Source of the DNA: Alphaproteobacteria bacterium
Lineage (GTDB): Bacteria; Pseudomonadota; Alphaproteobacteria; ATCC43930; CGMCC-115725
NCBI GenBank assembly: GCA_030041335.1
Contig: JASHOB010000059.1
Location: 1-64,000, forward strand
Direction: 5' to 3'
DNA: 64,000 bases
The position numbers and the translations under genes are program-made. Below are positions 1 to 64,000 of the stretch, one piece after another. The notes under the pieces were generated by a model, which worked only from the letters and a program-made list of their open reading frames with translations, was not told the origin of the DNA and made no database searches. Position 1 is the first letter of the stretch; each line of letters opens with the position of its first letter.

Positions 1-36
1 TGACAGAATACTCTGCCATATAGAGTAATCTGTCAA
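1..36 (-). promoter_or_regulatory. Palindromic operator overlapping a leftward promoter
   Basis: Positions 1-35 form an imperfect palindrome. TGACAGA (1-7) pairs with TCTGTCA (29-35) and TACTCT (9-14) pairs with AGAGTA (22-27), with one mismatch at 8/28. On the minus strand a perfect -35 box TTGACA lies at 36-31, followed 17 bases later by GAGTAT, a passable -10. The palindrome covers the whole promoter, which is the usual layout for a TetR-like or similar dimeric repressor acting on a gene to the left of the window. The palindrome is seen directly; the repressor family and the gene controlled are inference. Confidence 0.5.
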
Positions 37-65
37 TCGGATTAGAGCAAGGCCTTTTCGCCGGG

Positions 66-731
66 TCAGGGGCGACGTGCCAGGTAGACCGAATGCTCGA
101 CGATGCCGCGGCCGCTGGCATCGAGCGCGATCCGCCGCCACCTCATCCCGGCAGCGCCGAGCGCACGCTCGAAGGACGCAGACCGGTCGGCCGACCAGAT
201 GCCGGCGACGCCGTCGGGTACTAGCGCGCGCTTCACCGCCTCCAACCCTTCGCGCCTATAGAGAAATCGGTTCGGGCGGTACATCACGGCATCGGGTCCA
301 TTGTCGGTGTCGAGAAGAACGACGTCGAAGCCGGCGTTCCCGCCGGCAAGCTGATCGGCGACGTTGCCGACACGGACTTCGACACGGCGATCGTCGAGCG
401 GCCGGCAGGCGACATCGGCAAGCGGCCCGCGCACCCAATCAACTACAGCGGCAACGAGCTCGAGGACGACGATGCGGGCATCCGCACCGGCGGCGTCGAG
501 CGTCGCGCGAAGCGTGTAGCCCATGCCCAGGCCGCCAACCAGAATTCGCCGGGGCGCCCGATCCAGTTCGGCGAACGCCAGCGGCGGCAAAGCTTCTTCG
601 GATACCGATGTCCGGGTGGAGATCAGCTCCAGGCCGTTGAAGCGGATCTCGAATTCGCCGCCGCGGCGCCGCAACACCATCGTGTCGCCCTGCGGGGTTG
701 CCGCGCGGTCCAATTCGACCCAACGTTCCAT
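66..731 (-). CDS. Spermidine synthase-like protein (class I methyltransferase fold)
   Basis: The protein has 221 residues when started at the ATG at 731. Upstream codons are open but arginine-rich and unlike a protein. The fold signature is clear: a glycine-rich nucleotide-binding loop GGLGMG near residue 66, an acidic end of strand 2 in VVLELV near 87, and LLDTDNGPD near 134, which matches the aspartate-rich region of spermidine synthases. Such short stand-alone forms, common in alphaproteobacteria, are usually annotated as spermidine synthase. Whether this one makes polyamines is not shown, because no decarboxylated-SAM partner gene (speD) lies nearby. It is divergent from the methyltransferase at 818. 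Confidence 0.75.
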   Translation of the reverse strand: MERWVELDRAATPQGDTMVLRRRGGEFEIRFNGLELISTRTSVSEEALPPLAFAELDRAPRRILVGGLGMGYTLRATLDAAGADARIVVLELVAAVVDWVRGPLADVACRPLDDRRVEVRVGNVADQLAGGNAGFDVVLLDTDNGPDAVMYRPNRFLYRREGLEAVKRALVPDGVAGIWSADRSASFERALGAAGMRWRRIALDASGRGIVEHSVYLARRP

Positions 732-817
732 CGTGCCACCATAGCATGTCGGCAATTGTCGAAACCGGGTTGCCGCGAGCATCATCGTCGGGCACATCCT
801 ATGGGAGTGAGGTAGCG

Positions 818-1432
818 ATGGCCGACGATCCGCGCGTAACCCAATGGAACCAACGCTATGCCGGCGACGCCTATGTATTCGGCGAGGCGCCGAATGCATT
901 CCTGGCGTCGCAGGCCGGGCTGCTGCAGCCCGGCATGACGGCGCTCGCGGTTGGCGATGGCGAAGGGCGCAACGGGGTGTGGCTGGCGAAACAGGGACTC
1001 GACGTCACCGCCGTCGATTTTTCCCCGGTGGCGCTCGTCAAATCGCGCAAGCTCGCGGCCCGCGAGGGCGTCGCCGTCAAGATCGAATGCGCGGACCTGC
1101 TGACCTGGAATTGGGGCCTCGCCCGGTTCGACCTCGTAGTCGTCATCTTCATTCAATTCGGGCCGGTGGAACGCGCGATGTTCTTCAACCGGCTCAAAGC
1201 CGCGCTCAAGCCCGGAGGTCTGGTCATGTTGCAGGCCTACACGCCGAAGCAGCTCGAGTATCGCACCGGCGGCCCGCCTCAGCTCGATCATCTCTATACC
1301 GAAGCGATGCTGCGCGAGCTGTTCCAAGACTACACGATCGTGCAACTGCATGAGCACGAAGACGTGCTGGACGAGGGCAAGCGCCATGTCGGCAGGTCGG
1401 CGCTGATCGATCTGGTCGCGCGCAAACCCTAA
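818..1432 (+). CDS. Class I SAM-dependent methyltransferase, TehB-like
   Basis: This cytosolic protein has 204 residues and starts at ATG 818, preceded by GGGAGTGAGG at 803-812. The N-terminal WNQRY and the loop VGDGEGRNGVWLA near residue 46 are the SAM-binding signature of the TehB/thiopurine-type small-molecule methyltransferases, followed by the acidic TAVDFS segment. The later strands FDLVVVIFIQF and LKPGGLVMLQ complete the Rossmann-like core. The substrate cannot be read from the sequence; TehB relatives methylate tellurite or other small nucleophiles. It converges on rsmB, and the two stop codons overlap at 1429-1432. Confidence 0.8.
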   Translation: MADDPRVTQWNQRYAGDAYVFGEAPNAFLASQAGLLQPGMTALAVGDGEGRNGVWLAKQGLDVTAVDFSPVALVKSRKLAAREGVAVKIECADLLTWNWGLARFDLVVVIFIQFGPVERAMFFNRLKAALKPGGLVMLQAYTPKQLEYRTGGPPQLDHLYTEAMLRELFQDYTIVQLHEHEDVLDEGKRHVGRSALIDLVARKP

Positions 1433-2739
1433 GCGCGCCGCAGTCTCGCAGCGTAGAAACCGTCAAGGCCGCCTTGGTCGGCGAGGTGACACGGCAGGCT
1501 GCGGAGGTCGCCATCGTCGGTGATGCATTGCTTGAGGCCCCCGATCTCGCCTGCCTCGATCGGTCGACGCCGCACCGGTGCGCCGCGCGCCAACAATTGC
1601 TCGACCTGGCGTGGCCCTTCCTCGGCTTCAAGCGAGCAGACGCCATAAATCAGCGTTCCGCCCGGCGCCAGCATTGCGACTGCCGCATCGAGCAGTTGTG
1701 CCTGCAGCGACGTCAGCCGCATCACATCCGCGCCGGTTTTGAGATGAGGAATGTCGGGATGCCGGCGGATGGTGCCGGTCGCGGTGCAGGGCGCGTCGAG
1801 CAGTATCAGCGGCGCCGGCGCCGCAGGCCGCCACACCGTTACGTCGGCGACGAGAGATTCGGTCACAAGCGACAGGCGCGCGAGATTCTCGCGCAGCCGC
1901 CCGATGCGCGACGGCGAGCGATCGACCGCGAGTACGTGCGCGCCGGCGGCGGCGAGCTGCGCGGTTTTTCCGCCGGGAGCGGCGCAAAGATCAAGTATGT
2001 TCTTGCCGCTGACATTGCCGAATAGTCGCACCGGCAAGGCCGCCGCCGCATCCTGAACCCACCACGCGCCGTCGCCATAGCCGGGAAGTTCCGCAACCAG
2101 GCCCACATCGGGGCGGCGCAGCGTGCCAGTCGACAGCATCTGAGCCTCGAGCCGCACCGCCCAATCGGGGACCGCCGCGGCGTCGCGGACGCTGAGATCG
2201 AGCGGCGGATCCTTGACATGTGCTGCGGCAATGGCCCGCGTCAAGGTTTCGCCGTAGGTGGCGCACCAGCTCTGCCATAGCCAGTCGGGCGTATTGAGCC
2301 GCGCCGCATCCTGGACCGCGATCAACCCCTCGCCGACGCGCGCGAGACGGCGCAGCACGCCGTTGACCAAGCCCTTCATTTTCGGATGGCCGACCGCCTC
2401 GACCAGATCCACCGCGGTCGATACGGCGGCATGCGCCGGCGTCCTCAGAAAGGCGAGCTGCGCGACGCCGAGCCGCAAAATGTCGCTCACCGGGCGCGCC
2501 CGCTGTGGCAGCGGCGTGGTCAATGCCTGCGCGATCAGGGCGTCGATCTGACCGAGCCGGCGCAGGGTCGTCGCCACGAGCTGGCGGGCGAAGGCCCGGT
2601 CGCGCGGCTCGAGCAGCGGCAGAGCGCGCTGCCCGGCGAGCGCCTCGTCGAGCGCCTGCCGGCGCGACAGCACCGCCGCCAGCAAATCGAGCGCCACGGC
2701 CCGGGCCGTCGGCCGTGGGCCACTCAAAGGTGCAGACAT
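1429..2739 (-). CDS. rsmB: 16S rRNA (cytosine(967)-C(5))-methyltransferase RsmB
   Basis: This 436-residue protein methylates C967 of 16S rRNA using SAM. Roughly residues 10-140 form the NusB-like RNA-binding domain (RAVALDLL, DRAFARQLV). The C-terminal RsmB/NOP2/Sun domain carries the SAM loop LDLCAAPGGKTAQLA near 248. It also has both cysteines of the family mechanism: Cys318 in LDAPCTATGT and Cys368 in YGVCSLE. The usual motif is DAPCSGTG; here the Ser-Gly is Thr-Ala. I chose the ATG at 2739 because it sits directly before the conserved domain. Length is normal for the family. Confidence 0.93.
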   Translation of the reverse strand: MSAPLSGPRPTARAVALDLLAAVLSRRQALDEALAGQRALPLLEPRDRAFARQLVATTLRRLGQIDALIAQALTTPLPQRARPVSDILRLGVAQLAFLRTPAHAAVSTAVDLVEAVGHPKMKGLVNGVLRRLARVGEGLIAVQDAARLNTPDWLWQSWCATYGETLTRAIAAAHVKDPPLDLSVRDAAAVPDWAVRLEAQMLSTGTLRRPDVGLVAELPGYGDGAWWVQDAAAALPVRLFGNVSGKNILDLCAAPGGKTAQLAAAGAHVLAVDRSPSRIGRLRENLARLSLVTESLVADVTVWRPAAPAPLILLDAPCTATGTIRRHPDIPHLKTGADVMRLTSLQAQLLDAAVAMLAPGGTLIYGVCSLEAEEGPRQVEQLLARGAPVRRRPIEAGEIGGLKQCITDDGDLRSLPCHLADQGGLDGFYAARLRRA

Positions 2740-2840
2740 AGGAAGAAGCTGACACTCACGACCGCGCCGATCAACACTTGGCAAACCGCGCCCGAAGGCT
2801 TCAAATTGCCGACAGCAAGACGAGGGAGCGAGCGCCTTAG

Positions 2841-3542
2841 ATGACCGATTTCAACAATCGCAAGGTGGTCGTAACGGGCGGCTCGGGCGCCCTCGGCACC
2901 GCCGTGGTTGGCGCCTTGCTGGCGCAAGGCGCGACCGTGCACGTGCCGTGGATCTCGCAGGCCGAAGTCGATCGCTTTCCCTATCGCGACCATCGGCAAG
3001 TCACCCTGGTCGAGACTCAATTGGTCGATGAGGTTGCGGTCTCCAGATTCTTTGGCAGTCCCGGCGCGCTATGGGCATCGATCCACATAGCCGGCGGCTT
3101 CGCGATGGCGCCCATAGCCGAGACCGACCGGGCCACTTTCATGGCACAGCTTGAGATAAACCTGATGAGCTGCGTTCTCGCGAGCCGCGCGGCGGTGACC
3201 GCGATGCGCCAGACCGGACAAGGCGGACGGATCGTCAACGTCACCGCGCGGCCGGGGATTGAACCGCGTCATGGCGCGGGCATGACGGCCTATGCTACCA
3301 GCAAGGCCGCAGTGGCTGCTTTTACCCAGGCGCTGGCGGCCGAAGTGATTGGCGACAATATCCTGGTCAACGCCGTGGCGCCCGGCACGCTCGACACGCC
3401 GGCTAACCGCACCGCCATGCCCAAGGCCGATCCGACAAAGTGGGCGAGCCCCGACGACGTTGCGGCGACCATCCTTTATCTCGCTTCGCCCGACAATCGC
3501 GTCACCAGCGGCGGCATCGTTCCGGTATACGGACGGAGCTGA
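2841..3542 (+). CDS. SDR-family oxidoreductase, dihydropteridine reductase-like nucleotide motif
   Basis: The 233-residue protein has the SDR Rossmann fold. The cofactor loop is TGGSGALG near residue 13 rather than the classical TGxxxGxG, a form seen in dihydropteridine reductase-like SDRs. The active site YATSK is present near 154-158. The usual catalytic serine 13 residues before the tyrosine is not evident: the strand reads VNVTARPG, with alanine where serine is expected. It lies 6 bp upstream of the acyl-CoA synthetase gene, so the two are probably one operon and may act on the same acid. The substrate is unknown. Confidence 0.8.
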   Translation: MTDFNNRKVVVTGGSGALGTAVVGALLAQGATVHVPWISQAEVDRFPYRDHRQVTLVETQLVDEVAVSRFFGSPGALWASIHIAGGFAMAPIAETDRATFMAQLEINLMSCVLASRAAVTAMRQTGQGGRIVNVTARPGIEPRHGAGMTAYATSKAAVAAFTQALAAEVIGDNILVNAVAPGTLDTPANRTAMPKADPTKWASPDDVAATILYLASPDNRVTSGGIVPVYGRS

Positions 3543-3548
3543 AACCAC

Positions 3549-5654
3549 ATGAGTATCGACATCAGCCGTCTCTTGCGGCCGCGTTCGATCGCGGTGGTCG
3601 GGGTATCGGAGCGCCCCGGTAGCCCAGGCGCCAATATTCTCGGCAGCCTTGCCAACTACGATTACGCCGGCGCCACGCATCTGGTCAGCCGCGGCCGCAC
3701 CGAGGTCCTGGGCCGCCCATGTTACCCGACCATTGAGGAAATGCCCGAAGGGCTCGATCTTGCCGTTCTGTGCCTGCCGCGCGCCGGCACGGTTGAAGCG
3801 CTGGCGGCGTGTGCCCGGCGCCGGGTTGGCGCCGCCATCGTTTTTGCCTCGGGCTTTGCCGAGCAGGACGCCGCCGGCCGCGCCGAACAGGATGAGCTGC
3901 GCCGGATCGCAATCACGCACGATATCGCGCTGCTTGGACCGAATTGCCTCGGCATTCAGAACCCGGGCGACGGGATTTCTCTGGGCCTCGGCCTGGCGCC
4001 GCGCCTCACCGGCGAATTGGCCAAGGCAAAACCGATGGTGGCAATCGTCTCGCAAAGCGGCGGCATGGGGGTGGCTCTCGGCTCGGCGCTGCGGCTGCGC
4101 GGTTTCGCCGCGACCTACATTGTCTCAACCGGCAACGAGGCGGCACTTGGCCTTGAGGAAGTGATCGCCGACGCGATCGACGAACCCGAGGTGAAAATCG
4201 TCGCGCTTCTCGCGGAGCAATTTCGCAAGCCGCAGCGATTCCTCGAGCTGGCACGGCGTGCGCGCGGTGTCGGCAAGCCGATCGTTCTCATGCATCCTGG
4301 CGCCAGCGTCAAAGCGCGCGAAGCGGCGGCGAGCCACACCGGGGCGCTCGCCGGCAATCACGCCATGATGCGCGCGCTCGTGCAACATGAGGCGGTGCTG
4401 CTGGTCGAATCCTTCGATGAGTGGGTCGATGTCACGACGCTGCTCTGTCATTACCCGACGCCGCCCAAAGGCGGGCTCGGCGTCATCACGAATTCGGGCG
4501 CATTCCGCGGCATTGCCTTTGACCTCTGTGACGAACTCGGAATTGCCTTGCCGCCTCTGTCGCCGACAACGCAAACCGCGCTGCGCCGGGTGCTGCCGCC
4601 GTTCGCTCATCCGACCAATCCGCTCGACGTCACCGCGCAGACCGCGTTCCAACAGGATATCGTGGGGCTCGGCGTGAAGCCGCTGATTGATGATCCGGCG
4701 ATCGGCAGCCTGGTGGTGGCGATGGTCGGTGCCGCCGGTCCGATGCCCTTGGAGAACGCGCGCCATGCGATCGCCCCGATCCGGGCCGCCGGCAAGCCCG
4801 CGATCTACGCCATCTTCGCCGCTGGCTCAACCCTGCCGCCTGAGCTGGAGCCGATGCTTCGCGCAGCCGACATCCCGTTTCAGCGGTCGCCCGAAGCCGC
4901 GGTGCGGGCCATGGCCCGCCTAACCGCCTATGGTCAGGCGCTGTCGACAGCTGAGCGGCGCGTGCGCGAAGCGCCCGACGCGCCGCCGCTGCCGGCAGGC
5001 GGCCGGCTCATCGAGTATCGCGGCAAGGAGTGGTTGGCAGCCGCCGGTATTCCAACCCCGGCCGGCGCGCTCGCCCGCGACCTGGCCGAGGCGCGGCGCG
5101 TAGCCGGGCAAATCGGGTATCCGCTCGTGCTAAAGGCGCAGGCGGCGAACCTTAGCCACAAAAGCGAGGCTCAAGGCATCGTGCTCAACATTGGCGACGA
5201 TGCAGCGCTCGCCGCCGGCTGGAAACGGCTCCACACCAATCTGGCAAGGACGGCGCCCGATCTCGCGCTCGACGGCGTGTTGGTCGAACGAATGGCCGGG
5301 CACGGGGTCGAAATGGCTGTCGGCGCGCGCCGCGACCAGCAATGGGGATCAGCACTGATGGTCGGTCTCGGAGGCATCTGGATCGAGACGCTGAACGACG
5401 TGCGGCTGATGCCGGCCGACCTCGACGAAGTCGCCATTGTGGCGGAAATCGGCAAGTTGCGGGGCGCCAAGCTGCTGCGCGGCGCGCGCGGTGCCGAACC
5501 TGCCGACATCCCGGCACTGGCACAGGCGGTCGCGCGGATCGGTGCACTGATCCGCGCCACTCCCGCAGTCCAGGAAATCGACGTCAACCCTTTGCTGGTT
5601 TATGGCGTCGGGCGCGGCGTGCTCGCCCTCGATGCTCTGATTGTGACGGCGTAA
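3549..5654 (+). CDS. Acetate--CoA ligase (ADP-forming)-type acyl-CoA synthetase, fused alpha and beta chains
   Basis: This cytosolic 701-residue protein has the standard fused order. The CoA-binding Rossmann domain (about 1-130) begins with LLRPRSIAVVGVSERPGS. Succinyl-CoA-ligase-like domains (about 145-460) follow, with SQSGGMG near 168 and the phosphohistidine region ASHTGALAG near 262. The ATP-grasp domain (about 480-701) includes the lysine in GYPLVLKAQ and ends in VQEIDVNPLL. The family reversibly converts an acid, CoA and ATP to acyl-CoA, ADP and phosphate; substrates vary widely (acetate, pimelate, aryl acids). It is co-directional with the SDR at 2841. The substrate cannot be assigned. 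Confidence 0.88.
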   Translation: MSIDISRLLRPRSIAVVGVSERPGSPGANILGSLANYDYAGATHLVSRGRTEVLGRPCYPTIEEMPEGLDLAVLCLPRAGTVEALAACARRRVGAAIVFASGFAEQDAAGRAEQDELRRIAITHDIALLGPNCLGIQNPGDGISLGLGLAPRLTGELAKAKPMVAIVSQSGGMGVALGSALRLRGFAATYIVSTGNEAALGLEEVIADAIDEPEVKIVALLAEQFRKPQRFLELARRARGVGKPIVLMHPGASVKAREAAASHTGALAGNHAMMRALVQHEAVLLVESFDEWVDVTTLLCHYPTPPKGGLGVITNSGAFRGIAFDLCDELGIALPPLSPTTQTALRRVLPPFAHPTNPLDVTAQTAFQQDIVGLGVKPLIDDPAIGSLVVAMVGAAGPMPLENARHAIAPIRAAGKPAIYAIFAAGSTLPPELEPMLRAADIPFQRSPEAAVRAMARLTAYGQALSTAERRVREAPDAPPLPAGGRLIEYRGKEWLAAAGIPTPAGALARDLAEARRVAGQIGYPLVLKAQAANLSHKSEAQGIVLNIGDDAALAAGWKRLHTNLARTAPDLALDGVLVERMAGHGVEMAVGARRDQQWGSALMVGLGGIWIETLNDVRLMPADLDEVAIVAEIGKLRGAKLLRGARGAEPADIPALAQAVARIGALIRATPAVQEIDVNPLLVYGVGRGVLALDALIVTA

Positions 5655-5714
5655 ATGCCGGGCCGCTTGGCCCCTCTTACGCTCGCTCAGGGCGCCCATC
5701 CTGCGCCGACGACA

Positions 5715-6482
5715 TCATGATTGCTTCGCGCAGGTCGGGCAGTCGGGATCGCGCGGTATTTTGATGTTGTGGAAGCCGGCACGCAGCGCGTCATACATCA
5801 AGAGCGTGCCGGAGAGGCTGTCGCCAATGTCGAGCAACTCCTTCAGCACCTCGGTGGCCTGAAGCGTGCCCATCACGCCGGCGACCGCGCCCAAGATGCC
5901 GGCGGTCTCGCAGCGCGGTACCGCGTCCGACGGCGGCGGCTCACGGAACAGGCACCGGTAACACGGGTGCGGCGGTCCGCGATAGGCCTTGAAGGTCGAA
6001 AGTTGGCCGTCGAACGGCGACAGCGCCGCGGCGATCAGCGTTCGGCGCATCGCGTAGCACGTGTCGTTGAGCAGATAACGCGTGGCAAAATTGTCGCTGC
6101 CGTCCGCGACCAGGTCGTAACCGGCGACGAGATCGGAAACATTGGTTGCGTCCAGTCGCGACGCGTGGGTTTCGACGTGGACGTCGGGATTGATCGCTGC
6201 CACCGTGGTGCGCGCGCTCTCTACCTTCAGCACGCCGATGGCATCGCTCGCGTGTACGACCTGCCGCTGCAAATTGGAGAGATCGACCGTGTCGTCATCG
6301 ACGATGCCTAGGGTGCCAACGCCCGCTGCCGCGAGATAGAGCAAGAGCGGCGAGCCGAGGCCGCCGGCACCGACAACCAGCACGCGCGACGCGAGCAGCT
6401 TCTCCTGCCCCTCCTCACCGACCTCATCGAGGATCAAATGGCGGGCGTAGCGGTGGAACTGGGTTTCGCTGAGTTCGCTCAT
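5715..6482 (-). CDS. ThiF/MoeB/HesA-family adenylyltransferase
   Basis: The 255-residue protein starts at ATG 6482, preceded on its strand by GGAGAGA. It carries the E1-like ATP-binding core: FHRYARHLIL at residues 9-18, VVGAGGLGSP near 36 and the arginine finger segment NLQRQ near 71. Two zinc-binding CxxC pairs are present, CYRC in the middle and CPTC near the C-terminus. Such proteins adenylate the C-terminal glycine of a small sulfur-carrier protein (MoaD or ThiS) for molybdopterin or thiamine synthesis. There is no rhodanese domain, so it is the short MoeB/ThiF type. It is downstream of cysK on the same strand. The partner carrier is not in the window. Confidence 0.85.
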   Translation of the reverse strand: MSELSETQFHRYARHLILDEVGEEGQEKLLASRVLVVGAGGLGSPLLLYLAAAGVGTLGIVDDDTVDLSNLQRQVVHASDAIGVLKVESARTTVAAINPDVHVETHASRLDATNVSDLVAGYDLVADGSDNFATRYLLNDTCYAMRRTLIAAALSPFDGQLSTFKAYRGPPHPCYRCLFREPPPSDAVPRCETAGILGAVAGVMGTLQATEVLKELLDIGDSLSGTLLMYDALRAGFHNIKIPRDPDCPTCAKQS

Positions 6483-6743
6483 CAGATGTATCTCTCCGCG
6501 GAAACCGCCCCGTCGACCGCGGTGGGGAGCGCGCATCGGCTATTGTCAGGGCCGTTCGCGCCTCGGATTTCGACCTTTGGCGATAACGCCACCGGGATCT
6601 TTGCAATGGTTCCGCAGTTTCGCTCCGCGAGCCGGCCCAAAGCCGAGAAGGAACCGCGAATAAGGGGTTTGCGCAATCTCAGTCTCCGGGTCAGAACGTC
6701 GACCTCCCGCTGGGGAAATCCTCGCCGTTCGCGGGGCAAGACG

Positions 6744-7733
6744 TTACAGCCCCTCGAACAATGGCGTCGAGAGATAGCGCTCGGCGGAATCGGGCAGGAC
6801 CGGGACGATGGTCTTGCCCGCCATGCCGGACCGTGCACCCAGCTCCAGTGCCGCCGCCACCGAGGCTCCGGACGAAATGCCGACCGGCATGCCCTCGACC
6901 CGCGCCAACTCGCGCGAGTACAGGAATGCATTATCGTTGGAAATGCGCAGCACCTCGTCGATCAGCTTGGTGTCGAGGATCGCCGGAATAAAACCTGCGC
7001 CGATGCCCTGAATTTTGTGCGGCCCGGGCGGGCCGCCAGACAAGACGGCGCTATCCTCGGGTTCGACCGCGATAATCCTCACGCTCGGCTTCCGCTGCTT
7101 CAGCACGGCGCCGACGCCCGTCAGTGTGCCGCCGGTACCGACTGGACTAACGAAATAGTCGACGCTGCCGGCCGTATCGCGCCAGATCTCCTCGGCGGTG
7201 GTTCGGCGATGGACTTCGGGATTGGCGGGGTTCTCGAACTGGTGCAGCATGATCGCATCGGGCAGCGCGGCGACCAGCGCCTCGGCGCGCTCGATCGCGC
7301 CGTGCATGCCGCGCGCGGCAGGCGTGAGCTCCAGCTCGGCGCCGAGGATCAGCAACATCTTGCGTCGCTCGAGCGACATCGAGTCGGGCATGGTTAGGAT
7401 CAGACGATAACCCTTGGCCGCCGCGACGAACGCGAGCGCAATGCCGGTGTTGCCCGACGTCGGCTCGACCAGGACGGTGCGGCCGGCCTTGATGCGGCCT
7501 TCGCGCTCCGCCGCCGCGACCATGGCGAGGCCGATGCGGTCCTTCACCGAGGCGAGCGGGTTGAAAAATTCGCACTTGCCGAGAATCTCCGCCTTGACAT
7601 GGTGCGCAGCCGCGATGCGCGACAAGCGCACGAGCGGCGTCGCCCCGATGGTGTCGGTGATCGAGTCATAGACCCGGCCGCGAAACTCGGGCGTGGCGGC
7701 AGGCGTGGTCGCGGACTTGGGGATGTCGGGCAT
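6744..7733 (-). CDS. cysK: Cysteine synthase A (O-acetylserine sulfhydrylase)
   Basis: This 329-residue PLP enzyme makes cysteine from O-acetylserine and sulfide. Key features are GATPLVRL near 30, the PLP lysine Lys64 in [11 protein letters not shown], the substrate loop TSGNTG at 92-97 and the phosphate-binding GTGGT near 198. It is closer to CysK/CysM than to cystathionine beta-synthase, because no CBS domains follow. Length is typical. The gene is followed 261 bp downstream by the ThiF/MoeB-type gene, which may connect cysteine sulfur to sulfur-carrier chemistry. It is divergent from the FAD oxidoreductase at 7933. Confidence 0.92.
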
Positions 7734-7932
7734 GGCGGCTTTCCATGCAGGTTATATGGGCAGCGATGATTGTAGGTCTATTCGAGCCGGGTGGTCGAGG
7801 CACGGAAATTTCGCGGTTCGTCGCCACGGCAACGCGCGATGCCCGGGGCAAACAAAGCACCCGCCTTGAGGATATTGCGACCGGCGAGTAAGACTATCGG
7901 TGACGAAAACGGTGGGGCGCGGGAGCGGGAAG

Positions 7933-9513
7933 ATGGCGCAGTTGAGCGACATTGTCGTGATCGGTTCGGGGCATAACGGCTTGGTCGCGGCGGCTTATCT
8001 CGCAAAGGCGGGCAAAAGCGTCACGGTGCTGGAGCGCCAAGCCTGGTTCGGCGGTGGCGTGGTGACGCGCGATCTGACCCTGCCCGGTTTCCATCATGAC
8101 CAACATGCGATGGCGCATATTTTTATTCAGGCCAATCCGCTTATCAAGAATGACGAGCTGGGCCTGATGTCAAAATACGGTATGACCTATAGCTATCCGG
8201 AAATGCCGACGATTTCGGTGTTTGCCGACGGCGAAACGATTCCACTGTGGCGCGACCGGCAGAAAAACTATCGCGAGCTCGAGCGCTTCTCCAAAACGGA
8301 CGCGGAATCGTACCTGCGATTCGCGGAGCTGGGCGCGGCATACCTGCCGCTCCTCACCGCCGGTCTCTTTGTTCCACCGGCGCCGGTCGGTGCCATGTAC
8401 GCGATGATGGACCAGAGCCGCGAAGGCCGGGCCATGTTCCAGATCATGCAGAAGAGCGGCTATGACATTGTCTGCGAATGGTTCGCAAACGATCGCGTAC
8501 GCCTCCATTTCTTGCGCATCGTCAGCGAGCATCTGGTCGGGCCGGAAGAAAAAGGCACGGGCATCGGCCTGTTCATGTTTTTGGCCTTCCTCGAACAATA
8601 TGGCATCGGCGTGCCAATGGGCGGCAGCGGCACGCTGACGAGCGCGCTTGTGAGGCTGATCGAGGATTCGGGCGGCCAGGTCATTACCGGCGTCGATTGC
8701 GATCGCGTCATGGTCAAGTCAGGCCGCGCCGTCGGCGTTCATGCACGGGACGGTCGCGAGTTCGCGGCGAGGGACGCGGTCATCGGCGCCATTCATCCGC
8801 ACGATATCGGCTGGTTCATCGACGGGATCGATCCCGTGGTCGCCGGCGACGCGGCCAAGACCGAGATCGGCGCCAATTGCGTGTTCACGATTCACGCGGC
8901 GCTCAACGAGCCCCTTAAGTTCAAGGCCGGGGACCATGTCGCCAAGGCGATGATGATCGAACTATTGCCGCCAAGCCTCGATCATCTGCGCGAGCATTTC
9001 GACGATCTGCGTTACGGGCGACTGCCGCGTTCGCGCCTCGTCGGACTCGGCTCTCCCTCCAATCTCGATCCCAGCCGTGCGCCTCTGGGCAAGGCGACGA
9101 TGCATGCCTGGGATTATGTCCCCTACGAGCACCCACAGGGCGGCGCGCCGGCATGGGATTCCCACAAGCAAGAATTCGCCGCGGCGATGCTCGACCATAT
9201 GAGCGGGTTCATCAGCAATCTCACCAGCGCAAACATCCTGGCGCATCACGACGACACGCCGGTCGATATGGAGCGCAACTCCTCGAGCTTCCGTCGCGGG
9301 GATATTCACGGCATTGCGCCCAACGCTTATCAGTCAGGCGCTCACCGCCCGACGCCTGATCTCGGCAACTATAGGGTGCCAGGCGTGGAGCGCATGTATC
9401 TGGTCGGGCCGTTCCAGCATCCCGGCGGTGGCGTGTTCGGCGCCGGCCGTGCCACCGCGATCAAGATGTGCGACGACCTGCGGCTCAATTTCGACAAGAT
9501 CACTGCGCAGTAG
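7933..9513 (+). CDS. FAD-dependent oxidoreductase, phytoene dehydrogenase-related family
   Basis: The 526-residue protein starts at ATG 7933, with GGGAG at 7921-7925. The FAD-binding dinucleotide fold is at the N-terminus (VVIGSGHNGLVAAAYLAKAG, residues about 8-27), followed by VLERQAWFGGGV. The C-terminal GGGVFGAGRATA segment is the second FAD-contacting motif of carotenoid desaturase/amine oxidase flavoproteins. No carotenoid synthesis genes (crtB, crtE) are near, so it belongs to the broad phytoene dehydrogenase-like group of unknown substrate. The stop TAG at 9511 is part of the ribosome-binding site of the next gene, another flavoprotein, so the two are probably co-translated. Confidence 0.85.
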   Translation: MAQLSDIVVIGSGHNGLVAAAYLAKAGKSVTVLERQAWFGGGVVTRDLTLPGFHHDQHAMAHIFIQANPLIKNDELGLMSKYGMTYSYPEMPTISVFADGETIPLWRDRQKNYRELERFSKTDAESYLRFAELGAAYLPLLTAGLFVPPAPVGAMYAMMDQSREGRAMFQIMQKSGYDIVCEWFANDRVRLHFLRIVSEHLVGPEEKGTGIGLFMFLAFLEQYGIGVPMGGSGTLTSALVRLIEDSGGQVITGVDCDRVMVKSGRAVGVHARDGREFAARDAVIGAIHPHDIGWFIDGIDPVVAGDAAKTEIGANCVFTIHAALNEPLKFKAGDHVAKAMMIELLPPSLDHLREHFDDLRYGRLPRSRLVGLGSPSNLDPSRAPLGKATMHAWDYVPYEHPQGGAPAWDSHKQEFAAAMLDHMSGFISNLTSANILAHHDDTPVDMERNSSSFRRGDIHGIAPNAYQSGAHRPTPDLGNYRVPGVERMYLVGPFQHPGGGVFGAGRATAIKMCDDLRLNFDKITAQ

Positions 9514-9522
9514 GAGCGCCCC

Positions 9523-10776
9523 ATCGACAGTCTTATCATTGGCGCAGGGTCGGCGGGGCTGATGGTCGGGCGCGAACTGACGCGCGCCGGGCACCGTGTC
9601 ACCATTCTCGAAGCCCGCGATCGGCTCGGCGGGCGGATCTGGGAACTGCCGGCCGATCAGTTCGGCTATCGCGCCGAAGGCGGCGCCGAATTTATCCACG
9701 GCGAGGCACCGATCACCAAGGCTCTGGTCGCCGAAGCCGGACTGACCTTGGTGCGCGCTCGCCGCGACGGCCAACGTTGGGACAAGCGTTCCGGCAAGCT
9801 GAGCAACCGCGACGATGATGTGCCGGGCTTCGACCTGGTGCCCGCCAAGCTCGCAGCGCTGAAACGCGACCTGCCGATTGCCGAGTTTCTCGACCGGAAT
9901 TTCGCGGCAGACAAGTTTGCGGCAATGCGCCGCTCGATCATTCGCATGACCGAAGGCTACGACGCCGCCGATCCCTTGCGCGCCAGCACGTTCGCGCTGC
10001 GCGACGAGTGGCTCGGCGGTGGCATGCGTCAATCTCATCGCCTCGAGGAGGGTTATGGCGCGCTGATGGATTTTCTCGCGGCCGAGATTCGCAAGGGCGG
10101 CGGTACGATTCATCTGCGTGCCGAAGTGACAGTCGTCGAGGACACGAAGGTACGCTGCGCCAACGGTGCCCGCTTCAACGGCGATCGCATCGTCGTCACC
10201 GTGCCGCTGCCGGTTCTGCACGATATCCAATTCGACCCGGCAACGACGGCGCAGTGGCAGGCCGCGGACGCGATCGGCTATGGCGACGTTATCAAGCTGG
10301 TGTTCCGCTTCAAGCACGCCTGGTGGTCTCAGGCCCTCGGCCATGATCTCTCCCACCTTTCTTTCATGATGTCTGACGAATTCGTGCCGACTTGGTGGAC
10401 CCAATATCCGCGGCCATATCCGGTGTTGACCGGCTGGTTCGCCGGACCTCGTGCGGCCCAGTCGAGATTATCCGAAGCGATGCTGATCGAGCGCGGGCTC
10501 GAATCCTTGGCTCATATTTTCGAACAGGAGGTCGGCACGTTGCGCGCCTTGCTTATCGCCGCGCGCGCGCTGCATTGGGGGCAGGATAAATTCGCGCGCG
10601 GCGCCTATTCCTACGCGACGCCCGAAAGCTACGCCGCGCAGGACGAATTATCGAAGCCGGTGCGAGGTATCCTCTATTACGCGGGTGAGGCGCTCTATCG
10701 CGGCCGGGATATGGGCACGGTCGAGGCCGCTCTCGCCAACGGCAAGGACGTCGCGGCGACGATCGCTCGCGGTTAG
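9523..10776 (+). CDS. Flavin monoamine oxidase-family protein, apparent ATC start
   Basis: FAD-dependent amine oxidase family, 417 residues if begun at 9523. The first in-frame ATG (9562) would remove the FAD loop IIGAGSAGL encoded at 9535-9561. That loop is essential for the fold, so translation must start earlier. No ATG, GTG, TTG or CTG exists between the upstream in-frame stop at 9511 and codon 9559. The ATC at 9523 sits 6 bases after AGGAG (9512-9516). Further motifs are ARDRLGGRIW, EGGAEFIHGE and a C-terminal YYAGEALYRG flavin-contact segment. A base error (ATG read as ATC) is the alternative. The stop overlaps the convergent SDR by 4 bases. Confidence 0.82.
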   Translation: MDSLIIGAGSAGLMVGRELTRAGHRVTILEARDRLGGRIWELPADQFGYRAEGGAEFIHGEAPITKALVAEAGLTLVRARRDGQRWDKRSGKLSNRDDDVPGFDLVPAKLAALKRDLPIAEFLDRNFAADKFAAMRRSIIRMTEGYDAADPLRASTFALRDEWLGGGMRQSHRLEEGYGALMDFLAAEIRKGGGTIHLRAEVTVVEDTKVRCANGARFNGDRIVVTVPLPVLHDIQFDPATTAQWQAADAIGYGDVIKLVFRFKHAWWSQALGHDLSHLSFMMSDEFVPTWWTQYPRPYPVLTGWFAGPRAAQSRLSEAMLIERGLESLAHIFEQEVGTLRALLIAARALHWGQDKFARGAYSYATPESYAAQDELSKPVRGILYYAGEALYRGRDMGTVEAALANGKDVAATIARG

Positions 10777-11585
10777 GCGTTGCTGCCGATCGGGTCGCCC
10801 GGAGCGCCGCCGCGCGCGATAATGCCGCCATCGATGTTGATCACCTCGCCGGTAAGGTAAGACGCGCGATCGGATGCCAGAAACGCCACCAGCCCCGATA
10901 TTTCCTCGACCTTCGCGGGGCGGCCATAGGCCATGTTGCGACCGCGTTGACGGCGAAACGCCTCGAGATCTTGCGCCGCTACCTTTTCCTCGGCCAGCTG
11001 ATGCAGATAGGCAAGACGAGGCGTATCGACGGGCCCGGGATTGACGCCGACGACGCGCACGCCATAGCGCACCGCTTCGCCGCCGAGACTCTTGGTAAAA
11101 TTGATCAGCGCCGAATTGCCAGCGCCGCCGGCGATATATCCTGCGCCGGTCAGCACTCCGCCTGCGCCGATGATATTGACGATGACGCCGCGGCGACGGC
11201 GACACATTTCCTTGTAGACGATGCGCGAAATGCCGACATAGCCGAACAGCTTCAGTTCCCACGATTGGCGCCATGTCTCCTCGTCGACCTGGTCGAGGCC
11301 GCCGCCGGGAATGGCGCCGGCGCAATTGATCAAGATGTCGACGCCGGCGATTTCGTGCGCGAACGCATCACGCGCCTCCCGCTTCGAAAGATCGATGGCG
11401 TGGGTTTCGACCGTGACGCCGAACCGCTTGCGGATCTCGTCTGCGGCAAACTGCAACTGGTCGGCATGACGCGCGGCCAGGTGCAGATTGACGCCTTCGC
11501 GCGCCAGCTCCTGTGCGATGCCTTGGCCGATCCCTTTGCTGCCGCCCGTTACCGCCGCCGTTCTGCCTTCAAGGTGCAGTTCCAT
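10773..11585 (-). CDS. Atypical SDR-family protein lacking the YxxxK lysine
   Basis: The 270-residue protein has the SDR cofactor loop VTGGSKGIGQG near residue 13 and the NxAG-like INCAGA segment. The catalytic region is unusual. It reads VNIIGAGG where the serine is expected, and GYIAGGAGNSAL where YxxxK is expected, so the lysine is glycine. The same GAGN-type replacement occurs in a known subgroup of proteobacterial SDRs of unassigned activity, so it looks evolved rather than decayed. It is the last gene of a tight minus-strand operon: its start codon directly abuts the stop of the Rieske gene. The substrate is unknown. Confidence 0.82.
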   Translation of the reverse strand: MELHLEGRTAAVTGGSKGIGQGIAQELAREGVNLHLAARHADQLQFAADEIRKRFGVTVETHAIDLSKREARDAFAHEIAGVDILINCAGAIPGGGLDQVDEETWRQSWELKLFGYVGISRIVYKEMCRRRRGVIVNIIGAGGVLTGAGYIAGGAGNSALINFTKSLGGEAVRYGVRVVGVNPGPVDTPRLAYLHQLAEEKVAAQDLEAFRRQRGRNMAYGRPAKVEEISGLVAFLASDRASYLTGEVINIDGGIIARGGAPGDPIGSNA

Positions 11586-12002
11586 TCAGACCTCCACGAC
11601 GATGTAATTCTCGTCTACCGACACAGAATAGGTCTCTGCGGTGTATGGGCCTTCGACCAGGTGCCGGCCTGGCTCGACCGTTACCGCGTACGCGCGTGTT
11701 CTGACCTTGTCCGGATCGCAGTAAGAACGACCCGTGCGGATGTCGAACTCCCAGCCATGCCATGGGCAGCGCAAGATTTCACCAGGACGCGAGCTCGTGA
11801 AGGTGCCCGGCCGCTTCGATTCGAAGAGCGCGGTGCGGCGGCCCTTGCACAGGGGCCCGCCTTCGTGCGGGCAGCGGTTCAGGAGCGCGAAATATTCGCC
11901 GCCGAGGTTGAAGATGCCGATCTCGCGTCCGGCTACCGTCGCGGCCTTGCTCCCACCGACCGGAATCTCGCCGGCGGTGGCGACGACATAACGTTGCGGC
12001 AC
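11586..12002 (-). CDS. Rieske [2Fe-2S] ferredoxin-like protein
   Basis: The 138-residue cytosolic protein is essentially one Rieske domain. The two cluster motifs are CPHEGG near residue 44 and CPWHGWEF near 79, giving the two cysteines and two histidines that bind the 2Fe-2S cluster. There is no catalytic oxygenase domain, so it is an electron carrier or a small Rieske subunit. It lies 2 bp after the amidohydrolase at 12005 and directly before the atypical SDR. This layout suggests it serves a redox step of the same pathway, but no oxygenase partner is in this operon. Confidence 0.88.
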   Translation of the reverse strand: MPQRYVVATAGEIPVGGSKAATVAGREIGIFNLGGEYFALLNRCPHEGGPLCKGRRTALFESKRPGTFTSSRPGEILRCPWHGWEFDIRTGRSYCDPDKVRTRAYAVTVEPGRHLVEGPYTAETYSVSVDENYIVVEV

Positions 12003-12004
12003 CG

Positions 12005-13114
12005 TTAGCGCAGCCCGTACAGATTTTTGGCGTTGTCGCGGAACAGCAGCCGATGCTGTTCAGGCGTCAGGCGCAGCCGCGCAAAGGCGAATTTGGGGTC
12101 GTCGAAATCCCAATGCGGGTAATCGGTCGAGAACAAAATCTTGTCCCAACCGACCCAATCCATCGCGTCGAGCATGTGGCGCGGATCTTCCGGTTCCTCG
12201 ATCGGCTGGCTCGTGTACCAGAAATGCTCGCGGACATATTCCGACGGCGCCCGCTTCAGATGGGGCACTTCGGAGCGCAGCGTCTTCCAATGTTTGTCGA
12301 GGCGCCAGCATAGCGACGGCACCCAAACGAACCCGCCTTCGACCAAAACGACGCGCAGCTTGGGAAAGCGCTCGAACACGCCTTCGATGACCATGCTCGT
12401 GACCAGCGACTGCATCGCCTCGCATTTGGAGTGATGCTCTTCGACATAGTAGGAACACCAGCCGGCGCTGGTGGGCGCCATGCCGCTGACGCCACCGACA
12501 TGGATGCCGAGCGGCTTGCCGAGCGCCGCGGCCGCCTCGAAGATCGGCCAGTAGCGTTGCCGGCCCAGCGGTTCGAGCCCATGCGGCAGCACCGAGACCT
12601 GGACAAAATTTTCATTGGCGCCGTGCCGCTCGATCTCGCGCAGCGCCGCGGCAGGATCCTCGCGCGTCAGCATCAGCGACCCTTTGAGGCGCCGCTCTGG
12701 GCCGAACCAACTGCCGATCTGCCACTCGTTGACCGCGGCGGTCAGCGATTCACCGAACGCCTGGTTGCGAGCGCCGATGCCGTTGGGGCGCAGCGGCTGC
12801 AGCACCCCGTAATCGACGCGGTTCGGGTCGAGATGCTGCTGGCGCATGAATGGCAGGTCCGAGCCGGCGGGAGCGCCGCTCGGGGGACGCGCATCCATGC
12901 GCGACCCGCCGTCGCGATTGTAGCGTGGATAAACCATGGCGTTGGCGAAGGCGGCGCGGAAATTGGCGCCGTATTCGCGCATATAGCCTTTCCAACGGTC
13001 GGTCAGATAAGGGCTGAGATCACTCATCGCCGACACCGTCGGGTGGATGTCGCAGTCCACCACGCCGGGCGGCGCCTGAACCGGCGCAGAATCAGTCAAA
13101 TTCGTGTCACTCAT
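12005..13114 (-). CDS. Amidohydrolase_2-family (ACMSD-like) metal-dependent hydrolase/decarboxylase, copy 1
   Basis: The 369-residue TIM-barrel protein starts at ATG 13114, which overlaps the stop of the upstream paralogue by ATGA. The first metal site appears as DCDIHP near residue 18. Later parts of the barrel are seen in LGIHVGG and in the strand-8 aspartate region STDYPHWDFDDP. This is the COG2159 group that includes ACMSD and resorcylate-type non-oxidative decarboxylases, as well as true hydrolases. The reaction cannot be chosen from sequence alone. It is related throughout to the upstream neighbour (13111-14202), so the pair arose by duplication or forms a hetero-oligomer. Confidence 0.85.
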   Translation of the reverse strand: MSDTNLTDSAPVQAPPGVVDCDIHPTVSAMSDLSPYLTDRWKGYMREYGANFRAAFANAMVYPRYNRDGGSRMDARPPSGAPAGSDLPFMRQQHLDPNRVDYGVLQPLRPNGIGARNQAFGESLTAAVNEWQIGSWFGPERRLKGSLMLTREDPAAALREIERHGANENFVQVSVLPHGLEPLGRQRYWPIFEAAAALGKPLGIHVGGVSGMAPTSAGWCSYYVEEHHSKCEAMQSLVTSMVIEGVFERFPKLRVVLVEGGFVWVPSLCWRLDKHWKTLRSEVPHLKRAPSEYVREHFWYTSQPIEEPEDPRHMLDAMDWVGWDKILFSTDYPHWDFDDPKFAFARLRLTPEQHRLLFRDNAKNLYGLR

Positions 13115-14202
13115 CCCACGGCCTCTTGTCGCGCCTCGAGCAGGCGCGGATAGGTTTGCAGAGGATTGTCGATCATTATCTTGCGGCGATGCTGATCGGA
13201 CAAGCCCGCCGGGAACACATCGCTGCCCTCGAATTGCCAATGTGGGTAGTCGGTCGAGAACAGCAACATCTCTTCCGAACCGATATGGTCGATGAGGCGC
13301 TCGAACCGCGCCGGTTCCGGAGGCTCGTCGACCGGCTGCAGCGTGAGACGCACATGGTCGCGCACGATCTGGGTGGGTGGACGATCCACCCATGGGGTTT
13401 CGGTGCGGATGCCGCGCCAAGTCTTGTCAAAGCGCCACAGAAACGCCGGCAGCCAGGTGATGCCGGATTCGATCAGCACCACTTTCAGCGTCGGAAATTC
13501 AACGAAGACGCCCTCGGCCACCAGGCTCAGCAATTGATGCTGGAACGCTTGCGCGTGTGCGACATAGTCCTCGAGATAATAGGAACCCCAGCCCAGCGAG
13601 GTCGGGGGATGGCGGAACGAACTGCCGGCATGAATGCCGATCGGCAGGCCGTGTCTCTCGGCGGCGCGGTAGATCGGCCAATAGGTGCGCTTGCCCAGCG
13701 GTCGCTCGCCCGCCGCAAGCACCATGACCTGGACAAAGCGCCGGTCTGGGGCTACCCGGTTGATCTCGTCCGCCGCCAGCTCCGGATTTTCCGGCGCAAT
13801 CACGATCGAGGCGCGCAGGCGCCGATCCCGGTCGAGCCACTCCTTGGCAATCCAATCATTGATGCCGCGCGCCAGCGCCGCGGCGAAATCGTCGTTCGGC
13901 AGATAGGGCCCGCCGTAAAGCGTGTTGCAGATGGCGCAGCGAACATCGAACGCGTCGAGCGCGTCCCTTTGCAACAGACCGAGGTCGCTGCCGGGTTTGC
14001 CGCGCGGCGGCCGCCAGTCGGGTCGGCCCGACAGCGGCACCGCGGGCGGGTACGAGTTGAGATCGAGATTCTCGACGGTGCGGATCTGAACCATCTCGCG
14101 CCAATAGTCGTCGAGATAGGGCAGCAGAACGTCGGTATTAGCGAGCGCCGGATGGACGTCGCAGTCGATGGCGCCGTGTGACAAACTCAAAACCGTCTCC
14201 AT
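13111..14202 (-). CDS. Amidohydrolase_2-family (ACMSD-like) metal-dependent hydrolase/decarboxylase, copy 2
   Basis: This 363-residue paralogue of the preceding protein has the same landmarks: AIDCDVHPAL near residue 10, GIHAGSS in mid-barrel and STDYPHWQFEG near the C-terminus. The start is uncertain. ATG 14202 is used; ATG 14220 is possible, and neither has a strong ribosome-binding site. It is the first gene of the four-gene operon amidohydrolase, amidohydrolase, Rieske protein, SDR. A 238-bp spacer separates it from the divergent LigW-like gene at 14441, and that spacer probably holds the shared control region. Substrate unknown. Confidence 0.85.
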   Translation of the reverse strand: METVLSLSHGAIDCDVHPALANTDVLLPYLDDYWREMVQIRTVENLDLNSYPPAVPLSGRPDWRPPRGKPGSDLGLLQRDALDAFDVRCAICNTLYGGPYLPNDDFAAALARGINDWIAKEWLDRDRRLRASIVIAPENPELAADEINRVAPDRRFVQVMVLAAGERPLGKRTYWPIYRAAERHGLPIGIHAGSSFRHPPTSLGWGSYYLEDYVAHAQAFQHQLLSLVAEGVFVEFPTLKVVLIESGITWLPAFLWRFDKTWRGIRTETPWVDRPPTQIVRDHVRLTLQPVDEPPEPARFERLIDHIGSEEMLLFSTDYPHWQFEGSDVFPAGLSDQHRRKIMIDNPLQTYPRLLEARQEAVG

Positions 14203-14440
14203 TTTTTCCGGAGCGATCATACCGCACCGCACGGATCGTTCGCCATCCCTTGCGCCTCATCGGCACTTTGATCGCCGCGATGACCGACCCACGGTCGGCG
14301 CGGCAAGCGGCGCCGTTTGGCTCAACTTGCGGCACGCCGCGAGACGCGACCCCGTGCCATCGTTCCGACATCCCGCCTCATTGGCGATTTCCTTTCCCTG
14401 CCCGAGAGCCGATAATTGCCGCAAAATCGAGGAGGCGCCG

Positions 14441-15478
14441 ATGGCCGACCATAAGTTCCGCCGCATCGCGACCGAAGAAGCCTTCACCATCCACGAAGTC
14501 GCCGAAGCCTTACGCGGCGTCGCCCGCGCCCCGGGCAACAGCATCGATTTGACGCTGGTGCGCAACATTTATGACGCGCCGCCGGGTCGCGACCTCAACA
14601 ATTTTCTGTCGCGCCTCCTTGATCTCGAAGGAGAACGTCTGGCCGTCATGGATGAGCTGGGCGTCGACATGCACGTGCTGTCGCTCACGTCGCCGGGAGT
14701 GCAGATGTTCGACGCCGATACCGCGACCACTCTGGTCGAGCGCGCCAACGATCGACTGGCGGAAGTGATAGCGCGCCACCCGACCCGTTTTGCCGGACTC
14801 TGTGGCTTTGCCCCGCAATCGCCAAAGCGCGCGGCGAAAGAGATGGAGCGCGGCATCAGAGACCTCAAACTCAACGGCTTCATTGTTAATTCGCACACCA
14901 ACAGCGAATATCTCGACGACCCGAAATTCTGGCCGATTCTCGAGGCTGCCGAAGCGCTCGACCGCACCCTGTACATCCATCCGCGTGGCCCATCCGACGG
15001 CATGGACAAGCCGTTTCGCGACTATATGATCCACGGCGCCATGTGGGGCTATGGCCTCGAGGTCGGAACCCATGCGGTGCGCCTCATCTGCTCCGGCCTA
15101 TTCGACCGCTTCCCCAAGCTCAGAATCTGCCTCGGCCATATGGGCGAGGGCGTTCACTTCATGCTGTGGCGGATCGATTTCATGAACACCGCCGCGCAGC
15201 GCGGCGGCCGCGTGCCGCGGCTGCAGATGAAGCCGAGTGAATATTTCAAGCGCAACTTCGTCATCACCACCAGTGGCATGGAATCCGACCTTGCACTCGA
15301 TTTTTCGTTGAAGACGCTCGGCTCCGACAACGTCCTGTGGGCGATCGACTATCCCTACCAGCCGACCGCGCCGGCTGTTGCCTGGATGGATGCGGTGCCG
15401 GCCTCGGACGAGATCAAGCACAAGCTCTATCACGGCAATGCCGAGCGCGTCTTCCACATTGCGCCGCAGGACAGGTGA
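14441..15478 (+). CDS. Amidohydrolase_2-family decarboxylase, LigW/gamma-resorcylate decarboxylase-like
   Basis: The 345-residue protein starts at ATG 14441 after GGAGG (14431-14435). The N-terminal IATEEAFTIHE matches the metal-binding start of 5-carboxyvanillate decarboxylase LigW and its resorcylate decarboxylase relatives. Further matches are LDLEGERLAVMDELG, SLTSPGVQ, YIHPRGPSDGM, CLGHMGEG and the strand-8 AIDYPYQ aspartate. These enzymes remove a carboxyl group from a hydroxylated aromatic ring with a divalent metal. The gene is divergent from the amidohydrolase-Rieske-SDR operon. It is followed after 10 bp by the iron exporter gene. Aromatic-acid decarboxylation is the best guess, not proven. 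Confidence 0.85.
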   Translation: MADHKFRRIATEEAFTIHEVAEALRGVARAPGNSIDLTLVRNIYDAPPGRDLNNFLSRLLDLEGERLAVMDELGVDMHVLSLTSPGVQMFDADTATTLVERANDRLAEVIARHPTRFAGLCGFAPQSPKRAAKEMERGIRDLKLNGFIVNSHTNSEYLDDPKFWPILEAAEALDRTLYIHPRGPSDGMDKPFRDYMIHGAMWGYGLEVGTHAVRLICSGLFDRFPKLRICLGHMGEGVHFMLWRIDFMNTAAQRGGRVPRLQMKPSEYFKRNFVITTSGMESDLALDFSLKTLGSDNVLWAIDYPYQPTAPAVAWMDAVPASDEIKHKLYHGNAERVFHIAPQDR

Positions 15479-15488
15479 GGAGAACGGC

Positions 15489-16619
15489 GTGGCCCAGACC
15501 GATCCGATCAAGCGCTATCGCAGCAACATTCAGGACGAGGTCGACAGCGCCTCGCTTTATCGGGCGATGGCCGATGCGGAGAACAACCCACAGCTCAAGC
15601 AGGTCTATAGCCGCCTGGCGCAGGTCGAAGAAGCGCACGCCGAATTCTGGAAAAAGCGGCTCGCCGGATTGGGCGCCGCGGATCCCCGACGCGGACCGGG
15701 CTGGCGCAGCCGTACCCTCGCGTGGATGGCGCGGCGCTTCGGGCCGCAGACCGTGCTGCCGATCATCAATTCGATGGAGCGAACCGGCAGCGCCACCTAC
15801 GACACGCAGCCGGAGGCGGTGCTGGCGGGTTTGCCGGCGGCAGAGCGATCTCATCTGCGGATCATGCAGGCGATGGCAGAACAGCCGCAGGGCGGTGTCG
15901 CCGGCGGCACGCTGGCGCGAATCGAGGGGCGGCATCGCACGGGCGCCGGTAATTCGCTGCGTGCGGCGGTCCTCGGCGCCAACGACGGGCTGGTCTCCAA
16001 CCTCAGCCTGGTCACCGGGGTGACCGGCGCCGAACTGACGCCGCACGCGGTGCTGCTGACGGGCATCGCCGGCCTGCTCGCCGGCGCCTGCTCGATGGCA
16101 ATGGGCGAATGGCTGTCGGTCAACAGCGCCCGCGAATTCTACCAGGCGCAGATCGCGACCGAGGCCGACGAGCTCGCCGAGTTTCCCGAAGAGGAGAAGC
16201 AGGAACTCACGCTGATCTATCAGGCCAAGGGCCTGCCCGACGCGCAGGCGAAGGCCTTGGCCGACAAGATCATCGGCAGTTCCGGCACGGCGCTCGAAAC
16301 CCTCGCGCGCGAGGAGCTCGGCATCGATCCCGAAGAGCTGGGCGGGTCGGCCTGGACCGCGGCGGGCACGTCCTTCCTGTTGTTTGCCGGCGGCGCCATT
16401 GTGCCGGTAATACCCTTGTTCTTCGCCGGCGGAATGCGGGCGGCGATCGCGAGCGCGGTCCTAAGCGCGATCGCCATGTTCATCATCGGCGCCGGCACGA
16501 CGCTGTTTACCGGACGCGGCATCCTGCTTTCGGGCTTCCGCCAGTTGGCAATCGGTATCGGTGCCGCCGTCATTACCTTCGTGCTTGGACGGCTAATCGG
16601 CGCGGCCGTGGCGGGTTGA
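15489..16619 (+). CDS. MbfA-like iron/manganese exporter: ferritin-like domain fused to VIT1/CCC1 transporter
   Basis: The 376-residue inner-membrane protein starts at GTG 15489, with TGAGGAG at 15476-15482. Residues about 10-150 form a ferritin-like (rubrerythrin-type) helical domain with the iron-ligand patterns DEVDSASLYRAM and VEEAHAEFW. Residues about 150-376 are the VIT1/CCC1 domain, with GANDGLVSNLSLVTGV, GACSMAMGEWLS and three hydrophobic C-terminal segments. This fusion matches MbfA of Agrobacterium and Bradyrhizobium, which exports iron or manganese and protects against acid and peroxide stress under Irr control. No Irr/ICE box could be confirmed here, because the start is only 10 bp after the upstream gene. 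Confidence 0.87.
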   Translation: MAQTDPIKRYRSNIQDEVDSASLYRAMADAENNPQLKQVYSRLAQVEEAHAEFWKKRLAGLGAADPRRGPGWRSRTLAWMARRFGPQTVLPIINSMERTGSATYDTQPEAVLAGLPAAERSHLRIMQAMAEQPQGGVAGGTLARIEGRHRTGAGNSLRAAVLGANDGLVSNLSLVTGVTGAELTPHAVLLTGIAGLLAGACSMAMGEWLSVNSAREFYQAQIATEADELAEFPEEEKQELTLIYQAKGLPDAQAKALADKIIGSSGTALETLAREELGIDPEELGGSAWTAAGTSFLLFAGGAIVPVIPLFFAGGMRAAIASAVLSAIAMFIIGAGTTLFTGRGILLSGFRQLAIGIGAAVITFVLGRLIGAAVAG

Positions 16620-16681
16620 TGGATGAGGCTCATCGGGCGTCCGCCCGTCGCGCCAGGCCAGCCGATTTGCGGGCTAGCCCT

Positions 16682-16840
16682 TTACCGATCTTCTTCTTGG
16701 TAATGCGCGCAGTTGCGCCCGCCGGCGGTGGCGCACGCCTGTTCCTTATTCCAGTCGGAAAACGCCCACATGAAGCGGGTCAACAACACCACCGCCACGA
16801 TGGCGGCGAGGAGCGAGGCGATGATTGCCGGCGGGCGCAT
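16682..16840 (-). CDS. Small single-pass membrane protein with a conserved-looking cysteine pair
   Basis: This is a 52-residue reading frame just downstream (37 bp) of the histidine kinase on the same strand. It begins MRPPAIIASLLAAIVAVVLL, a clean transmembrane helix, followed by TRFMWAFSDWNKEQ and ACATAGGRNCAHYQ, with two cysteines eight residues apart, and an acidic end. The hydrophobic-then-Cys layout resembles small hypothetical proteins annotated in alphaproteobacteria, as far as I recall. No good ribosome-binding site precedes the ATG. The function is unknown. Confidence 0.5.
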   Translation of the reverse strand: MRPPAIIASLLAAIVAVVLLTRFMWAFSDWNKEQACATAGGRNCAHYQEEDR

Positions 16841-16877
16841 GACTTAGTATCGACTTGCGCCGCCGGGTGAGCAAGGC

Positions 16878-18236
16878 TCAGGCCGCGACGAGCGCCCCGT
16901 CGGGCTGGGTGATGCGCGATGGCGGCAACAACACCTTCGCCACGGTGCCTTTGCCCGGCGCGCTCTCGATGACGAGCTGGCCGTCATGCAGTTCGACCAG
17001 CCACTTCACCAACGGCAGGCCCAATCCGGTACCGGCACGTCGTTTCGTCCAGCTGTTCTCGATTTGACCGAAGGGTTGGAGAGCGGTAACGATGCCCGCT
17101 TCGTCCATGCCGATGCCGTCATCGCACACGGCGATGACCAATCCGCCCTCCGCCGCCAGCACCTGGCGCAACACCACCTCGCTGCCGGGATGCGAGAACT
17201 TGACGGCGTTGGAGAGGAGGTTAAGCAGAATCTGCTTGAGGCGCAGCGCATCGCCATTGATGCGCAACGGGCGGTCAGGATCTTCGATCTTGATCGAGAC
17301 AGCGGCCGACGTCGCCAGTGGCTGAACCACCTTCACGCATTCCCTCGCCAGCACCGTCGGATCGACCGGATCTTGTGCGAGGTTCATGCTGCGTGCTTCG
17401 AGCTTGGAGAGATCGAGCACGTCATTGACAATGCCCAGCAGGTGACGGCCTGACGCGTTGATGTCGTCGATGTAAGCGGAATAGCGGCGATTGCCGATCG
17501 GGCCGAACATCTGCTCACGCATCAAATCCGAAAAGCCGATGATCGCGTTCAACGGCGTGCGCAGCTCGTGGCTCATATTGGCGAGAAACCGTGACTTGAT
17601 CTCGTTGGCGTGGTCGGCCGCCGCTTTGGCTTCCCGCAGGCGCGCCACCAGGCGGCTGTTCTCGATCTGCAGTCGGATCAGATCGGTGACGCCGCGGTTG
17701 CCGAGCAGGGCGGCCGAGCGCACGATCGCGGTATAGGCCACGGTGATGCCGGCCATCAGCAGCGAGTAGCGCGTGCCGTGCCAGACAAAGACCACCGTCG
17801 GTGGCAGGGCTGCGCCAAGAACGTAACCGACTTGCGCCCGGAGATAGGGTGCGACCACCACCGCGGCGGCGGTGACATTCGTGGTGAAGATAAAAAGCAT
17901 GAAGAAGCGCGCTTCGGGATCATCGGGCACGAGATAGGCGGCACCGAACAAACCCCACAGCAGCCCGGTGACGCTCCACGTCAGCGTGACGGCCCAGGCC
18001 CAGCCCGCGACGGCCTCATCGGATTTGAGCGCGCAAAAGCGCCGCCACATAAACCAGCGGACCGTTTGCCAGGCCAAATTGATGCCGAGCCAGCCGGACA
18101 GCAAGCCTGCGGGCATGTCGTGCCAGAGACAAATCGACGCGACCAGAGCCAGACCACCGCCGAAATACATGGGCGAGGCCGAGCGCATGACCAGCCGCAT
18201 TTGGCCGGCAAGAATACTGGTCGATTCATCCGACAA
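16878..18236 (-). CDS. Membrane-bound sensor histidine kinase (PleC/DivJ-like kinase core)
   Basis: The 452-residue inner-membrane kinase starts at TTG 18236, which follows a near-ideal AAGGAGGGG (18243-18251) at 6 bases. About six hydrophobic segments span residues 22-175. A short coiled linker leads to HisKA with His223 in FLANMSHELRTPLN. The ATPase domain shows the N box NLLSNAVKFS, G1 VCDDGIGMD and G2 GTGLGLPLV. No HAMP, PAS or receiver domain is seen. The H-box and following GFSDLM region resemble the alphaproteobacterial cell-cycle kinases PleC and DivJ, but the signal and partner regulator are unknown; no response regulator gene is adjacent. Confidence 0.9.
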   Translation of the reverse strand: MSDESTSILAGQMRLVMRSASPMYFGGGLALVASICLWHDMPAGLLSGWLGINLAWQTVRWFMWRRFCALKSDEAVAGWAWAVTLTWSVTGLLWGLFGAAYLVPDDPEARFFMLFIFTTNVTAAAVVVAPYLRAQVGYVLGAALPPTVVFVWHGTRYSLLMAGITVAYTAIVRSAALLGNRGVTDLIRLQIENSRLVARLREAKAAADHANEIKSRFLANMSHELRTPLNAIIGFSDLMREQMFGPIGNRRYSAYIDDINASGRHLLGIVNDVLDLSKLEARSMNLAQDPVDPTVLARECVKVVQPLATSAAVSIKIEDPDRPLRINGDALRLKQILLNLLSNAVKFSHPGSEVVLRQVLAAEGGLVIAVCDDGIGMDEAGIVTALQPFGQIENSWTKRRAGTGLGLPLVKWLVELHDGQLVIESAPGKGTVAKVLLPPSRITQPDGALVAA

Positions 18237-18578
18237 GCGACACCCCTCCTTCGAACCAATAGTTAGAGACAATGATATCCGGGTTATGGAGATTTCGTTA
18301 ACCTTAGGCCACGATGCCCGCGCCAAAATCGCAAAGGCTCGTGCCAAACGCTTGCATTTGCTCAGCTATTTCTGGCCATCGCGATGGAACGTCGCAACCT
18401 GTGCCGCTCAGCGGCGGCAGTAGATTTCCGGCGCGGGCCGCACTAAATTGGCGCGCTTCCTGAGGCGGGAGATTCGGTCGGCACGACCGTTCTTCATTTG
18501 TCATGCAGTTACCGCTCATGCCTACCATGGCCGCCTGGCCGGGCGCCGCGCGTCCGCGCCATCCTTGGGCTTCCTAGC
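18237..18578. other. Divergent intergenic region between the histidine kinase and kup
   Basis: These 342 bases separate two divergent genes. They hold the strong ribosome-binding site of the kinase (18243-18251) and an AT-richer stretch at about 18256-18305 that probably contains the kinase promoter. I see no convincing gene, riboswitch or inverted repeat. No clear Shine-Dalgarno precedes kup. Confidence 0.5.
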
Positions 18579-20483
18579 ATGGCTCAGACAACCAGCAATA
18601 CCGTCATCGCCGAAGCCACACGTACGGCGTTCCGGGCACGTTATGGACTGATGATCGGCGCCTTGGGCGTGGTCTACGGCGACATCGGCACGTCGCCGCT
18701 CTATACCGTGCGTCAATGTTTCGACGATGTCGGCGCGGTCCGGGAAGAATCGGTGCTGGGCGTCCTGTCGCTCATCGCCTGGTCGCTGTTCATCGTCGTC
18801 ACGCTCAAATACGTCATCGTCATCATGCGCGCGGACAACCGCGGCGAAGGCGGCATCCTTGCGCTCACCGCGCTCGCGTTGCGCGCGGCCAATCGCGGCA
18901 CGCGCCGGGCAGCTTGGATCATCACGGCCGGCATGATCGGCGCGGCGCTGTTCTATGGGGACGGCGTCATTACCCCCGCGATCTCGGTGCTGAGTGCGGT
19001 CGAAGGCATCAAAGTCGCAACGCCGGTGTTTGAACCCTACATCCTGCCAATCACCGTGCTCCTGTTGCTTCTGCTGTTTCTGTTCCAGCGCCGCGGCACC
19101 GGCCGGGTCGGCGATCTGTTCGGTCCGATCATGACGCTGTGGTTTGTCGTGCTGGGCTGCCTCGGGGCCGCCGAAATCGCCCGGCATCCCGCGATTCTGT
19201 CCGCCCTCTACCCGGTGCACGGTATCGGTTTCCTGCTGGCCGATCCGTTCCGTGGGTTCATTCTGCTCGGCGGCGTGGTTCTTGCCGTCACCGGTGCCGA
19301 GGCGCTCTACGCCGATATGGGTCATTTCGGCGTCAACCCGATCCGCAACGCCTGGCTCTACTTTGTCTTTCCCGCGCTGCTGCTGAATTATTTCGGCCAG
19401 GGGGCGCTTTTGCTGCACGAACCGGGCGCGCTGGCCAACCCCTTTTACCTCTTGGCGCCGCCCTGGGCGCGGCTTCCATTGGTGATTCTCTCCTCGATCG
19501 CCACGGTGATCGCGTCCCAGGCGGTGATTTCCGGCGCCTTCTCGATGACCCGGCAGGCGGTGCAGCTGGGCTATCTGCCACGACTCGAAATCCGGCACAC
19601 CTCCGAACACGAGGTCGGCCAGATCTACGTGCCGAAGCTCAACCTGTTTCTGCTGGTAGCGGTGCTGGCACTGGTATTGGGCTTCCACTCTTCCGACAAT
19701 CTCGGCGCCGCCTACGGCATCGCCGTCACCGGCACGATGACCATCACCACCATCCTCGCCTTCGCTTACATGCGCGGCGTGCTGCGCTGGAGCTTCTATT
19801 GGGCGTTGCTGTTGTTCGGCTTCTTCCTGGCGGTCGATGCCCTGTTCTTCTCGGCGAACCTCCTGAAGATCAGGGAAGGCGGCTGGGTCCCGCTGGCGAT
19901 CGCGGTCGTGGTCTATACGGTAATGGCGACCTGGCGGACCGGTCGCGCCCAATTGGTTGCGGCGCGTGCGGTCGGCGGCTTGCCGCTCGAGAACTTCCTC
20001 GCGTCGATCAAGCCCGACCGGCCGGTGCGCGTGCCCGGCACCGCGGTGTTCACGACCGCCAACAACAACATGGTGCCAAACGCGCTATTGCACAATCTCA
20101 AGCACAATCACGTCCTTGCCGAGCGCGTTATCCTGATGACGGTCATTACCGAGGACATCCCTCACGTCGGGGATGATCAGCGCCTCGAAATCCGCCATCT
20201 CGACAAGAATTTCCACACCATCACGCTGCACTACGGCTTCATGGACCAGCCCAACATTCCGCGCGCGCTGGCGCAGTGTCGAATGATGCAGTTCCCGGTC
20301 AAGCTGTTGGAAACATCATTCTTCGTCGGACGCGAGAAGATCGTCGCCAGCAAGAAGACGCGGTTCTGGCGCTGGCGCAAAAACCTGTTCATCCTGATGT
20401 CGAATACCATGCTCGACGCCACGGAATTTTTCCGCATCCCGCCGAACCGCGTTATCGAGTTGGGCGGCCAGATCGAAATTTAG
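18579..20483 (+). CDS. kup: Low-affinity potassium uptake protein Kup
   Basis: The 634-residue potassium/proton symporter of the KUP/HAK/KT family lies in the inner membrane. The signature GVVYGDIGTSPLY lies near residue 30 and FYGDGVITPAISVLSAVEG near 124. About twelve hydrophobic helices span residues 20-440, followed by a cytosolic C-terminal domain with TANNNMVPNALLHNLKHN, typical of bacterial Kup. Length is normal for the family (about 620-650). I chose the ATG at 18579 because the reading frame before it is not protein-like. It stands alone with its own promoter region shared with the divergent histidine kinase. Confidence 0.95.
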   Translation: MAQTTSNTVIAEATRTAFRARYGLMIGALGVVYGDIGTSPLYTVRQCFDDVGAVREESVLGVLSLIAWSLFIVVTLKYVIVIMRADNRGEGGILALTALALRAANRGTRRAAWIITAGMIGAALFYGDGVITPAISVLSAVEGIKVATPVFEPYILPITVLLLLLLFLFQRRGTGRVGDLFGPIMTLWFVVLGCLGAAEIARHPAILSALYPVHGIGFLLADPFRGFILLGGVVLAVTGAEALYADMGHFGVNPIRNAWLYFVFPALLLNYFGQGALLLHEPGALANPFYLLAPPWARLPLVILSSIATVIASQAVISGAFSMTRQAVQLGYLPRLEIRHTSEHEVGQIYVPKLNLFLLVAVLALVLGFHSSDNLGAAYGIAVTGTMTITTILAFAYMRGVLRWSFYWALLLFGFFLAVDALFFSANLLKIREGGWVPLAIAVVVYTVMATWRTGRAQLVAARAVGGLPLENFLASIKPDRPVRVPGTAVFTTANNNMVPNALLHNLKHNHVLAERVILMTVITEDIPHVGDDQRLEIRHLDKNFHTITLHYGFMDQPNIPRALAQCRMMQFPVKLLETSFFVGREKIVASKKTRFWRWRKNLFILMSNTMLDATEFFRIPPNRVIELGGQIEI

Positions 20484-20690
20484 CGGTATCGGCTTCGCGG
20501 CGTCTCGTCGGGCCCGACATGGAACCTGGCGCGGCTGGACGACCGGCGCTCGTGTCGCCGGCGCGGGATTTCGGCCGCGCCATCGTCGACGCCATCATCG
20601 GCCTAATGCGTAGCCGCAGCCGGGAGGCTCGCATTCCACCCATGCATTGCCGCGCTTGGCGTTTGCGGCGATGGCTGCGAATATAGTTTC

Positions 20691-21986
20691 ATGGTCAAGA
20701 TTTCCGCGCCTGCTTCGCAACGAATCCATTACGGCTGGATCGTCGTCGGCGTGACATTTCTGGTGCTGCTGGTGGCGTCCGGCGTTCGGGGCGCCCCGGG
20801 CGTGCTGATCGTGCCGCTCGAACGGGAATTCGGTTGGACCCGCGCCGGGATCTCGCTACCGATTTCGATCGGCCTCTTGTTCTACGGCATCGTCGGGCCG
20901 TTCTCGGCTGCCTTCATTGATCGCTTCGGCATCAGAATCGTGGTATTGGCCGCGCTGGGGATGTTGCTCATCGGCTTCGTGCCGACCGTCTTCGTCACCG
21001 ACGTTTGGCAGCTGCTGCCGCTGTGGGGCGTGTTCGCAGGGCTCGGCACCGGCATCGCGGCGATGATCCTCGCGGCCATCGTGTCGAACCGTTGGTTCGT
21101 GAAGCGGCGCGGGCTGGTCATGGGCTTGCTCACCGGCAGCGCGGCCGCCGGAAGCCTGATCTTTCTCCCGACGCTCGCCAATGTCGCCGTCGCGATCGGC
21201 TGGCGCTGGTCGGTCGCGATCTGTTGCGGGGCCGTTGTCGCGGTAATTCCGCCGGTGGCGCTGCTGTTGCGCGACCGGCCTGCCGACATCGGCATCCGAC
21301 CCTTTGGCGCACCCGAGAATTTCATCGAACCGACCATCCCCCGCGTCAATCCCATCGCCGCTTCCTTCGCGGCGCTCGGCGACGGCATGGGTTCGCGCGA
21401 TTTCTGGCTTCTCGGCGGCAGCTTCTTCGTCTGCGGCGCCAGCACGCTCGGGCTGATCGGCACTCACTTCATTCCCGCCTGCGTCGATCACGGGATCCCG
21501 GAAGCCACCGCGGCCGGGCTGCTCGCCTTCATGGGCATTTTCAATTTCATCGGCACCACCGCATCCGGCTGGCTTTCGGACCGCATCGACAGCCGCTATC
21601 TCCTCTTCTGGTATTACGCACTACGCGGCTTGTCGCTGCTGTTCCTGCCTTATGCGCTGAACATGTCGCTGTGGGGCTTGTCGCTGTTCGGGGTCTTTTA
21701 CGGACTCGATTGGATCGCGACCGTGCCGCCGACCGTACGCCTGTCGGCCACTGCATTCGGAACCGAGCGCGCTGGCATCATGTACGGTTGGATCATGGTA
21801 TGCCACCAAATCGGCGCCGCGGCCGCGGCGTATGGCGCCGGCCTGGTTCATACGCGCTACGGCGACTATTGGAGCGCTTTCGTGCTCGCCGGCGTGTTGT
21901 GCTTCTTCGCGGCGCTCCTGGTGCTGCGTGTCGGCACGGCGTCGCGTAAGGATCGCCGCCCCAATCTGGCGACGGCAACCGGTTGA
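20691..21986 (+). CDS. MFS transporter, monocarboxylate/OxlT-like
   Basis: The 431-residue inner-membrane carrier has about twelve hydrophobic segments. The N-terminal IHYGWIVVGVTFLVLL followed by VPLEREFGWTRAGIS is typical of the MCT/oxalate-formate antiporter-like MFS group. The cytosolic loop between helices 2 and 3 (AFIDRFGIRIVV) and the central loop are in the expected places. Members carry small organic acids. The stop TGA overlaps the TTG start of the next MFS gene (21983-21986), implying joint translation. The substrate is unknown. Confidence 0.87.
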   Translation: MVKISAPASQRIHYGWIVVGVTFLVLLVASGVRGAPGVLIVPLEREFGWTRAGISLPISIGLLFYGIVGPFSAAFIDRFGIRIVVLAALGMLLIGFVPTVFVTDVWQLLPLWGVFAGLGTGIAAMILAAIVSNRWFVKRRGLVMGLLTGSAAAGSLIFLPTLANVAVAIGWRWSVAICCGAVVAVIPPVALLLRDRPADIGIRPFGAPENFIEPTIPRVNPIAASFAALGDGMGSRDFWLLGGSFFVCGASTLGLIGTHFIPACVDHGIPEATAAGLLAFMGIFNFIGTTASGWLSDRIDSRYLLFWYYALRGLSLLFLPYALNMSLWGLSLFGVFYGLDWIATVPPTVRLSATAFGTERAGIMYGWIMVCHQIGAAAAAYGAGLVHTRYGDYWSAFVLAGVLCFFAALLVLRVGTASRKDRRPNLATATG

Positions 21987-23428
21987 GTTCAAACACCGGC
22001 GACAACGTGGCCGCGGGAGTGGCGGCAGCGGCGCCGGCGCGCAGTTTTCGCACCGTGGCGCTGATCGTCGCCGCCGCGCTGCTGATGGAGCAGATCGACG
22101 TCACCGTATTGGCGACCGCGTTGCCGACGATGGCGCGCGATTTCGGGGTCTCTGCCGTCAATATGAGCGTCGCGATGACGTCATATTTGCTCAGTCTCGC
22201 GATCTTCATCCCGGCGAGCGGCAAGATCGCGGATCGATTCGGCGCACGCAATGTATTCTGCACCGCGATCGTGCTGTTCACGCTCGGCTCGGTACTGTGC
22301 GGCCAATCGAGCCGGCTAGACTTTCTGGTATTTGCGCGACTCATCCAAGGGCTGGGCGGTGCCCTGATGGTTCCAGTCGGGCGGCTGGTGATACTGCGCA
22401 CGGTCAGCAAGGCCGAGCTGGTGAGTGCCATGTCCTGGGTTCTTGTTCCGGGCCTGATCGGACCGGTCATCGGTCCGCCGCTCGGCGGTTTCATCGTCAC
22501 CTATTTTTCCTGGCCCTGGATATTTTACATTAACGTCCCGCTCGGCATCGTCGGTGTGGCGTTGGCGATGCGGTTCGTGCCGGACATTCGCGAGACCAGC
22601 TCGAGCCGTTTTGATTTTGCCGGCTTGCTCCTCACCGGCACCGCATTGTCGTGCCTGATCTTCGGCTGCCAATTCGCCAGCCATGGGGCCGCATCGCTGA
22701 CGGTCACCCTGGTGCTGTTCGCCGTCGGCATCGTCGCCGGCACGCTTTACCTGTTTTACGCGCTGCGCGCGCCGGAACCGATTCTCGATTTGGCGCTGCT
22801 GCGCATTCCAACTTTCCGCCTTGCCGTCATCGGCGGCTCCTTGTGGCGGATCGCCGGCGGCTCGCTGCCGTTCCTGATGCCGCTGATGATGCAACTGGGA
22901 TTTGGCAAATCGGCGGCAGCGAGCGGCGTCATTACGTTCGTGTCCTCCGCCGGTTCGATGGTGATGAAGGCGTCGGCACCGCGCGTCCTGCGCCGCTTCG
23001 GCTTCCGAAACACCATGATCTGGAACGCGGTGATCGCGACCGGCCTGCTGGCGAGCTGCGCCGCCTTCCGGCCGAGCTGGCCGTTATGGGCGATCTACGG
23101 CGTATTGCTCATCACCGGCTTTTTTCAGTCATTGCAATTTACCGCCTACAACACCATCGCCTTCGCCGAGATTCCGCCGAACCGTTCCAGCGCGGCAATG
23201 AGCTTCTACAGCACATTCCAGCAGTTGATGCTCTCGGTGGGAATTTGCGCCGCCGCGACGGCGCTCAACGTGTCGATCTCCATCGCCGGTCGCGCGCACG
23301 CGGGCCTGGGCGATTTCTCGGTCGCGTTGCTGGCGGTGACGGCGATCTCGATCTTCGCCGCGCCGCTCAGTGCCCGCTTTGGCCCACGGGCCGGCGAGGA
23401 GATGAGCGGCCATCGCGGGCGGCGCTAG
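21983..23428 (+). CDS. MFS transporter, DHA2 (EmrB/QacA) drug-efflux family
   Basis: The 481-residue protein has about fourteen hydrophobic segments. The first helix carries LLMEQIDVTVLATALPTMARDFG in two parts, the DHA2 hallmark in which an acidic residue precedes TVL..ALP. The loop GKIADRFGARNVF (motif A) and the motif C region WVLVPGLIGPVIGPPLGG are also present. Start TTG 21983 overlaps the preceding stop as TTGA; no better start lies nearby. The family expels cationic drugs or organic compounds using protons. It belongs to a cluster of four MFS genes between 20.7 and 27.7 kb. Its stop overlaps that of the convergent monooxygenase gene by CTAG. Confidence 0.87.
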   Translation: MSSNTGDNVAAGVAAAAPARSFRTVALIVAAALLMEQIDVTVLATALPTMARDFGVSAVNMSVAMTSYLLSLAIFIPASGKIADRFGARNVFCTAIVLFTLGSVLCGQSSRLDFLVFARLIQGLGGALMVPVGRLVILRTVSKAELVSAMSWVLVPGLIGPVIGPPLGGFIVTYFSWPWIFYINVPLGIVGVALAMRFVPDIRETSSSRFDFAGLLLTGTALSCLIFGCQFASHGAASLTVTLVLFAVGIVAGTLYLFYALRAPEPILDLALLRIPTFRLAVIGGSLWRIAGGSLPFLMPLMMQLGFGKSAAASGVITFVSSAGSMVMKASAPRVLRRFGFRNTMIWNAVIATGLLASCAAFRPSWPLWAIYGVLLITGFFQSLQFTAYNTIAFAEIPPNRSSAAMSFYSTFQQLMLSVGICAAATALNVSISIAGRAHAGLGDFSVALLAVTAISIFAAPLSARFGPRAGEEMSGHRGRR

Positions 23429-24477
23429 CGCTCGAACGCCGGTCTCACCTCCTCCGCGAACCGCGACATTTCGTCGAGCACCTGGCGGTGCGGCTTAAGG
23501 CCGACATTGAGGTAGAGGATCACCTCGTCAAAGCCGGCGGCCTCGACCTTTTTCAGAATCTCGGTGATGTGGGCCGGCCGGCCGATCAGGACCGAATTCT
23601 CGGTCAAATCCTCGGGCCGGACCTGGCGCAGCCGCTCGACCATGCCGACGAAGTAGCGGTAGCTCGGCGGCGCGGTGGCCGGATCGCTCGGAAAAGAGGG
23701 AATCACGCATTCCCGGTAGTAGCGCACTTGCCGCTCCCGCGCGATCAACTCCTGCGCCGGATCGTCGGCGAAGTGGGTGAAGTAGCTGCACATCAACCTG
23801 CCCGGCTTGGTGCCGGCCGCGGCGCAGGCTTCCCGGTATAGGGTCGCGACCTCGCGCAGGCCGCCGTAGGAGATCGCGGCGGCAAAGGGCGCAACGATCA
23901 CACCGCAACCCAATCGCGCCGCAAGTTCGATCGACGGTTTCGAGAACGAGCCGACATAGGCAGGCAGCGATCGCTGCACCGGCTTTGGCGTGATTTCGAG
24001 GTTGTCGAAGGAATAATGCCGCCCGTGATGTGAAATCGGTCCGTCCGCATCCCATAGCCGTCGAACGATCTCCATACCCTCGTTGAAGATCGCCTGATTG
24101 TCCTCGAAATCGGCGCCGAACGGCTCGTATTCGCGGCGGTCGTAGCCACGACCGGCGGCAAAGTCGACGCGGCCGCCGCTCAGAACGTCGAGGCTCGCCC
24201 ACTGTTCGGCGACGCGGATCGGATGGTGCAGTGGCAGCACAGTCACCGCAGGCGCGAGACGGATGCGCTGCGTCTGTGCCGCCGCGTAGCTCAGAACCAG
24301 ATCGGGACAGGACAGCACTCCGAGCGCGTTGAAATGATGCTCGCCGATCCAGGCGGAGTGGAAGCCGAGACGGTCGGCGTGCAGCACTTCGGCAAGAATG
24401 TCGCCAATGAATTGCGCCGCGGTGCGGCGGTTGCCTTCGTAATGATTGTCGCTCAGCGTGAAATAGCCGAAATCCAT
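23425..24477 (-). CDS. LuxA-like (LLM class) flavin-dependent oxidoreductase
   Basis: The 350-residue bacterial luciferase-like monooxygenase starts at ATG 24477 behind GGAGG. Landmarks are MDFGYFTLSD at the N-terminus, FHSAWIGEHHFN near 44, TVLPLHHPIRVAEQWA and GRVDFAAGRGYDRREYEPFG. These match the FMNH2-binding LLM barrel. Members oxidise alkanes, sulfonates, amines or aromatic compounds with reduced flavin from a separate reductase, which is not in the window. It lies 10 bp after the DHA2 efflux gene pair and is probably the third gene of their operon, which suggests a role in handling a toxic or foreign compound. Confidence 0.88.
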   Translation of the reverse strand: MDFGYFTLSDNHYEGNRRTAAQFIGDILAEVLHADRLGFHSAWIGEHHFNALGVLSCPDLVLSYAAAQTQRIRLAPAVTVLPLHHPIRVAEQWASLDVLSGGRVDFAAGRGYDRREYEPFGADFEDNQAIFNEGMEIVRRLWDADGPISHHGRHYSFDNLEITPKPVQRSLPAYVGSFSKPSIELAARLGCGVIVAPFAAAISYGGLREVATLYREACAAAGTKPGRLMCSYFTHFADDPAQELIARERQVRYYRECVIPSFPSDPATAPPSYRYFVGMVERLRQVRPEDLTENSVLIGRPAHITEILKKVEAAGFDEVILYLNVGLKPHRQVLDEMSRFAEEVRPAFER

Positions 24478-24487
24478 TTCGCCTCCG

Positions 24488-26077
24488 TTAGTGGCCTTCC
24501 ATACGATGTGCCGGGACCTGACTCTTGAGCCGCTCCTCCTTGAGGAAGAAGGATAGCGCAAAGGACAGTAACGCGACCATGGCGGCTCCGAGAAACACGA
24601 TGTGGAACGCGTGGGTCAACGCCGGCTGGATTAACAAGCGATCTGCTGCTGCCATCTGGTCTGCCGCAGTCGGGCCGCCGCGCACGAGCGCGTTCGCCAG
24701 CGCGCTGTGCCCCTCGGCCGCCAGACGTCCGGTCAGCGCCGCCAGCAGCCACGACCAAAGCAGCGCCGCACCGAATGACGCACCGAGCGAACGCGCGAAG
24801 AATACCCAACTGGTCGCGACACCGACATCGCGCGGCTCGCACGTATTCTGAATCGCAATCATCATCACCGGAAAGGTCGGACCGACGCCGAGTCCGAGCA
24901 CGGCGAGGTAGACCATGACCAGGAGCGGCGGCGTGGCGGTATCGAGCGTGGCCAGCAGCGCCAGTGCGATGGCCGCAGCGCCGATGCCGACCGGCGGAAT
25001 CATCTTGTAGCGGCCGGTCCGGCGCATAATCCGCCCGGCGATAAACGAACCGATAACCGTGCCGCTCATCAGCGGGATCATGATGAGGCCGGTGCTGCCA
25101 GGGCTGATCGCAAGCACCAATTGGATCTGCACCGGCATCAGCACCAGACCGCCAAACATCGAGATGGCGACAATGAAGCTGATGGCGTTGGCGAAATTGA
25201 AGATCGAGCTGGCGAAAAGACGCGGTGGCAGAATCGGGTCGAGGGCGCGGAATTCCTGCAATATGAATAGCAAAAGCAGGACAAGGCCCGCGCCGAGCAT
25301 GCCTAAGACCTGGGTCGAGAGCCAAGGGAAGATCGAGCCGCCCCAGGTGCTGACCAGCAGGAGCGCGGTGACCGACAGGGTCATCAGCACCGCGCCCCAG
25401 TAGTCGATGGCGCGGCGCGCCATTTGCGGCTTGGGCAGTTTCTTAAAGGCGCGGGTGCATAGCCACAGCGCCGCGGCACCGATCGGCAAGTTGATCCAGA
25501 ACACCCAGCGCCACGTCAGATATTGCACGAAGAACCCGCCCAGCATTGGGCCCGCGACGCTGGCCGACGCCCAGACGCCGGCGAAATAGGCCTGGTAGCG
25601 GCCGCGCTCGCGTGGCGCGATGATGTCGGCGATCAACGCCTGCGTCACGCTCATCATGCCGCCGCCGCCCAATCCCTGCAGCGCGCGGGCGGCGGCGAGC
25701 TGGCCCATATTGTGCGCGAGCGCGCAAAATGCAGAACTGGCAACAAAGAGCGTGATCGAAATCGTGAGCAGCGGACCGCGGCCATAAAGGTCGCTGATTT
25801 TGCCGTAGATCGGCGTCGAGGCCGTCGAGGTCAGGAGATAGCCGGCGAAAATCCACGACAGATGCTCGAAGCCGCCGAGATCGCTGGCGATCGCCGGCAC
25901 TGCGGTGGTCACTATGTTCTGGTCGAGCGCCGCCAACAGCATGCCCAAAAGCAGACCGTAGAGCGTCGTCATGATCTCGCGATGCGCGAGCATGGTCGCC
26001 CCGGTCGTCGGGGGTGGCGATGCCGATTGGCGTTCGATCGTGTCCATCGCGGGTCGGCCGCGCTCGGCGCGGGTCAT
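24488..26077 (-). CDS. MFS transporter, DHA2 (EmrB) family, tandem copy 2
   Basis: The 529-residue efflux protein has about fourteen hydrophobic segments. It starts at ATG 26077, which overlaps the upstream stop as ATGA; ATG 26047 is an alternative. Motifs are LLAALDQNIVTTAVPAI in helix 1, YLLTSTASTPIYGKISDLYG (motif A region) and the motif C stretch GVWASASVAGPMLGG. These align almost position by position with the upstream gene (26074-27681), so the two are tandem duplicates. Since EmrB-type pumps often dimerise, the pair could form a heteromer. No membrane-fusion (EmrA) gene is adjacent. Confidence 0.88.
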   Translation of the reverse strand: MTRAERGRPAMDTIERQSASPPPTTGATMLAHREIMTTLYGLLLGMLLAALDQNIVTTAVPAIASDLGGFEHLSWIFAGYLLTSTASTPIYGKISDLYGRGPLLTISITLFVASSAFCALAHNMGQLAAARALQGLGGGGMMSVTQALIADIIAPRERGRYQAYFAGVWASASVAGPMLGGFFVQYLTWRWVFWINLPIGAAALWLCTRAFKKLPKPQMARRAIDYWGAVLMTLSVTALLLVSTWGGSIFPWLSTQVLGMLGAGLVLLLLFILQEFRALDPILPPRLFASSIFNFANAISFIVAISMFGGLVLMPVQIQLVLAISPGSTGLIMIPLMSGTVIGSFIAGRIMRRTGRYKMIPPVGIGAAAIALALLATLDTATPPLLVMVYLAVLGLGVGPTFPVMMIAIQNTCEPRDVGVATSWVFFARSLGASFGAALLWSWLLAALTGRLAAEGHSALANALVRGGPTAADQMAAADRLLIQPALTHAFHIVFLGAAMVALLSFALSFFLKEERLKSQVPAHRMEGH

Positions 26078-27681
26078 TGCGCCGCGCGCTGGCGCACGGC
26101 ATAGGCCGGTTCGTCGCGCAACGGCTTTTCCCGCATCGTCGCCAGCAGCACGACCGCGATCGCGCACAAGCCGGCGTTGGTTAGGAACACCAGATGGTAG
26201 GAATGGGCAAGAGCGGGCACCAGCGTCTGGCGCGCCGCGAGGGGCAAGGCCGCGATGCCGCCGCCGGCATGAGCGAGGATCGCAGCGCCCACGTCCGACG
26301 CACGCGCCGCCGCCAGCTGACGCGACAAGGTGCCGATCAGAAGCGACCACAGAATGGCGATGCCGAAAGAGCCGCCCAAGGTCCGGAAGAACGCAATCAT
26401 GGAGGTGACAATGCCGATATCGCGCAGCTCAGCGCCGTTCTGTCCCGCCACCATCATCGCCGGAAAGGTCGGACCGAAACCCAGTCCGACGAAAGCCATC
26501 GTCACCAGAATCACCGGCAGTGATACCGACTGCGCCTCGAATGCCAGGAGCAACTGCGCCGCGGTCGCGAGACAGATCGCAGCCAACGCCACAGGGCGAT
26601 AGCGCCCCGTGCGGCGCATGAGTCGGCCGGAGCTGAACGAGCCGACCACGGTGCCGAGCATCATCGGCAAAATCATCACGCCCGAGCTGCCGGCGCTCAC
26701 GCCCAGGACCAGTTGCAGAAAGGTCGGCATCAGTACGCCCGTGGCGAGCTGCGCCATGGTGATGACAAAGCTGGCAAGCCATGCCTGGCGAACGACGTGG
26801 TTGGCAAAGAGCCGCGGCGGCAACAGCGGTTCGGGTGTCCGCCGTTCCTGCACCACCAATAAAGCGGTCAATAGCAGCGCGCTGGCGATGAGCGTCAGCG
26901 CCATGGGCGACGTCCAGGCGAATTCTCGCCCGCCAGAAGTCAGCACGAACAACCAGCAGGTCACCGCGACGATCAGCAAGGCGGCACCGACATAGTCGAT
27001 ACGGCGCTGGAGTTGTGGCACGGGCAAGAGGCGCAAGGCCCGACGACACAAGAGAAAGGCAATCACGCCGAGCGGCGGATTGATCCAGAACACCCAGCGC
27101 CAGCTCAGATGGTCGACGAACAAGCCACCGACCACCGGGCCGCCAACGGTAGCGAGCGCGTAGATACCACTGAAATAAGCCTGATAGCGGCCGCGTTGTC
27201 GCGGCGCGATGATATCGGCGATCACCGATTGCGACGAACTCAAGAGCCCGCCGGCGCCGACTCCTTGCAGCGCGCGGGCAGCGATGATCTGCCACATGTT
27301 CAGTGCCAGTCCGCACAGCAACGAGCCAACCGCGAACACGGTGATCGCGATCAGAATCATCAGACGTCGGCCGTAGAGGTCGCCCAGCTTGCCGTAGATC
27401 GGCGTCGAGGCGGTCGAGGTCAAAAGATAGGCGGCGACGATCCATGACAGGTTCTCGAGCCCGCCCAGGACGCGACCGATGGCGGGCAGCGCCGTCGCGA
27501 CGATGCTCTGATCGAGCGCCGAGAGGAACATGCCCAGCAGCACACCCGACAGTACGCGATAGATGTCGCGCTGGCTCAATACCGCGGGTGCGGACGCGAC
27601 CAGAGTAGACGATGAATCCGGCAAGGTGGGGCTTTCGGGCTGCTGACCATAGAATAACGCGCGATTGGCGCATTGGACCAT
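26074..27681 (-). CDS. MFS transporter, DHA2 (EmrB) family, tandem copy 1
   Basis: The 535-residue efflux protein is first in a probable three-gene operon (pump, pump, flavin monooxygenase). Helix 1 carries MFLSALDQSIVATALPAIG, followed by YLLTSTASTPIYGKLGDLYG and the motif C stretch GIYALATVGGPVVGG. About fourteen hydrophobic segments are present. The first 40 residues are not hydrophobic and the ATG at 27681 lacks a strong ribosome-binding site, so the true start may be further in. It shares long identical segments with the downstream copy. Substrate unknown; export of an organic toxin or antibiotic is typical of the family. Confidence 0.88.
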   Translation of the reverse strand: MVQCANRALFYGQQPESPTLPDSSSTLVASAPAVLSQRDIYRVLSGVLLGMFLSALDQSIVATALPAIGRVLGGLENLSWIVAAYLLTSTASTPIYGKLGDLYGRRLMILIAITVFAVGSLLCGLALNMWQIIAARALQGVGAGGLLSSSQSVIADIIAPRQRGRYQAYFSGIYALATVGGPVVGGLFVDHLSWRWVFWINPPLGVIAFLLCRRALRLLPVPQLQRRIDYVGAALLIVAVTCWLFVLTSGGREFAWTSPMALTLIASALLLTALLVVQERRTPEPLLPPRLFANHVVRQAWLASFVITMAQLATGVLMPTFLQLVLGVSAGSSGVMILPMMLGTVVGSFSSGRLMRRTGRYRPVALAAICLATAAQLLLAFEAQSVSLPVILVTMAFVGLGFGPTFPAMMVAGQNGAELRDIGIVTSMIAFFRTLGGSFGIAILWSLLIGTLSRQLAAARASDVGAAILAHAGGGIAALPLAARQTLVPALAHSYHLVFLTNAGLCAIAVVLLATMREKPLRDEPAYAVRQRAAQ

Positions 27682-27989
27682 CGATCCGGTCCGGCGCTGA
27701 TCGCATTCGAAACGAGGTCCTTAGATGCGCAACTTCGCGCCCGGACGCAACCCGAACTGGCGCAAGGCAGATTTGCCGCCGAGAGAACCAACCGGGAGCG
27801 CGGCCCCGGGCACCCAACTGCAATCGCGCCGGCGGTCCCCGCGCATTCTATCGCTGGCATGTCCGACCGGCCTGCCTTTGAGGATCACCGCCGCGACGGC
27901 GAGACGTCGCAAGAGCGCTTGCCGCCCTCGATCGCGCTAGGAGCGGTCGATCAACAAGTGCGCGGGAGGCAACCGGCCCCGGCAAGGAT
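27682..27989. other. Gene-free spacer between hisZ and the DHA2 operon
   Basis: These 308 bases are GC-rich and follow hisZ on the minus strand. Several short frames are open in all registers, but none has a ribosome-binding site or protein-like composition. The promoter of the DHA2 operon should lie at the left end of this region. I see no terminator with a T-run. Confidence 0.45.
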
Positions 27990-29132
27990 TCAATCCAACG
28001 CCGCGATCTTGTCGCCAGCGAGCACGTGACTGCAGCGCAAGCGCTTTGCTTCGGCTTCATCGCCGCCCGGACGGAGCGCTGCGACGGTGATCCATCCCTC
28101 GCCGCGCAACCGCCGCACCAGTGCCGTATCGCTGCCGGCGGGTACGAATAGACGCCGCACTGGCGTTGGATTCGGCAGCGCCTCGATCACTAAATCCGTG
28201 TAGATGGTAAAGCCGGTGGCAGGCTCGCCGGCGCCGTTGCCCGTGAGATAGCGCCCGCCGCGGCCCAACTCGCCGCGCACGGATCGGGCAAAAAAGGTAA
28301 AGCTGATGCCGGTATGATATTCGAAGCCGCGATTTTCGATCGGGTCGATGGTCATGGCGAGTGCCGGCGAGCGCACCTTCACCTCCTGGCACACGGTGGC
28401 GAGGCGCGCGAGTTCAGCTGCCGCTTCTTTTGGTAATCTGAGGCCGGCGAGGCGCTTCAGGGTCTTTTCGGCCGTGCCGGCGGCTGCAAGGAGCTTGCCG
28501 AGCAACGTTGCGGCCTCGCCGCCAACCGCCGCAACCGCCGCCGCATCCTTGTGGTCGAGCGCCGCGCGAACCCGCTCGGTTCGCTCGCCGTCGAGCCCCA
28601 GTGCCGAGCACACGAGCGGCACCAAGCGCGGCAGCGTCAGGTCGACCGACACGTTTTTCATGCCGACCGCATCGAGCGCCTCGGCGGCGACCGTCAGCAC
28701 CTCGACATCGGCGGCAATGTCATCGGAACCAATCAGCTCGGCGCCGACCTCGCCCAATTGACGTTCGGGATTGAGCTGGCCGCCCTTCACGCGCAGCACT
28801 TGTCCGGCATAAGAGAGACGCAGCGGACGCGGCGCCTTGGCAAGTCGCGTCGCGGCGATGCGCGCGACCTGCGGGGTCATGTCGGCACGTACGCCGATCA
28901 TGCGCTGGGATACCGGATCCATCAGGCGAAATGTCTCTTTCGCCATCGCGGCGCCCGCGCCGGAAAGCAAATTGTCTTCGAATTCGAGGAGCGGCGGCTC
29001 GACGCGCTCGTAACCGTTGCCCGCGAGGACGGCCATGAGTCGCTCGACCAGCGCCGCTTCGGCCTCGGCCATTGGCGGCAGCAGGTCCCGCAACCCCTGT
29101 GGCAGAAGTCCCTTGTAGACTGTGTCGCTCAT
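27990..29132 (-). CDS. hisZ: ATP phosphoribosyltransferase regulatory subunit HisZ
   Basis: The 380-residue histidyl-tRNA-synthetase-like protein partners the short HisG to form the first enzyme of histidine synthesis. The class II aaRS-like core is recognisable: LPQGLRDLLPP at the N-terminus, PPLLEFEDNLLSG (motif 1 area), FRLMDPVSQRMIGVRADMT in two parts (motif 2 area), then RQLGEVGAELIG. It lacks an anticodon-binding domain, which separates it from HisS. It follows serA on the same strand, as in several Rhodospirillales, although the purA gene often found downstream there is not present. The ATG at 29132 overlaps the stop of a small upstream reading frame. Confidence 0.9.
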   Translation of the reverse strand: MSDTVYKGLLPQGLRDLLPPMAEAEAALVERLMAVLAGNGYERVEPPLLEFEDNLLSGAGAAMAKETFRLMDPVSQRMIGVRADMTPQVARIAATRLAKAPRPLRLSYAGQVLRVKGGQLNPERQLGEVGAELIGSDDIAADVEVLTVAAEALDAVGMKNVSVDLTLPRLVPLVCSALGLDGERTERVRAALDHKDAAAVAAVGGEAATLLGKLLAAAGTAEKTLKRLAGLRLPKEAAAELARLATVCQEVKVRSPALAMTIDPIENRGFEYHTGISFTFFARSVRGELGRGGRYLTGNGAGEPATGFTIYTDLVIEALPNPTPVRRLFVPAGSDTALVRRLRGEGWITVAALRPGGDEAEAKRLRCSHVLAGDKIAALD

Positions 29133-29386
29133 GGCCCTTCGGCGACCGCTTCTTCGCGTCTGCGAATTCTCTCGACGACGGCTAACCATACCCGAACCGG
29201 TGATTTCGGTTGATCCCTCGGCAGTTGCCGAAGGCGCGGCAATGCCGATCCAGGGAGGTTCGCCCTGGTCCCGGCGCGCCCCGCAGGGGCAACCGCCTCC
29301 GTTCGTCGGGCGCGGCAACCGGGCCTGCCGGCCCGGCGTCGCCCCGACCGCGTCGGTCGGTCGCTCGTGTCGCCGCTGATCAACAA
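29129..29386 (-). CDS. Possible small arginine-rich protein between serA and hisZ
   Basis: This 85-codon frame starts at TTG 29386 (or 29383). On its strand AAGGAGGTGATT (29403-29392) lies just upstream, an almost full-length complement of the 16S rRNA 3' end. Its TGA stop overlaps the hisZ ATG as ATGA. The product would be basic and low in complexity (RSGRRRAGRPGCRARR), resembling no family I recognise, so it may be a leader frame that couples translation to hisZ rather than a stable protein. It could also be chance in GC-rich DNA. Confidence 0.3.
   Translation of the reverse strand: MLISGDTSDRPTRSGRRRAGRPGCRARRTEAVAPAGRAGTRANLPGSALPRLRQLPRDQPKSPVRVWLAVVERIRRREEAVAEGP
29319..29336. other. 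Perfect 7-bp hairpin in the serA-hisZ gap
   Basis: CCGGGCC and GGCCCGG flank a 4-base loop, giving an uninterrupted GC-only stem. No T-run follows on either strand, so it is not a standard intrinsic terminator. It lies inside the small reading frame preceding hisZ, about 50 bases after its ribosome-binding site. Confidence 0.4.
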
Positions 29387-29642
29387 GGCGCAATCACCTC
29401 CTTCGAGACGACCGATCGTCGGTTCTGCCGCGCTCAAGGGGCCCCGGGCGCCGATGAACCAGCCGCGCCGCGGTCGCGCCGGGCGGTTCCAAACACGCCA
29501 GCGCCACCGCCGCGTCTTCGCCCAGGCCATTTCGGCGCGCGTCAGGCGGCGAGCGACGCCATCCAACAAATCCGGCCGGCCTTTGACAAGGCGAGGTGCG
29601 CTCTCAAGCGCCATGGCAGGTTTCACGCCAACCTTGTTGGGG
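29387..29642 (-). promoter_or_regulatory. serA-hisZ spacer with a 16S-complementary ribosome-binding site
   Basis: This part of the serA-hisZ gap contains the long Shine-Dalgarno match AAGGAGGTGATT (minus strand, 29403-29392). The rest is GC-rich. An open frame running through it has a tryptophan- and arginine-rich stretch (RRWRWRVW), but no start signal supports it. I see no clear promoter for hisZ here, so hisZ may be read through from serA. Confidence 0.4.
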
Positions 29643-31217
29643 TCAGAAACTCATCACCTTGACCTGCACCACGTTGGGGATCGCGCGCACTTTCGCCATG
29701 GTCGCATCGTCGAGATCGGAATCAACCGTAATCAGGCAGATCGCGCTGCCTCCGGGTTGCAGTCGCCCCATATTAAAGGTGCCGATATTGACCCCGGCCT
29801 CACCCAACGTGCGCCCGAGATTGCCGACAAAGCCGGGTTTGTCGATATTGCGGACGAAGAGCACCCGCGGCCCCAACTCGGCTTCAAGCATCATGCTGTC
29901 AATCGCGATGAGCCGCGGCCTGTCGCCGAACAGCGTGCCGGTCGCGCCATGTCTAGTGTTTTCGGCAATGGCGGTGACTCGCATCAAGGTCTGATAGATC
30001 GAAGGTTCGGAACGCCGCGTCTCGCTGACGCGGATATCGCGCTCGCGGCAGATTACCGGCGCATTGACGACGTTGACCGTCGCCAGCGACGGCCCCAGCA
30101 GATTCGCCAATACGAGTGCGGTAAGCGGCTTCAGGTTGAGGTCCCCGACATGGCCTTCGTATTCGATCTCGACGGCAGACAGCGATCCCTCGACGAGTTG
30201 GCCAACAAACCCGCCCAACTGCTTCGCCAGGGAGATGTAAGGTCCAAGACGCACTGCCTCTTCGGCGGTGAGCGACGGTAGGTTGACGGCATTCGTCACG
30301 GCGCCGCCGAGGAGGAAGTCCGAGATCTGCTCGGCGATCTGCACCGCTACATTCTCTTGCGCTTCGCTGGTGGAGGCGCCGAGATGTGGCGTTGCGACAA
30401 GGTTGTCGCGGCCGAAGAGAATGTTCTGCTTCGCCGGCTCGACCGGAAATACGTCGATGGCAGCGCCGGCAACCGTGCCTCCATCGAGTGCCCGTTTCAG
30501 GTCTTCTTCGACGATCAGTCCACCCCGCGCGCAGTTGATGATGCGCACGCCTTTTTTCATCTTGGCAATGGCGGAGGCATCAATGATGCCGCGCGTCTGC
30601 TCGGTCAGCGGCGTGTGCAGCGTGATGAAGTCGGCGCGTGCAAACAGGTCGCCGAGTTCAACTTTTTCAACGCCGAGGGCGACTGCCCGCTCCGGTGACA
30701 GGAAGGGATCGTAAGCGATGACCCTCATCTTGATGCCGAGCGCACGCTCGGCGACGATCGAGCCGACATTGCCGCAGCCGATGATGCCGAGCGTCTTGCC
30801 GTAGAGCTCGACCCCCAAGAAGCGCGACTTCTCCCATTTGCCCGCCTGGGTCGAGCGGTCGGCAGCGGCGATCTCCCTGGCAAGGGCGAACATCAGCGCG
30901 ATGGCGTGCTCGGCGGTGGTGATGGAATTGCCGAACGGCGTATTCATCACCACGATGCCGCGCTGGGTCGCGGCGGGCACATCGATCGTATCGACGCCGA
31001 TGCCGGCGCGGCCGATGACCTTGAGCCTCGTGGCGGCCTCGATCACCGGCCTCGTTACCTTCGTGGCCGAGCGCACCGCGAGACCGTCGAACGCCGCGAT
31101 CAGATCCTTCAACTCTTGTGGCGAAAGACCGGTCCTGGTGACGGTCTCGATGCCGCGACTTTTGAACACGGCAACCGCTTGCGCCGACAGGGTATCCGCG
31201 ATCAGCACTTTCGGCAT
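29643..31217 (-). CDS. serA: D-3-phosphoglycerate dehydrogenase
   Basis: This 524-residue enzyme oxidises 3-phosphoglycerate to 3-phosphohydroxypyruvate with NAD, the first step of serine synthesis. The N-terminal part carries the 2-hydroxyacid dehydrogenase fold, with the NAD loop GKTLGIIGCGNVGSIVA near 146, the catalytic arginine in INCARGG near 236 and the histidine in TPHLGAST near 280. The C-terminal half adds the long-form substrate-binding domain and an ACT domain (about 450-524, VLFVRNIDKPGFVGNLGR). The ACT domain usually mediates serine feedback. It starts 9 bp after serC ends, so the two are co-transcribed. Confidence 0.95.
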   Translation of the reverse strand: MPKVLIADTLSAQAVAVFKSRGIETVTRTGLSPQELKDLIAAFDGLAVRSATKVTRPVIEAATRLKVIGRAGIGVDTIDVPAATQRGIVVMNTPFGNSITTAEHAIALMFALAREIAAADRSTQAGKWEKSRFLGVELYGKTLGIIGCGNVGSIVAERALGIKMRVIAYDPFLSPERAVALGVEKVELGDLFARADFITLHTPLTEQTRGIIDASAIAKMKKGVRIINCARGGLIVEEDLKRALDGGTVAGAAIDVFPVEPAKQNILFGRDNLVATPHLGASTSEAQENVAVQIAEQISDFLLGGAVTNAVNLPSLTAEEAVRLGPYISLAKQLGGFVGQLVEGSLSAVEIEYEGHVGDLNLKPLTALVLANLLGPSLATVNVVNAPVICRERDIRVSETRRSEPSIYQTLMRVTAIAENTRHGATGTLFGDRPRLIAIDSMMLEAELGPRVLFVRNIDKPGFVGNLGRTLGEAGVNIGTFNMGRLQPGGSAICLITVDSDLDDATMAKVRAIPNVVQVKVMSF

Positions 31218-31226
31218 GAGGCACCC

Positions 31227-32384
31227 CTAAGCGGCTACGGCGTTCCGGGTTTTGGCAAAGGCCCAGTCGAGCCAGGGCAGTGCCGCGTCGATATCGCTGG
31301 TCTCGACCGTGGCGCCGCACCACAGGCGCAGGCCTGGCGGCGCATCGCGATGGCCGACAAAATCGAAGGCGACGGCCTCCTCGTCGAGGAGCGATTCCAT
31401 TTTTTTCAATGCAGCGCGTTGCTTATCGGCCGACTGCTTCTGGAACCAGTCATCGACGATCTCGAGACAGACGGACGTCCACGAGCGGATCGCTTCGTCG
31501 CGCACCAGGAATTCGATCCACGGCGTGCGGTTGACCCAGCGCGTGACCGCATCAAGATTGGCCTGGCTGCGCCGTTTCAAGGCGCCCTGCCCGCCGATCG
31601 ACCGCGCCCATTTGAGGCCGTCGATCGCATCCTCGACCGCGAGCATCGATGGCGTGTTGATCGTCTCGGCCGCGAAAATTGCTTCGTTGAACTTGCCCTT
31701 CGAAGTGAGCCGGAAAATTTTGGGCAGGGGCCATGGTGGCGCGTAGCTTTCGAGCCGCGCGACCGCCTGCGGGCTCAACGCCAGCATGCCGTGACCGGCC
31801 TCGCCGCCAAGCACCTTCTGCCAGGACCAGGTAATGACGTCGAGCTTGTCCCATGGCAGGTCCATCGCGAACACCGCCGAAGTGGCATCGCAAATCGCCA
31901 ACCCTTCGCGCGCGGGGTCGATCCAGTCGCCGTTTGGCACCCGCGCGCCGGAAGTGGTGCCATTCCATGTGAACACCACATCGTGGCGCCAATCGACGGC
32001 GTGCAGATCGGGCAACTTGCCGTAGGGCGCATCGATGATCCTTGCGTCCTCGAGCTTGAGCTGCTTCACCACGTCGGTGGCCCAGCCCTGGCCGAAGCTT
32101 TCCCAGGTCAGGACATCGACGCCGCGGGCGCCGAGCATCGACCAAAGCGCCATCTCGACCGCGCCCGTATCCGACGCCGGGACGATACCCAGGCGATAAT
32201 CGTCGGGCAGCTCGAGAAGCTCGCGCGAGCGATCGCACACCTCTTGGAGCCGCGCCTTGCCGACCTTGGCGCGATGGGAGCGGCCAACCAGCGCGCCCGA
32301 CAGCGCCTGCGGCGTCCAACCGGGACGCTTGGCACAAGGACCGGACGAGAAATTAGGATTGCGGGGCCGAATGTTCGGCTTCAT
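31227..32384 (-). CDS. serC: Phosphoserine aminotransferase
   Basis: The 385-residue PLP enzyme converts 3-phosphohydroxypyruvate and glutamate to phosphoserine. N-terminal [13 protein letters not shown] is the signature of the alphaproteobacterial and archaeal-type SerC. The PLP lysine lies in [14 protein letters not shown] near residue 190. First gene of the serC-serA operon, transcribed leftwards and divergent from the VOC gene at 32500. Some alphaproteobacteria carry a short conserved RNA (the serC motif) upstream of serC. I could not establish one in the 115-bp gap, although a GC-rich inverted segment is visible there. Confidence 0.94.
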
Positions 32385-32499
32385 GGCGGCTATTCCTTCC
32401 AGAATAGATGCGACCCGTTGGGGGGCCGTGTCCCGCGCGCGAAACTAGGGGTCATCGCCCCGGCGGTCAACCCTTTGCTGGGGTTCTGGGGATCGCGAA

Positions 32500-33450
32500 T
32501 TGGTGTCGCGCCGATCGCGCAACAAACATAATATCGGCAATGTGCTACTTCGATCGTTACGGTCCTCGCTCCCCCGCTTCCTCGTCCTTGGCGCCGTCTT
32601 CGTGGCGCTGCTCGCCGAGGCGCCGCCGGTTTCAGCCAACCCGCAATTCGCGGTCGGTCCTCAATACGACACAACCCACGTCTACGTCGCGGTTGCGGAT
32701 TTCGACCGTTTTGTCGCCGCCATCCTTGCCACTTTCGGCGGCACAGCCAGCAAGAAGGTATCGACCCAGATTACGCCGACCCCAAGCCGAAGCTTTTCGC
32801 AGCTGGTTCTGACACCGGCCGGTTCGTTCTCCATTTTCGCTTTTGAGACGCCGATTCCCTATCCCTTCGGCTCGGAGCGGACCGGCTATCTGGTCAGCGA
32901 TGTCGATCGGGCGGTCGACGCCGCGCGCACGCTCGGTGCCGCGGTAATCGTGGCGCCATTCAATGACCCAATCGGCCGCGACGCCGTGATCCAATGGCCC
33001 GGTGGCGTGAACATGCAGTTTTACTCGCACGTCACCCGGCCCTCCTATCCCGCGCTGACCTTCGGCCCCGAAAATCGGATCTATGTTTCGCCCGACAAGG
33101 CGGACGAATTCGTGGCGTGCTTCGTCGTCTTCACCCACGGCAAGATTGCCGCTGACGAGCCGCGCGCGTCAGGCGCCGATATCGGACGGCCCGGCGACAC
33201 ATTCCGACGCGTGCGCATCGAATCGATTTTCGGCCGCATCACGGTGCTGGTGACCGATGGCCACCTGCCCTTTCCCTACGGTCACGAGTTCACGGGCTAT
33301 GCGGTCGGCGATCTCGGCACGACGTTGACGCAGGTCAAGGCAGCCGGGGGCACGGTGCTGATCGGTCCCTACCATGCCGACCATCGAGACGCCGCGATGG
33401 TTCGCTTTCCCGGCGGTTATATCGCCGAGATACACGCCACGCCGCGCTGA
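32500..33450 (+). CDS. Exported protein with VOC/glyoxalase-like domains
   Basis: The protein is 316 residues from TTG 32500; GTG 32542 is an alternative that would give a tidier signal peptide. The N-terminal hydrophobic run FLVLGAVFVALLAEAPPVSA ends in an AxA-like cleavage site, so the protein is probably periplasmic. The mature part shows two repeats typical of the vicinal-oxygen-chelate fold: THVYVAVADFDRFVAAIL with later TGYLVSDVDRAVDAA, and a second half with TGYAVGDLGTTLTQVKAAGG and FPGGYIAEIH. Secreted VOC proteins are uncommon. Metal ligands and substrate cannot be assigned with certainty. It is divergent from serC. Confidence 0.7.
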   Translation: MVSRRSRNKHNIGNVLLRSLRSSLPRFLVLGAVFVALLAEAPPVSANPQFAVGPQYDTTHVYVAVADFDRFVAAILATFGGTASKKVSTQITPTPSRSFSQLVLTPAGSFSIFAFETPIPYPFGSERTGYLVSDVDRAVDAARTLGAAVIVAPFNDPIGRDAVIQWPGGVNMQFYSHVTRPSYPALTFGPENRIYVSPDKADEFVACFVVFTHGKIAADEPRASGADIGRPGDTFRRVRIESIFGRITVLVTDGHLPFPYGHEFTGYAVGDLGTTLTQVKAAGGTVLIGPYHADHRDAAMVRFPGGYIAEIHATPR

Positions 33451-33454
33451 GCAT

Positions 33455-34243
33455 TCAGATGAGGATGGCGCCCTCGATCACCGGCACGCAATGCCCGGCA
33501 ATGATGGTGCGGTCGCCGCGATCCTCGCACCACAGCTCGCCGCCCCGCGCCGAAACCTGCAACGCGTACAGGCTTTTCTTGCCGAGGCGCCGAGCCCAAT
33601 AGGGCGTCAGCGTGCAATGCGCCGAGCCGGTGACCGGGTCTTCGTTGATTCCGGCTTTGGGCACGAAATAGCGCGAGACAAAATCCACACCACCGTCGCC
33701 TGGACCGGTGGCGATCACGCCGAAAGCGTCGAGCCGCGCGATCTTGGCGAAGTCCGGCCTGAGCGCCTTCACCTCTTGTGCGCGAGCGAGGACGGCTAGC
33801 ACGTTGCCGTTGCCGGCGACGAGGGTGTCCTCCGGCAACGCGCCAAGCGCCGTCGCCAGAGCCTCGTCGCCGCCAGCGGCTGCCGCCGGCTGCGCTGGAA
33901 GATTAAGCGCCAAACGGTCCTCGTCGCGCGCCACCGTGAGCGTGCCGGACCGTGTGCTGAAATCGATGCTGTCAAGCTGCCAGTCGAAACGGTGGAAGAT
34001 CACCCACGCGGTTGCCAGCGTGGCGTGACCGCAGAGCGCAACCTCCATCGCCGGCGTGAACCACCGCAGATGAAACCCCTCATCTTCGGGCACGAAGAAC
34101 GCCGTCTCGGACAAATTGTTCTCGGTCGCGATCGCCTGCATGGTGGCATCGTCGAGCCAAGTTTCCAGCGGACAGACGGCTGCGGGATTGCCGGCGAACG
34201 GTTCTGAGGCAAATGCATCAAGTTGGTAGAGCGGAATCTTCAT
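33455..34243 (-). CDS. PhzF-family isomerase/epimerase-like protein
   Basis: The 262-residue protein has the two-lobed diaminopimelate-epimerase-like fold. The N-terminus QLDAFASEPFAGNPAAVC and the active-site glutamate Glu46 in ENNLSETAFF are diagnostic of the PhzF family. The second lobe carries GSAHCTLTPYWA with its glycine-rich contact. PhzF itself acts in phenazine synthesis, but most genomic members lie outside phenazine clusters and are of unknown role, as here. No other phenazine gene is present. ATG 34243 was chosen because it immediately precedes the conserved start. Divergent from adenine deaminase with a 53-bp spacer. Confidence 0.88.
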   Translation of the reverse strand: MKIPLYQLDAFASEPFAGNPAAVCPLETWLDDATMQAIATENNLSETAFFVPEDEGFHLRWFTPAMEVALCGHATLATAWVIFHRFDWQLDSIDFSTRSGTLTVARDEDRLALNLPAQPAAAAGGDEALATALGALPEDTLVAGNGNVLAVLARAQEVKALRPDFAKIARLDAFGVIATGPGDGGVDFVSRYFVPKAGINEDPVTGSAHCTLTPYWARRLGKKSLYALQVSARGGELWCEDRGDRTIIAGHCVPVIEGAILI

Positions 34244-34296
34244 GGCGCTATAACTCGGTGCCGGCACCTGGAAGTCAATGCCTCTCCCGTGCGACA

Positions 34297-36018
34297 ATGG
34301 CATTCATGCCCCGCCGTGACACTGCCGCTATTGCTCGGCGCATCGACCGCGCGTTGGGCCGCGACGTCGCCGATCTCGTCATCAAAAGAACCCGGTTTGT
34401 TAACGTCGTCACTGGCGAGATCGCTCGTGGCGACATTGCGATCTGCGACGACCGCATCGTCGGAACCTACGACGACTATCGCGGCGCGATCGAGATCGAC
34501 GGGCGCGATGTCGTGTGTGTCCCCGGCTTCATCGATACGCATCTCCACGTCGAATCGACCCTGGTGACGCCCGGCGAGTTCGACCGTTGCGCCTTACCCC
34601 GCGGCACCACCACCGCGATCTGCGATCCGCACGAAATCGCCAATGTGATGGGTGCGCCGGGCCTGCGCTATTTTCTTGATGCAGCCAACGGGCTCACGAT
34701 GGATCTGCGCGTGCAACTACCGTCGTGCGTGCCGGCGACGGCCCTGGAAACGTCGGGCGCGCGGCTCGGCGCGGATGATCTGCTGCAATTTCGCGACCAC
34801 CCCAGAGTGATCGGCCTCGCCGAGTTGATGAATTTTCCTGGCCTGTTCGCGAAGGACCCCGAAGTCCTCGACAAACTCGCCGCATTCGAAGGCGCGCATA
34901 TCGACGGCCACGCGCCGTTCCTCAAGGGACTGGAGCTCAACGCCTATCTTTCGTGCGGCATTCGCAACTGCCACGAGACCACCACCCTCGACGAAGCATG
35001 GGAGAAATTGCGCAAAGGCGTGCACCTTCTGATCCGCGATGGCTCGGTGTGCAAGGACGTCGCGACCTTGGCGTCGGTCATCAATCCGGCCACGTCCAGC
35101 TTTTGCAGCTTTTGCACCGATGACCGCAACCCGCTCGACATACTCGAAGAAGGCCATCTCGATCATTTGATCCGAACCGCCATCGCCAAAGGTGCGCCGG
35201 TCGCCGAGGTCTATCGTGCGGCCACCTGGTCGGCGGCGCGCGGCTTTGGCCTTGCCGACCGCGGCCTGATCGCGCCGGGACAGCGCGCTGATATCGTGCT
35301 GCTCGACGACCTCGAACAATGCCGCGTGCGTCGGGTCATTGCGGCGGGGCGCGCGGTGAGCGAAGCGACGTTCGTCGATCGTCACTTCATCCCGCCGGTC
35401 GGACTCGACAGCATGAAGCGCGCGCCGATTACCGCCGATGATTTGGGCGTGGCGGCGCCGGGCCCGTCGAGCCCGGTGATCGGCGTCACGGCGGGCACCG
35501 TTACGACACAGTTCCTGAATTTCGCCCTGCCCTGGCGCGACGGCCTGCGCCTTGCCGATCCGGACCGCGACATTCTCAAGGTCTGTGTCGTTGCCCGCCA
35601 TGGCAAGAACCGCAATATCGGTCGCGGCTTCGTCACCGGCTTTGGACTGCGCGGGGCCGCGCTTGCGTCATCCATCGGCCACGACAGCCATAATGTCTGC
35701 GTCATCGGCGACGACGATGCCGATATGGCGATCGCGGTAAATCGGTTGATCGCCATGGGCGGTGGTTTTGCGGCGGTCAGTGCCGGTCGGGTTCTGGGCG
35801 AACTCAAACTGCCGGTGGCCGGACTCATGAGTCTCGCGCCGTTTGAGGTGGTCGCCCGGTCGTTGGCGGCGCTGAAGCGTCTCGCCGGCGATTTCGGCTG
35901 CCGCCTGCCCGAGCCGTTCCTCCAATTGGCGTTTCTCCCGCTCCCCGTCATTCCGCATTTGCGCATCACCGACCGCGGCCTGGTCGATGTCGACCGCTTC
36001 GCTCTTTGCCCGGTTTAA
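34297..36018 (+). CDS. ade: Adenine deaminase
   Basis: This 573-residue amidohydrolase converts adenine to hypoxanthine and ammonia. The metal site begins with DTHLHVEST near residue 80 and continues with DPHEIANV near 109. The conserved HDSHN segment (SIGHDSHNVCVIG) near 462 and the C-terminal Ade domain GGGFAAVSAGRVL are characteristic. Length matches the family (about 560-600). ATG 34297 is used; ATG 34306 is possible. Hypoxanthine is a substrate of xanthine dehydrogenase, so this gene could feed the xdhABC pathway encoded some 18 kb to the right. Confidence 0.92.
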   Translation: MAFMPRRDTAAIARRIDRALGRDVADLVIKRTRFVNVVTGEIARGDIAICDDRIVGTYDDYRGAIEIDGRDVVCVPGFIDTHLHVESTLVTPGEFDRCALPRGTTTAICDPHEIANVMGAPGLRYFLDAANGLTMDLRVQLPSCVPATALETSGARLGADDLLQFRDHPRVIGLAELMNFPGLFAKDPEVLDKLAAFEGAHIDGHAPFLKGLELNAYLSCGIRNCHETTTLDEAWEKLRKGVHLLIRDGSVCKDVATLASVINPATSSFCSFCTDDRNPLDILEEGHLDHLIRTAIAKGAPVAEVYRAATWSAARGFGLADRGLIAPGQRADIVLLDDLEQCRVRRVIAAGRAVSEATFVDRHFIPPVGLDSMKRAPITADDLGVAAPGPSSPVIGVTAGTVTTQFLNFALPWRDGLRLADPDRDILKVCVVARHGKNRNIGRGFVTGFGLRGAALASSIGHDSHNVCVIGDDDADMAIAVNRLIAMGGGFAAVSAGRVLGELKLPVAGLMSLAPFEVVARSLAALKRLAGDFGCRLPEPFLQLAFLPLPVIPHLRITDRGLVDVDRFALCPV

Positions 36019-36084
36019 CGCAATGACGCATTTCTCGTTAACAACCTATTAGTGCTTTTTGCAGACCAAACACTCTTTCATAGC

Positions 36085-36113
36085 TTGCAGCAAACTGTGG
36101 AACTGATTAACGT
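36085..36113 (+). promoter_or_regulatory. Candidate promoter of the lipoprotein gene
   Basis: TTGCAG (36085-36090) and TAACGT (36108-36113) are separated by 17 bases in an AT-richer stretch upstream of the Lpp-like gene. The match to the sigma-70 consensus is partial. No other gene could use it. Confidence 0.25.
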
Positions 36114-36203
36114 TCGGGGGCGTTTCGCAGATGGTTTCTACGAAAACGGGTCTCTCTCGGAGACCGGAAGCGGCTTCAAGCTAAATTTGCCAGGAGAAAT
36201 TAG

Positions 36204-36458
36204 ATGCGTGCAACGTACACAAGATTTGGGGTTATGGCTGCGCTCGTGGCCGCGCCCTTGTTCCTCTCGGGTTGTACGACTGTCACGGAGCAGGAAGTCG
36301 CCGCGGTTCGCGATACCGCTAACGCTGCTAAGGCCGAAGCCGACCGCGCAATGGCGACTGCCGAGCAGGCGCTGCAGGTCGCCAACAAGGCGGCAGCCGA
36401 CGCGCAAACGGCCAACGAGAAAATCGACCGCATGTTCCAGCGCGGTTTGCGCAAATAG
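36204..36458 (+). CDS. Small Lpp-like (Braun-type) lipoprotein
   Basis: The 84-residue protein has a signal peptide ending in the lipobox LSGC, so Cys24 would be lipidated. The mature part is an alanine-rich heptad coiled coil (ANAAKAEADRAMATAEQALQ and onward), like Braun's lipoprotein Lpp. The C-terminus RGLRK ends in lysine, the residue that in Lpp is joined to meso-diaminopimelate in peptidoglycan. A gene for an L,D-transpeptidase, the enzyme class that makes this bond, follows 88 bp downstream. The likely role is tethering the outer membrane to the cell wall. It is preceded by AGGAG (36190-36194). Confidence 0.8.
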   Translation: MRATYTRFGVMAALVAAPLFLSGCTTVTEQEVAAVRDTANAAKAEADRAMATAEQALQVANKAAADAQTANEKIDRMFQRGLRK

Positions 36459-36546
36459 GCTCGCAGGATTTAGACTGGCGTAAGTGCTTTGGTCGAAGGC
36501 CCGGCGGGGCGATAAGCATCCGCCGGGTATCTGTCGGATACGCGTG

Positions 36547-37533
36547 ATGAGAATGAATTCAACTTGGCCCCCGATCGCCGCGTTGGTGGCGCTGGCGGTT
36601 TGCGCGCCGCCGGTCACCGCCAAGGAATTCCCGCTCGAGCCGGGCCAAGTCGCGATTGGCAGCGTCGGCGACTATACGACCGAGGACAAGGATACACTCC
36701 TTGATATCGCCCGCAGCAATGACCTCGGCTACACCGAGCTTGTGATCGTCAATCCCGGGGTCAATCCCTGGGTTCCCGGGCAGGACAAGAGGATCATCGT
36801 ACCGGGGTTCTATCTTTTGCCCGACGGTCCGCGTCGCGGCATCGTTCTCAATCTGCCCGAGCAGCGCGTGTTTTATTTTCCGCCGGGCGGCAACCGGGTT
36901 GAGACCTATCCGATTGGCGCCGGTGTCGAAGGCAGGCTAACCCCTCTCGGCGTGACCCATATCGTCAGCAAGCAAGTTCATCCCGGTTGGTCGGTGCCGG
37001 CATCGATACGCAAAGAGAGGCCCGAACTGCCGGCCTATGTACCGCCCGGCCCCGACAATCCGATGGGCGACCTGGCGATGGGTCTGGCCTGGTCGGGATT
37101 TTATCTCCATGGCACCAACAAACCCGATGGCGTCGGGCGCAATGTCAGCCATGGCTGCATCCATTTCTACCCGGAAGATATCGATCGGTTGTTCCATGAG
37201 GTTTCGACCGGGACCTCGGTGCGCGTAATCAACCAGGAAGTGATGACGGGTTGGATCAACAACCAGCTCTATGTGGCTGTGTTTCCGAACAAGGAGCAGG
37301 TTGACCAAGTCGATCTCGAACAGCCGATGACGCGGACATTGCCGGCTGATCTGATTCAGCGGGTCCGCACCGCCGCCGGCGACCACGCGGACGAGGTGGA
37401 CTGGGCGCTCGTGACGCATCTCGGTCTCGAGCGGCGCGGCATTCCTACCGCGGTGACGCCACCGGTTGAGGCGGCGGATGAGCCGTCGCCGGACCTCGAC
37501 CAGAGCCCCGTTGCATCAACGCAGGCACAGTAA
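36547..37533 (+). CDS. L,D-transpeptidase, ErfK/YbiS/YcfS-type
   Basis: The 328-residue exported protein has a signal peptide ending near PPVTA, then a LysM-like segment (about 40-90, TLLDIARSNDLGYTELVIVN) that would bind peptidoglycan. The YkuD catalytic domain (about 100-220) has YLHGTNKPDG and the nucleophile Cys204 in SHGCIHF. Family members in E. coli attach Lpp to peptidoglycan, and the Lpp-like gene sits directly upstream. The start used is ATG 36547; an earlier GTG at 36484 would put extra basic residues before the signal peptide. The last 89 bases overlap the convergent histidine kinase gene. Confidence 0.88.
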   Translation: MRMNSTWPPIAALVALAVCAPPVTAKEFPLEPGQVAIGSVGDYTTEDKDTLLDIARSNDLGYTELVIVNPGVNPWVPGQDKRIIVPGFYLLPDGPRRGIVLNLPEQRVFYFPPGGNRVETYPIGAGVEGRLTPLGVTHIVSKQVHPGWSVPASIRKERPELPAYVPPGPDNPMGDLAMGLAWSGFYLHGTNKPDGVGRNVSHGCIHFYPEDIDRLFHEVSTGTSVRVINQEVMTGWINNQLYVAVFPNKEQVDQVDLEQPMTRTLPADLIQRVRTAAGDHADEVDWALVTHLGLERRGIPTAVTPPVEAADEPSPDLDQSPVASTQAQ

Positions 37534-38872
37534 GGATCGCAATCAAGCCAGGGCTGCCGTCAGCGAAATCGAGCCGCCCGGCATGGAGGCGCGCGATCGC
37601 GGCCACCATGCTGAGCCCGAGGCCGACACCCGCCTTGCCCCTGCCGGCGTCGCCGCGATAGAAGCGCTGCACCACCTGGCCCTTCTCGCTATCGGTTATG
37701 CCGGGGCCCGCGTCCGCGACCCGGATGACGGCATCGCCCCCCGTATCCCCGGCAAGTTCGAGCATGACCTTGGCGCCTGAGGGCGAGAATTTCACCGCAT
37801 TGTCGACGAGGTTTCCGATCGCCTGTGCCAGGAGATCGGGATCGCCGCGTACGACCACGGGTTGGGGCGCCGCAAACACGAGTTCGCTGCCTTTCGCTTC
37901 GGCGACCGGACCGTAGAGGTCGGCCACATCGCCGGCGACGATATCGAGCCGCACATCGCGAAAGCCGGAAAGCCGCGCGCCCGAGTCGATCTCGGCGAGG
38001 CGCAGAAGGGCATTGAAGACGCTGATAGCCCGGTCGAGGTCGCCAACCGCGGCCTGTACCTCCGGCCAAGCCTCCGCAGGCGGCGGTCGCCGGCGCAATA
38101 GCTCCTCCAGCCGACCACGCAACTCCGTCAGCGGCGTACGCAAATCGTGCGCCACCGTGTTCGAGGCGTTGCGCACGCCTTCGATCAGAACCTGGATTTG
38201 CGCCAGCATGCCATTGATAGTCTGCGATAGTTGATCGAACTCATCGCTCGAGTCGCGGGTCGGCAAACGGCGCGATAGGTCGCCGCGCACGATCGCCGCC
38301 GTGGTACGGTTGATCGCATCGACCTGACCCAGAACCCCGCGTCGGATCACCATGGCTCCCGCGATCGCGAGCACCACGGCGATGCCAATCGCCCAGGCGA
38401 GGCCACCCAGGATGGTCTGGCGGATCACCACCCGATCCTGCACATCACGTCCGACTAAGAGCCGGTAGCCGCCGGGCAAAACGACCGACAGGATTCGCGT
38501 GGCATGGAACCGGCCGGCGCGCGCCATGCCGATCTCGTACCATCCGGTACGCTCGCCAATCTGTGCCGGCCATGCGGCCATGTTGCCGGCGAGCGGATTA
38601 AGCGAGGGATCGGCCATGAGATAGATCGCATGCTCGTCGGCTTCGGCGTCGACGCGGTCGCGCACCGTCTCGAGGGCGCCCAAGAGGCCAAAATCATGAA
38701 GCCGGTCGGCAACGGCCTGCGTGTCAGCGAGGATGACGGCATCGACTTCGCGGTCGAGATAGTTGGCGGTACGCCACCACAGGATGCCAACCAGGACCCC
38801 CGAGGACAGTATGAAAATCGCTGCGTAGCCGAGGGCGAGCCGTACCGAGACCGAGCGCAGCAGCCTGATCAT
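37445..38872 (-). CDS. Two-component sensor histidine kinase (HAMP, HisKA, HATPase_c)
   Basis: The 475-residue membrane kinase has a first helix at about 12-32, a periplasmic sensor region (about 35-150), a second helix at about 155-175, HAMP (about 175-230) and HisKA with His242 in VAHDLRTPLTE. The ATPase domain shows NLVDNAVKFSPSG, DAGPGI and GVGLGLSMV. The start codon overlaps the stop of the response-regulator gene by ATGA, so the pair is co-translated. The final 25 or so residues are proline-rich and lie in the region overlapping the L,D-transpeptidase gene. The signal is probably envelope stress, given the DegP-type protease in the same operon. Confidence 0.92.
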   Translation of the reverse strand: MIRLLRSVSVRLALGYAAIFILSSGVLVGILWWRTANYLDREVDAVILADTQAVADRLHDFGLLGALETVRDRVDAEADEHAIYLMADPSLNPLAGNMAAWPAQIGERTGWYEIGMARAGRFHATRILSVVLPGGYRLLVGRDVQDRVVIRQTILGGLAWAIGIAVVLAIAGAMVIRRGVLGQVDAINRTTAAIVRGDLSRRLPTRDSSDEFDQLSQTINGMLAQIQVLIEGVRNASNTVAHDLRTPLTELRGRLEELLRRRPPPAEAWPEVQAAVGDLDRAISVFNALLRLAEIDSGARLSGFRDVRLDIVAGDVADLYGPVAEAKGSELVFAAPQPVVVRGDPDLLAQAIGNLVDNAVKFSPSGAKVMLELAGDTGGDAVIRVADAGPGITDSEKGQVVQRFYRGDAGRGKAGVGLGLSMVAAIARLHAGRLDFADGSPGLIAILTVPALMQRGSGRGPATAHPPPQPVASPR

Positions 38873-39546
38873 TCGGCCGCGAGCCGATAGCCAACGCCGC
38901 GAACCGTGTGCAACAGGGCCTGGCCGAATCCGGCATCAATCTTTTGCCGCAGCTTGCTGATATGCACATCCACCACGTTGGTCTGCGGGTCGAAATGATA
39001 CTCCCAGACATTCTCAAGCAGCATGGTGCGGGTGACCACCTGTCCCGCATGGCGCAGCAGATACTCGAGGAGCGAGAACTCGCGCGGCTTCAGCGAGATG
39101 GTTTTGCCGCCGCGCGTCACCTTATGCGCCAACAGATCCATGCGCAGATCAGCAACCTCGAGGGCGGCTTTGGTCTCGGTCCCCTGGGAGCGCCGCGCCA
39201 GCGCGTCGAGGCGTGCCGCCAGTTCGCCGAAGGCGAAAGGCTTGGTTAGATAATCGTCGCCACCGGCGCGCAGACCGCGAATTCGATCGTCGACCTCGGC
39301 GAGCGCGCTCAGGATCAGTATGGGCGTTTTGCTGCCGGTTGCACGCAGCGCCTCGACAATGGCGAGCCCGTCGATATCGCCCGGCAGCATGCGATCCATG
39401 ATGATGACGTCGTATTTTTCCGAGGAGGCGAGAAACAGGCCGTCGCGCCCGGTACCCGCGTGATCGACGACGTGACCCTGCTCGCGCAGTCCCTTGGAAA
39501 TAAACTGCGTGACCCGCTCATTGTCTTCGACCACCAATATTTTCAT
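38869..39546 (-). CDS. OmpR-family response regulator
   Basis: The 225-residue DNA-binding regulator has a receiver domain at residues 1-115 with the acidic pair in VVEDN, phosphoacceptor Asp51 in IIMDRMLPG and the lysine in YLTKPF. The winged-helix OmpR/PhoB domain occupies about 130-225, with LKPREFSLLEYLLRHAG and VVDVHISKLRQKID. It is partnered with the kinase whose start it overlaps. It lies 88 bp downstream of the DegP-type protease gene, with heptad repeats in the gap. A likely role is control of the protease and cell-envelope genes; no binding site could be identified. Confidence 0.94.
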   Translation of the reverse strand: MKILVVEDNERVTQFISKGLREQGHVVDHAGTGRDGLFLASSEKYDVIIMDRMLPGDIDGLAIVEALRATGSKTPILILSALAEVDDRIRGLRAGGDDYLTKPFAFGELAARLDALARRSQGTETKAALEVADLRMDLLAHKVTRGGKTISLKPREFSLLEYLLRHAGQVVTRTMLLENVWEYHFDPQTNVVDVHISKLRQKIDAGFGQALLHTVRGVGYRLAAE

Positions 39547-39560
39547 GGCCTCAGACCCCG

Positions 39561-39627
39561 TTGTCAGTAATCAGTTGTCAGTTATCAGTTCCGAATGAAC
39601 CGACGACTGACAACTGAAAACTGTTGA
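39561..39627. repeat. Heptad repeats and 11-bp hairpin between degP and its regulator
   Basis: From about 39564 the unit TCAGTNN repeats four times with a 7-base period (TCAGTAA, TCAGTTG, TCAGTTA, TCAGTTC). Downstream, ACTGACAACTG (39606-39616) is the exact complement of CAGTTGTCAGT (39572-39582), so an RNA from either strand could fold into a stem of about 11 bp. The sequence is unlike the surrounding GC-rich DNA. It may tune expression of the regulator relative to the protease, or be a mobile intergenic repeat. Confidence 0.65.
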
Positions 39628-39634
39628 CCTCACC

Positions 39635-41131
39635 TCAGCTCTGGCGGAGCTGCAACGCCAGATAATAAGTGGTGCCGTTCCGTGTCACCAGGAGGGGTAT
39701 GGCCTCCTTCCGGTCGCGCTCCGCCTGGTGGATCTTCGCCGCCGCCTCGGACGGCGAGCCTACCGGGTCGTCGCCAATGCGCCGGATCACGTCGCCGGTT
39801 TGCAAACCGCTTTCATCGGCGCGGCTTCCGGGAACCACCTTGGCAACCACCACGCCATGAGCCGAAGGCCCCAATCCCAGCTGTTCGCGGGTATCGGGAG
39901 ACAACGGCGCCAGCGCCATGCCGACCCGTTCCTGCGACGATTGCTCGCTCTTGGTCGCACCGTTCGCGGCCGTTTGCGTCGCGATCGTCACCGTGACATT
40001 CCGCTCATGCCCGTCGCGCCACACGGAGAGGTTTGCGGTCTGACCCGCGTTGGTATCGGCGACCGCCCGGGCAAGGTCTCGCCCATCCTTGATGGCCTCG
40101 CCATTATAGGAAAGGATCACGTCGCCTTGTTTCAGATCGGCGTTCGCGGCCGGCGAATTCGCCGTCACGTCGTCGACCAGAACGCCGTGGGCCTTCGGCA
40201 TACCGATGGCTTTCGCCAGCGCGTCCGTCACCGGCTGCATTTGCACCCCGAGCCAGCCGCGCGTCACGCTGCCATGCTCGCGCAACTGCGCCACGACATG
40301 AGAGGCAATGTTGGACGGAATGGCAAAGCCGATGCCGACGCTGCCGCCGTTGGGCGAATAGATCGCCGTGTCGATGCCGACAACCTGGCCGTTCTGATTA
40401 AACAGCGGGCCGCCGGAATTGCCGGGATTGATCGGCGCGTCGATCTGCAGGAAATCGTCGTAGGGCCCTTCGTTGATGTCGCGGCCATGCGCCGAGACGA
40501 TGCCGGCAGTGACGGTGCCGCCAAGGCCGAACGGGTTGCCGACCGCAATCACCCAATCGCCGACCTCCTCGCCGTCGGAATTGCCGAACGCGACATAGGG
40601 CAGGCTCTTGCCGGCATTGATCTTGAGCAAGGCCAAGTCGGTTTTCTGGTCGCGCCCGATCACTTTCGCGGGATAGGACGAGCCGTCATCGAGCGTCACC
40701 GTGATCTTGTTGGCGTGGTCGATGACGTGATTATTGGTGACGATATACCCGGCGGGATCGATGATGAAGCCAGAGCCCATGGCGTGCTCCGGCACGCCCT
40801 GATCATGCCGGTGCTGGAAGAATTGATGGAACATGTCGCCAAATGGCGAATTATCCGGGACATCGGGCATCTGGCCCTGCATCTGCTCGGCGTCGGAATC
40901 CTCGGCAAGGCCGGACGTCGCGATATTCACCACCGCGGCCTTTACCTGTTTCACGAGCGGCGCGAAGCCGGTTTGATTGAAGACCGGTGCCACCTGAATC
41001 GGTGCGGCGGTAGCCGAACCGGCATTAGACCAGGCAAGCCCGCCTCCGGCGAGAATGGTGCCGGCAAGCAACGCCGCCGCAAACGCCGTCTTGCGCTGCC
41101 CGCGACCGAAGCGATCGAACAATTTTGACAT
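39635..41131 (-). CDS. Do-family (DegP/DegQ-like) periplasmic serine protease
   Basis: This 498-residue exported protease/chaperone degrades misfolded envelope proteins. A signal peptide with a hydrophobic core at about 15-35 is followed by the trypsin-like domain with the triad His135 (VTNNHVID), Asp165 (DLALLKI) and Ser239 (NPGNSGGPL). Two PDZ domains follow (about 290-375 and 400-490), the second ending in the short LALQLRQS. Start ATG 41131 has GGAAAGGG upstream. It heads an operon with the OmpR-type regulator and kinase, an arrangement also seen in rhizobia. The regulator pair probably controls this gene. Confidence 0.92.
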   Translation of the reverse strand: MSKLFDRFGRGQRKTAFAAALLAGTILAGGGLAWSNAGSATAAPIQVAPVFNQTGFAPLVKQVKAAVVNIATSGLAEDSDAEQMQGQMPDVPDNSPFGDMFHQFFQHRHDQGVPEHAMGSGFIIDPAGYIVTNNHVIDHANKITVTLDDGSSYPAKVIGRDQKTDLALLKINAGKSLPYVAFGNSDGEEVGDWVIAVGNPFGLGGTVTAGIVSAHGRDINEGPYDDFLQIDAPINPGNSGGPLFNQNGQVVGIDTAIYSPNGGSVGIGFAIPSNIASHVVAQLREHGSVTRGWLGVQMQPVTDALAKAIGMPKAHGVLVDDVTANSPAANADLKQGDVILSYNGEAIKDGRDLARAVADTNAGQTANLSVWRDGHERNVTVTIATQTAANGATKSEQSSQERVGMALAPLSPDTREQLGLGPSAHGVVVAKVVPGSRADESGLQTGDVIRRIGDDPVGSPSEAAAKIHQAERDRKEAIPLLVTRNGTTYYLALQLRQS

Positions 41132-41418
41132 GAGATATCCCTTTCCAGGATCAGCAAACTCGCCCACTGAATTAGGCGTGCCACCTTGAGCGGAAAGTGG
41201 CCGGAACATTAAGAAAAATTGAACTTTCCCGAGACCGTCTCTGCCCCAAGCATTGGGGCGCGAAATTGCATTTTGTGTCGTCGCCGGGGCGTTCAATCAA
41301 TCAGCCTCGACTGGGCCGGCGGAACGCTCGGGAAATCAATCATGGCGTGGCGAAAGCAGGCGGTCGGCTTTCGGCGGTCCGCCTTTTGACCACGGCACTC
41401 GCATGCTGCCAGGCGGTC

Positions 41419-42264
41419 TCACTTCGCAGTTAGAAAATCTCGCACGGTTGCGATTTGATCTTCGGAAAGCAGTGGCGGCGCGTGGCCAATGCCCGCAAAC
41501 TCCACCAACTCGGCATTGGCCTTGCGGCGGATGATCTCGTCGGCGACGTCGCGAGGCAGCACGTCCGAGACGGCACCGCGCAGCAGCAATATCGGACATG
41601 TCACTGCGTCCCAAAACGGCCACAGATTGACCTCGGTCACTGGTGTCGTCTTGAACGCGTCGGCAATATGCGGATCGTAGGCGAAACCAAAACTGCCATC
41701 GGGCCTGCGACCGGCACTGTCTTCCGTCAACTTTCGCATTTGTGCCTCGGTCATTGGTCCAAATACCGAGTAGATCTTCCGCAGTGCAGCCTCCATGGCT
41801 TCGATAGAAGGAAAGCTCACCTCGACACCCACATAGGCGACGATCCGCTCCGCTGCCGCCTTGGGAAGGATTGGTCCGACATCATTGATCACCAACCGGC
41901 GAATCGGGTTGCGAGGGAGGGCCGCCATCAGAACGCCAAGCGTGCCGCCCATCGACGTTCCCAGCCAATCGATGCACTCGACATCGAGGCGCGCAATCAG
42001 CGCGGCAAGATCGGAGAGGTAGAGTTTGACGTCATAGTCCGCCGCAATCGCGAGGTAATCGCTGCGCCCACGCCCAGCCATATCAGGCGCGATGACTCGA
42101 TACCGCGCCGAAAGGGCCTCGGCGATCGTGTCAAAATCCTTGCCGTTGCGGGTCAGGCCATGAACGCACAGCAGCACCGGCGCACCAACCGGACCAGGCC
42201 ATTCGCTATAGACAATGCGGTGAAATCCATGGGGTCCGAGGCACTGGATGCTGCGTTCGATCAT
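41419..42264 (-). CDS. Alpha/beta hydrolase
   Basis: The 281-residue cytosolic hydrolase starts at ATG 42264, preceded by GGAGAG. The oxyanion region CVHGLTRNGKDF lies near 34, the nucleophile is in IDWLGTSMGGTLG near 103 and the catalytic histidine is in FAGIGHAPPL near 262. A lid region (about 140-200) is present. Substrate cannot be read; relatives hydrolyse esters, lactones or C-C bonds of ring-cleavage products. It stands alone, with an AT-rich candidate promoter/operator at 42499-42523. Confidence 0.87.
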   Translation of the reverse strand: MIERSIQCLGPHGFHRIVYSEWPGPVGAPVLLCVHGLTRNGKDFDTIAEALSARYRVIAPDMAGRGRSDYLAIAADYDVKLYLSDLAALIARLDVECIDWLGTSMGGTLGVLMAALPRNPIRRLVINDVGPILPKAAAERIVAYVGVEVSFPSIEAMEAALRKIYSVFGPMTEAQMRKLTEDSAGRRPDGSFGFAYDPHIADAFKTTPVTEVNLWPFWDAVTCPILLLRGAVSDVLPRDVADEIIRRKANAELVEFAGIGHAPPLLSEDQIATVRDFLTAK

Positions 42265-42498
42265 TGCCTCTCTCCGAACCTTCAATGATGCGACAGCGAG
42301 CCGGTTGCGGGCGCCATCAGCCTAGACGACGAGCATCATGCCTGCCCGACCACCGACGACACCGATTGCAAGCCGACGGCACGACGATCGCGCCAAAAAC
42401 GCTGCCGCCACATCGCGGCCGACCGCAAAATCGCATCATCTTGCCCGGTCCCGCTGCCGGGTTTGCCGCCCCCAGCGATCGCTGGCAAGGAGACAATA

Positions 42499-42523
42499 TA
42501 TCAAGTTATTGTTTTAATTGATA
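42499..42523 (-). promoter_or_regulatory. AT-rich inverted repeat upstream of the alpha/beta hydrolase gene
   Basis: TATCAA (42499-42504) and TTGATA (42518-42523) are complementary and separated by 13 AT-rich bases, an isolated AT island in GC-rich DNA. It lies after the SDR stop and 235 bases before the hydrolase start, so it may be a promoter or operator for the hydrolase gene. Confidence 0.3.
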
Positions 42524-42531
42524 CTTTGGCC

Positions 42532-43452
42532 TCACCCCTTTGCCTTGAGGGCGTACTTCCGTTCATCCATGGTCGCGCGGGCCTGACGGTATTTGAGCAT
42601 CGCCTGGTGGCGCTTCGCCTGGCCCTCTCGGTCGGAATCCTCGGGCGGTAAGGCATCGAGCACAGCCTTGAACCCGAGTTCCAACCCTTTGCGCGCCTCG
42701 GGATAGGGGATGATATAGAACTGGTTTTTTTTCACGGCTTCGAGCACATGGCCGGCCAGTTCCTCCGGCTCCATGCCGTGCGAATAGATTTCGCGCAAAG
42801 CCGCCATCTCCTCGTCATCGACCTGGAACCCGCTGTGGGAGAAATGTGCGGGGCGGGTCCGGATCGATTCGGCGATGTTGGTCCTAATATTTGCCGGGCA
42901 CAGGCACGAGACGCCGATATTGTGTTTGGCGAGCGCATCGCGCATCGCCAGCGTGATGCCGTGGACAGCGAATTTGGACGCGCTGTAGATGCCTGCGACG
43001 CTTGCCGCATGAAAGGCGCCGAGCGACGCGGTGTTGACGATGTGCCCGCCCCGACCGTACGCGATCATGCGCGGCACGAAGGTCTGCATGCCGTTGACCA
43101 CGCCACCGAAATTGACGCCCATCATCCAGTCATAATCATCATAGGTGGCTCTCTCCAACGGGCCGAAGATGGAGACGCCAGCGGTGTTAAAGAGCAGCTC
43201 GACCGGACCGAAGACCCGTTCCGTCTCGTCCGCGGCGCGAGCAAATGCGGCGCGGTCGGTAACGTCGAGGGCGATCGCATGAACTTGCGCCTTCAGCTTT
43301 CTGAGGGCGTCGACGGCCTGATCGAGATGATCCTGACGGATATCGGCGATCACCACCCGACAGCCGGCGGCCGAGAATCTCTTGGCTTGACCGAGACCGG
43401 CGCCACTCCCGCCACCGGTGATAAACGCAACCTTGCCCGAAAAGTCTTCCAT
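42532..43452 (-). CDS. SDR-family NAD(P)-dependent oxidoreductase
   Basis: The 306-residue classical SDR has the cofactor loop ITGGGSGAGLG near residue 12, the acidic DIRQDH that favours NAD, the NTAG segment (LFNTAGVS), a serine in VNTASLG and the catalytic YSASK near 150. A C-terminal extension of about 60 residues includes KKNQFYIIPYPEARKG, as in a group of long SDRs often linked to lipid or aromatic metabolism. Start ATG 43452 follows GGGAGAG. An open, hydrophobic in-frame stretch lies upstream (43453-43833), but the SDR domain is complete without it. Substrate unknown. Confidence 0.87.
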   Translation of the reverse strand: MEDFSGKVAFITGGGSGAGLGQAKRFSAAGCRVVIADIRQDHLDQAVDALRKLKAQVHAIALDVTDRAAFARAADETERVFGPVELLFNTAGVSIFGPLERATYDDYDWMMGVNFGGVVNGMQTFVPRMIAYGRGGHIVNTASLGAFHAASVAGIYSASKFAVHGITLAMRDALAKHNIGVSCLCPANIRTNIAESIRTRPAHFSHSGFQVDDEEMAALREIYSHGMEPEELAGHVLEAVKKNQFYIIPYPEARKGLELGFKAVLDALPPEDSDREGQAKRHQAMLKYRQARATMDERKYALKAKG

Positions 43453-43909
43453 GCCGCTCTCCCTCTTTTGCACCCTCCGTCGATTAGCCAACAGGCCCAT
43501 GGCGATACTGCCGATCAGGCTCAGCGCTGCGAGCAACGCGGGTGGCAACCGACAAATCGTCAGCAGAATGAGGCCGAGGAGCGCCAACGCCAATGACGAT
43601 GTGACAGCGCTCGTCGAGCGCCGATTGTAGAGGGCGGCGAGAATTAGGGCGACGCACCACGGCTTGGCCACCCCGCGATTGCGACCGCGCGGCCCCCAAA
43701 AAGAGCAGCGATGCCCCATTCGCGACAAAAGCCCGAAGAAGGAATTGCCGCTTTTGCCGCGCCGCGCCGGCGATGATGCTCGCAGGTGAAGGCCGCACGC
43801 GGACCGGCCTGGCGCGACGTCGCTCCCGGCCATGACCCGGTATCGGACTATTTCGCTCCTGGCCCGGAAGGCTGGCGCCGGACCAGATCCAAAGGAAGTG
43901 CGGTTTCGG
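43453..43909 (-). other. Spacer with an in-frame hydrophobic open stretch before the SDR
   Basis: These 457 bases separate asnB-like and SDR genes. On the minus strand the frame of the SDR stays open to 43833 and encodes two hydrophobic runs, VALILAALYN and SLALALLGLILL with ALLAALSLIGSIAMGLL, ending in RRRVQK. This could be a membrane anchor of an extended SDR, a remnant of a separate small membrane protein, or chance. No ribosome-binding site or start codon clearly supports it. Confidence 0.3.
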
Positions 43910-45781
43910 TCAGTAGCTCAGCCGGAACTGGCGCTGGAACAATTCGAGATTGAGCAGCATCCAAACCAACTTACCGTGGTCCCGGCGGCCGCTTTCCTGT
44001 TCCCTGAGGGTCCGATCGATGGTGGCGCGATCGCACAACGCCTGTGCCAGTGAGCCCGGCGCGTCAAGTAACTCGTGCACAAAACTGCGCATTGGGCCGC
44101 GGCACCATTCGTTGATCGGTACGCGGAATGGGAGCCTCGGTCGTTCCACAATGGACTGCGGTAGGATGTTTTCCATGGCGCGGCGGAGGATCGATTTCTG
44201 CGCCAAGCCGCGAATGCGCCACGCGTCCGGCAGACGCGCGAGCAACCGGGCAAGGTCGATATCCATAAATGGCGCGCGGGCCTCGATTGATGCGGCCATG
44301 GTGATGCGGTCGCCTCGCTCCAGCAGATTCGGCAACCGCGACCCTTGGTCGAAATAGGCGACGGGTCGCGATGCGGAACGGTGCCCGTTGGCCCGGGCAG
44401 CCGGATGATGAGCGGGATGCTGTTTGCTCATTTCCGACGAGAGCTTGTCGTGCTCGGCATGGGTGAGCGCGCCGACAAAGCGCGCCATGCGGTCGACCGG
44501 ATCGCGTCGCGCCAGTGATGTCGCCAGCAGCTTGACGCGGCGGAATCCGTGCGGCGAATCAATCGCCGCGGCCGCCGCGCGATCCCGCGCATTGTCGAGC
44601 ACTTCCCGCCGGTCGAGGGCAGCGAAGCGTTCACCTGTATCCATAGGGTAAGCGCCGAAGAGTTGATCCGAGCCGTCGCCGGTCAGTACCATCTTTACGC
44701 TCTTTGCGGCTTCGCGGGCGATGAGATAGATCGGAAGGCTCGCAGCTTCGGCAACTGGCGCGTCCTCGCGGTCGATCAGCGTCGCGACGTGTTGCATCAG
44801 ATCGTCGGCGGTAATGGTCAGTGCCGTGTGATTGGTACGGAACCGCTGCGCTATCATCGCGGCATAAGGAAGTTCCGAATACTGCGCCTCGCGAAACCCG
44901 ACCGAGAAAGTGTTGATTGGCTGTGCCGAATGACGGCTCATCAATGCCACGATCGCCGAACTGTCGAGCCCGCCTGAAAGGAATGCCCCGAAGGGCGCAT
45001 CGGCCACCATTCGGCGACGCACGGCTTCGTCGAGCCGCGCGGCGAAGGCTGCTACCGGATCAGTGACCGGCGCCAGCGGCGGCGGCTCGCCGTGCGGCGG
45101 CGGGCAAAACGTCGTCTCGGTGAGATGCCCCCCCTGCCAAATTGCATACGATCCGGGCATGAGTTTGCGGATGCCCGCGAATAGCGTGAATGGCGCGGCA
45201 ACATCGCCGGAGACGAAAAAATCGGCGAGCGCGGCCGGATCAAGGGTCGGCGCGATGTCGCCGAACGCCAGTATCGCCTTGATCTCGGAAGCGAACAGCA
45301 GGCGCCCGCCCTGCTCGTGGATGAAGAGCGGCTTCTTGCCAAGATGATCCCGCGCGAGCATCAGCCGTTGGCGCCGGTCGTCCCACAGGGCGAAGGAATA
45401 GGTGCCGAGAAGGCGTTCGACGCAGCCGGGGCCCCACTCGGTATAGGCGCTGAGCACGACCTCGGTGTCGGCGCCGGTGTGGAAGCGGTAGCCTTTAGCT
45501 TCCAGCTCGGTGCGCAGTTCGGTGCAATTGTAGATCTCGCCGTTGATCACCAACGTCACGCCGCTCAATGGATGGGTGATCGGTTGGTCACCGCCAGCCA
45601 GGTCGAGAACGGTGAGCCGACGATGTCCAAGCCCGATCGTGTGCCTGCCGTCAGCACTGCTCCGGACGAAAAAGCCCTCGCCGTCGGGGCCGCGATGGCG
45701 GATGCGATCAGTCATCGCCTTGAGACGGTGACCCGCGTCGGGCAGCTGACCCGACAGTATGAATCCCGCCACACCAGACAT
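43910..45781 (-). CDS. Asparagine synthetase B-like protein with Ser in place of the catalytic Cys
   Basis: The 623-residue protein has an N-terminal Ntn glutaminase domain (1-210) and a C-terminal synthetase domain (about 235-600) with the pyrophosphatase loop LSGGLDSS at 268-275. Glutaminase substrate contacts are conserved: HRRLTVLD (53-60), NGEIYN (80-85) and GADTEV near 103. The N-terminus reads MSGVAGF instead of the family's MCGIAGF, so the nucleophilic Cys1 is serine (codon TCT at 45778-45776). By analogy with Cys-to-Ser mutants of E. coli AsnB it should not use glutamine and may use ammonia. Relatives without this cysteine include beta-lactam synthetase. It has no clear pathway neighbours. 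Confidence 0.88.
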   Translation of the reverse strand: MSGVAGFILSGQLPDAGHRLKAMTDRIRHRGPDGEGFFVRSSADGRHTIGLGHRRLTVLDLAGGDQPITHPLSGVTLVINGEIYNCTELRTELEAKGYRFHTGADTEVVLSAYTEWGPGCVERLLGTYSFALWDDRRQRLMLARDHLGKKPLFIHEQGGRLLFASEIKAILAFGDIAPTLDPAALADFFVSGDVAAPFTLFAGIRKLMPGSYAIWQGGHLTETTFCPPPHGEPPPLAPVTDPVAAFAARLDEAVRRRMVADAPFGAFLSGGLDSSAIVALMSRHSAQPINTFSVGFREAQYSELPYAAMIAQRFRTNHTALTITADDLMQHVATLIDREDAPVAEAASLPIYLIAREAAKSVKMVLTGDGSDQLFGAYPMDTGERFAALDRREVLDNARDRAAAAAIDSPHGFRRVKLLATSLARRDPVDRMARFVGALTHAEHDKLSSEMSKQHPAHHPAARANGHRSASRPVAYFDQGSRLPNLLERGDRITMAASIEARAPFMDIDLARLLARLPDAWRIRGLAQKSILRRAMENILPQSIVERPRLPFRVPINEWCRGPMRSFVHELLDAPGSLAQALCDRATIDRTLREQESGRRDHGKLVWMLLNLELFQRQFRLSY

Positions 45782-46197
45782 GTTATTCGGTGGCCGCTGC
45801 CCGCGGCATGGCGTGACCCATCGAGTCCGTGGCGATTCGGCTCATGACGGCGCTCTGCGCCCGGTCACTCCTTGAGAAAACCACAGCAATAGATGTCATC
45901 GACGCATAAACCGCTATTCGAGCTAAAGACCTCGGCGACGAATCTTTCATCCAGCCTGGGATCGCCGCCACATGCAGGGTGGATAAAGCTTGCGCCCATT
46001 CCATCCTAACGAAGAAACGTTAACAAACTCGGATCGCGCCGGTGTTGCGGTGTGGCGGCGATCGAAGCCTCGGCGACGAGCGCAGGCCGCACCTCGCGCT
46101 GGTTCGACCGACCACGGCCGGTTCATCCTGCCGGTCCACCGGCGCGAGACGGGCCAACTTTGCCCCTCGCCCCTTGTCGAGGCGGGTAGCGGCCTTG
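45782..46197. other. Gene-free spacer upstream of the asparagine synthetase-like gene
   Basis: These 416 bases hold no reading frame that looks like a protein or has a supporting ribosome-binding site. The part at about 45880-46030 is less GC-rich and contains AACGTTAAC (46014-46022) and several TA-rich hexamers. The promoter of the gene ending at 43910 probably lies at the left of this stretch. Confidence 0.45.
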
Positions 46198-47019
46198 TCA
46201 CCGTCCGGCGGCTTCGATCATCGCATTGATCAAGGGTTTCATAAAAAAACGCTCTTTCGGCACGATCTCGACGCGTGCCCCGAACTTGGTGAGTTCACCG
46301 GTGACCACGGGTCCGACCGCGGCGATGCGGGTCAGCGCCAAGCCTTGTCGCAGCTGTCCGGCAATCCCTCTCGCTTCGGCAACGGCAATCAACCGCCGCA
46401 CCTGCGGCGCACTGGTGAAGGCGATGATATCAACGACGCCGGCCGCGAGGCTTTCGATCAGATCGGCGACACGCCCATCTTCGGTCGCGGAGGCGTAGAC
46501 GTAGGGCGTGACCGGATCGGCAATGGCGCCCGCGCCGGCGAGAAAGCCCAGCAGTTCTTCATGCGTATGGTCGGGGTAGAGCTGCACAGCAATCCGGCGG
46601 CCGGCCAAAGCGAGGGGCGATAGCGTTGCGATCACGCCTTTGGTCGTAGGGGTAGCGGCCGGCAGATCGACACTTAAACCCAGTTCGCGCAAGGCTCGTG
46701 CCGGTTTTGGGCCACGCGTAATTTTGCGTACCGCGCCAAGTCGCGCGACGAACGCCAGCTCTAATCCCGCGCGACGGGCGAAGCCGACAAGGCGACGCAG
46801 ACCTTCGCCCGTCAGCAAGATGAGATCATCGCACCCGCCATCGCTGAATCGCCTGAGCCATGCCTCCACCGGCGCCGCCTCGGGCGTGTCATGGATTGCG
46901 ACCAGCGGGCACCGCAAGGTGATGGCGCCGCGCTCCTCGAGCATGCGCGCGAACACGTCGAGCTCGCGGGTCTCGGGAATGGCGACGGTACGCCCGGAAA
47001 GATCAGCCGGCTTTTCCAT
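46198..47019 (-). CDS. Uroporphyrinogen-III synthase (HemD)-family protein
   Basis: The 273-residue protein has the two-lobed HemD fold: VAIPETRELDVFARMLEERG at the N-terminus, the hinge region, then DIIAFTSAPQVRRL near 195 and AAVGPVVTGELTKFGARV near 235. These match the uroporphyrinogen-III synthases that close the first tetrapyrrole ring. HemD sequences diverge strongly and no other heme gene is near. It is a little longer than usual, so it may be the housekeeping enzyme or an accessory HemD-like protein. Start ATG 47019 overlaps the esterase gene's 3' end by 17 bases; ATG 47049 is an alternative. Confidence 0.75.
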   Translation of the reverse strand: MEKPADLSGRTVAIPETRELDVFARMLEERGAITLRCPLVAIHDTPEAAPVEAWLRRFSDGGCDDLILLTGEGLRRLVGFARRAGLELAFVARLGAVRKITRGPKPARALRELGLSVDLPAATPTTKGVIATLSPLALAGRRIAVQLYPDHTHEELLGFLAGAGAIADPVTPYVYASATEDGRVADLIESLAAGVVDIIAFTSAPQVRRLIAVAEARGIAGQLRQGLALTRIAAVGPVVTGELTKFGARVEIVPKERFFMKPLINAMIEAAGR

Positions 47020-48511
47020 CAAAAAACCGGTCGATGAAAACCATTTCATCGCGGCGCCAGCCCGAGCCCTCCCGGATTGGGCCGGCCAATTCGAGATAGT
47101 TGTCGCGTGATGCGTCGTAGCTCGGCCACGGAACGCCGGCACCGTTGGGATCGGCGGTGCGCGCAAATTGCACCCATAGCTTCATCACTGTCTGCGACAG
47201 TGCCAGATCGTCGGCGTCAAACGCGGCACCCTTCCTCGACGCGCCGCTCGCGCCGAATACGAACGACACTTCGTCGCCGTGATTGGGCCCGTCGGCCTGG
47301 CCCGAGCGCCGCTTCATGAACAGATAGCGCCACGTGCCTTTCCCGCTCCCTGCCATCGCGCGCGCCAAGGCCCAAGCGCCGTAGTTGAATTGCGTATCGG
47401 CAAACATCTCGGCCACCCGCGGCAACACCTCGGCGTCGCCGCTGGCAGGATATTGTTGCAAGGCGGCATCGGCGGCGGCGCCGAAATTCTCCAAGGCGAA
47501 GGCGCGATACGCCGTCATGTCCGTTACCGGCCAGGCGCCAACGAAAACGGACCCTTCATCGCGATTGGTTCCGACAATGATCGGCATCGGGTGATAATGA
47601 CCCGTGGCAAAAGCATCGCGTTCATCGCGCGGAATCACCCAGCCGTCCCGAATCGGGCGCAAGACGCGAGGCGTCGTCAGTCCCCGCATCTTAGGCACAA
47701 ACAGCGGGGTTTTTGCCAGAAGCTCCTCGGTCGACATGCGGCGCAATTGTGCGAGATCGTTGCCGAGTTTCAAGCCGTAGGCCTCGGCCTCAGCGAGGCT
47801 GGCGAGCGGGCGAAAGGCGCCCGGGCTTTCGAGGATCGCCCGCTGGAACAGGTCCTTGGCCAGAGGCGAGGTCAGCAATAGCGAAATTGATGCCGATCCG
47901 GCGGAGACGCCGAAAAGTGTCACGCGCTTCGGATCGCCGCCGAAGTTCGCAATGTTGTCCCGGATCCAGCGCAGCGCGGCGAGCTGATCCAATAGCGCGT
48001 AGTTGCTTGACGAACCGTGCGGCGATTCGGCCGTCAGTGCCGGATGCGCCAAGAATCCGAACACGCCGACGCGATAATTGGCGGTGATCAGAATCACACC
48101 GCGTTTCGCGAACTCCTCGCCGTCGAACAGGATGTCCGACGGACTGCCGACCATAAAACTGCCGCCGAACAGCCAGACCAGGACCGGCAGGCTTTCGCCG
48201 GGTTTGGCGGCCGGTGCCCAGATGTTGAGGTTGAGGCAATCCTCGCTTTGCCTACCGGCGCGCGAACTCGAGGGCCCGCCGGCCGGCGCTGCCGGCTGCG
48301 GACAGTCGGCACCCCATTCCGTTGCCTCGCGCACGCCGCCCCAAGGCAATGGTGGCGCGGGCGGCCGCCAGCGCATTTCGCCAACCGGCGGCGCCGCGAA
48401 CGGAATGCCGCGGAAGACGCGAACGCCGCTGGCGAGCGCCAAACCCGCAAACAACCCCCCCTCGGTGCGCACCGTCAAATCCGTCTCTCTTTTCGCCTGG
48501 GCCTCGGGCAT
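47003..48511 (-). CDS. Type B carboxylesterase/lipase
   Basis: The 502-residue alpha/beta hydrolase of the cholinesterase-like family starts at ATG 48511 with AGGAG at 6 bases. Landmarks are VFRGIPFAAPPVGEMRW near 30, the EDCLNLNIWAP segment near 92, the nucleophile in FGVSAGSASIS near 187, the acidic GTNRDEGSVF near 310 and the histidine in NHGDEVSFVFG near 395. The usual nucleophile motif GESAGA is GVSAGS. No signal peptide is seen. It hydrolyses carboxylic esters; the natural substrate is unknown. Divergent from the binding protein at 48606. Confidence 0.9.
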   Translation of the reverse strand: MPEAQAKRETDLTVRTEGGLFAGLALASGVRVFRGIPFAAPPVGEMRWRPPAPPLPWGGVREATEWGADCPQPAAPAGGPSSSRAGRQSEDCLNLNIWAPAAKPGESLPVLVWLFGGSFMVGSPSDILFDGEEFAKRGVILITANYRVGVFGFLAHPALTAESPHGSSSNYALLDQLAALRWIRDNIANFGGDPKRVTLFGVSAGSASISLLLTSPLAKDLFQRAILESPGAFRPLASLAEAEAYGLKLGNDLAQLRRMSTEELLAKTPLFVPKMRGLTTPRVLRPIRDGWVIPRDERDAFATGHYHPMPIIVGTNRDEGSVFVGAWPVTDMTAYRAFALENFGAAADAALQQYPASGDAEVLPRVAEMFADTQFNYGAWALARAMAGSGKGTWRYLFMKRRSGQADGPNHGDEVSFVFGASGASRKGAAFDADDLALSQTVMKLWVQFARTADPNGAGVPWPSYDASRDNYLELAGPIREGSGWRRDEMVFIDRFFDGKAG

Positions 48512-48605
48512 CGCGCCGCTCCTACTATTCTTTCGCTCCGGGGAAATGTAATACTCTTCCGGCAATCGCGACCGCGATAAAAATTGTGCTCCGGGAGGGA
48601 TAGGA

Positions 48606-49784
48606 ATGAAGCGTCTTTTGGTCATGGGAGTCGTCGGCCTGGCATTGATTTGGGCGGGCAAGGGGTCGGCCGAGACTGTAAAAGTTGGCTTGATCATGCC
48701 GTTTTCCGGCTCATACGCCCAATGGGGAGCGGAGACGAAGGGCGGCGTGCGCGTCTACCAGGAGCTTCATGGCAAGAGCGTCAATGGCAACGATATCGAG
48801 ATCCTGTTCCGGGACGAAGGCGGCATCGACCCGGCACGTTCGAAGCAGCTCGCGACCGAGTTGATCCTGCGCGACCATATTCAATTCCTGACCGGCTTCG
48901 TCTTTAGCCCCGACGCGCTGGCGGTCGCCGATATCATTACGCAAGCAAAAATGCCGACCATCATCACCAATGCCGCGACCGGCTTCATCGTGCGCAAGTC
49001 ACCCTATTTTGTTCGGGTAAGCTTCACCCTGCAGCAGGAATCGGCGCCGCTCGGCACCTGGGCCGCAAAGGCCGGCATCAAGACGGTCGATTCCGTAATC
49101 GCGGACTATATCTCGGGCAAGGATTCGAATGACGGCTTCGAGAGAGCCTATGTCGCGGGCGGCGGCAAAGTATTGCAGACGATCAAATATCCGACCACGG
49201 TCGCCGACATTACGCCCTATTACGAGCGGGTGCTTCAGGACAAGCCGCAAGCGGTTCAGGTGTTCGGCACCGGCGGCACCAATTCAGTGATGATGATTCG
49301 CACCTGGGCGGCGCGCCTGCGCCCTGCCGGCATCGGCTTTATCGGTGCAACGCAGCTGCAGGAAACCGACATGCCGAGCATCGGGGATGCAGTGATCGGC
49401 CTGGTTTCCACGACGCACTATCCCGAACACAATGACAGTCCGATCAACAAAGAGCTGCGCGCGCAATGGTTCAAAGATTATGGTGCCGACACGACACTCG
49501 TACCCGATATCGCCACTTGCGCCGTCTACGATGCGATGGAGCTGATCTACCGCGCGGTCGCCAAGTTCGGTCCGGGCGTGACCGGCGACCAGGCGATCGG
49601 CTTCTATAAGGGGCTGACAATCCCCAGCCCGCGCGGCTCGATCACCATCGATCCGAAAACCCGCGACGTCATCCAGAACATCTACGTGCAGAAAGTCGAA
49701 AAGAGGGACGGCAAGCTCGAGAATGTGCCTTTCGACGTGGTCAAGGACGTCAAGGACCCGTGGAAGGAAGCAAATCCGGAATAA
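48606..49784 (+). CDS. Periplasmic binding protein, branched-chain amino acid (type I) family
   Basis: The 392-residue exported ligand-binding protein starts at ATG 48606 after GGGAGGGATAGGA. A signal peptide (1-22, cleaved near KGSAE) is followed by VKVGLIMPFSGSYAQWG and IEILFRDEGGIDPARSKQLA in two parts, which is the Peripla_BP_6 (LivJ-like) pattern. The matching permease and ATPase genes are not adjacent. It is first of a long plus-strand run that includes an amidohydrolase, a Rieske oxygenase, uraH and xdhABC, so the ligand may be their substrate, such as an aromatic or purine-like compound. That is inference from position. Confidence 0.88.
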   Translation: MKRLLVMGVVGLALIWAGKGSAETVKVGLIMPFSGSYAQWGAETKGGVRVYQELHGKSVNGNDIEILFRDEGGIDPARSKQLATELILRDHIQFLTGFVFSPDALAVADIITQAKMPTIITNAATGFIVRKSPYFVRVSFTLQQESAPLGTWAAKAGIKTVDSVIADYISGKDSNDGFERAYVAGGGKVLQTIKYPTTVADITPYYERVLQDKPQAVQVFGTGGTNSVMMIRTWAARLRPAGIGFIGATQLQETDMPSIGDAVIGLVSTTHYPEHNDSPINKELRAQWFKDYGADTTLVPDIATCAVYDAMELIYRAVAKFGPGVTGDQAIGFYKGLTIPSPRGSITIDPKTRDVIQNIYVQKVEKRDGKLENVPFDVVKDVKDPWKEANPE

Positions 49785-49787
49785 CGC

Positions 49788-51056
49788 GTGCCGCGCACCC
49801 TGATCACCAACGTCTCGATCTTCGACGGCAGCGGTGCCTTGCCGTTTCCGGGTGAGGTCCTGATCGAAGGCAATCGTGTCAAGGCGGTGGCCAACGGCGG
49901 CGAGCGGTTAGCCGCCGTTGGCGCCGCGGTTGTCGATGGCGAAGGCGGGACGTTGATCCCGGGCTTGGTCGAATCACATGCGCATCTGGGATTCGGTTCG
50001 GCGGTCGATCGCGTCGTGCGAGGACGCGTCCGCTCCGCAGCAGAGATGTTGTTGATTACCGCACACACTGCCAAGGTAATGCTCGACCATGGCTTCACTT
50101 CGGCCTATTCGGCTGGCGCCCACGACGCGTCGGCGGAAACCGCATTGCGCGACGAGATCGCGGCCGGCTGGCTGCCGGGCCCGCGACTGCGCGCCTGTTC
50201 GTTCGAACGGGAAGCGGCACCCGCCACGGCTTCACCGGGACGGCGATATGTCAGCTTCGAACAGCGGTCTCCGGACGTCGGGAGTGTCCGCGCCTTCGTC
50301 AACGAAATGGCGCGGATCGGCGTCGATTCCGTGAAGTTCGTGGTGACCGGGGACAACAGCATCGTGCCGAATACGTCGCTCGTTCTGCTTTATCACGACG
50401 ACGAACTGGCCGCGGCGGCGGCGGCCGCGCGCGAGGCCGGTCTCTGGCTTAACGCACACGCCCATTCCGCCGAGGCAATCAAGCTGGTGCTCAAGCACGG
50501 CTTCCGGGTGATTTATCACTGCACCTGGCCTGACGAAGAAGCGCTCGACATGTTGGAGGCGCGCAAGCACGAAATCTTCGTGGCGCCGACGGTAGGCCTG
50601 AATTGGACGAATATCCACGCCGACCCCGATTACGCCAAGCGCGACAACGGCGGAGCACTGAGGGAGCAGATCGCCAAACTCGACCATCTCGGCGAGTTGC
50701 TGCCGGTTCTGCACAAGCGTGGTATCCGGTTGCTGCCCGGCGGCGATTACGGATTTCCGACCAACCCCATCGGCCGGAACGCTCATGACCTCGAATTGTT
50801 TGTCAAACTGTTCGGCTTCACGCCGGCCGAGACCTTGAGCGCCGCAACGAAGCTCGGGGGCGAGATCATGGGCATGGGTGACGAACTTGGGCTGATCAGG
50901 CCTGGTTATCTCGCGGACCTGTTGCTGATCGACGGCGATCCGCTGCACGACGTCGCACTGCTTCAGAATGCCGAGCGGTACTTGATGATCATGAAGGATG
51001 GCAAATACCATAAGGCGCCGCCGCGCCACCGTCAGCGGAGCGCGGAGCCAGCCTAG
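49788..51056 (+). CDS. Imidazolonepropionase-like amidohydrolase
   Basis: The 422-residue metal-dependent hydrolase (COG1228-like) starts at GTG 49788, 3 bases after the preceding stop. The metal site shows ESHAHLGFG near 63, a lysine in DSVKFVVTG near 185 that could be carbamylated or structural, AHAHSAEA near 222, YHCTW near 244 and the aspartate in GGDYGFPT near 320. The C-terminal GLIRPGYLADLLLIDGDPL is the standard closing strand. Such enzymes open cyclic amides, ureides or imidazole derivatives. In the context of the uraH/xdh genes, a cyclic ureide or purine-derived ring is a reasonable but unproven substrate. Confidence 0.88.
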   Translation: MPRTLITNVSIFDGSGALPFPGEVLIEGNRVKAVANGGERLAAVGAAVVDGEGGTLIPGLVESHAHLGFGSAVDRVVRGRVRSAAEMLLITAHTAKVMLDHGFTSAYSAGAHDASAETALRDEIAAGWLPGPRLRACSFEREAAPATASPGRRYVSFEQRSPDVGSVRAFVNEMARIGVDSVKFVVTGDNSIVPNTSLVLLYHDDELAAAAAAAREAGLWLNAHAHSAEAIKLVLKHGFRVIYHCTWPDEEALDMLEARKHEIFVAPTVGLNWTNIHADPDYAKRDNGGALREQIAKLDHLGELLPVLHKRGIRLLPGGDYGFPTNPIGRNAHDLELFVKLFGFTPAETLSAATKLGGEIMGMGDELGLIRPGYLADLLLIDGDPLHDVALLQNAERYLMIMKDGKYHKAPPRHRQRSAEPA

Positions 51057-51075
51057 TCATTCAGGAGAGCATTTG

Positions 51076-52389
51076 ATGACGAGCAAAGACAGCGAAGACT
51101 TAACCCGCGTCGGCCCCGGCACCGTCATGGGCGAGTTCATGCGGCAATATTGGCTGCCCGCGGCGCTGACGAGCGAACTAAAACCTGACGGCGCGCCGGT
51201 GCGGCTGATGCTGCTGGGCGAAAAGCTGATCGCATTCCGCGACACAAAGGGCCGCGTCGGGGTGATGGACCATCGCTGTCCGCACCGTTGCGCTTCGCTT
51301 TTCCTCGGCCGCAACGAGGAAAACGGTATTCGCTGCGTCTATCACGGCTGGAAATTCGACGTCGACGGCAACTGCGTCGACATGGCCAGCGTGCCCGCGC
51401 ATCAGGACTTCAAAAACAGGGTCAAGGCGAAGGCCTACCAAGTCGCCGAGCGCAATGGCGTGGTCTGGGTCTATATGGGCAAGCGCGCGGCCGCGCCGCC
51501 TTTGCCTGGCCTCGAGGTGCTGCGTTTGCCCGAAGATGAGGTCACGGTCATCTGCGCATTGCGCGAATGCAACTGGCTGCAGGGCCTCGAAGGCGACATC
51601 GACACTTCCCATTTTGGTTTCCTCCATGCCGGCCATATCAAACCGGAGCAACTCGCCGCCGATCATCCATTCCGAGGCGCCGTATTCAATCGTGCGCCGG
51701 AGCTGAAGGTCATGGAGACGCCGTGGGGCACGAGCTATGGCGCCTACCGTCCCGCCGATGGCGGCGGCACCTATTGGCGTACCGCGAATTTCCTGTTCCC
51801 ATGCTGGACGCAGCAACCGCAAGGCGACTTCGCCACCAATGTCCATGCCCGCGCCTGGGTCCCGCTCGATGACCACCACATGATGTTCTACAATTTCGTC
51901 TGGAAGCGGCCCATGCCCGACCGCGCCACCGGCAAAGACGGCAAGCCGTTGAGCGGCGTGTCGCTTGGCTTTGACTTCCTGCCCAACACCACCGACTGGC
52001 TGGGCCGCTGGCGGCTCACCAGCCATCCGCGAAACGACTGGAATATCGACCGGGCGGCGCAAGCCGGCAGCGAGAGCTACACGGGTATCGCCAATATTCA
52101 CATGCAGGACCAGGCGGTGACCGAAAGCATGGGGCCGATCACCGACCATGAATTCGAACATCTGGCGCCCACCGATGTCATGATCGCGCGGACTCGCCGC
52201 CATATCCTGGCCACCGCACGCGCCGTCGCCGAGCAATCCGCGGCGCCCCCCTGTGTCGACGATCCCGATACCTACCTGAAGGCGCGAAGCGGCTTTTTCG
52301 TCGCCTCGGCAACGACCGAGTGGCAGGAGGCCTACGCGGACAATATCGCCAATGCGGTTCGGCCCGGGATGCGGCACGCCGCCGAATAG
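51076..52389 (+). CDS. Rieske non-heme iron oxygenase, alpha subunit (phthalate 4,5-dioxygenase-like)
   Basis: The 437-residue oxygenase starts at ATG 51076 after AGGAGAGC. The Rieske domain (about 25-140) has CPHRCASL near 67 and CVYHGWKF near 88, giving the 2Cys-2His cluster. The catalytic domain includes the mononuclear iron site in GDIDTSHFGFLHAGH near 174. It is of the ring-hydroxylase or O/N-demethylase type related to phthalate dioxygenase. No reductase gene is adjacent; one must be supplied from elsewhere. Its position just before uraH and xdhABC suggests action on a purine-related or nitrogen heterocycle; N-demethylation is one option, by analogy with Ndm enzymes. Confidence 0.88.
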   Translation: MTSKDSEDLTRVGPGTVMGEFMRQYWLPAALTSELKPDGAPVRLMLLGEKLIAFRDTKGRVGVMDHRCPHRCASLFLGRNEENGIRCVYHGWKFDVDGNCVDMASVPAHQDFKNRVKAKAYQVAERNGVVWVYMGKRAAAPPLPGLEVLRLPEDEVTVICALRECNWLQGLEGDIDTSHFGFLHAGHIKPEQLAADHPFRGAVFNRAPELKVMETPWGTSYGAYRPADGGGTYWRTANFLFPCWTQQPQGDFATNVHARAWVPLDDHHMMFYNFVWKRPMPDRATGKDGKPLSGVSLGFDFLPNTTDWLGRWRLTSHPRNDWNIDRAAQAGSESYTGIANIHMQDQAVTESMGPITDHEFEHLAPTDVMIARTRRHILATARAVAEQSAAPPCVDDPDTYLKARSGFFVASATTEWQEAYADNIANAVRPGMRHAAE

Positions 52390-52470
52390 CCGCCGAAGTC
52401 GCTTGGCGAACGCTGCCAAGCGTGGGAGCATGGCCGTTCCTGCCCGGGTGTTCGGGAATTGCGGAGGCGG

Positions 52471-52821
52471 ATGGGTCGATTAACCACCCATGTGTTGGAC
52501 ACGGCCCGCGGCCGGCCGGCGGCGGGGCTGCACGTCGATTTGTTTTCGCTCGACGACGGACGCCGCCTGCTCAAAAGCGCGGTTACCAACGCTGACGGCC
52601 GGGTCGATTCACCGTTGCTCGAGAACACGACGCTCAGAGCCGGCCGCTACGAGCTGCTGTTTCGCGCGGGCGATTATTGGCGCAGCACCGGCGAACCGAC
52701 CTCGGTGCCGCCTTTCCTCGACGAAATACCCGTGCGGTTTGGCATTGCCGACCCCAAGCAGCATTATCACGTGCCGTTGTTGCTCTCGCCATGGTGCTAT
52801 TCGACGTACCGGGGAAGTTGA
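52471..52821 (+). CDS. uraH: 5-hydroxyisourate hydrolase
   Basis: The 116-residue transthyretin-like enzyme hydrolyses 5-hydroxyisourate, the product of urate oxidation, to OHCU. The active-site histidine is in [16 protein letters not shown] (residues 2-17). The arginine region [10 protein letters not shown] lies near 42. [19 protein letters not shown] ends in the family's diagnostic YRGS. GGAGG (52463-52467) lies close to ATG 52471. The stop is 2 bases before xdhA, so they are translated together. A urate oxidase gene is not in the window. Confidence 0.94.
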
Positions 52822-52823
52822 AC

Positions 52824-54284
52824 ATGACTGGCCAAATCCGCTTTGTCTTGGACGGCGAGGTCCGCGAACTGCGGGGCGTGGCGCCGACCATGACAGTGCT
52901 GCAGTGGCTGCGCGATGATGCGCGCCGCTGCGGCACCAAGGAAGGTTGCGCCGAGGGCGATTGCGGCGCCTGTACCGTGGCGATCGGCGAGCGCCGAGGC
53001 GTCGACGACATGCGCTATCGCGCGGTCAATTCCTGCATCTTGTTCATGCCGATGCTTGACGGCAAGGAGCTGGTGACCGTCGAGAGTCTCAAGCACGAGG
53101 GCAGGCTTCATCCCGTGCAAAGGGCGATGGTCGAGTGTCACGGCTCGCAATGTGGCTTCTGTACCCCTGGCTTTGTCATGTCGCTCTTCACCCTCTATCA
53201 CAGCGGCAAGGAACCGCAGCGTGAGACGGTTGACGATGTGCTCGCGGGCAATCTCTGCCGATGCACGGGTTATCGCCCGATCATCGAGGCGGCGCAAAGG
53301 ATGCGCGAGTATGGCGCCAAGGATCAGTTCCACCGCCGCGCCGCCGCGACCGCGAGGCAACTCGCAGCGATCGAGCGCCGTGACACGCTGGCACTGGAAA
53401 AAGACGGTCAGCGCTATTTCGCACCGGCCAACCTTGAAGAGTTTACCGCCTGTTTTGAGCAATATCCCGAAGCGGCCCTCGTGGGCGGCGCGACGGATAT
53501 CGGCCTGTGGGTCACCAAACGGCATCAACGGCCCGAGACGCAGATCTACACCGGCGATATAGCGGAGCTGCGTCGCCTTAAGATCGGCGACGACTGCATC
53601 GAAATCGGCGGCGCGGCATCGCTGGGCGACGTTTTCGACGCTTTGCTCGCGGAATTTGCCGATTTCGGCGAAATCTTGCGGCGCTTTGGCTCGGTGCAGG
53701 TACGCAACGTCGCCACGCTCGGCGGCAATATCGCCAACGCCTCCCCGATCGGCGACATCGCGCCGTTGCTTTTGGCGCTCGACGCGGCGCTGTTGTTGCG
53801 CCGCAATCGCGAAACACGTTTGCTGCCGATCGATGAATTCTTTCTGGCCTATCGCAAGACCGCACTGCGAAACAGCGAATTTATTGATGCGATCCGCATT
53901 CCCCGCGCGCGGTCCGGCCTCAAATTCCGAGCCTACAAGATCTCGAAGCGTTTCGATCAAGACATTTCGGCCGTATGTGGCGCCTTCGCGCTGCAACTGG
54001 ATGGCAGTCGGATTGCCGAGATCCGCATGGGTTTCGGCGGCATGGCGGCGGTGCCGAAGCGCGCGGCCAATGCCGAAGCAGCGCTCATCGGCGAGGCATG
54101 GAACGAAGCGTCGGCGCGCGCGGCGATGCGGGCGATCGAGCGCGATTTTGAGCCGATGACGGACATGCGGGCGAGCGCACCCTATCGCCTGAAGCTGGCG
54201 CGAAATTTGCTTCTCAAGTTCTTTTTGGAGACAAGCAACCAGCCAGGCGCCACGCGCGTCATAAGGCGGGACATGGCGGCATGA
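52824..54284 (+). CDS. xdhA: Xanthine dehydrogenase small subunit XdhA
   Basis: This 486-residue subunit carries two 2Fe-2S clusters and FAD. The first cluster motif is GCAEGDCGACTV (Cys42, 47, 50, plus a later Cys in AVNSC). The second is GSQCGFCTPG near 112 with LCRCTGY near 148. The FAD-binding domain starts around 195 with ALVGGATDIGLWV and includes LGGNIANASPIGDIAP near 308. The complex with XdhB oxidises hypoxanthine and xanthine to urate with NAD. Start ATG 52824 has GGGGAAG upstream. The stop overlaps the xdhB start by ATGA. Confidence 0.95.
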   Translation: MTGQIRFVLDGEVRELRGVAPTMTVLQWLRDDARRCGTKEGCAEGDCGACTVAIGERRGVDDMRYRAVNSCILFMPMLDGKELVTVESLKHEGRLHPVQRAMVECHGSQCGFCTPGFVMSLFTLYHSGKEPQRETVDDVLAGNLCRCTGYRPIIEAAQRMREYGAKDQFHRRAAATARQLAAIERRDTLALEKDGQRYFAPANLEEFTACFEQYPEAALVGGATDIGLWVTKRHQRPETQIYTGDIAELRRLKIGDDCIEIGGAASLGDVFDALLAEFADFGEILRRFGSVQVRNVATLGGNIANASPIGDIAPLLLALDAALLLRRNRETRLLPIDEFFLAYRKTALRNSEFIDAIRIPRARSGLKFRAYKISKRFDQDISAVCGAFALQLDGSRIAEIRMGFGGMAAVPKRAANAEAALIGEAWNEASARAAMRAIERDFEPMTDMRASAPYRLKLARNLLLKFFLETSNQPGATRVIRRDMAA

Positions 54285-56644
54285 CAGTGCCTCGGACATC
54301 CGGCTCGGAGGACATGTTGCGCGCGGTACGGCGGCCGGTGCCGCATGACAGCGCCGAAAAGCATGTTTCCGGCGAGGCGATCTACATCGACGACATTCCC
54401 GAGCCGCGCGCTCTGCTCCACGCCTACATCCGTTCGAGCGACATCGCACATGGCAGGATCAAGAAGCTCGATCTCGCTCCCACGCGTGCGCAGCCCGGCG
54501 TCGCGGCGGCGCTGGCCGCCGCCGACTTGCCGACCGGTCATAACGATATTGGTCCCGGCTTCGCCGGCGACCCCGTGTTCGCCGAGCAAATCGTCGAATA
54601 TGCCGGCCAGTCGGTGTTCGCGGTCGCTGCCGAGACCCGCGAGCAGGCGCGCGCGGCCGCCATGCAGGCGGTGGTCGAATATGAGGAATTGCCGGCGATC
54701 CTCACCATCGAGGAGGCGCTGGCGCAGGACGCGCAGGTATTGCCGACCGTCACCTTGATGCGTGGCGACGCCGACAAAAGCATTGCCAAGGCACCGCGGA
54801 GGATTTCGGGGCGGCTCGCGATCGGCGGTCAGGACCATTTCTATCTCGAAGGCCAGATCGCGATGGCGGTGCCGGGCGAAGACGGCGACATGCTGGTCTA
54901 TTCTTCGACGCAGCATCCAAGCGAGATCCAGCACCATGTCGCGCACATTCTTGGCCTTGACGCCAACGGCGTCACGGTCGAGACGCGACGCATGGGCGGC
55001 GGCTTCGGCGGCAAGGAAACCCAGGGTGCGTTATTTGCGGTCGTGGCGGCACTGTTGGCGCAGAAGACGGGGCGCCCGGTCAAGCTTCGCCCCGATCGCG
55101 ACGACGACATGATTCTCACCGGCAAGCGCCACGATTTCATCGCCGACTATGTCGTGGGGTTCGACGAGGAAGGCCGCATTCACGGCGTCGACTTCATGCT
55201 GGCGTCGCGTTGCGGCATGTCGCCCGACCTCTCCGGGCCGGTGAACGACCGCGCCATCTTCCATGCCGACAACGCTTACTTTTTGCCTCACGTCAGGATC
55301 GTATCGCATCGCTCAAAGACTCACACCGTATCCAATACGGCATTTCGCGGTTTCGGCGGGCCGCAGGGCATGATGGTGATCGAGTACGCGATCGACGAGA
55401 TTGCGCGCACATTGGGCATCGACCCGCTGACGGTGCGCAAGCGCAACCTCTATGGCAAGCGCGACCGCAATGTCACGCCTTACACCATGAAGGTCGAAGA
55501 CAACATCCTCGCCAAGATCATCGGCGAACTCGAGCGGACTTCCGAATATTGGCAACGCCGCAAGGCGATTACGGCGTGGAATGCGACCAGCCCGTTCCTC
55601 AAGCGCGGCCTGGCGCTGACACCGGTGAAGTTCGGCATCGCCTTTACCGCGACGCATTTCAACCAGGCCGGCGCGCTGCTGCTGGTCTATACCGATGGCA
55701 GTTTGAAGCTGAACCATGGCGGTACCGAGATGGGCCAAGGCCTCAATACGAAGGTCGCCCAGATCGTCGCCGACGAATTCGGCCTCGATTTCGAAGACGT
55801 CAAAATCACGCCAACGACGACCGGCAAAGTGCCGAACACGTCGGCGACCGCCGCCTCCTCGGGTACCGACCTCAATGGCAGAGCGTCGCTGATCGCGGCG
55901 CGCACCATCAAGGAGCGGCTGATCAAATTCGCCGCCGCGCATTTCCATGTCGCCCCCGGCAAGATCGTGTTTGCCAATCGCGAAGTCTCGATCGGCGGCG
56001 AGAAAATGGCGTTCGTCGAGCTGGTCAACCTCGCCTATAAGGCGCGCGTTTCCTTGTCGGCGACCGGCTATTTCGCCACCCCCAAGGTGGCCTACGACCC
56101 GACAACGATGCGCGGCCGGCCGTTCCTCTATTTCGCCTATGGGGCAGCGGCATCCGAGGTGCTGGTGGACACGCTCACCGGCGAATACAAGGTCGAACGC
56201 GTCGACCTCCTCCACGATGTTGGCAAGTCGATCAATCCGGCGATCGACATGGGCCAGATCGAAGGCGGCTTCATCCAGGGGATGGGCTGGCTGACCAGCG
56301 AGGAATTGTATTGGGATGCAAAGGGTCGTCTGCAGACCCATGCGCCTTCGACCTATAAGATCCCCGCCTGCAGCGACCTGCCGCGGCAGTTCAACGCGCG
56401 GATCGCCGACTGGAGTCGCAACCGCGAGGATGTGGTCTACCGCTCAAAGGCCGTGGGCGAGCCGCCGTTGATGCTGGCGATCTCGGTATTTCACGCCATC
56501 AAGGACGCGATCGCGGCCGTAGGCCAGTATCAAATCAGCCCGCAGCTTGACGCCCCGGCAACGCCCGAGCGCGTGCTGAACGCGATCGACGCGCTGCGGC
56601 TCAGGCTCGGGGACCATCTTCCGGCGCGCGAGGCGGCGGAATGA
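54281..56644 (+). CDS. xdhB: Xanthine dehydrogenase molybdopterin-binding subunit XdhB
   Basis: This 787-residue catalytic subunit contains the molybdenum cofactor. The N-terminal KHVSGEAIYIDD begins the a/b hammerhead domain. The Moco domain carries MGGGFGGKET near 237, FRGFGGPQGM near 352, GGTEMGQGLNTKVAQ near 483, and the catalytic glutamate in KAVGEPPLML near 728. These residues match purine-oxidising enzymes rather than the aldehyde oxidase or CO dehydrogenase branches, though substrate range should be checked. It overlaps xdhA and xdhC by 4 bases at each end, typical of the xdhABC operon. Confidence 0.95.
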   Translation: MTVPRTSGSEDMLRAVRRPVPHDSAEKHVSGEAIYIDDIPEPRALLHAYIRSSDIAHGRIKKLDLAPTRAQPGVAAALAAADLPTGHNDIGPGFAGDPVFAEQIVEYAGQSVFAVAAETREQARAAAMQAVVEYEELPAILTIEEALAQDAQVLPTVTLMRGDADKSIAKAPRRISGRLAIGGQDHFYLEGQIAMAVPGEDGDMLVYSSTQHPSEIQHHVAHILGLDANGVTVETRRMGGGFGGKETQGALFAVVAALLAQKTGRPVKLRPDRDDDMILTGKRHDFIADYVVGFDEEGRIHGVDFMLASRCGMSPDLSGPVNDRAIFHADNAYFLPHVRIVSHRSKTHTVSNTAFRGFGGPQGMMVIEYAIDEIARTLGIDPLTVRKRNLYGKRDRNVTPYTMKVEDNILAKIIGELERTSEYWQRRKAITAWNATSPFLKRGLALTPVKFGIAFTATHFNQAGALLLVYTDGSLKLNHGGTEMGQGLNTKVAQIVADEFGLDFEDVKITPTTTGKVPNTSATAASSGTDLNGRASLIAARTIKERLIKFAAAHFHVAPGKIVFANREVSIGGEKMAFVELVNLAYKARVSLSATGYFATPKVAYDPTTMRGRPFLYFAYGAAASEVLVDTLTGEYKVERVDLLHDVGKSINPAIDMGQIEGGFIQGMGWLTSEELYWDAKGRLQTHAPSTYKIPACSDLPRQFNARIADWSRNREDVVYRSKAVGEPPLMLAISVFHAIKDAIAAVGQYQISPQLDAPATPERVLNAIDALRLRLGDHLPAREAAE

Positions 56645-57492
56645 GCGGCTGGGTGAAGGCGCTGGGCAGAATCACCGAGCGCGGCGACCAGGCGGTTCTG
56701 GTGACCGTGATCGAGGTCAAGGGATCGACGCCGCGTGATGCCGGCGCCAAGATGGTGGTGACCCGCGACACGATCTACGACACGGTCGGCGGCGGCCATC
56801 TCGAATTAAAAGCGATCGAGCTCGCGCGCGCCATGCTGCAGCAACGGCCGCTGCCAACGGCGCCCGCCGTCCATCGGTTCCCATTGGGACCGAGTCTCGG
56901 ACAATGTTGCGGCGGCGAGGCAACGTTGCTGCTGGAGCCGATCGAACCGCCGGCTTTCCATATCGCGTTGTTCGGCGCCGGCCATGTCGGCAAAGCACTG
57001 GTGAAGTTGCTCGGCGACGTGCCATGCCGCATCACCTGGATCGATACGCGCGACCACGTGTTTCCCGAGACGGTTCCGGGCAACGTCTCCATCGATGTCA
57101 GCGACGAGCCAGAATCGGAGATCGGCGCGATTCCCGCCGGATCGTTCGTATTGGTAATGACGCACTCGCATCCGCTCGACCAGCGCATTCTCGCGGCCGC
57201 CCTCAAACGCGACGATTTCCGGTACGTCGGCTTGATCGGCTCCGCGACGAAGCGCGCCCGGTTCATCAGACGGCTAAAGGCATCGGGTTTGAGCGAAGCG
57301 GAACTGGCGCGGCTCACCTGCCCGATCGGTGTCGAGGGCGCCGGCGGAAAGCACCCCGCCGAAATCGCAATCGCCGTCGCAGCGCAACTGCTGCAAGTGC
57401 GCGACGCCGAGGCGACCGTGCCTGTCGATCACGAAGCGGAGACCCAACGACAAATTATCCCCCTGCGTTTCGGGAGCGGCGAGAATAGATAA
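56641..57492 (+). CDS. xdhC: Xanthine dehydrogenase accessory protein XdhC
   Basis: The 283-residue chaperone delivers the sulfurated molybdenum cofactor to XdhB. The N-terminal XdhC domain shows VTVIEVKGSTPRDAGAKMV (residues 20-38) and PLGPSLGQCCGGEATLL near 82. The C-terminal Rossmann-like part has IALFGAGHVGKALVKLLG near 108, MTHSHPLDQRIL near 174 and YVGLIGSATKRARFI near 193. The Cys pair in GQCCGG is the region linked with cofactor binding. It is not part of the final enzyme. It starts inside the end of xdhB (ATGA). Confidence 0.94.
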   Translation: MSGWVKALGRITERGDQAVLVTVIEVKGSTPRDAGAKMVVTRDTIYDTVGGGHLELKAIELARAMLQQRPLPTAPAVHRFPLGPSLGQCCGGEATLLLEPIEPPAFHIALFGAGHVGKALVKLLGDVPCRITWIDTRDHVFPETVPGNVSIDVSDEPESEIGAIPAGSFVLVMTHSHPLDQRILAAALKRDDFRYVGLIGSATKRARFIRRLKASGLSEAELARLTCPIGVEGAGGKHPAEIAIAVAAQLLQVRDAEATVPVDHEAETQRQIIPLRFGSGENR

Positions 57493-57505
57493 TGTCGAGG
57501 CAGCG

Positions 57506-57634
57506 ATGAGCGGGCCCGTTCCCCCGGTAGGCGCCGATCGAGCGCCGGCCCGGGAAGGGCTCGCAGATTTGCCCGATCGCTTGGTTCGGGGTCGGGTCCG
57601 GCAACGAGCGCGGCGTCTGGAGGGCGCCCGATGA
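57506..57634 (+). CDS. Possible 42-residue reading frame between xdhC and the ABC genes
   Basis: It begins at ATG 57506 with GAGG 5 bases upstream and ends overlapping the start of the ATPase gene by ATGA. The product is short and basic (LADLPDRLVRGRVRQRARRL), with no recognisable family. It could be a real small protein or a coupling frame that helps translate the ATPase. The start/stop geometry is the main support. Confidence 0.3.
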   Translation: MSGPVPPVGADRAPAREGLADLPDRLVRGRVRQRARRLEGAR

Positions 57635-59190
57635 CCTCAAGGGGGGGCTTGGGGAGCGTCACGCCGCGGCTCGAACTGCGGGGCATCAGCAAAAGCTACC
57701 CCGGTACGATCGCCAACAAGAACGTCGAGCTTTCCGTCATGCCGGGCGAGCTGCATGCGCTCCTCGGCGAGAATGGCGCCGGCAAGAGCACGCTGGTCAA
57801 GATCATCTATGGCGTTGTAGCGGCAGATGAGGGCGAGATCCGGTGGGAGGGTCGGCCGATCGCGGTGCATGATCCCGCTTCTGCCCGACGGCTGGGTATC
57901 GGCATGGTGTTCCAGCATTTTACCTTGTTCGAGACACTCACCGTCACGGAGAACATCGCACTCGGTCTCGAGAAGGAGCGCGATATCCGCCGCCTCGCCC
58001 GTCGTATCGAGGAGACCGCGACCAAATATGGGCTCGCGCTCGATCCCAGCCGCTATGTCCACGACCTGTCGGTCGGTGAGCGGCAGCGGGTCGAGGTCGT
58101 GCGTTGCCTGATGCAGGAGCCCAAGCTTCTGATCATGGATGAACCCACTTCGGTACTGACCCCGCAAGAGGTCGAACGTCTATTCGACGTGTTGCGCCGC
58201 CTTGCGGCCGAAGGTTGTTCGATACTCTACATTTCGCACAAGCTCGGTGAGATCATGGCGCTGTGCCAGCGCGCGACCGTGTTGCGCCAGGGCGCCGTGA
58301 CGGCGCAATGCGACCCGCGCCGCGAGACCTCGGCCTCGCTCGCCCGCATGATGGTCGGCAGCGAGGTGCTGGCGGTGAAGCGTCCTGGTGAGCACAAAGA
58401 AGGCGACGAGGCGCTGACCGTCACGGACCTGGTTCTGGAACCGGATGATCCGTTCGGCACCAGGCTTGACCATGTTTCCTTGAACGTCCGCAAGGGCGAG
58501 ATCCTCGGCATCGCCGGGGTCGCCGGCAATGGGCAGACCGAGCTGCTGCGGGCCCTCGCTGGCGAGACGCTGGCGCCGCGCAGCGACACGATTCGCATCG
58601 AGGGCGCCAACGCGGGTCATTTGGGGCCCGCCGGCCGGCGTGCGAGGGGTCTCGCCTTCGTCCCCGAGGAACGATTGGGGCGCGGTGCGGTTGCGGAGCT
58701 TAGCCTCGCCGACAACGCGCTTCTCACCGCCTATCTCGGCGGCAACGTCGCTGCCGGCATGGTGCAAAGCGGCGCGGTTCGAGATTTCGCTTCGGCCATC
58801 GTCAAGAGTTACAATGTCGTCTGTGCCGGGATCGACGCCGAGGCCCGCAGCCTTTCCGGCGGCAACATGCAGAAATTCATCATCGGTCGCGAGATCCTGC
58901 AACAGCCGCGCGTCCTGATCGCGGCGCATCCGACCTGGGGCGTCGATGTCGGCGCGGCGCTGACGATCCATGAAGCGCTGATCCGCCTGCGCGACGCCGG
59001 CGCCGCGGTGCTGGTGGTATCGGAGGATCTGGACGAGCTGTTTGAGATTTGCGACCGCATAGCGGTCATGAGCAAGGGCCGCATCTCGGAACCGAAGCGT
59101 GTCGGGGAAACGGATATCGACGAGATCGGGCTGCTGATGGGCGGCCTGTTCGAGGACAAGCAGCAAGCCGTGTCGCATGCCGCGGATTAA
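57631..59190 (+). CDS. ABC transporter ATPase (two-domain, BMP/nucleoside-uptake type)
   Basis: The 519-residue protein has two ATPase domains in tandem, like RbsA and the nucleoside transporters (NupO/YufO). Domain 1 (about 12-240) has Walker A GENGAGKSTL at 46-55, the signature LSVGERQRVEV near 147 and Walker B LLIMDEPTSV near 168. Domain 2 (about 260-500) has a degenerate nucleotide loop GVAGNGQTELL, with the signature SGGNMQKFIIG intact. The P-loop lysine and Ser/Thr are missing in domain 2, which is usual in this family. It powers the two permeases and the BMP-type binding protein encoded downstream. Confidence 0.93.
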   Translation: MTSRGGLGSVTPRLELRGISKSYPGTIANKNVELSVMPGELHALLGENGAGKSTLVKIIYGVVAADEGEIRWEGRPIAVHDPASARRLGIGMVFQHFTLFETLTVTENIALGLEKERDIRRLARRIEETATKYGLALDPSRYVHDLSVGERQRVEVVRCLMQEPKLLIMDEPTSVLTPQEVERLFDVLRRLAAEGCSILYISHKLGEIMALCQRATVLRQGAVTAQCDPRRETSASLARMMVGSEVLAVKRPGEHKEGDEALTVTDLVLEPDDPFGTRLDHVSLNVRKGEILGIAGVAGNGQTELLRALAGETLAPRSDTIRIEGANAGHLGPAGRRARGLAFVPEERLGRGAVAELSLADNALLTAYLGGNVAAGMVQSGAVRDFASAIVKSYNVVCAGIDAEARSLSGGNMQKFIIGREILQQPRVLIAAHPTWGVDVGAALTIHEALIRLRDAGAAVLVVSEDLDELFEICDRIAVMSKGRISEPKRVGETDIDEIGLLMGGLFEDKQQAVSHAAD

Positions 59191-60262
59191 GCTCGAGCCG
59201 CGCGCTCAATCGTCGCGCCTGATGACGTATTTGTCGCCGCTCCTCGCGGTGGTGCTGACGCTGATGGGCGCCGCGGTCTTGTTCGCGATCCTCGGCCGCG
59301 ATCCCCTTGAGGCCTATCGTGCCTTCTTCATCGATCCGGTTTCGACCCTCTACGGCATCGGGGAATTGGGGGTGAAGGGCGCGCCGCTGATCTTGTGCGC
59401 CATCGGCCTCGCCATCGGGTTCCGCGCCAATGTCTGGAACATCGGCGCCGAAGGCCAGTTCATTCTGGGCGCCATCGCCGGCGGCGGTGTCGGCTTGTTC
59501 TTCGAACCACTGCTCGGGCCCCTCACCATGCCGGCGATGCTGATCGCAGGCGCGCTCGGCGGTTTGATGTGGGCCGCCATCCCAGCATTCCTGAAGACCC
59601 GGTTCAACGCCAACGAGATCCTCACCTCTTTGATGCTGACCTATGTCGCCAGCCTGTTGTTGAACTATTTGGTGCGCGGGCCATGGCGCGATCCGCAAGG
59701 CTACAACTTTCCACAGTCGAAACCATTCGACGGCTATGCGGTATTCAATCCGTTCTTCACGGGAACGCGGCTCGGTTTGGGCGCGCTTATGGCATTGCTC
59801 GCGGTCGTGGGCGGCTGGTTTCTTATGTCGCGCAGCTTTCTCGGATATCAGATCAAGGTGGTCGGCCTCACCCCTGCCGCCGCGACCTATGCCGGCTTCA
59901 ATCAGAAGCGAGTGGTGTGGTTCTGTCTCGCCATCTCGGGCGCGCTCGCGGGCCTCGCCGGGGTCAACGAAGTGGCGGGGCCGATCGGCCAGTTGCTGCC
60001 CACCATCTCGCCGGGTTACGGCTTTACCGCGATCATTGTCGCGTTTCTGGGCCGTCTGCACCCGTTTGGCATTCTGCTCGCAGGCCTCTTGATCGCGCTC
60101 TCCTATCTTGGCGGCGAGGCGGCGCAAATCTCGCTTAATTTGCCGGTAGCCGTGGTCGGCGTCTTTCAAGGCATGCTGTTGTTCTTCCTGCTCGCCTGCG
60201 AATTGCTGGTTCGCTATCGTGTGGTCATTGGCGCACCGGCGGTGCAGAGCATCGCGGCATGA
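59177..60262 (+). CDS. ABC transporter permease, BMP/nucleoside family, subunit 1
   Basis: This 361-residue inner-membrane protein has about ten hydrophobic segments and belongs to the BPD_transp_2 family. Recognisable parts are FRANVWNIGAEGQFILGAIAG in two parts near 83, LKTRFNANEILTSLMLTYVA in two parts near 139 and SPGYGFTAIIVAFLGRLHP near 279. It pairs with the permease at 60259 as a heterodimer. Its start ATG lies 14 bases inside the ATPase gene, so translation is coupled. It is part of the purine-linked BMP transporter. Confidence 0.92.
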   Translation: MPRIKLEPRAQSSRLMTYLSPLLAVVLTLMGAAVLFAILGRDPLEAYRAFFIDPVSTLYGIGELGVKGAPLILCAIGLAIGFRANVWNIGAEGQFILGAIAGGGVGLFFEPLLGPLTMPAMLIAGALGGLMWAAIPAFLKTRFNANEILTSLMLTYVASLLLNYLVRGPWRDPQGYNFPQSKPFDGYAVFNPFFTGTRLGLGALMALLAVVGGWFLMSRSFLGYQIKVVGLTPAAATYAGFNQKRVVWFCLAISGALAGLAGVNEVAGPIGQLLPTISPGYGFTAIIVAFLGRLHPFGILLAGLLIALSYLGGEAAQISLNLPVAVVGVFQGMLLFFLLACELLVRYRVVIGAPAVQSIAA

Positions 60263-61179
60263 CCGAGCTGACAGCGATCCTGGTTTCGATGGTGCTGTCG
60301 GCCACGCCGTTGCTGCTGGCGGCGGCGGGCGAGCTGGTGACCGAGAAGTCCGGCGTACTCAATCTCGGCGTGGAAGGGATGATGATCGTTGGCGCCGTGG
60401 TGGGGTTCGGTGCCGAATACAATTCGGGCAGTGCCGTCATGGGGTTCGCCGCGGCGGCGATAGGGGGCGCGCTCTTGGCGGCGCTGTTCGGCTTCTTGAC
60501 GCTGTTCTTCCTCGCCAATCAGGTTGCGACCGGCCTGGCGCTGACAATCTTTGGCCTGGGCCTGTCGGCATTGATCGGTACCGCCTATATCGGCAAGCCG
60601 TTGCCACATCTGCCGCTGCTCGATATTCCGGGGATCAGCGACCTGCCGGTTGTTGGGCCGCTGATCTTCGGTCAAGACGCGATCGTCTATCTTTCCGTGG
60701 CCGTGACCATTGCGATCGCCTGGTTCCTGTCGAGAACCCGGTTGGGTCTGGTGCTGCGGTCGGTCGGCGAGAACCACGAGGCTGCGCACGCGCTCGGCTA
60801 CCCGGTGCGGCGCATCCGCTTTCTCGCCGTGCTCTTCGGTGGCGCCATGAGCGGGTTGGGCGGGGCCTATCTCTCACTGGCCTACACGCCGCTCTGGTCG
60901 CAGGGAATGACGGCCGGGCGTGGCTGGATTGCGCTGGCGCTCGTGGTGTTCTCGACCTGGAAGCCGTGGCGCTTGCTGTTCGGCGCCTATCTCTTCGGCT
61001 TTTTTTCGATCGTGCAGCTTCACGCACAGGGGTTGGCGGTGCCGATCGCACCCGAATTCCTGTCGATGCTGCCCTACCTTGCGACGATTCTGGTGCTGGT
61101 CATCATCTCACGCGACGCCAAGCGCATCCGGCTCAACGCACCCGCCTCATTGGGCAAGGCGTTCCGCGCGACCGCATGA
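60259..61179 (+). CDS. ABC transporter permease, BMP/nucleoside family, subunit 2
   Basis: The 306-residue inner-membrane protein has about nine hydrophobic segments. The N-terminal ATPLLLAAAGELVTEKSGVL followed by NLGVEGMMIVGAVVG is the conserved start of second permeases in BMP-type systems. The cytosolic loop LVLRSVGENHEAAHALGYPV near 165 carries the EAA-like contact to the ATPase. ATG 60259 overlaps the upstream permease stop by ATGA. It forms the channel with the 361-residue permease. Confidence 0.92.
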   Translation: MTELTAILVSMVLSATPLLLAAAGELVTEKSGVLNLGVEGMMIVGAVVGFGAEYNSGSAVMGFAAAAIGGALLAALFGFLTLFFLANQVATGLALTIFGLGLSALIGTAYIGKPLPHLPLLDIPGISDLPVVGPLIFGQDAIVYLSVAVTIAIAWFLSRTRLGLVLRSVGENHEAAHALGYPVRRIRFLAVLFGGAMSGLGGAYLSLAYTPLWSQGMTAGRGWIALALVVFSTWKPWRLLFGAYLFGFFSIVQLHAQGLAVPIAPEFLSMLPYLATILVLVIISRDAKRIRLNAPASLGKAFRATA

Positions 61180-61246
61180 GCAAGTTTCGGCAAAACGGCG
61201 CTCCTCGCCGATGTAGCGGCCGAGCGCAAACAAGGGGAGTGTGGAC

Positions 61247-62338
61247 ATGATGAAACGAAGAGACTTCCTAATCGGCACCGGCAGCGCGATCGCGGCGACG
61301 GCCGCCCTCGGCATGCCCTATCTCGCGCGCGCCGCAGACAAGCTGAAGGCGGCCTGGATCTTTATCGGCCCAACCGGCGATATGGGCTGGAGCTATCAGC
61401 ACGACCTCGGCCGGCAGGCCGTGGCCGCGAAATATGGCGATCGCGTCGAGACCATCAAGGTCGAGAACGTGCCGGAAAGTGCCGATGCCGAGCGCGTGCT
61501 GACACAGCTCGCGAACCAGGGGTCAAAGATCATCTTCACCACGTCGTTCGGCTATATGGAGCCGACCCTCAAAGTGGCGAAGAACTTTCCAAACGTCTAT
61601 TTCGAGCACGCCACCGGCTACAAACGTGCTCCGAATGTCTCGACCTATGCCGTGCGCTTCTATGAGGGCCGCACCGTGCAGGGCACGCTCGCCGGCCGCC
61701 TCACCAAGTCGGGCATCGTCGGTTATGTCGGTTCGGTTCCAATTCCCGAAGTGGTTGGCGGCATCAACGCCTTCACCCAAGCGTTCCGGAAGATCCGGCC
61801 GGACGGCAAGGTCAAAGTCATCTATGTCAATGAATGGTTCAATCCCGGAAAAGAAGCCGATGCCGCGAAAGCGCTGATCGATCAGGGCGCCGACATCATG
61901 TGCCAGCACACCGACAGCCCGGCGCCGGTCCAGACCGCAGAGGCGCGCGGCGTTTGGTCGTTTGGCCAGTCTTCCGACATGGCCAAGTTCGGCCCGACGC
62001 GCTGTGTCACGTCCAACGTCGACAATTGGGCACCCTATTACGTGAAACGCGTTGGCATGGTGTTGGACGGCACCTGGAAATCGACCGATACCTGGGGTGG
62101 GTTGGCTGCGGGCATGCTGGTGATCCCGCCGTTCAACAAGACGGTTCCTCAAGACATCGCGAGCGAAGGCTATAAGGTGAAGCAGGCGATCATCGACGGT
62201 ACGCGTCATCCCTTCGACGGTCCGGTCGCGAACCAGGCCGGCGAGATCAAGGTGGCGGCCGGCTCCAACATGCCTGACCCGGAAATCTTGGGTATCAACT
62301 GGTATGTCCAGGGGGTCGAGGGCGACCTGCGCAAATAG
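61247..62338 (+). CDS. BMP-family (PnrA-like) substrate-binding protein, probable Tat export
   Basis: The 363-residue binding protein starts at ATG 61247 (ATG 61250 or GTG 61241 are possible) after GGGGAG. The N-terminus MKRRDFLIGTGSAIAA has a twin-arginine signal. The mature part shows AAWIFIGPTGDMGWSYQHD, IIFTTSFGYMEP and VGYVGSVPIPEVVGGINAFT in pieces, typical of BMP/PnrA proteins that bind nucleosides or nucleobases. As last gene of the uraH-xdhABC-ABC run it probably captures a purine for XDH. It is followed by a strong terminator. Confidence 0.93.
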   Translation: MMKRRDFLIGTGSAIAATAALGMPYLARAADKLKAAWIFIGPTGDMGWSYQHDLGRQAVAAKYGDRVETIKVENVPESADAERVLTQLANQGSKIIFTTSFGYMEPTLKVAKNFPNVYFEHATGYKRAPNVSTYAVRFYEGRTVQGTLAGRLTKSGIVGYVGSVPIPEVVGGINAFTQAFRKIRPDGKVKVIYVNEWFNPGKEADAAKALIDQGADIMCQHTDSPAPVQTAEARGVWSFGQSSDMAKFGPTRCVTSNVDNWAPYYVKRVGMVLDGTWKSTDTWGGLAAGMLVIPPFNKTVPQDIASEGYKVKQAIIDGTRHPFDGPVANQAGEIKVAAGSNMPDPEILGINWYVQGVEGDLRK

Positions 62339-62359
62339 CAGGGTCTTCGACCGATGGTG

Positions 62360-62392
62360 CGAACGCCCTCCGTGAGAGGGCGTTCGTCTTTT
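62360..62392 (+). terminator. Intrinsic terminator after the purine operon
   Basis: CGAACGCCCTC (62360-62370) pairs perfectly with GAGGGCGTTCG (62376-62386) around a 5-base loop, and TCTTTT follows. It lies 21 bases after the binding-protein stop. Its T-run touches the stop of the convergent amidohydrolase gene, so the hairpin may also serve that gene in the other direction, though no T-run is seen on that side. Confidence 0.85.
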
Positions 62393-64000
62393 AGCCGTTT
62401 TGCGCCGACAGCTCCCGTCGCTGAAGCTGGCGCAGCACTTCGTAAAGCACCCGTGCGCCGGTCTCGGCGTCGGTGGCTGAGATCGATTCCGCCGGGTTAT
62501 GGCTAATGCCGCCTTTGCAGCGAACGAAAATCATGCCGACGTCGCACAGACTGGCGAGCGCCATGGCATCATGGCCGGCGCCGCTGGCGAGACGTAGTGG
62601 CTTCAGGCCGAGCGCTACAATCGCGCTCTCGATCTCCGCCATGAGCCAGTCCGAGCAGGCAACAGCCGGGCTGTCGAGCGTGCGGTCGAGCGCGAGTGTA
62701 ACACCGCGCCTGCGGGCGATGGCATGCGCCGCCGCAAGAACGTCGGTGTAGGCCGCGAGCCGCGTTGCGTCGTCGGCGGCGCGCAGATCGAGGCTGAATG
62801 CGACCTTACCGGGAATCACGTTGGTGGCGCCCGGCGCGGCGGCAATGCGCCCGACGGTCGCGACCAGGCCCGGATTGTTGCGCGCACGCCACTCGATGTC
62901 GACGATCATCTCGGCCGCCGCGGTCAGGGCGTCACGACGCAGCTGCATCGGCACAGTGCCGGCGTGGCCGGACTGGCCGACAACCTCAAGCGTGGCGCGC
63001 GTGCCCCCCGCAATCGACGTGACGATGCCGACCGGAAGATTTTCGGCCTCCAACACCGGACCCTGCTCGATGTGCAACTCGATATAGCCAAGCACTTCGC
63101 CGCGGCGGCGCGCCGCCATGGGAATTGCCGCCGGGTCGAGGCCAAACGAGAACATCGCCTGCCGCAAGGTCGTGCCATCCGCGTCTTTGCGCTCAAGCAC
63201 CGCGTTGTCGAAAGTGCCGGCAACGGCGCGACTTCCCAAAAGCGTCGATTGGAAACGCACGCCCTCTTCGTCACCGAAGCCGATCACCTCGATCGCAAAG
63301 GGCAGCCGTTCGCCCTGCCGGTGGAGCGCGGCGACGCAAGCGATTGCAGTGAGTACGCCCAGAATTCCGTCGTATTTGCCGGCATCGCGCACCGTATCGA
63401 GATGCGATCCCAACAGCAAAGCGGGTAGACCCGGCTGCGCCCCTTCGTAGCGGCCGACGACGTTGCCGATGGCATCGATCGATGCCTCCATCCCCGCGTC
63501 GCGCATCCACGCCAATACGCAGTGCGCAGCGGCACGGTGTTGCGCGGTCAGAAAAGTGCGGGTGACGGTGCCCGGTACCTCGGTCATGGCGCCGAGCTCT
63601 TCGGCTTGTGCCATCAGCCGCTCGCCGACGCCGGCCAGAGCGTCGGCTTCACCTTCCTCGACCATCGCCCCGAGGCGGAAGCGCCCGATCTTTGCCACTT
63701 CGTCGAGCGCGGTTGCGAATTCGACGTCGGCGGCATGGTCGATGCGTTCCGAGATGGCGGCGAGGATATCGGCGCGATCCCTGCCGGCCACCGCAAGGAT
63801 GAACGGAAAGCCGAAGCGGTCGCGGTAGTTGCGGTTGAGATCGCGCAGCTTGACGGCGGCGTCGGGCTCTGCCGTATCGAGACCGGCGGCCGCCTGCTCG
63901 TCTCGCGACAACTTCGTCGCGACCCCGGAGTCACCGAGTTCGGGATGCGCTTTCAACAGGGCCAGTTGACGATCGTGGTCGGCGGACATGATCGTGTCGA
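62391..64000 (-). CDS. UraD (OHCU decarboxylase)-allantoate amidohydrolase fusion, 5' end outside the window
   Basis: About 535 codons are visible. The first 100 or so residues are OHCU decarboxylase: LLKAHPELGDSGVATKLSR, EQAAAGLD, LNRNYRDRFGFPFILAVAGR and EFATALDEVAKIGRFRL. An ATG at 63989 lies inside this domain, and codons upstream to the edge (DTI) stay open and fit UraD, so the true start is beyond 64000. Residues from about 110 are the zinc-dependent allantoate amidohydrolase/M20 domain, with LGSHLDTV, DAGKYDGILG, GDEEGVRF, ELHIEQGP and the closing ISHNPAE metal ligands. The fusion would convert OHCU to allantoin and later act on allantoate; allantoinase is not in the window. Confidence 0.9.
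   Translation of the reverse strand, partial: DTIMSADHDRQLALLKAHPELGDSGVATKLSRDEQAAAGLDTAEPDAAVKLRDLNRNYRDRFGFPFILAVAGRDRADILAAISERIDHAADVEFATALDEVAKIGRFRLGAMVEEGEADALAGVGERLMAQAEELGAMTEVPGTVTRTFLTAQHRAAAHCVLAWMRDAGMEASIDAIGNVVGRYEGAQPGLPALLLGSHLDTVRDAGKYDGILGVLTAIACVAALHRQGERLPFAIEVIGFGDEEGVRFQSTLLGSRAVAGTFDNAVLERKDADGTTLRQAMFSFGLDPAAIPMAARRRGEVLGYIELHIEQGPVLEAENLPVGIVTSIAGGTRATLEVVGQSGHAGTVPMQLRRDALTAAAEMIVDIEWRARNNPGLVATVGRIAAAPGATNVIPGKVAFSLDLRAADDATRLAAYTDVLAAAHAIARRRGVTLALDRTLDSPAVACSDWLMAEIESAIVALGLKPLRLASGAGHDAMALASLCDVGMIFVRCKGGISHNPAESISATDAETGARVLYEVLRQLQRRELSAQNG

Follow-up and report, generated by a model that had tools for sequence, protein, structure and literature searches.

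The class-II amidotransferase relatives beta-lactam synthetase and CarA (1jgt, 1q15) lack the N-terminal catalytic cysteine of AsnB-type proteins (Cys1 in E. coli AS-B); they have lost the glutamine pocket and retain the synthetase site, including its lysine. In human asparagine synthetase (ASNS), the N-terminal cysteine is essential for glutamine-dependent activity according to a title cited in PMC6342913, where a cited title also reports an abortive complex of Cys-1 mutants with glutamine; the equivalent of human ASNS Lys-466 has been described as essential in AS-B (PMC6748925). WbpS and WbqG, members of eps_aminotran_1 (TIGR03108), convert uronic acids into uronamides in surface glycans (PMC7468200; see also PMC3684757).

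The window, that is, the whole stretch of 64,000 nucleotides analysed here, carries an orphan gene of the AsnB type on its minus strand (Table 1), a strand that an earlier, sequence-only reading had not given. The frame opens with ATG TCT GGT GTG GCG GGA TTC, and the protein starts MSGVAGF instead of MCGIAGF, as that reading had claimed; the four motifs that it described as retained are all present (HRRL, residues 53-56; NGEIYN, 80-85; DTEV, 105-108; SGGLDSS, 269-275). The protein matches both PF00733 (Asn_synthase) and GATase_7; no other gene of the genome, which measures 5.17 Mb, encodes a complete PF00733 domain. It exceeds the TIGR01536 cut-off with a full-length match (434 versus 267.1 bits). 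Its best full-length NCBIfam match is TIGR03108, below cut-off (436.5 versus 816.9 bits), and the intact orthologue of a congener, G003, also scores below that cut-off (524.5 versus 816.9 bits), so that we speak of likeness to eps_aminotran_1 and not of proven membership. The likeness to WbpS and WbqG extends to the congeneric orthologues, which lie in exopolysaccharide (EPS) clusters; unlike these enzymes, the window protein is without Cys1, without the synthetase lysine and without a surrounding EPS cluster. The name asparagine synthetase given in the sequence-only reading does not fit, since the orthologues are WbpS-like polysaccharide amidotransferases and not general asparagine synthetases. 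A promoter scan gave nothing exceeding chance.

Table 1. Features of the amidotransferase locus (window coordinates).
Feature	Position	Strand	Remarks
Flank collinear with G003 contig C69	29643..41296		DegP, OmpR regulator, histidine kinase, L,D-transpeptidase, more
SDR gene	42532..43452	minus	synteny anchor bordering the EPS cluster in congeners; 79% identity to G003, 83% to G002
ChrA remnant	43486..43700 (core about 43486-43683)	minus	C-terminal ~60 codons of a chromate transporter (ChrA, PF02417)
Orphan WbpS/AsnB-like amidotransferase gene	43910..45781	minus	intact ORF, 623 aa
Codon 549	44135..44137	minus	AGG, Arg for synthetase Lys (AS-B K449 / human ASNS Lys-466)
Codon 373	44663..44665	minus	CAA, Gln for invariant Glu (AS-B E352 / human ASNS Glu-368)
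Codon 2	45776..45778	minus	TCT, Ser replacing the catalytic Cys (AS-B Cys1)

Alignment revealed a cysteine at the codon-2 position in all 32 homologues, namely the two congeneric orthologues and 30 others (27 chosen by similarity and three further AsnB-type genes of congeners), and we take the serine to be more than a chance variation. Both orthologues, from G003 (Stellaceae bacterium CRAIB_MAG78; 71% identity) and G001 (Rhodospirillales bacterium bin_32; 67%), start MCGVAGF. The G001 orthologue is divided between two contigs (L046 10537-12007 and L047 1-631) that overlap within the gene and differ at several residues, which suggests that this assembly mixes strains. A pattern search covering 385 genomes from the class found the serine form MSG[I/V/L]AG...HRGPD (TCN serine codons) in two and the cysteine version of the same N-terminal pattern in 168. 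No serine-bearing sister was found among the genome contigs: a query with a three-sequence alignment returned the same two orthologues and distant ones, and a single-sequence scan recovered zero relatives. The serine is thus not conserved in any clade found, a point that the sequence-only reading had proposed to check by alignment. The second natural Ser-for-Cys AsnB-like protein of the class, from G047 (L061 1708-3657, minus strand), starts MSGIAG. In contrast to the window protein, it shows erosion of the glutamine pocket (NGE to DGQ; Asp of DTEV to Asn) and keeps the synthetase lysine, with Ala at the E352 position. We regard it as an independent case with a pattern of its own, and as likelier than the window protein to be a true enzyme dependent on ammonia or an amine.

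The active sites were read by alignment to E. coli AS-B (1ct9) and family homologues. In the glutamine site, the arginine, NGE and DTEV residues are kept and Cys1 alone is lost. In the synthetase site, the PP-loop SGGLDSS and D372 (AS-B D351) are kept; the invariant Glu and the synthetase Lys are replaced (Table 1), as are an invariant Gly by A377 (G377A; AS-B G356) and the invariant Gly two residues past the Lys by P551 (G551P). At the positions of K449R, E352Q, G356A and the Gly-to-Pro change, both congeners and at least 29 of 30 homologues have the conserved residue. A conserved Pro is changed as well, to L395 (P395L). None of Q373, R549, A377, P551 and L395 had been mentioned in the sequence-only reading. 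D369 (AS-B E348) was considered as a further loss and rejected, because Asp is usual at this position in the family (28 of 30). The window protein resembles AsnB (TIGR01536, 1ct9) in belonging to the two-domain family and in its glutamine-pocket motifs and PP-loop, and differs from it by Ser2 in place of the N-terminal catalytic Cys (C1S), by E352Q, by Arg549 in place of the catalytic Lys (K449R) and by Pro for the invariant Gly that follows. Its pattern is nearly the reverse of that of beta-lactam synthetase and CarA, both distant matches to it: here the glutamine pocket is kept and the synthetase altered. Judged by these residues, the protein is most likely unable to use glutamine, which agrees with the loss that had been expected from the Cys-to-Ser change, and it is probably unable to make an amide. 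We infer this second loss, since our literature search found no measured effect of a Lys-to-Arg change at the AS-B K449 equivalent.

We compared the locus with those of the congeners. In G003 and G001, the orthologue comes after a glycosyltransferase inside the EPS cluster, which in both includes a polyprenyl sugar transferase (TIGR03025, over cut-off), a Wzz-type chain-length protein and an export protein. The G003 cluster also holds an FkbM methyltransferase, a glycosyltransferase, an XrtA-type ATPase, a tyrosine-autokinase-like protein, O-antigen-ligase-like and heparinase-like proteins, an NDP-sugar dehydrogenase (over cut-off) and a chromate transporter (ChrA), followed by the SDR gene; in G002, the SDR gene is immediately preceded by the NDP-sugar dehydrogenase tail. 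In the window, the gene has no polysaccharide cluster around it. Collinearity with G003 runs leftward from the SDR gene (43452 to 29643), and the gap between the amidotransferase and SDR genes measures ~0.45 kb in the window versus ~11 kb in G003, where it contains the remaining EPS cluster and ChrA. The ChrA remnant within the short gap aligns locally with G003 ChrA at a score of 113, whereas 1000 shuffles reached 63 at most; it is interpreted here as a deletion scar. The window genome is a draft assembly of 262 contigs, in which no match to the cluster ATPase was found, the export protein has a weak match of 28%, and the single match to the sugar transferase stays below cut-off and lies on another contig. 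A search of 45782-46300 for what might be left of the upstream glycosyltransferase found nothing. The right flank, from 46198 onward, has no match in G003 contig C69, and the rearrangement border is for this reason placed, probably, within the HemD-side flank (45782-47166). The simplest history compatible with this gene order would be a deletion of the EPS cluster on both sides of the amidotransferase gene. Region 45782-47166 consists of a HemD-like (PF02602) gene and then ~400 bases without an evident gene, which lead to the amidotransferase gene. Positions 48606-54284 hold a catabolic-looking run with an ABC-transporter periplasmic binding protein, an amidohydrolase, a Rieske LigXa-type oxygenase and an ORF fusing the 2Fe-2S and FAD domains of molybdopterin dehydrogenases.

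Saturation at synonymous sites led us to use amino-acid rates and conserved-site tests in place of dN/dS. Counting changes that occur in a single one of three orthologues (window, G003, G001), we found that 14 of the 112 window-only changes fall on family-conserved sites, versus 1 of 68 in the two congeners together (Fisher p=0.010). Set against the other two branches, that of the window gives a ratio of 1.40 in the amidotransferase and 0.56 in three neighbouring control genes, a 2.49-fold excess (bootstrap 1.81-3.46). Under the codon model, omega=1 is rejected over the whole window branch (2dL=105, omega ~0.10, synonymous sites near saturation), indicating that constraint held over much of the branch and that relaxation would be recent or partial. 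Branch-wise dN/dS over the whole gene, with synonymous sites saturated, gave no clear shift (2dL 0.47); one was seen in the C-terminal third alone, with omega 0.18 versus 0.05 (2dL 10.1, one among several tests). At the 5% level, the lack of a stop is compatible with at most ~127 unconstrained substitutions. Of the marks of a pseudogene, the gene thus shows active-site loss and accelerated change and lacks a disabled frame, its 623 codons being open.

We consider it probable that the gene encodes an EPS amidotransferase left behind by the cluster deletion, which is decaying and has not acquired new chemistry. The ancestor would have been an enzyme of the WbpS/eps_aminotran_1 kind, taking NH3 from glutamine via Cys1 and passing it to an AMP-activated carboxylate, probably that of a uronic-acid sugar supplied by the NDP-sugar dehydrogenase of the cluster, to give a uronamide in the exopolysaccharide. 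The presence of this dehydrogenase makes a uronic acid a plausible substrate, and uronamide a plausible product, by analogy with the described enzymes. The order of events that would connect the observed sequence changes, synteny, scar and rate is cluster deletion followed by active-site losses. In the window lineage the deletion would have left the amidotransferase gene alone by the old cluster border; with the pathway gone, Cys1 could be lost (and with it the hydrolysis of glutamine), as could the Lys and Glu of the synthetase site (and with them, probably, adenylate and amide formation), and the gene could evolve at about 2-2.5 times its neighbours' rate. Several facts stand against decay: the ORF has no break, selection acted over most of the branch, the N-terminal glutamine pocket is unchanged except for Cys1, K449R is a conservative substitution, and the absence of the cluster rests on a 262-contig assembly. 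The intact frame, the rejection of omega=1 and the retained glutamine contacts, together with the abortive glutamine complex of human Cys-1 mutants (title cited in PMC6342913), would also suit a repurposed, non-catalytic protein that still binds glutamine, perhaps ATP, and acts as a sensor or partner. Such a role, if real, would explain why frame and pocket are intact after loss of the EPS pathway. We nevertheless hold it to be unlikely, since the Ser/Gln/Arg change is known from one genome with no conserving clade found, the loss of many structural invariants (G377A, P395L, G551P) resembles general relaxation, and no partner gene is evident.

The readings that keep the enzyme active fare less well. 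With Cys1 the sole change in the glutamine-site motifs, SGGLDSS and D372 kept, and no other AsnB-family gene in the genome, the protein could be imagined as an ammonia-dependent synthetase, as are engineered Cys1 mutants, making asparagine or another amide. This was one proposal of the sequence-only reading, and we find it quite improbable: the essential Lys is Arg, the E352 position is Gln, and the orthologues are enzymes of an EPS pathway that is gone. Moreover, the genome carries gatB and lacks an AsnRS that exceeds its cut-off, in keeping with asparagine synthesis on tRNA, and the cell then need not depend on this gene for asparagine. If the enzyme were active and codon 2 merely misread in sequencing or assembly, a single base (TGT to TCT) would suffice, in a draft assembly at that; but the serine is one of 14 window-only conserved-site changes, and the 13 others include the synthetase Lys and Glu, so that a lone error is insufficient and this explanation very improbable. 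Serine-type Ntn hydrolases exist, and the pocket residues are kept, so a weak residual glutaminase with serine as nucleophile, which had also been proposed, might be imagined. It is highly improbable given that human ASNS cannot do without the cysteine in its glutamine-dependent activity, according to the title cited in PMC6342913, that a glutaminase without a working synthetase yields no product, and that the serine marks no conserved clade found and the EPS cluster is deleted. Least credible, to the point of being nearly negligible, is a cyclase that needs no glutamine, after the manner of beta-lactam and carbapenam synthetases. The missing Cys1 and the distant matches to 1jgt and 1q15 recall these enzymes, but they combine loss of Cys1 with a functional synthetase site, whereas here the synthetase Lys and Glu are replaced and the glutamine pocket is otherwise complete; there are no biosynthetic neighbours, and the identity to EPS amidotransferases is 67-71%. 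The different amide or ring that had been suggested thus finds little room in an altered synthetase site encoded by a leftover of a deleted cluster.

Decay after cluster loss, as we read it here, means that an AsnB-type protein without its catalytic cysteine does not necessarily have a new chemistry, and that decay and innovation can be separated by examining the other active site together with the neighbouring genes. Annotation pipelines would probably still label the window protein a functional asparagine synthase, given that its score exceeds the TIGR01536 cut-off. The locus would offer a clear case of a gene surviving its deleted pathway.
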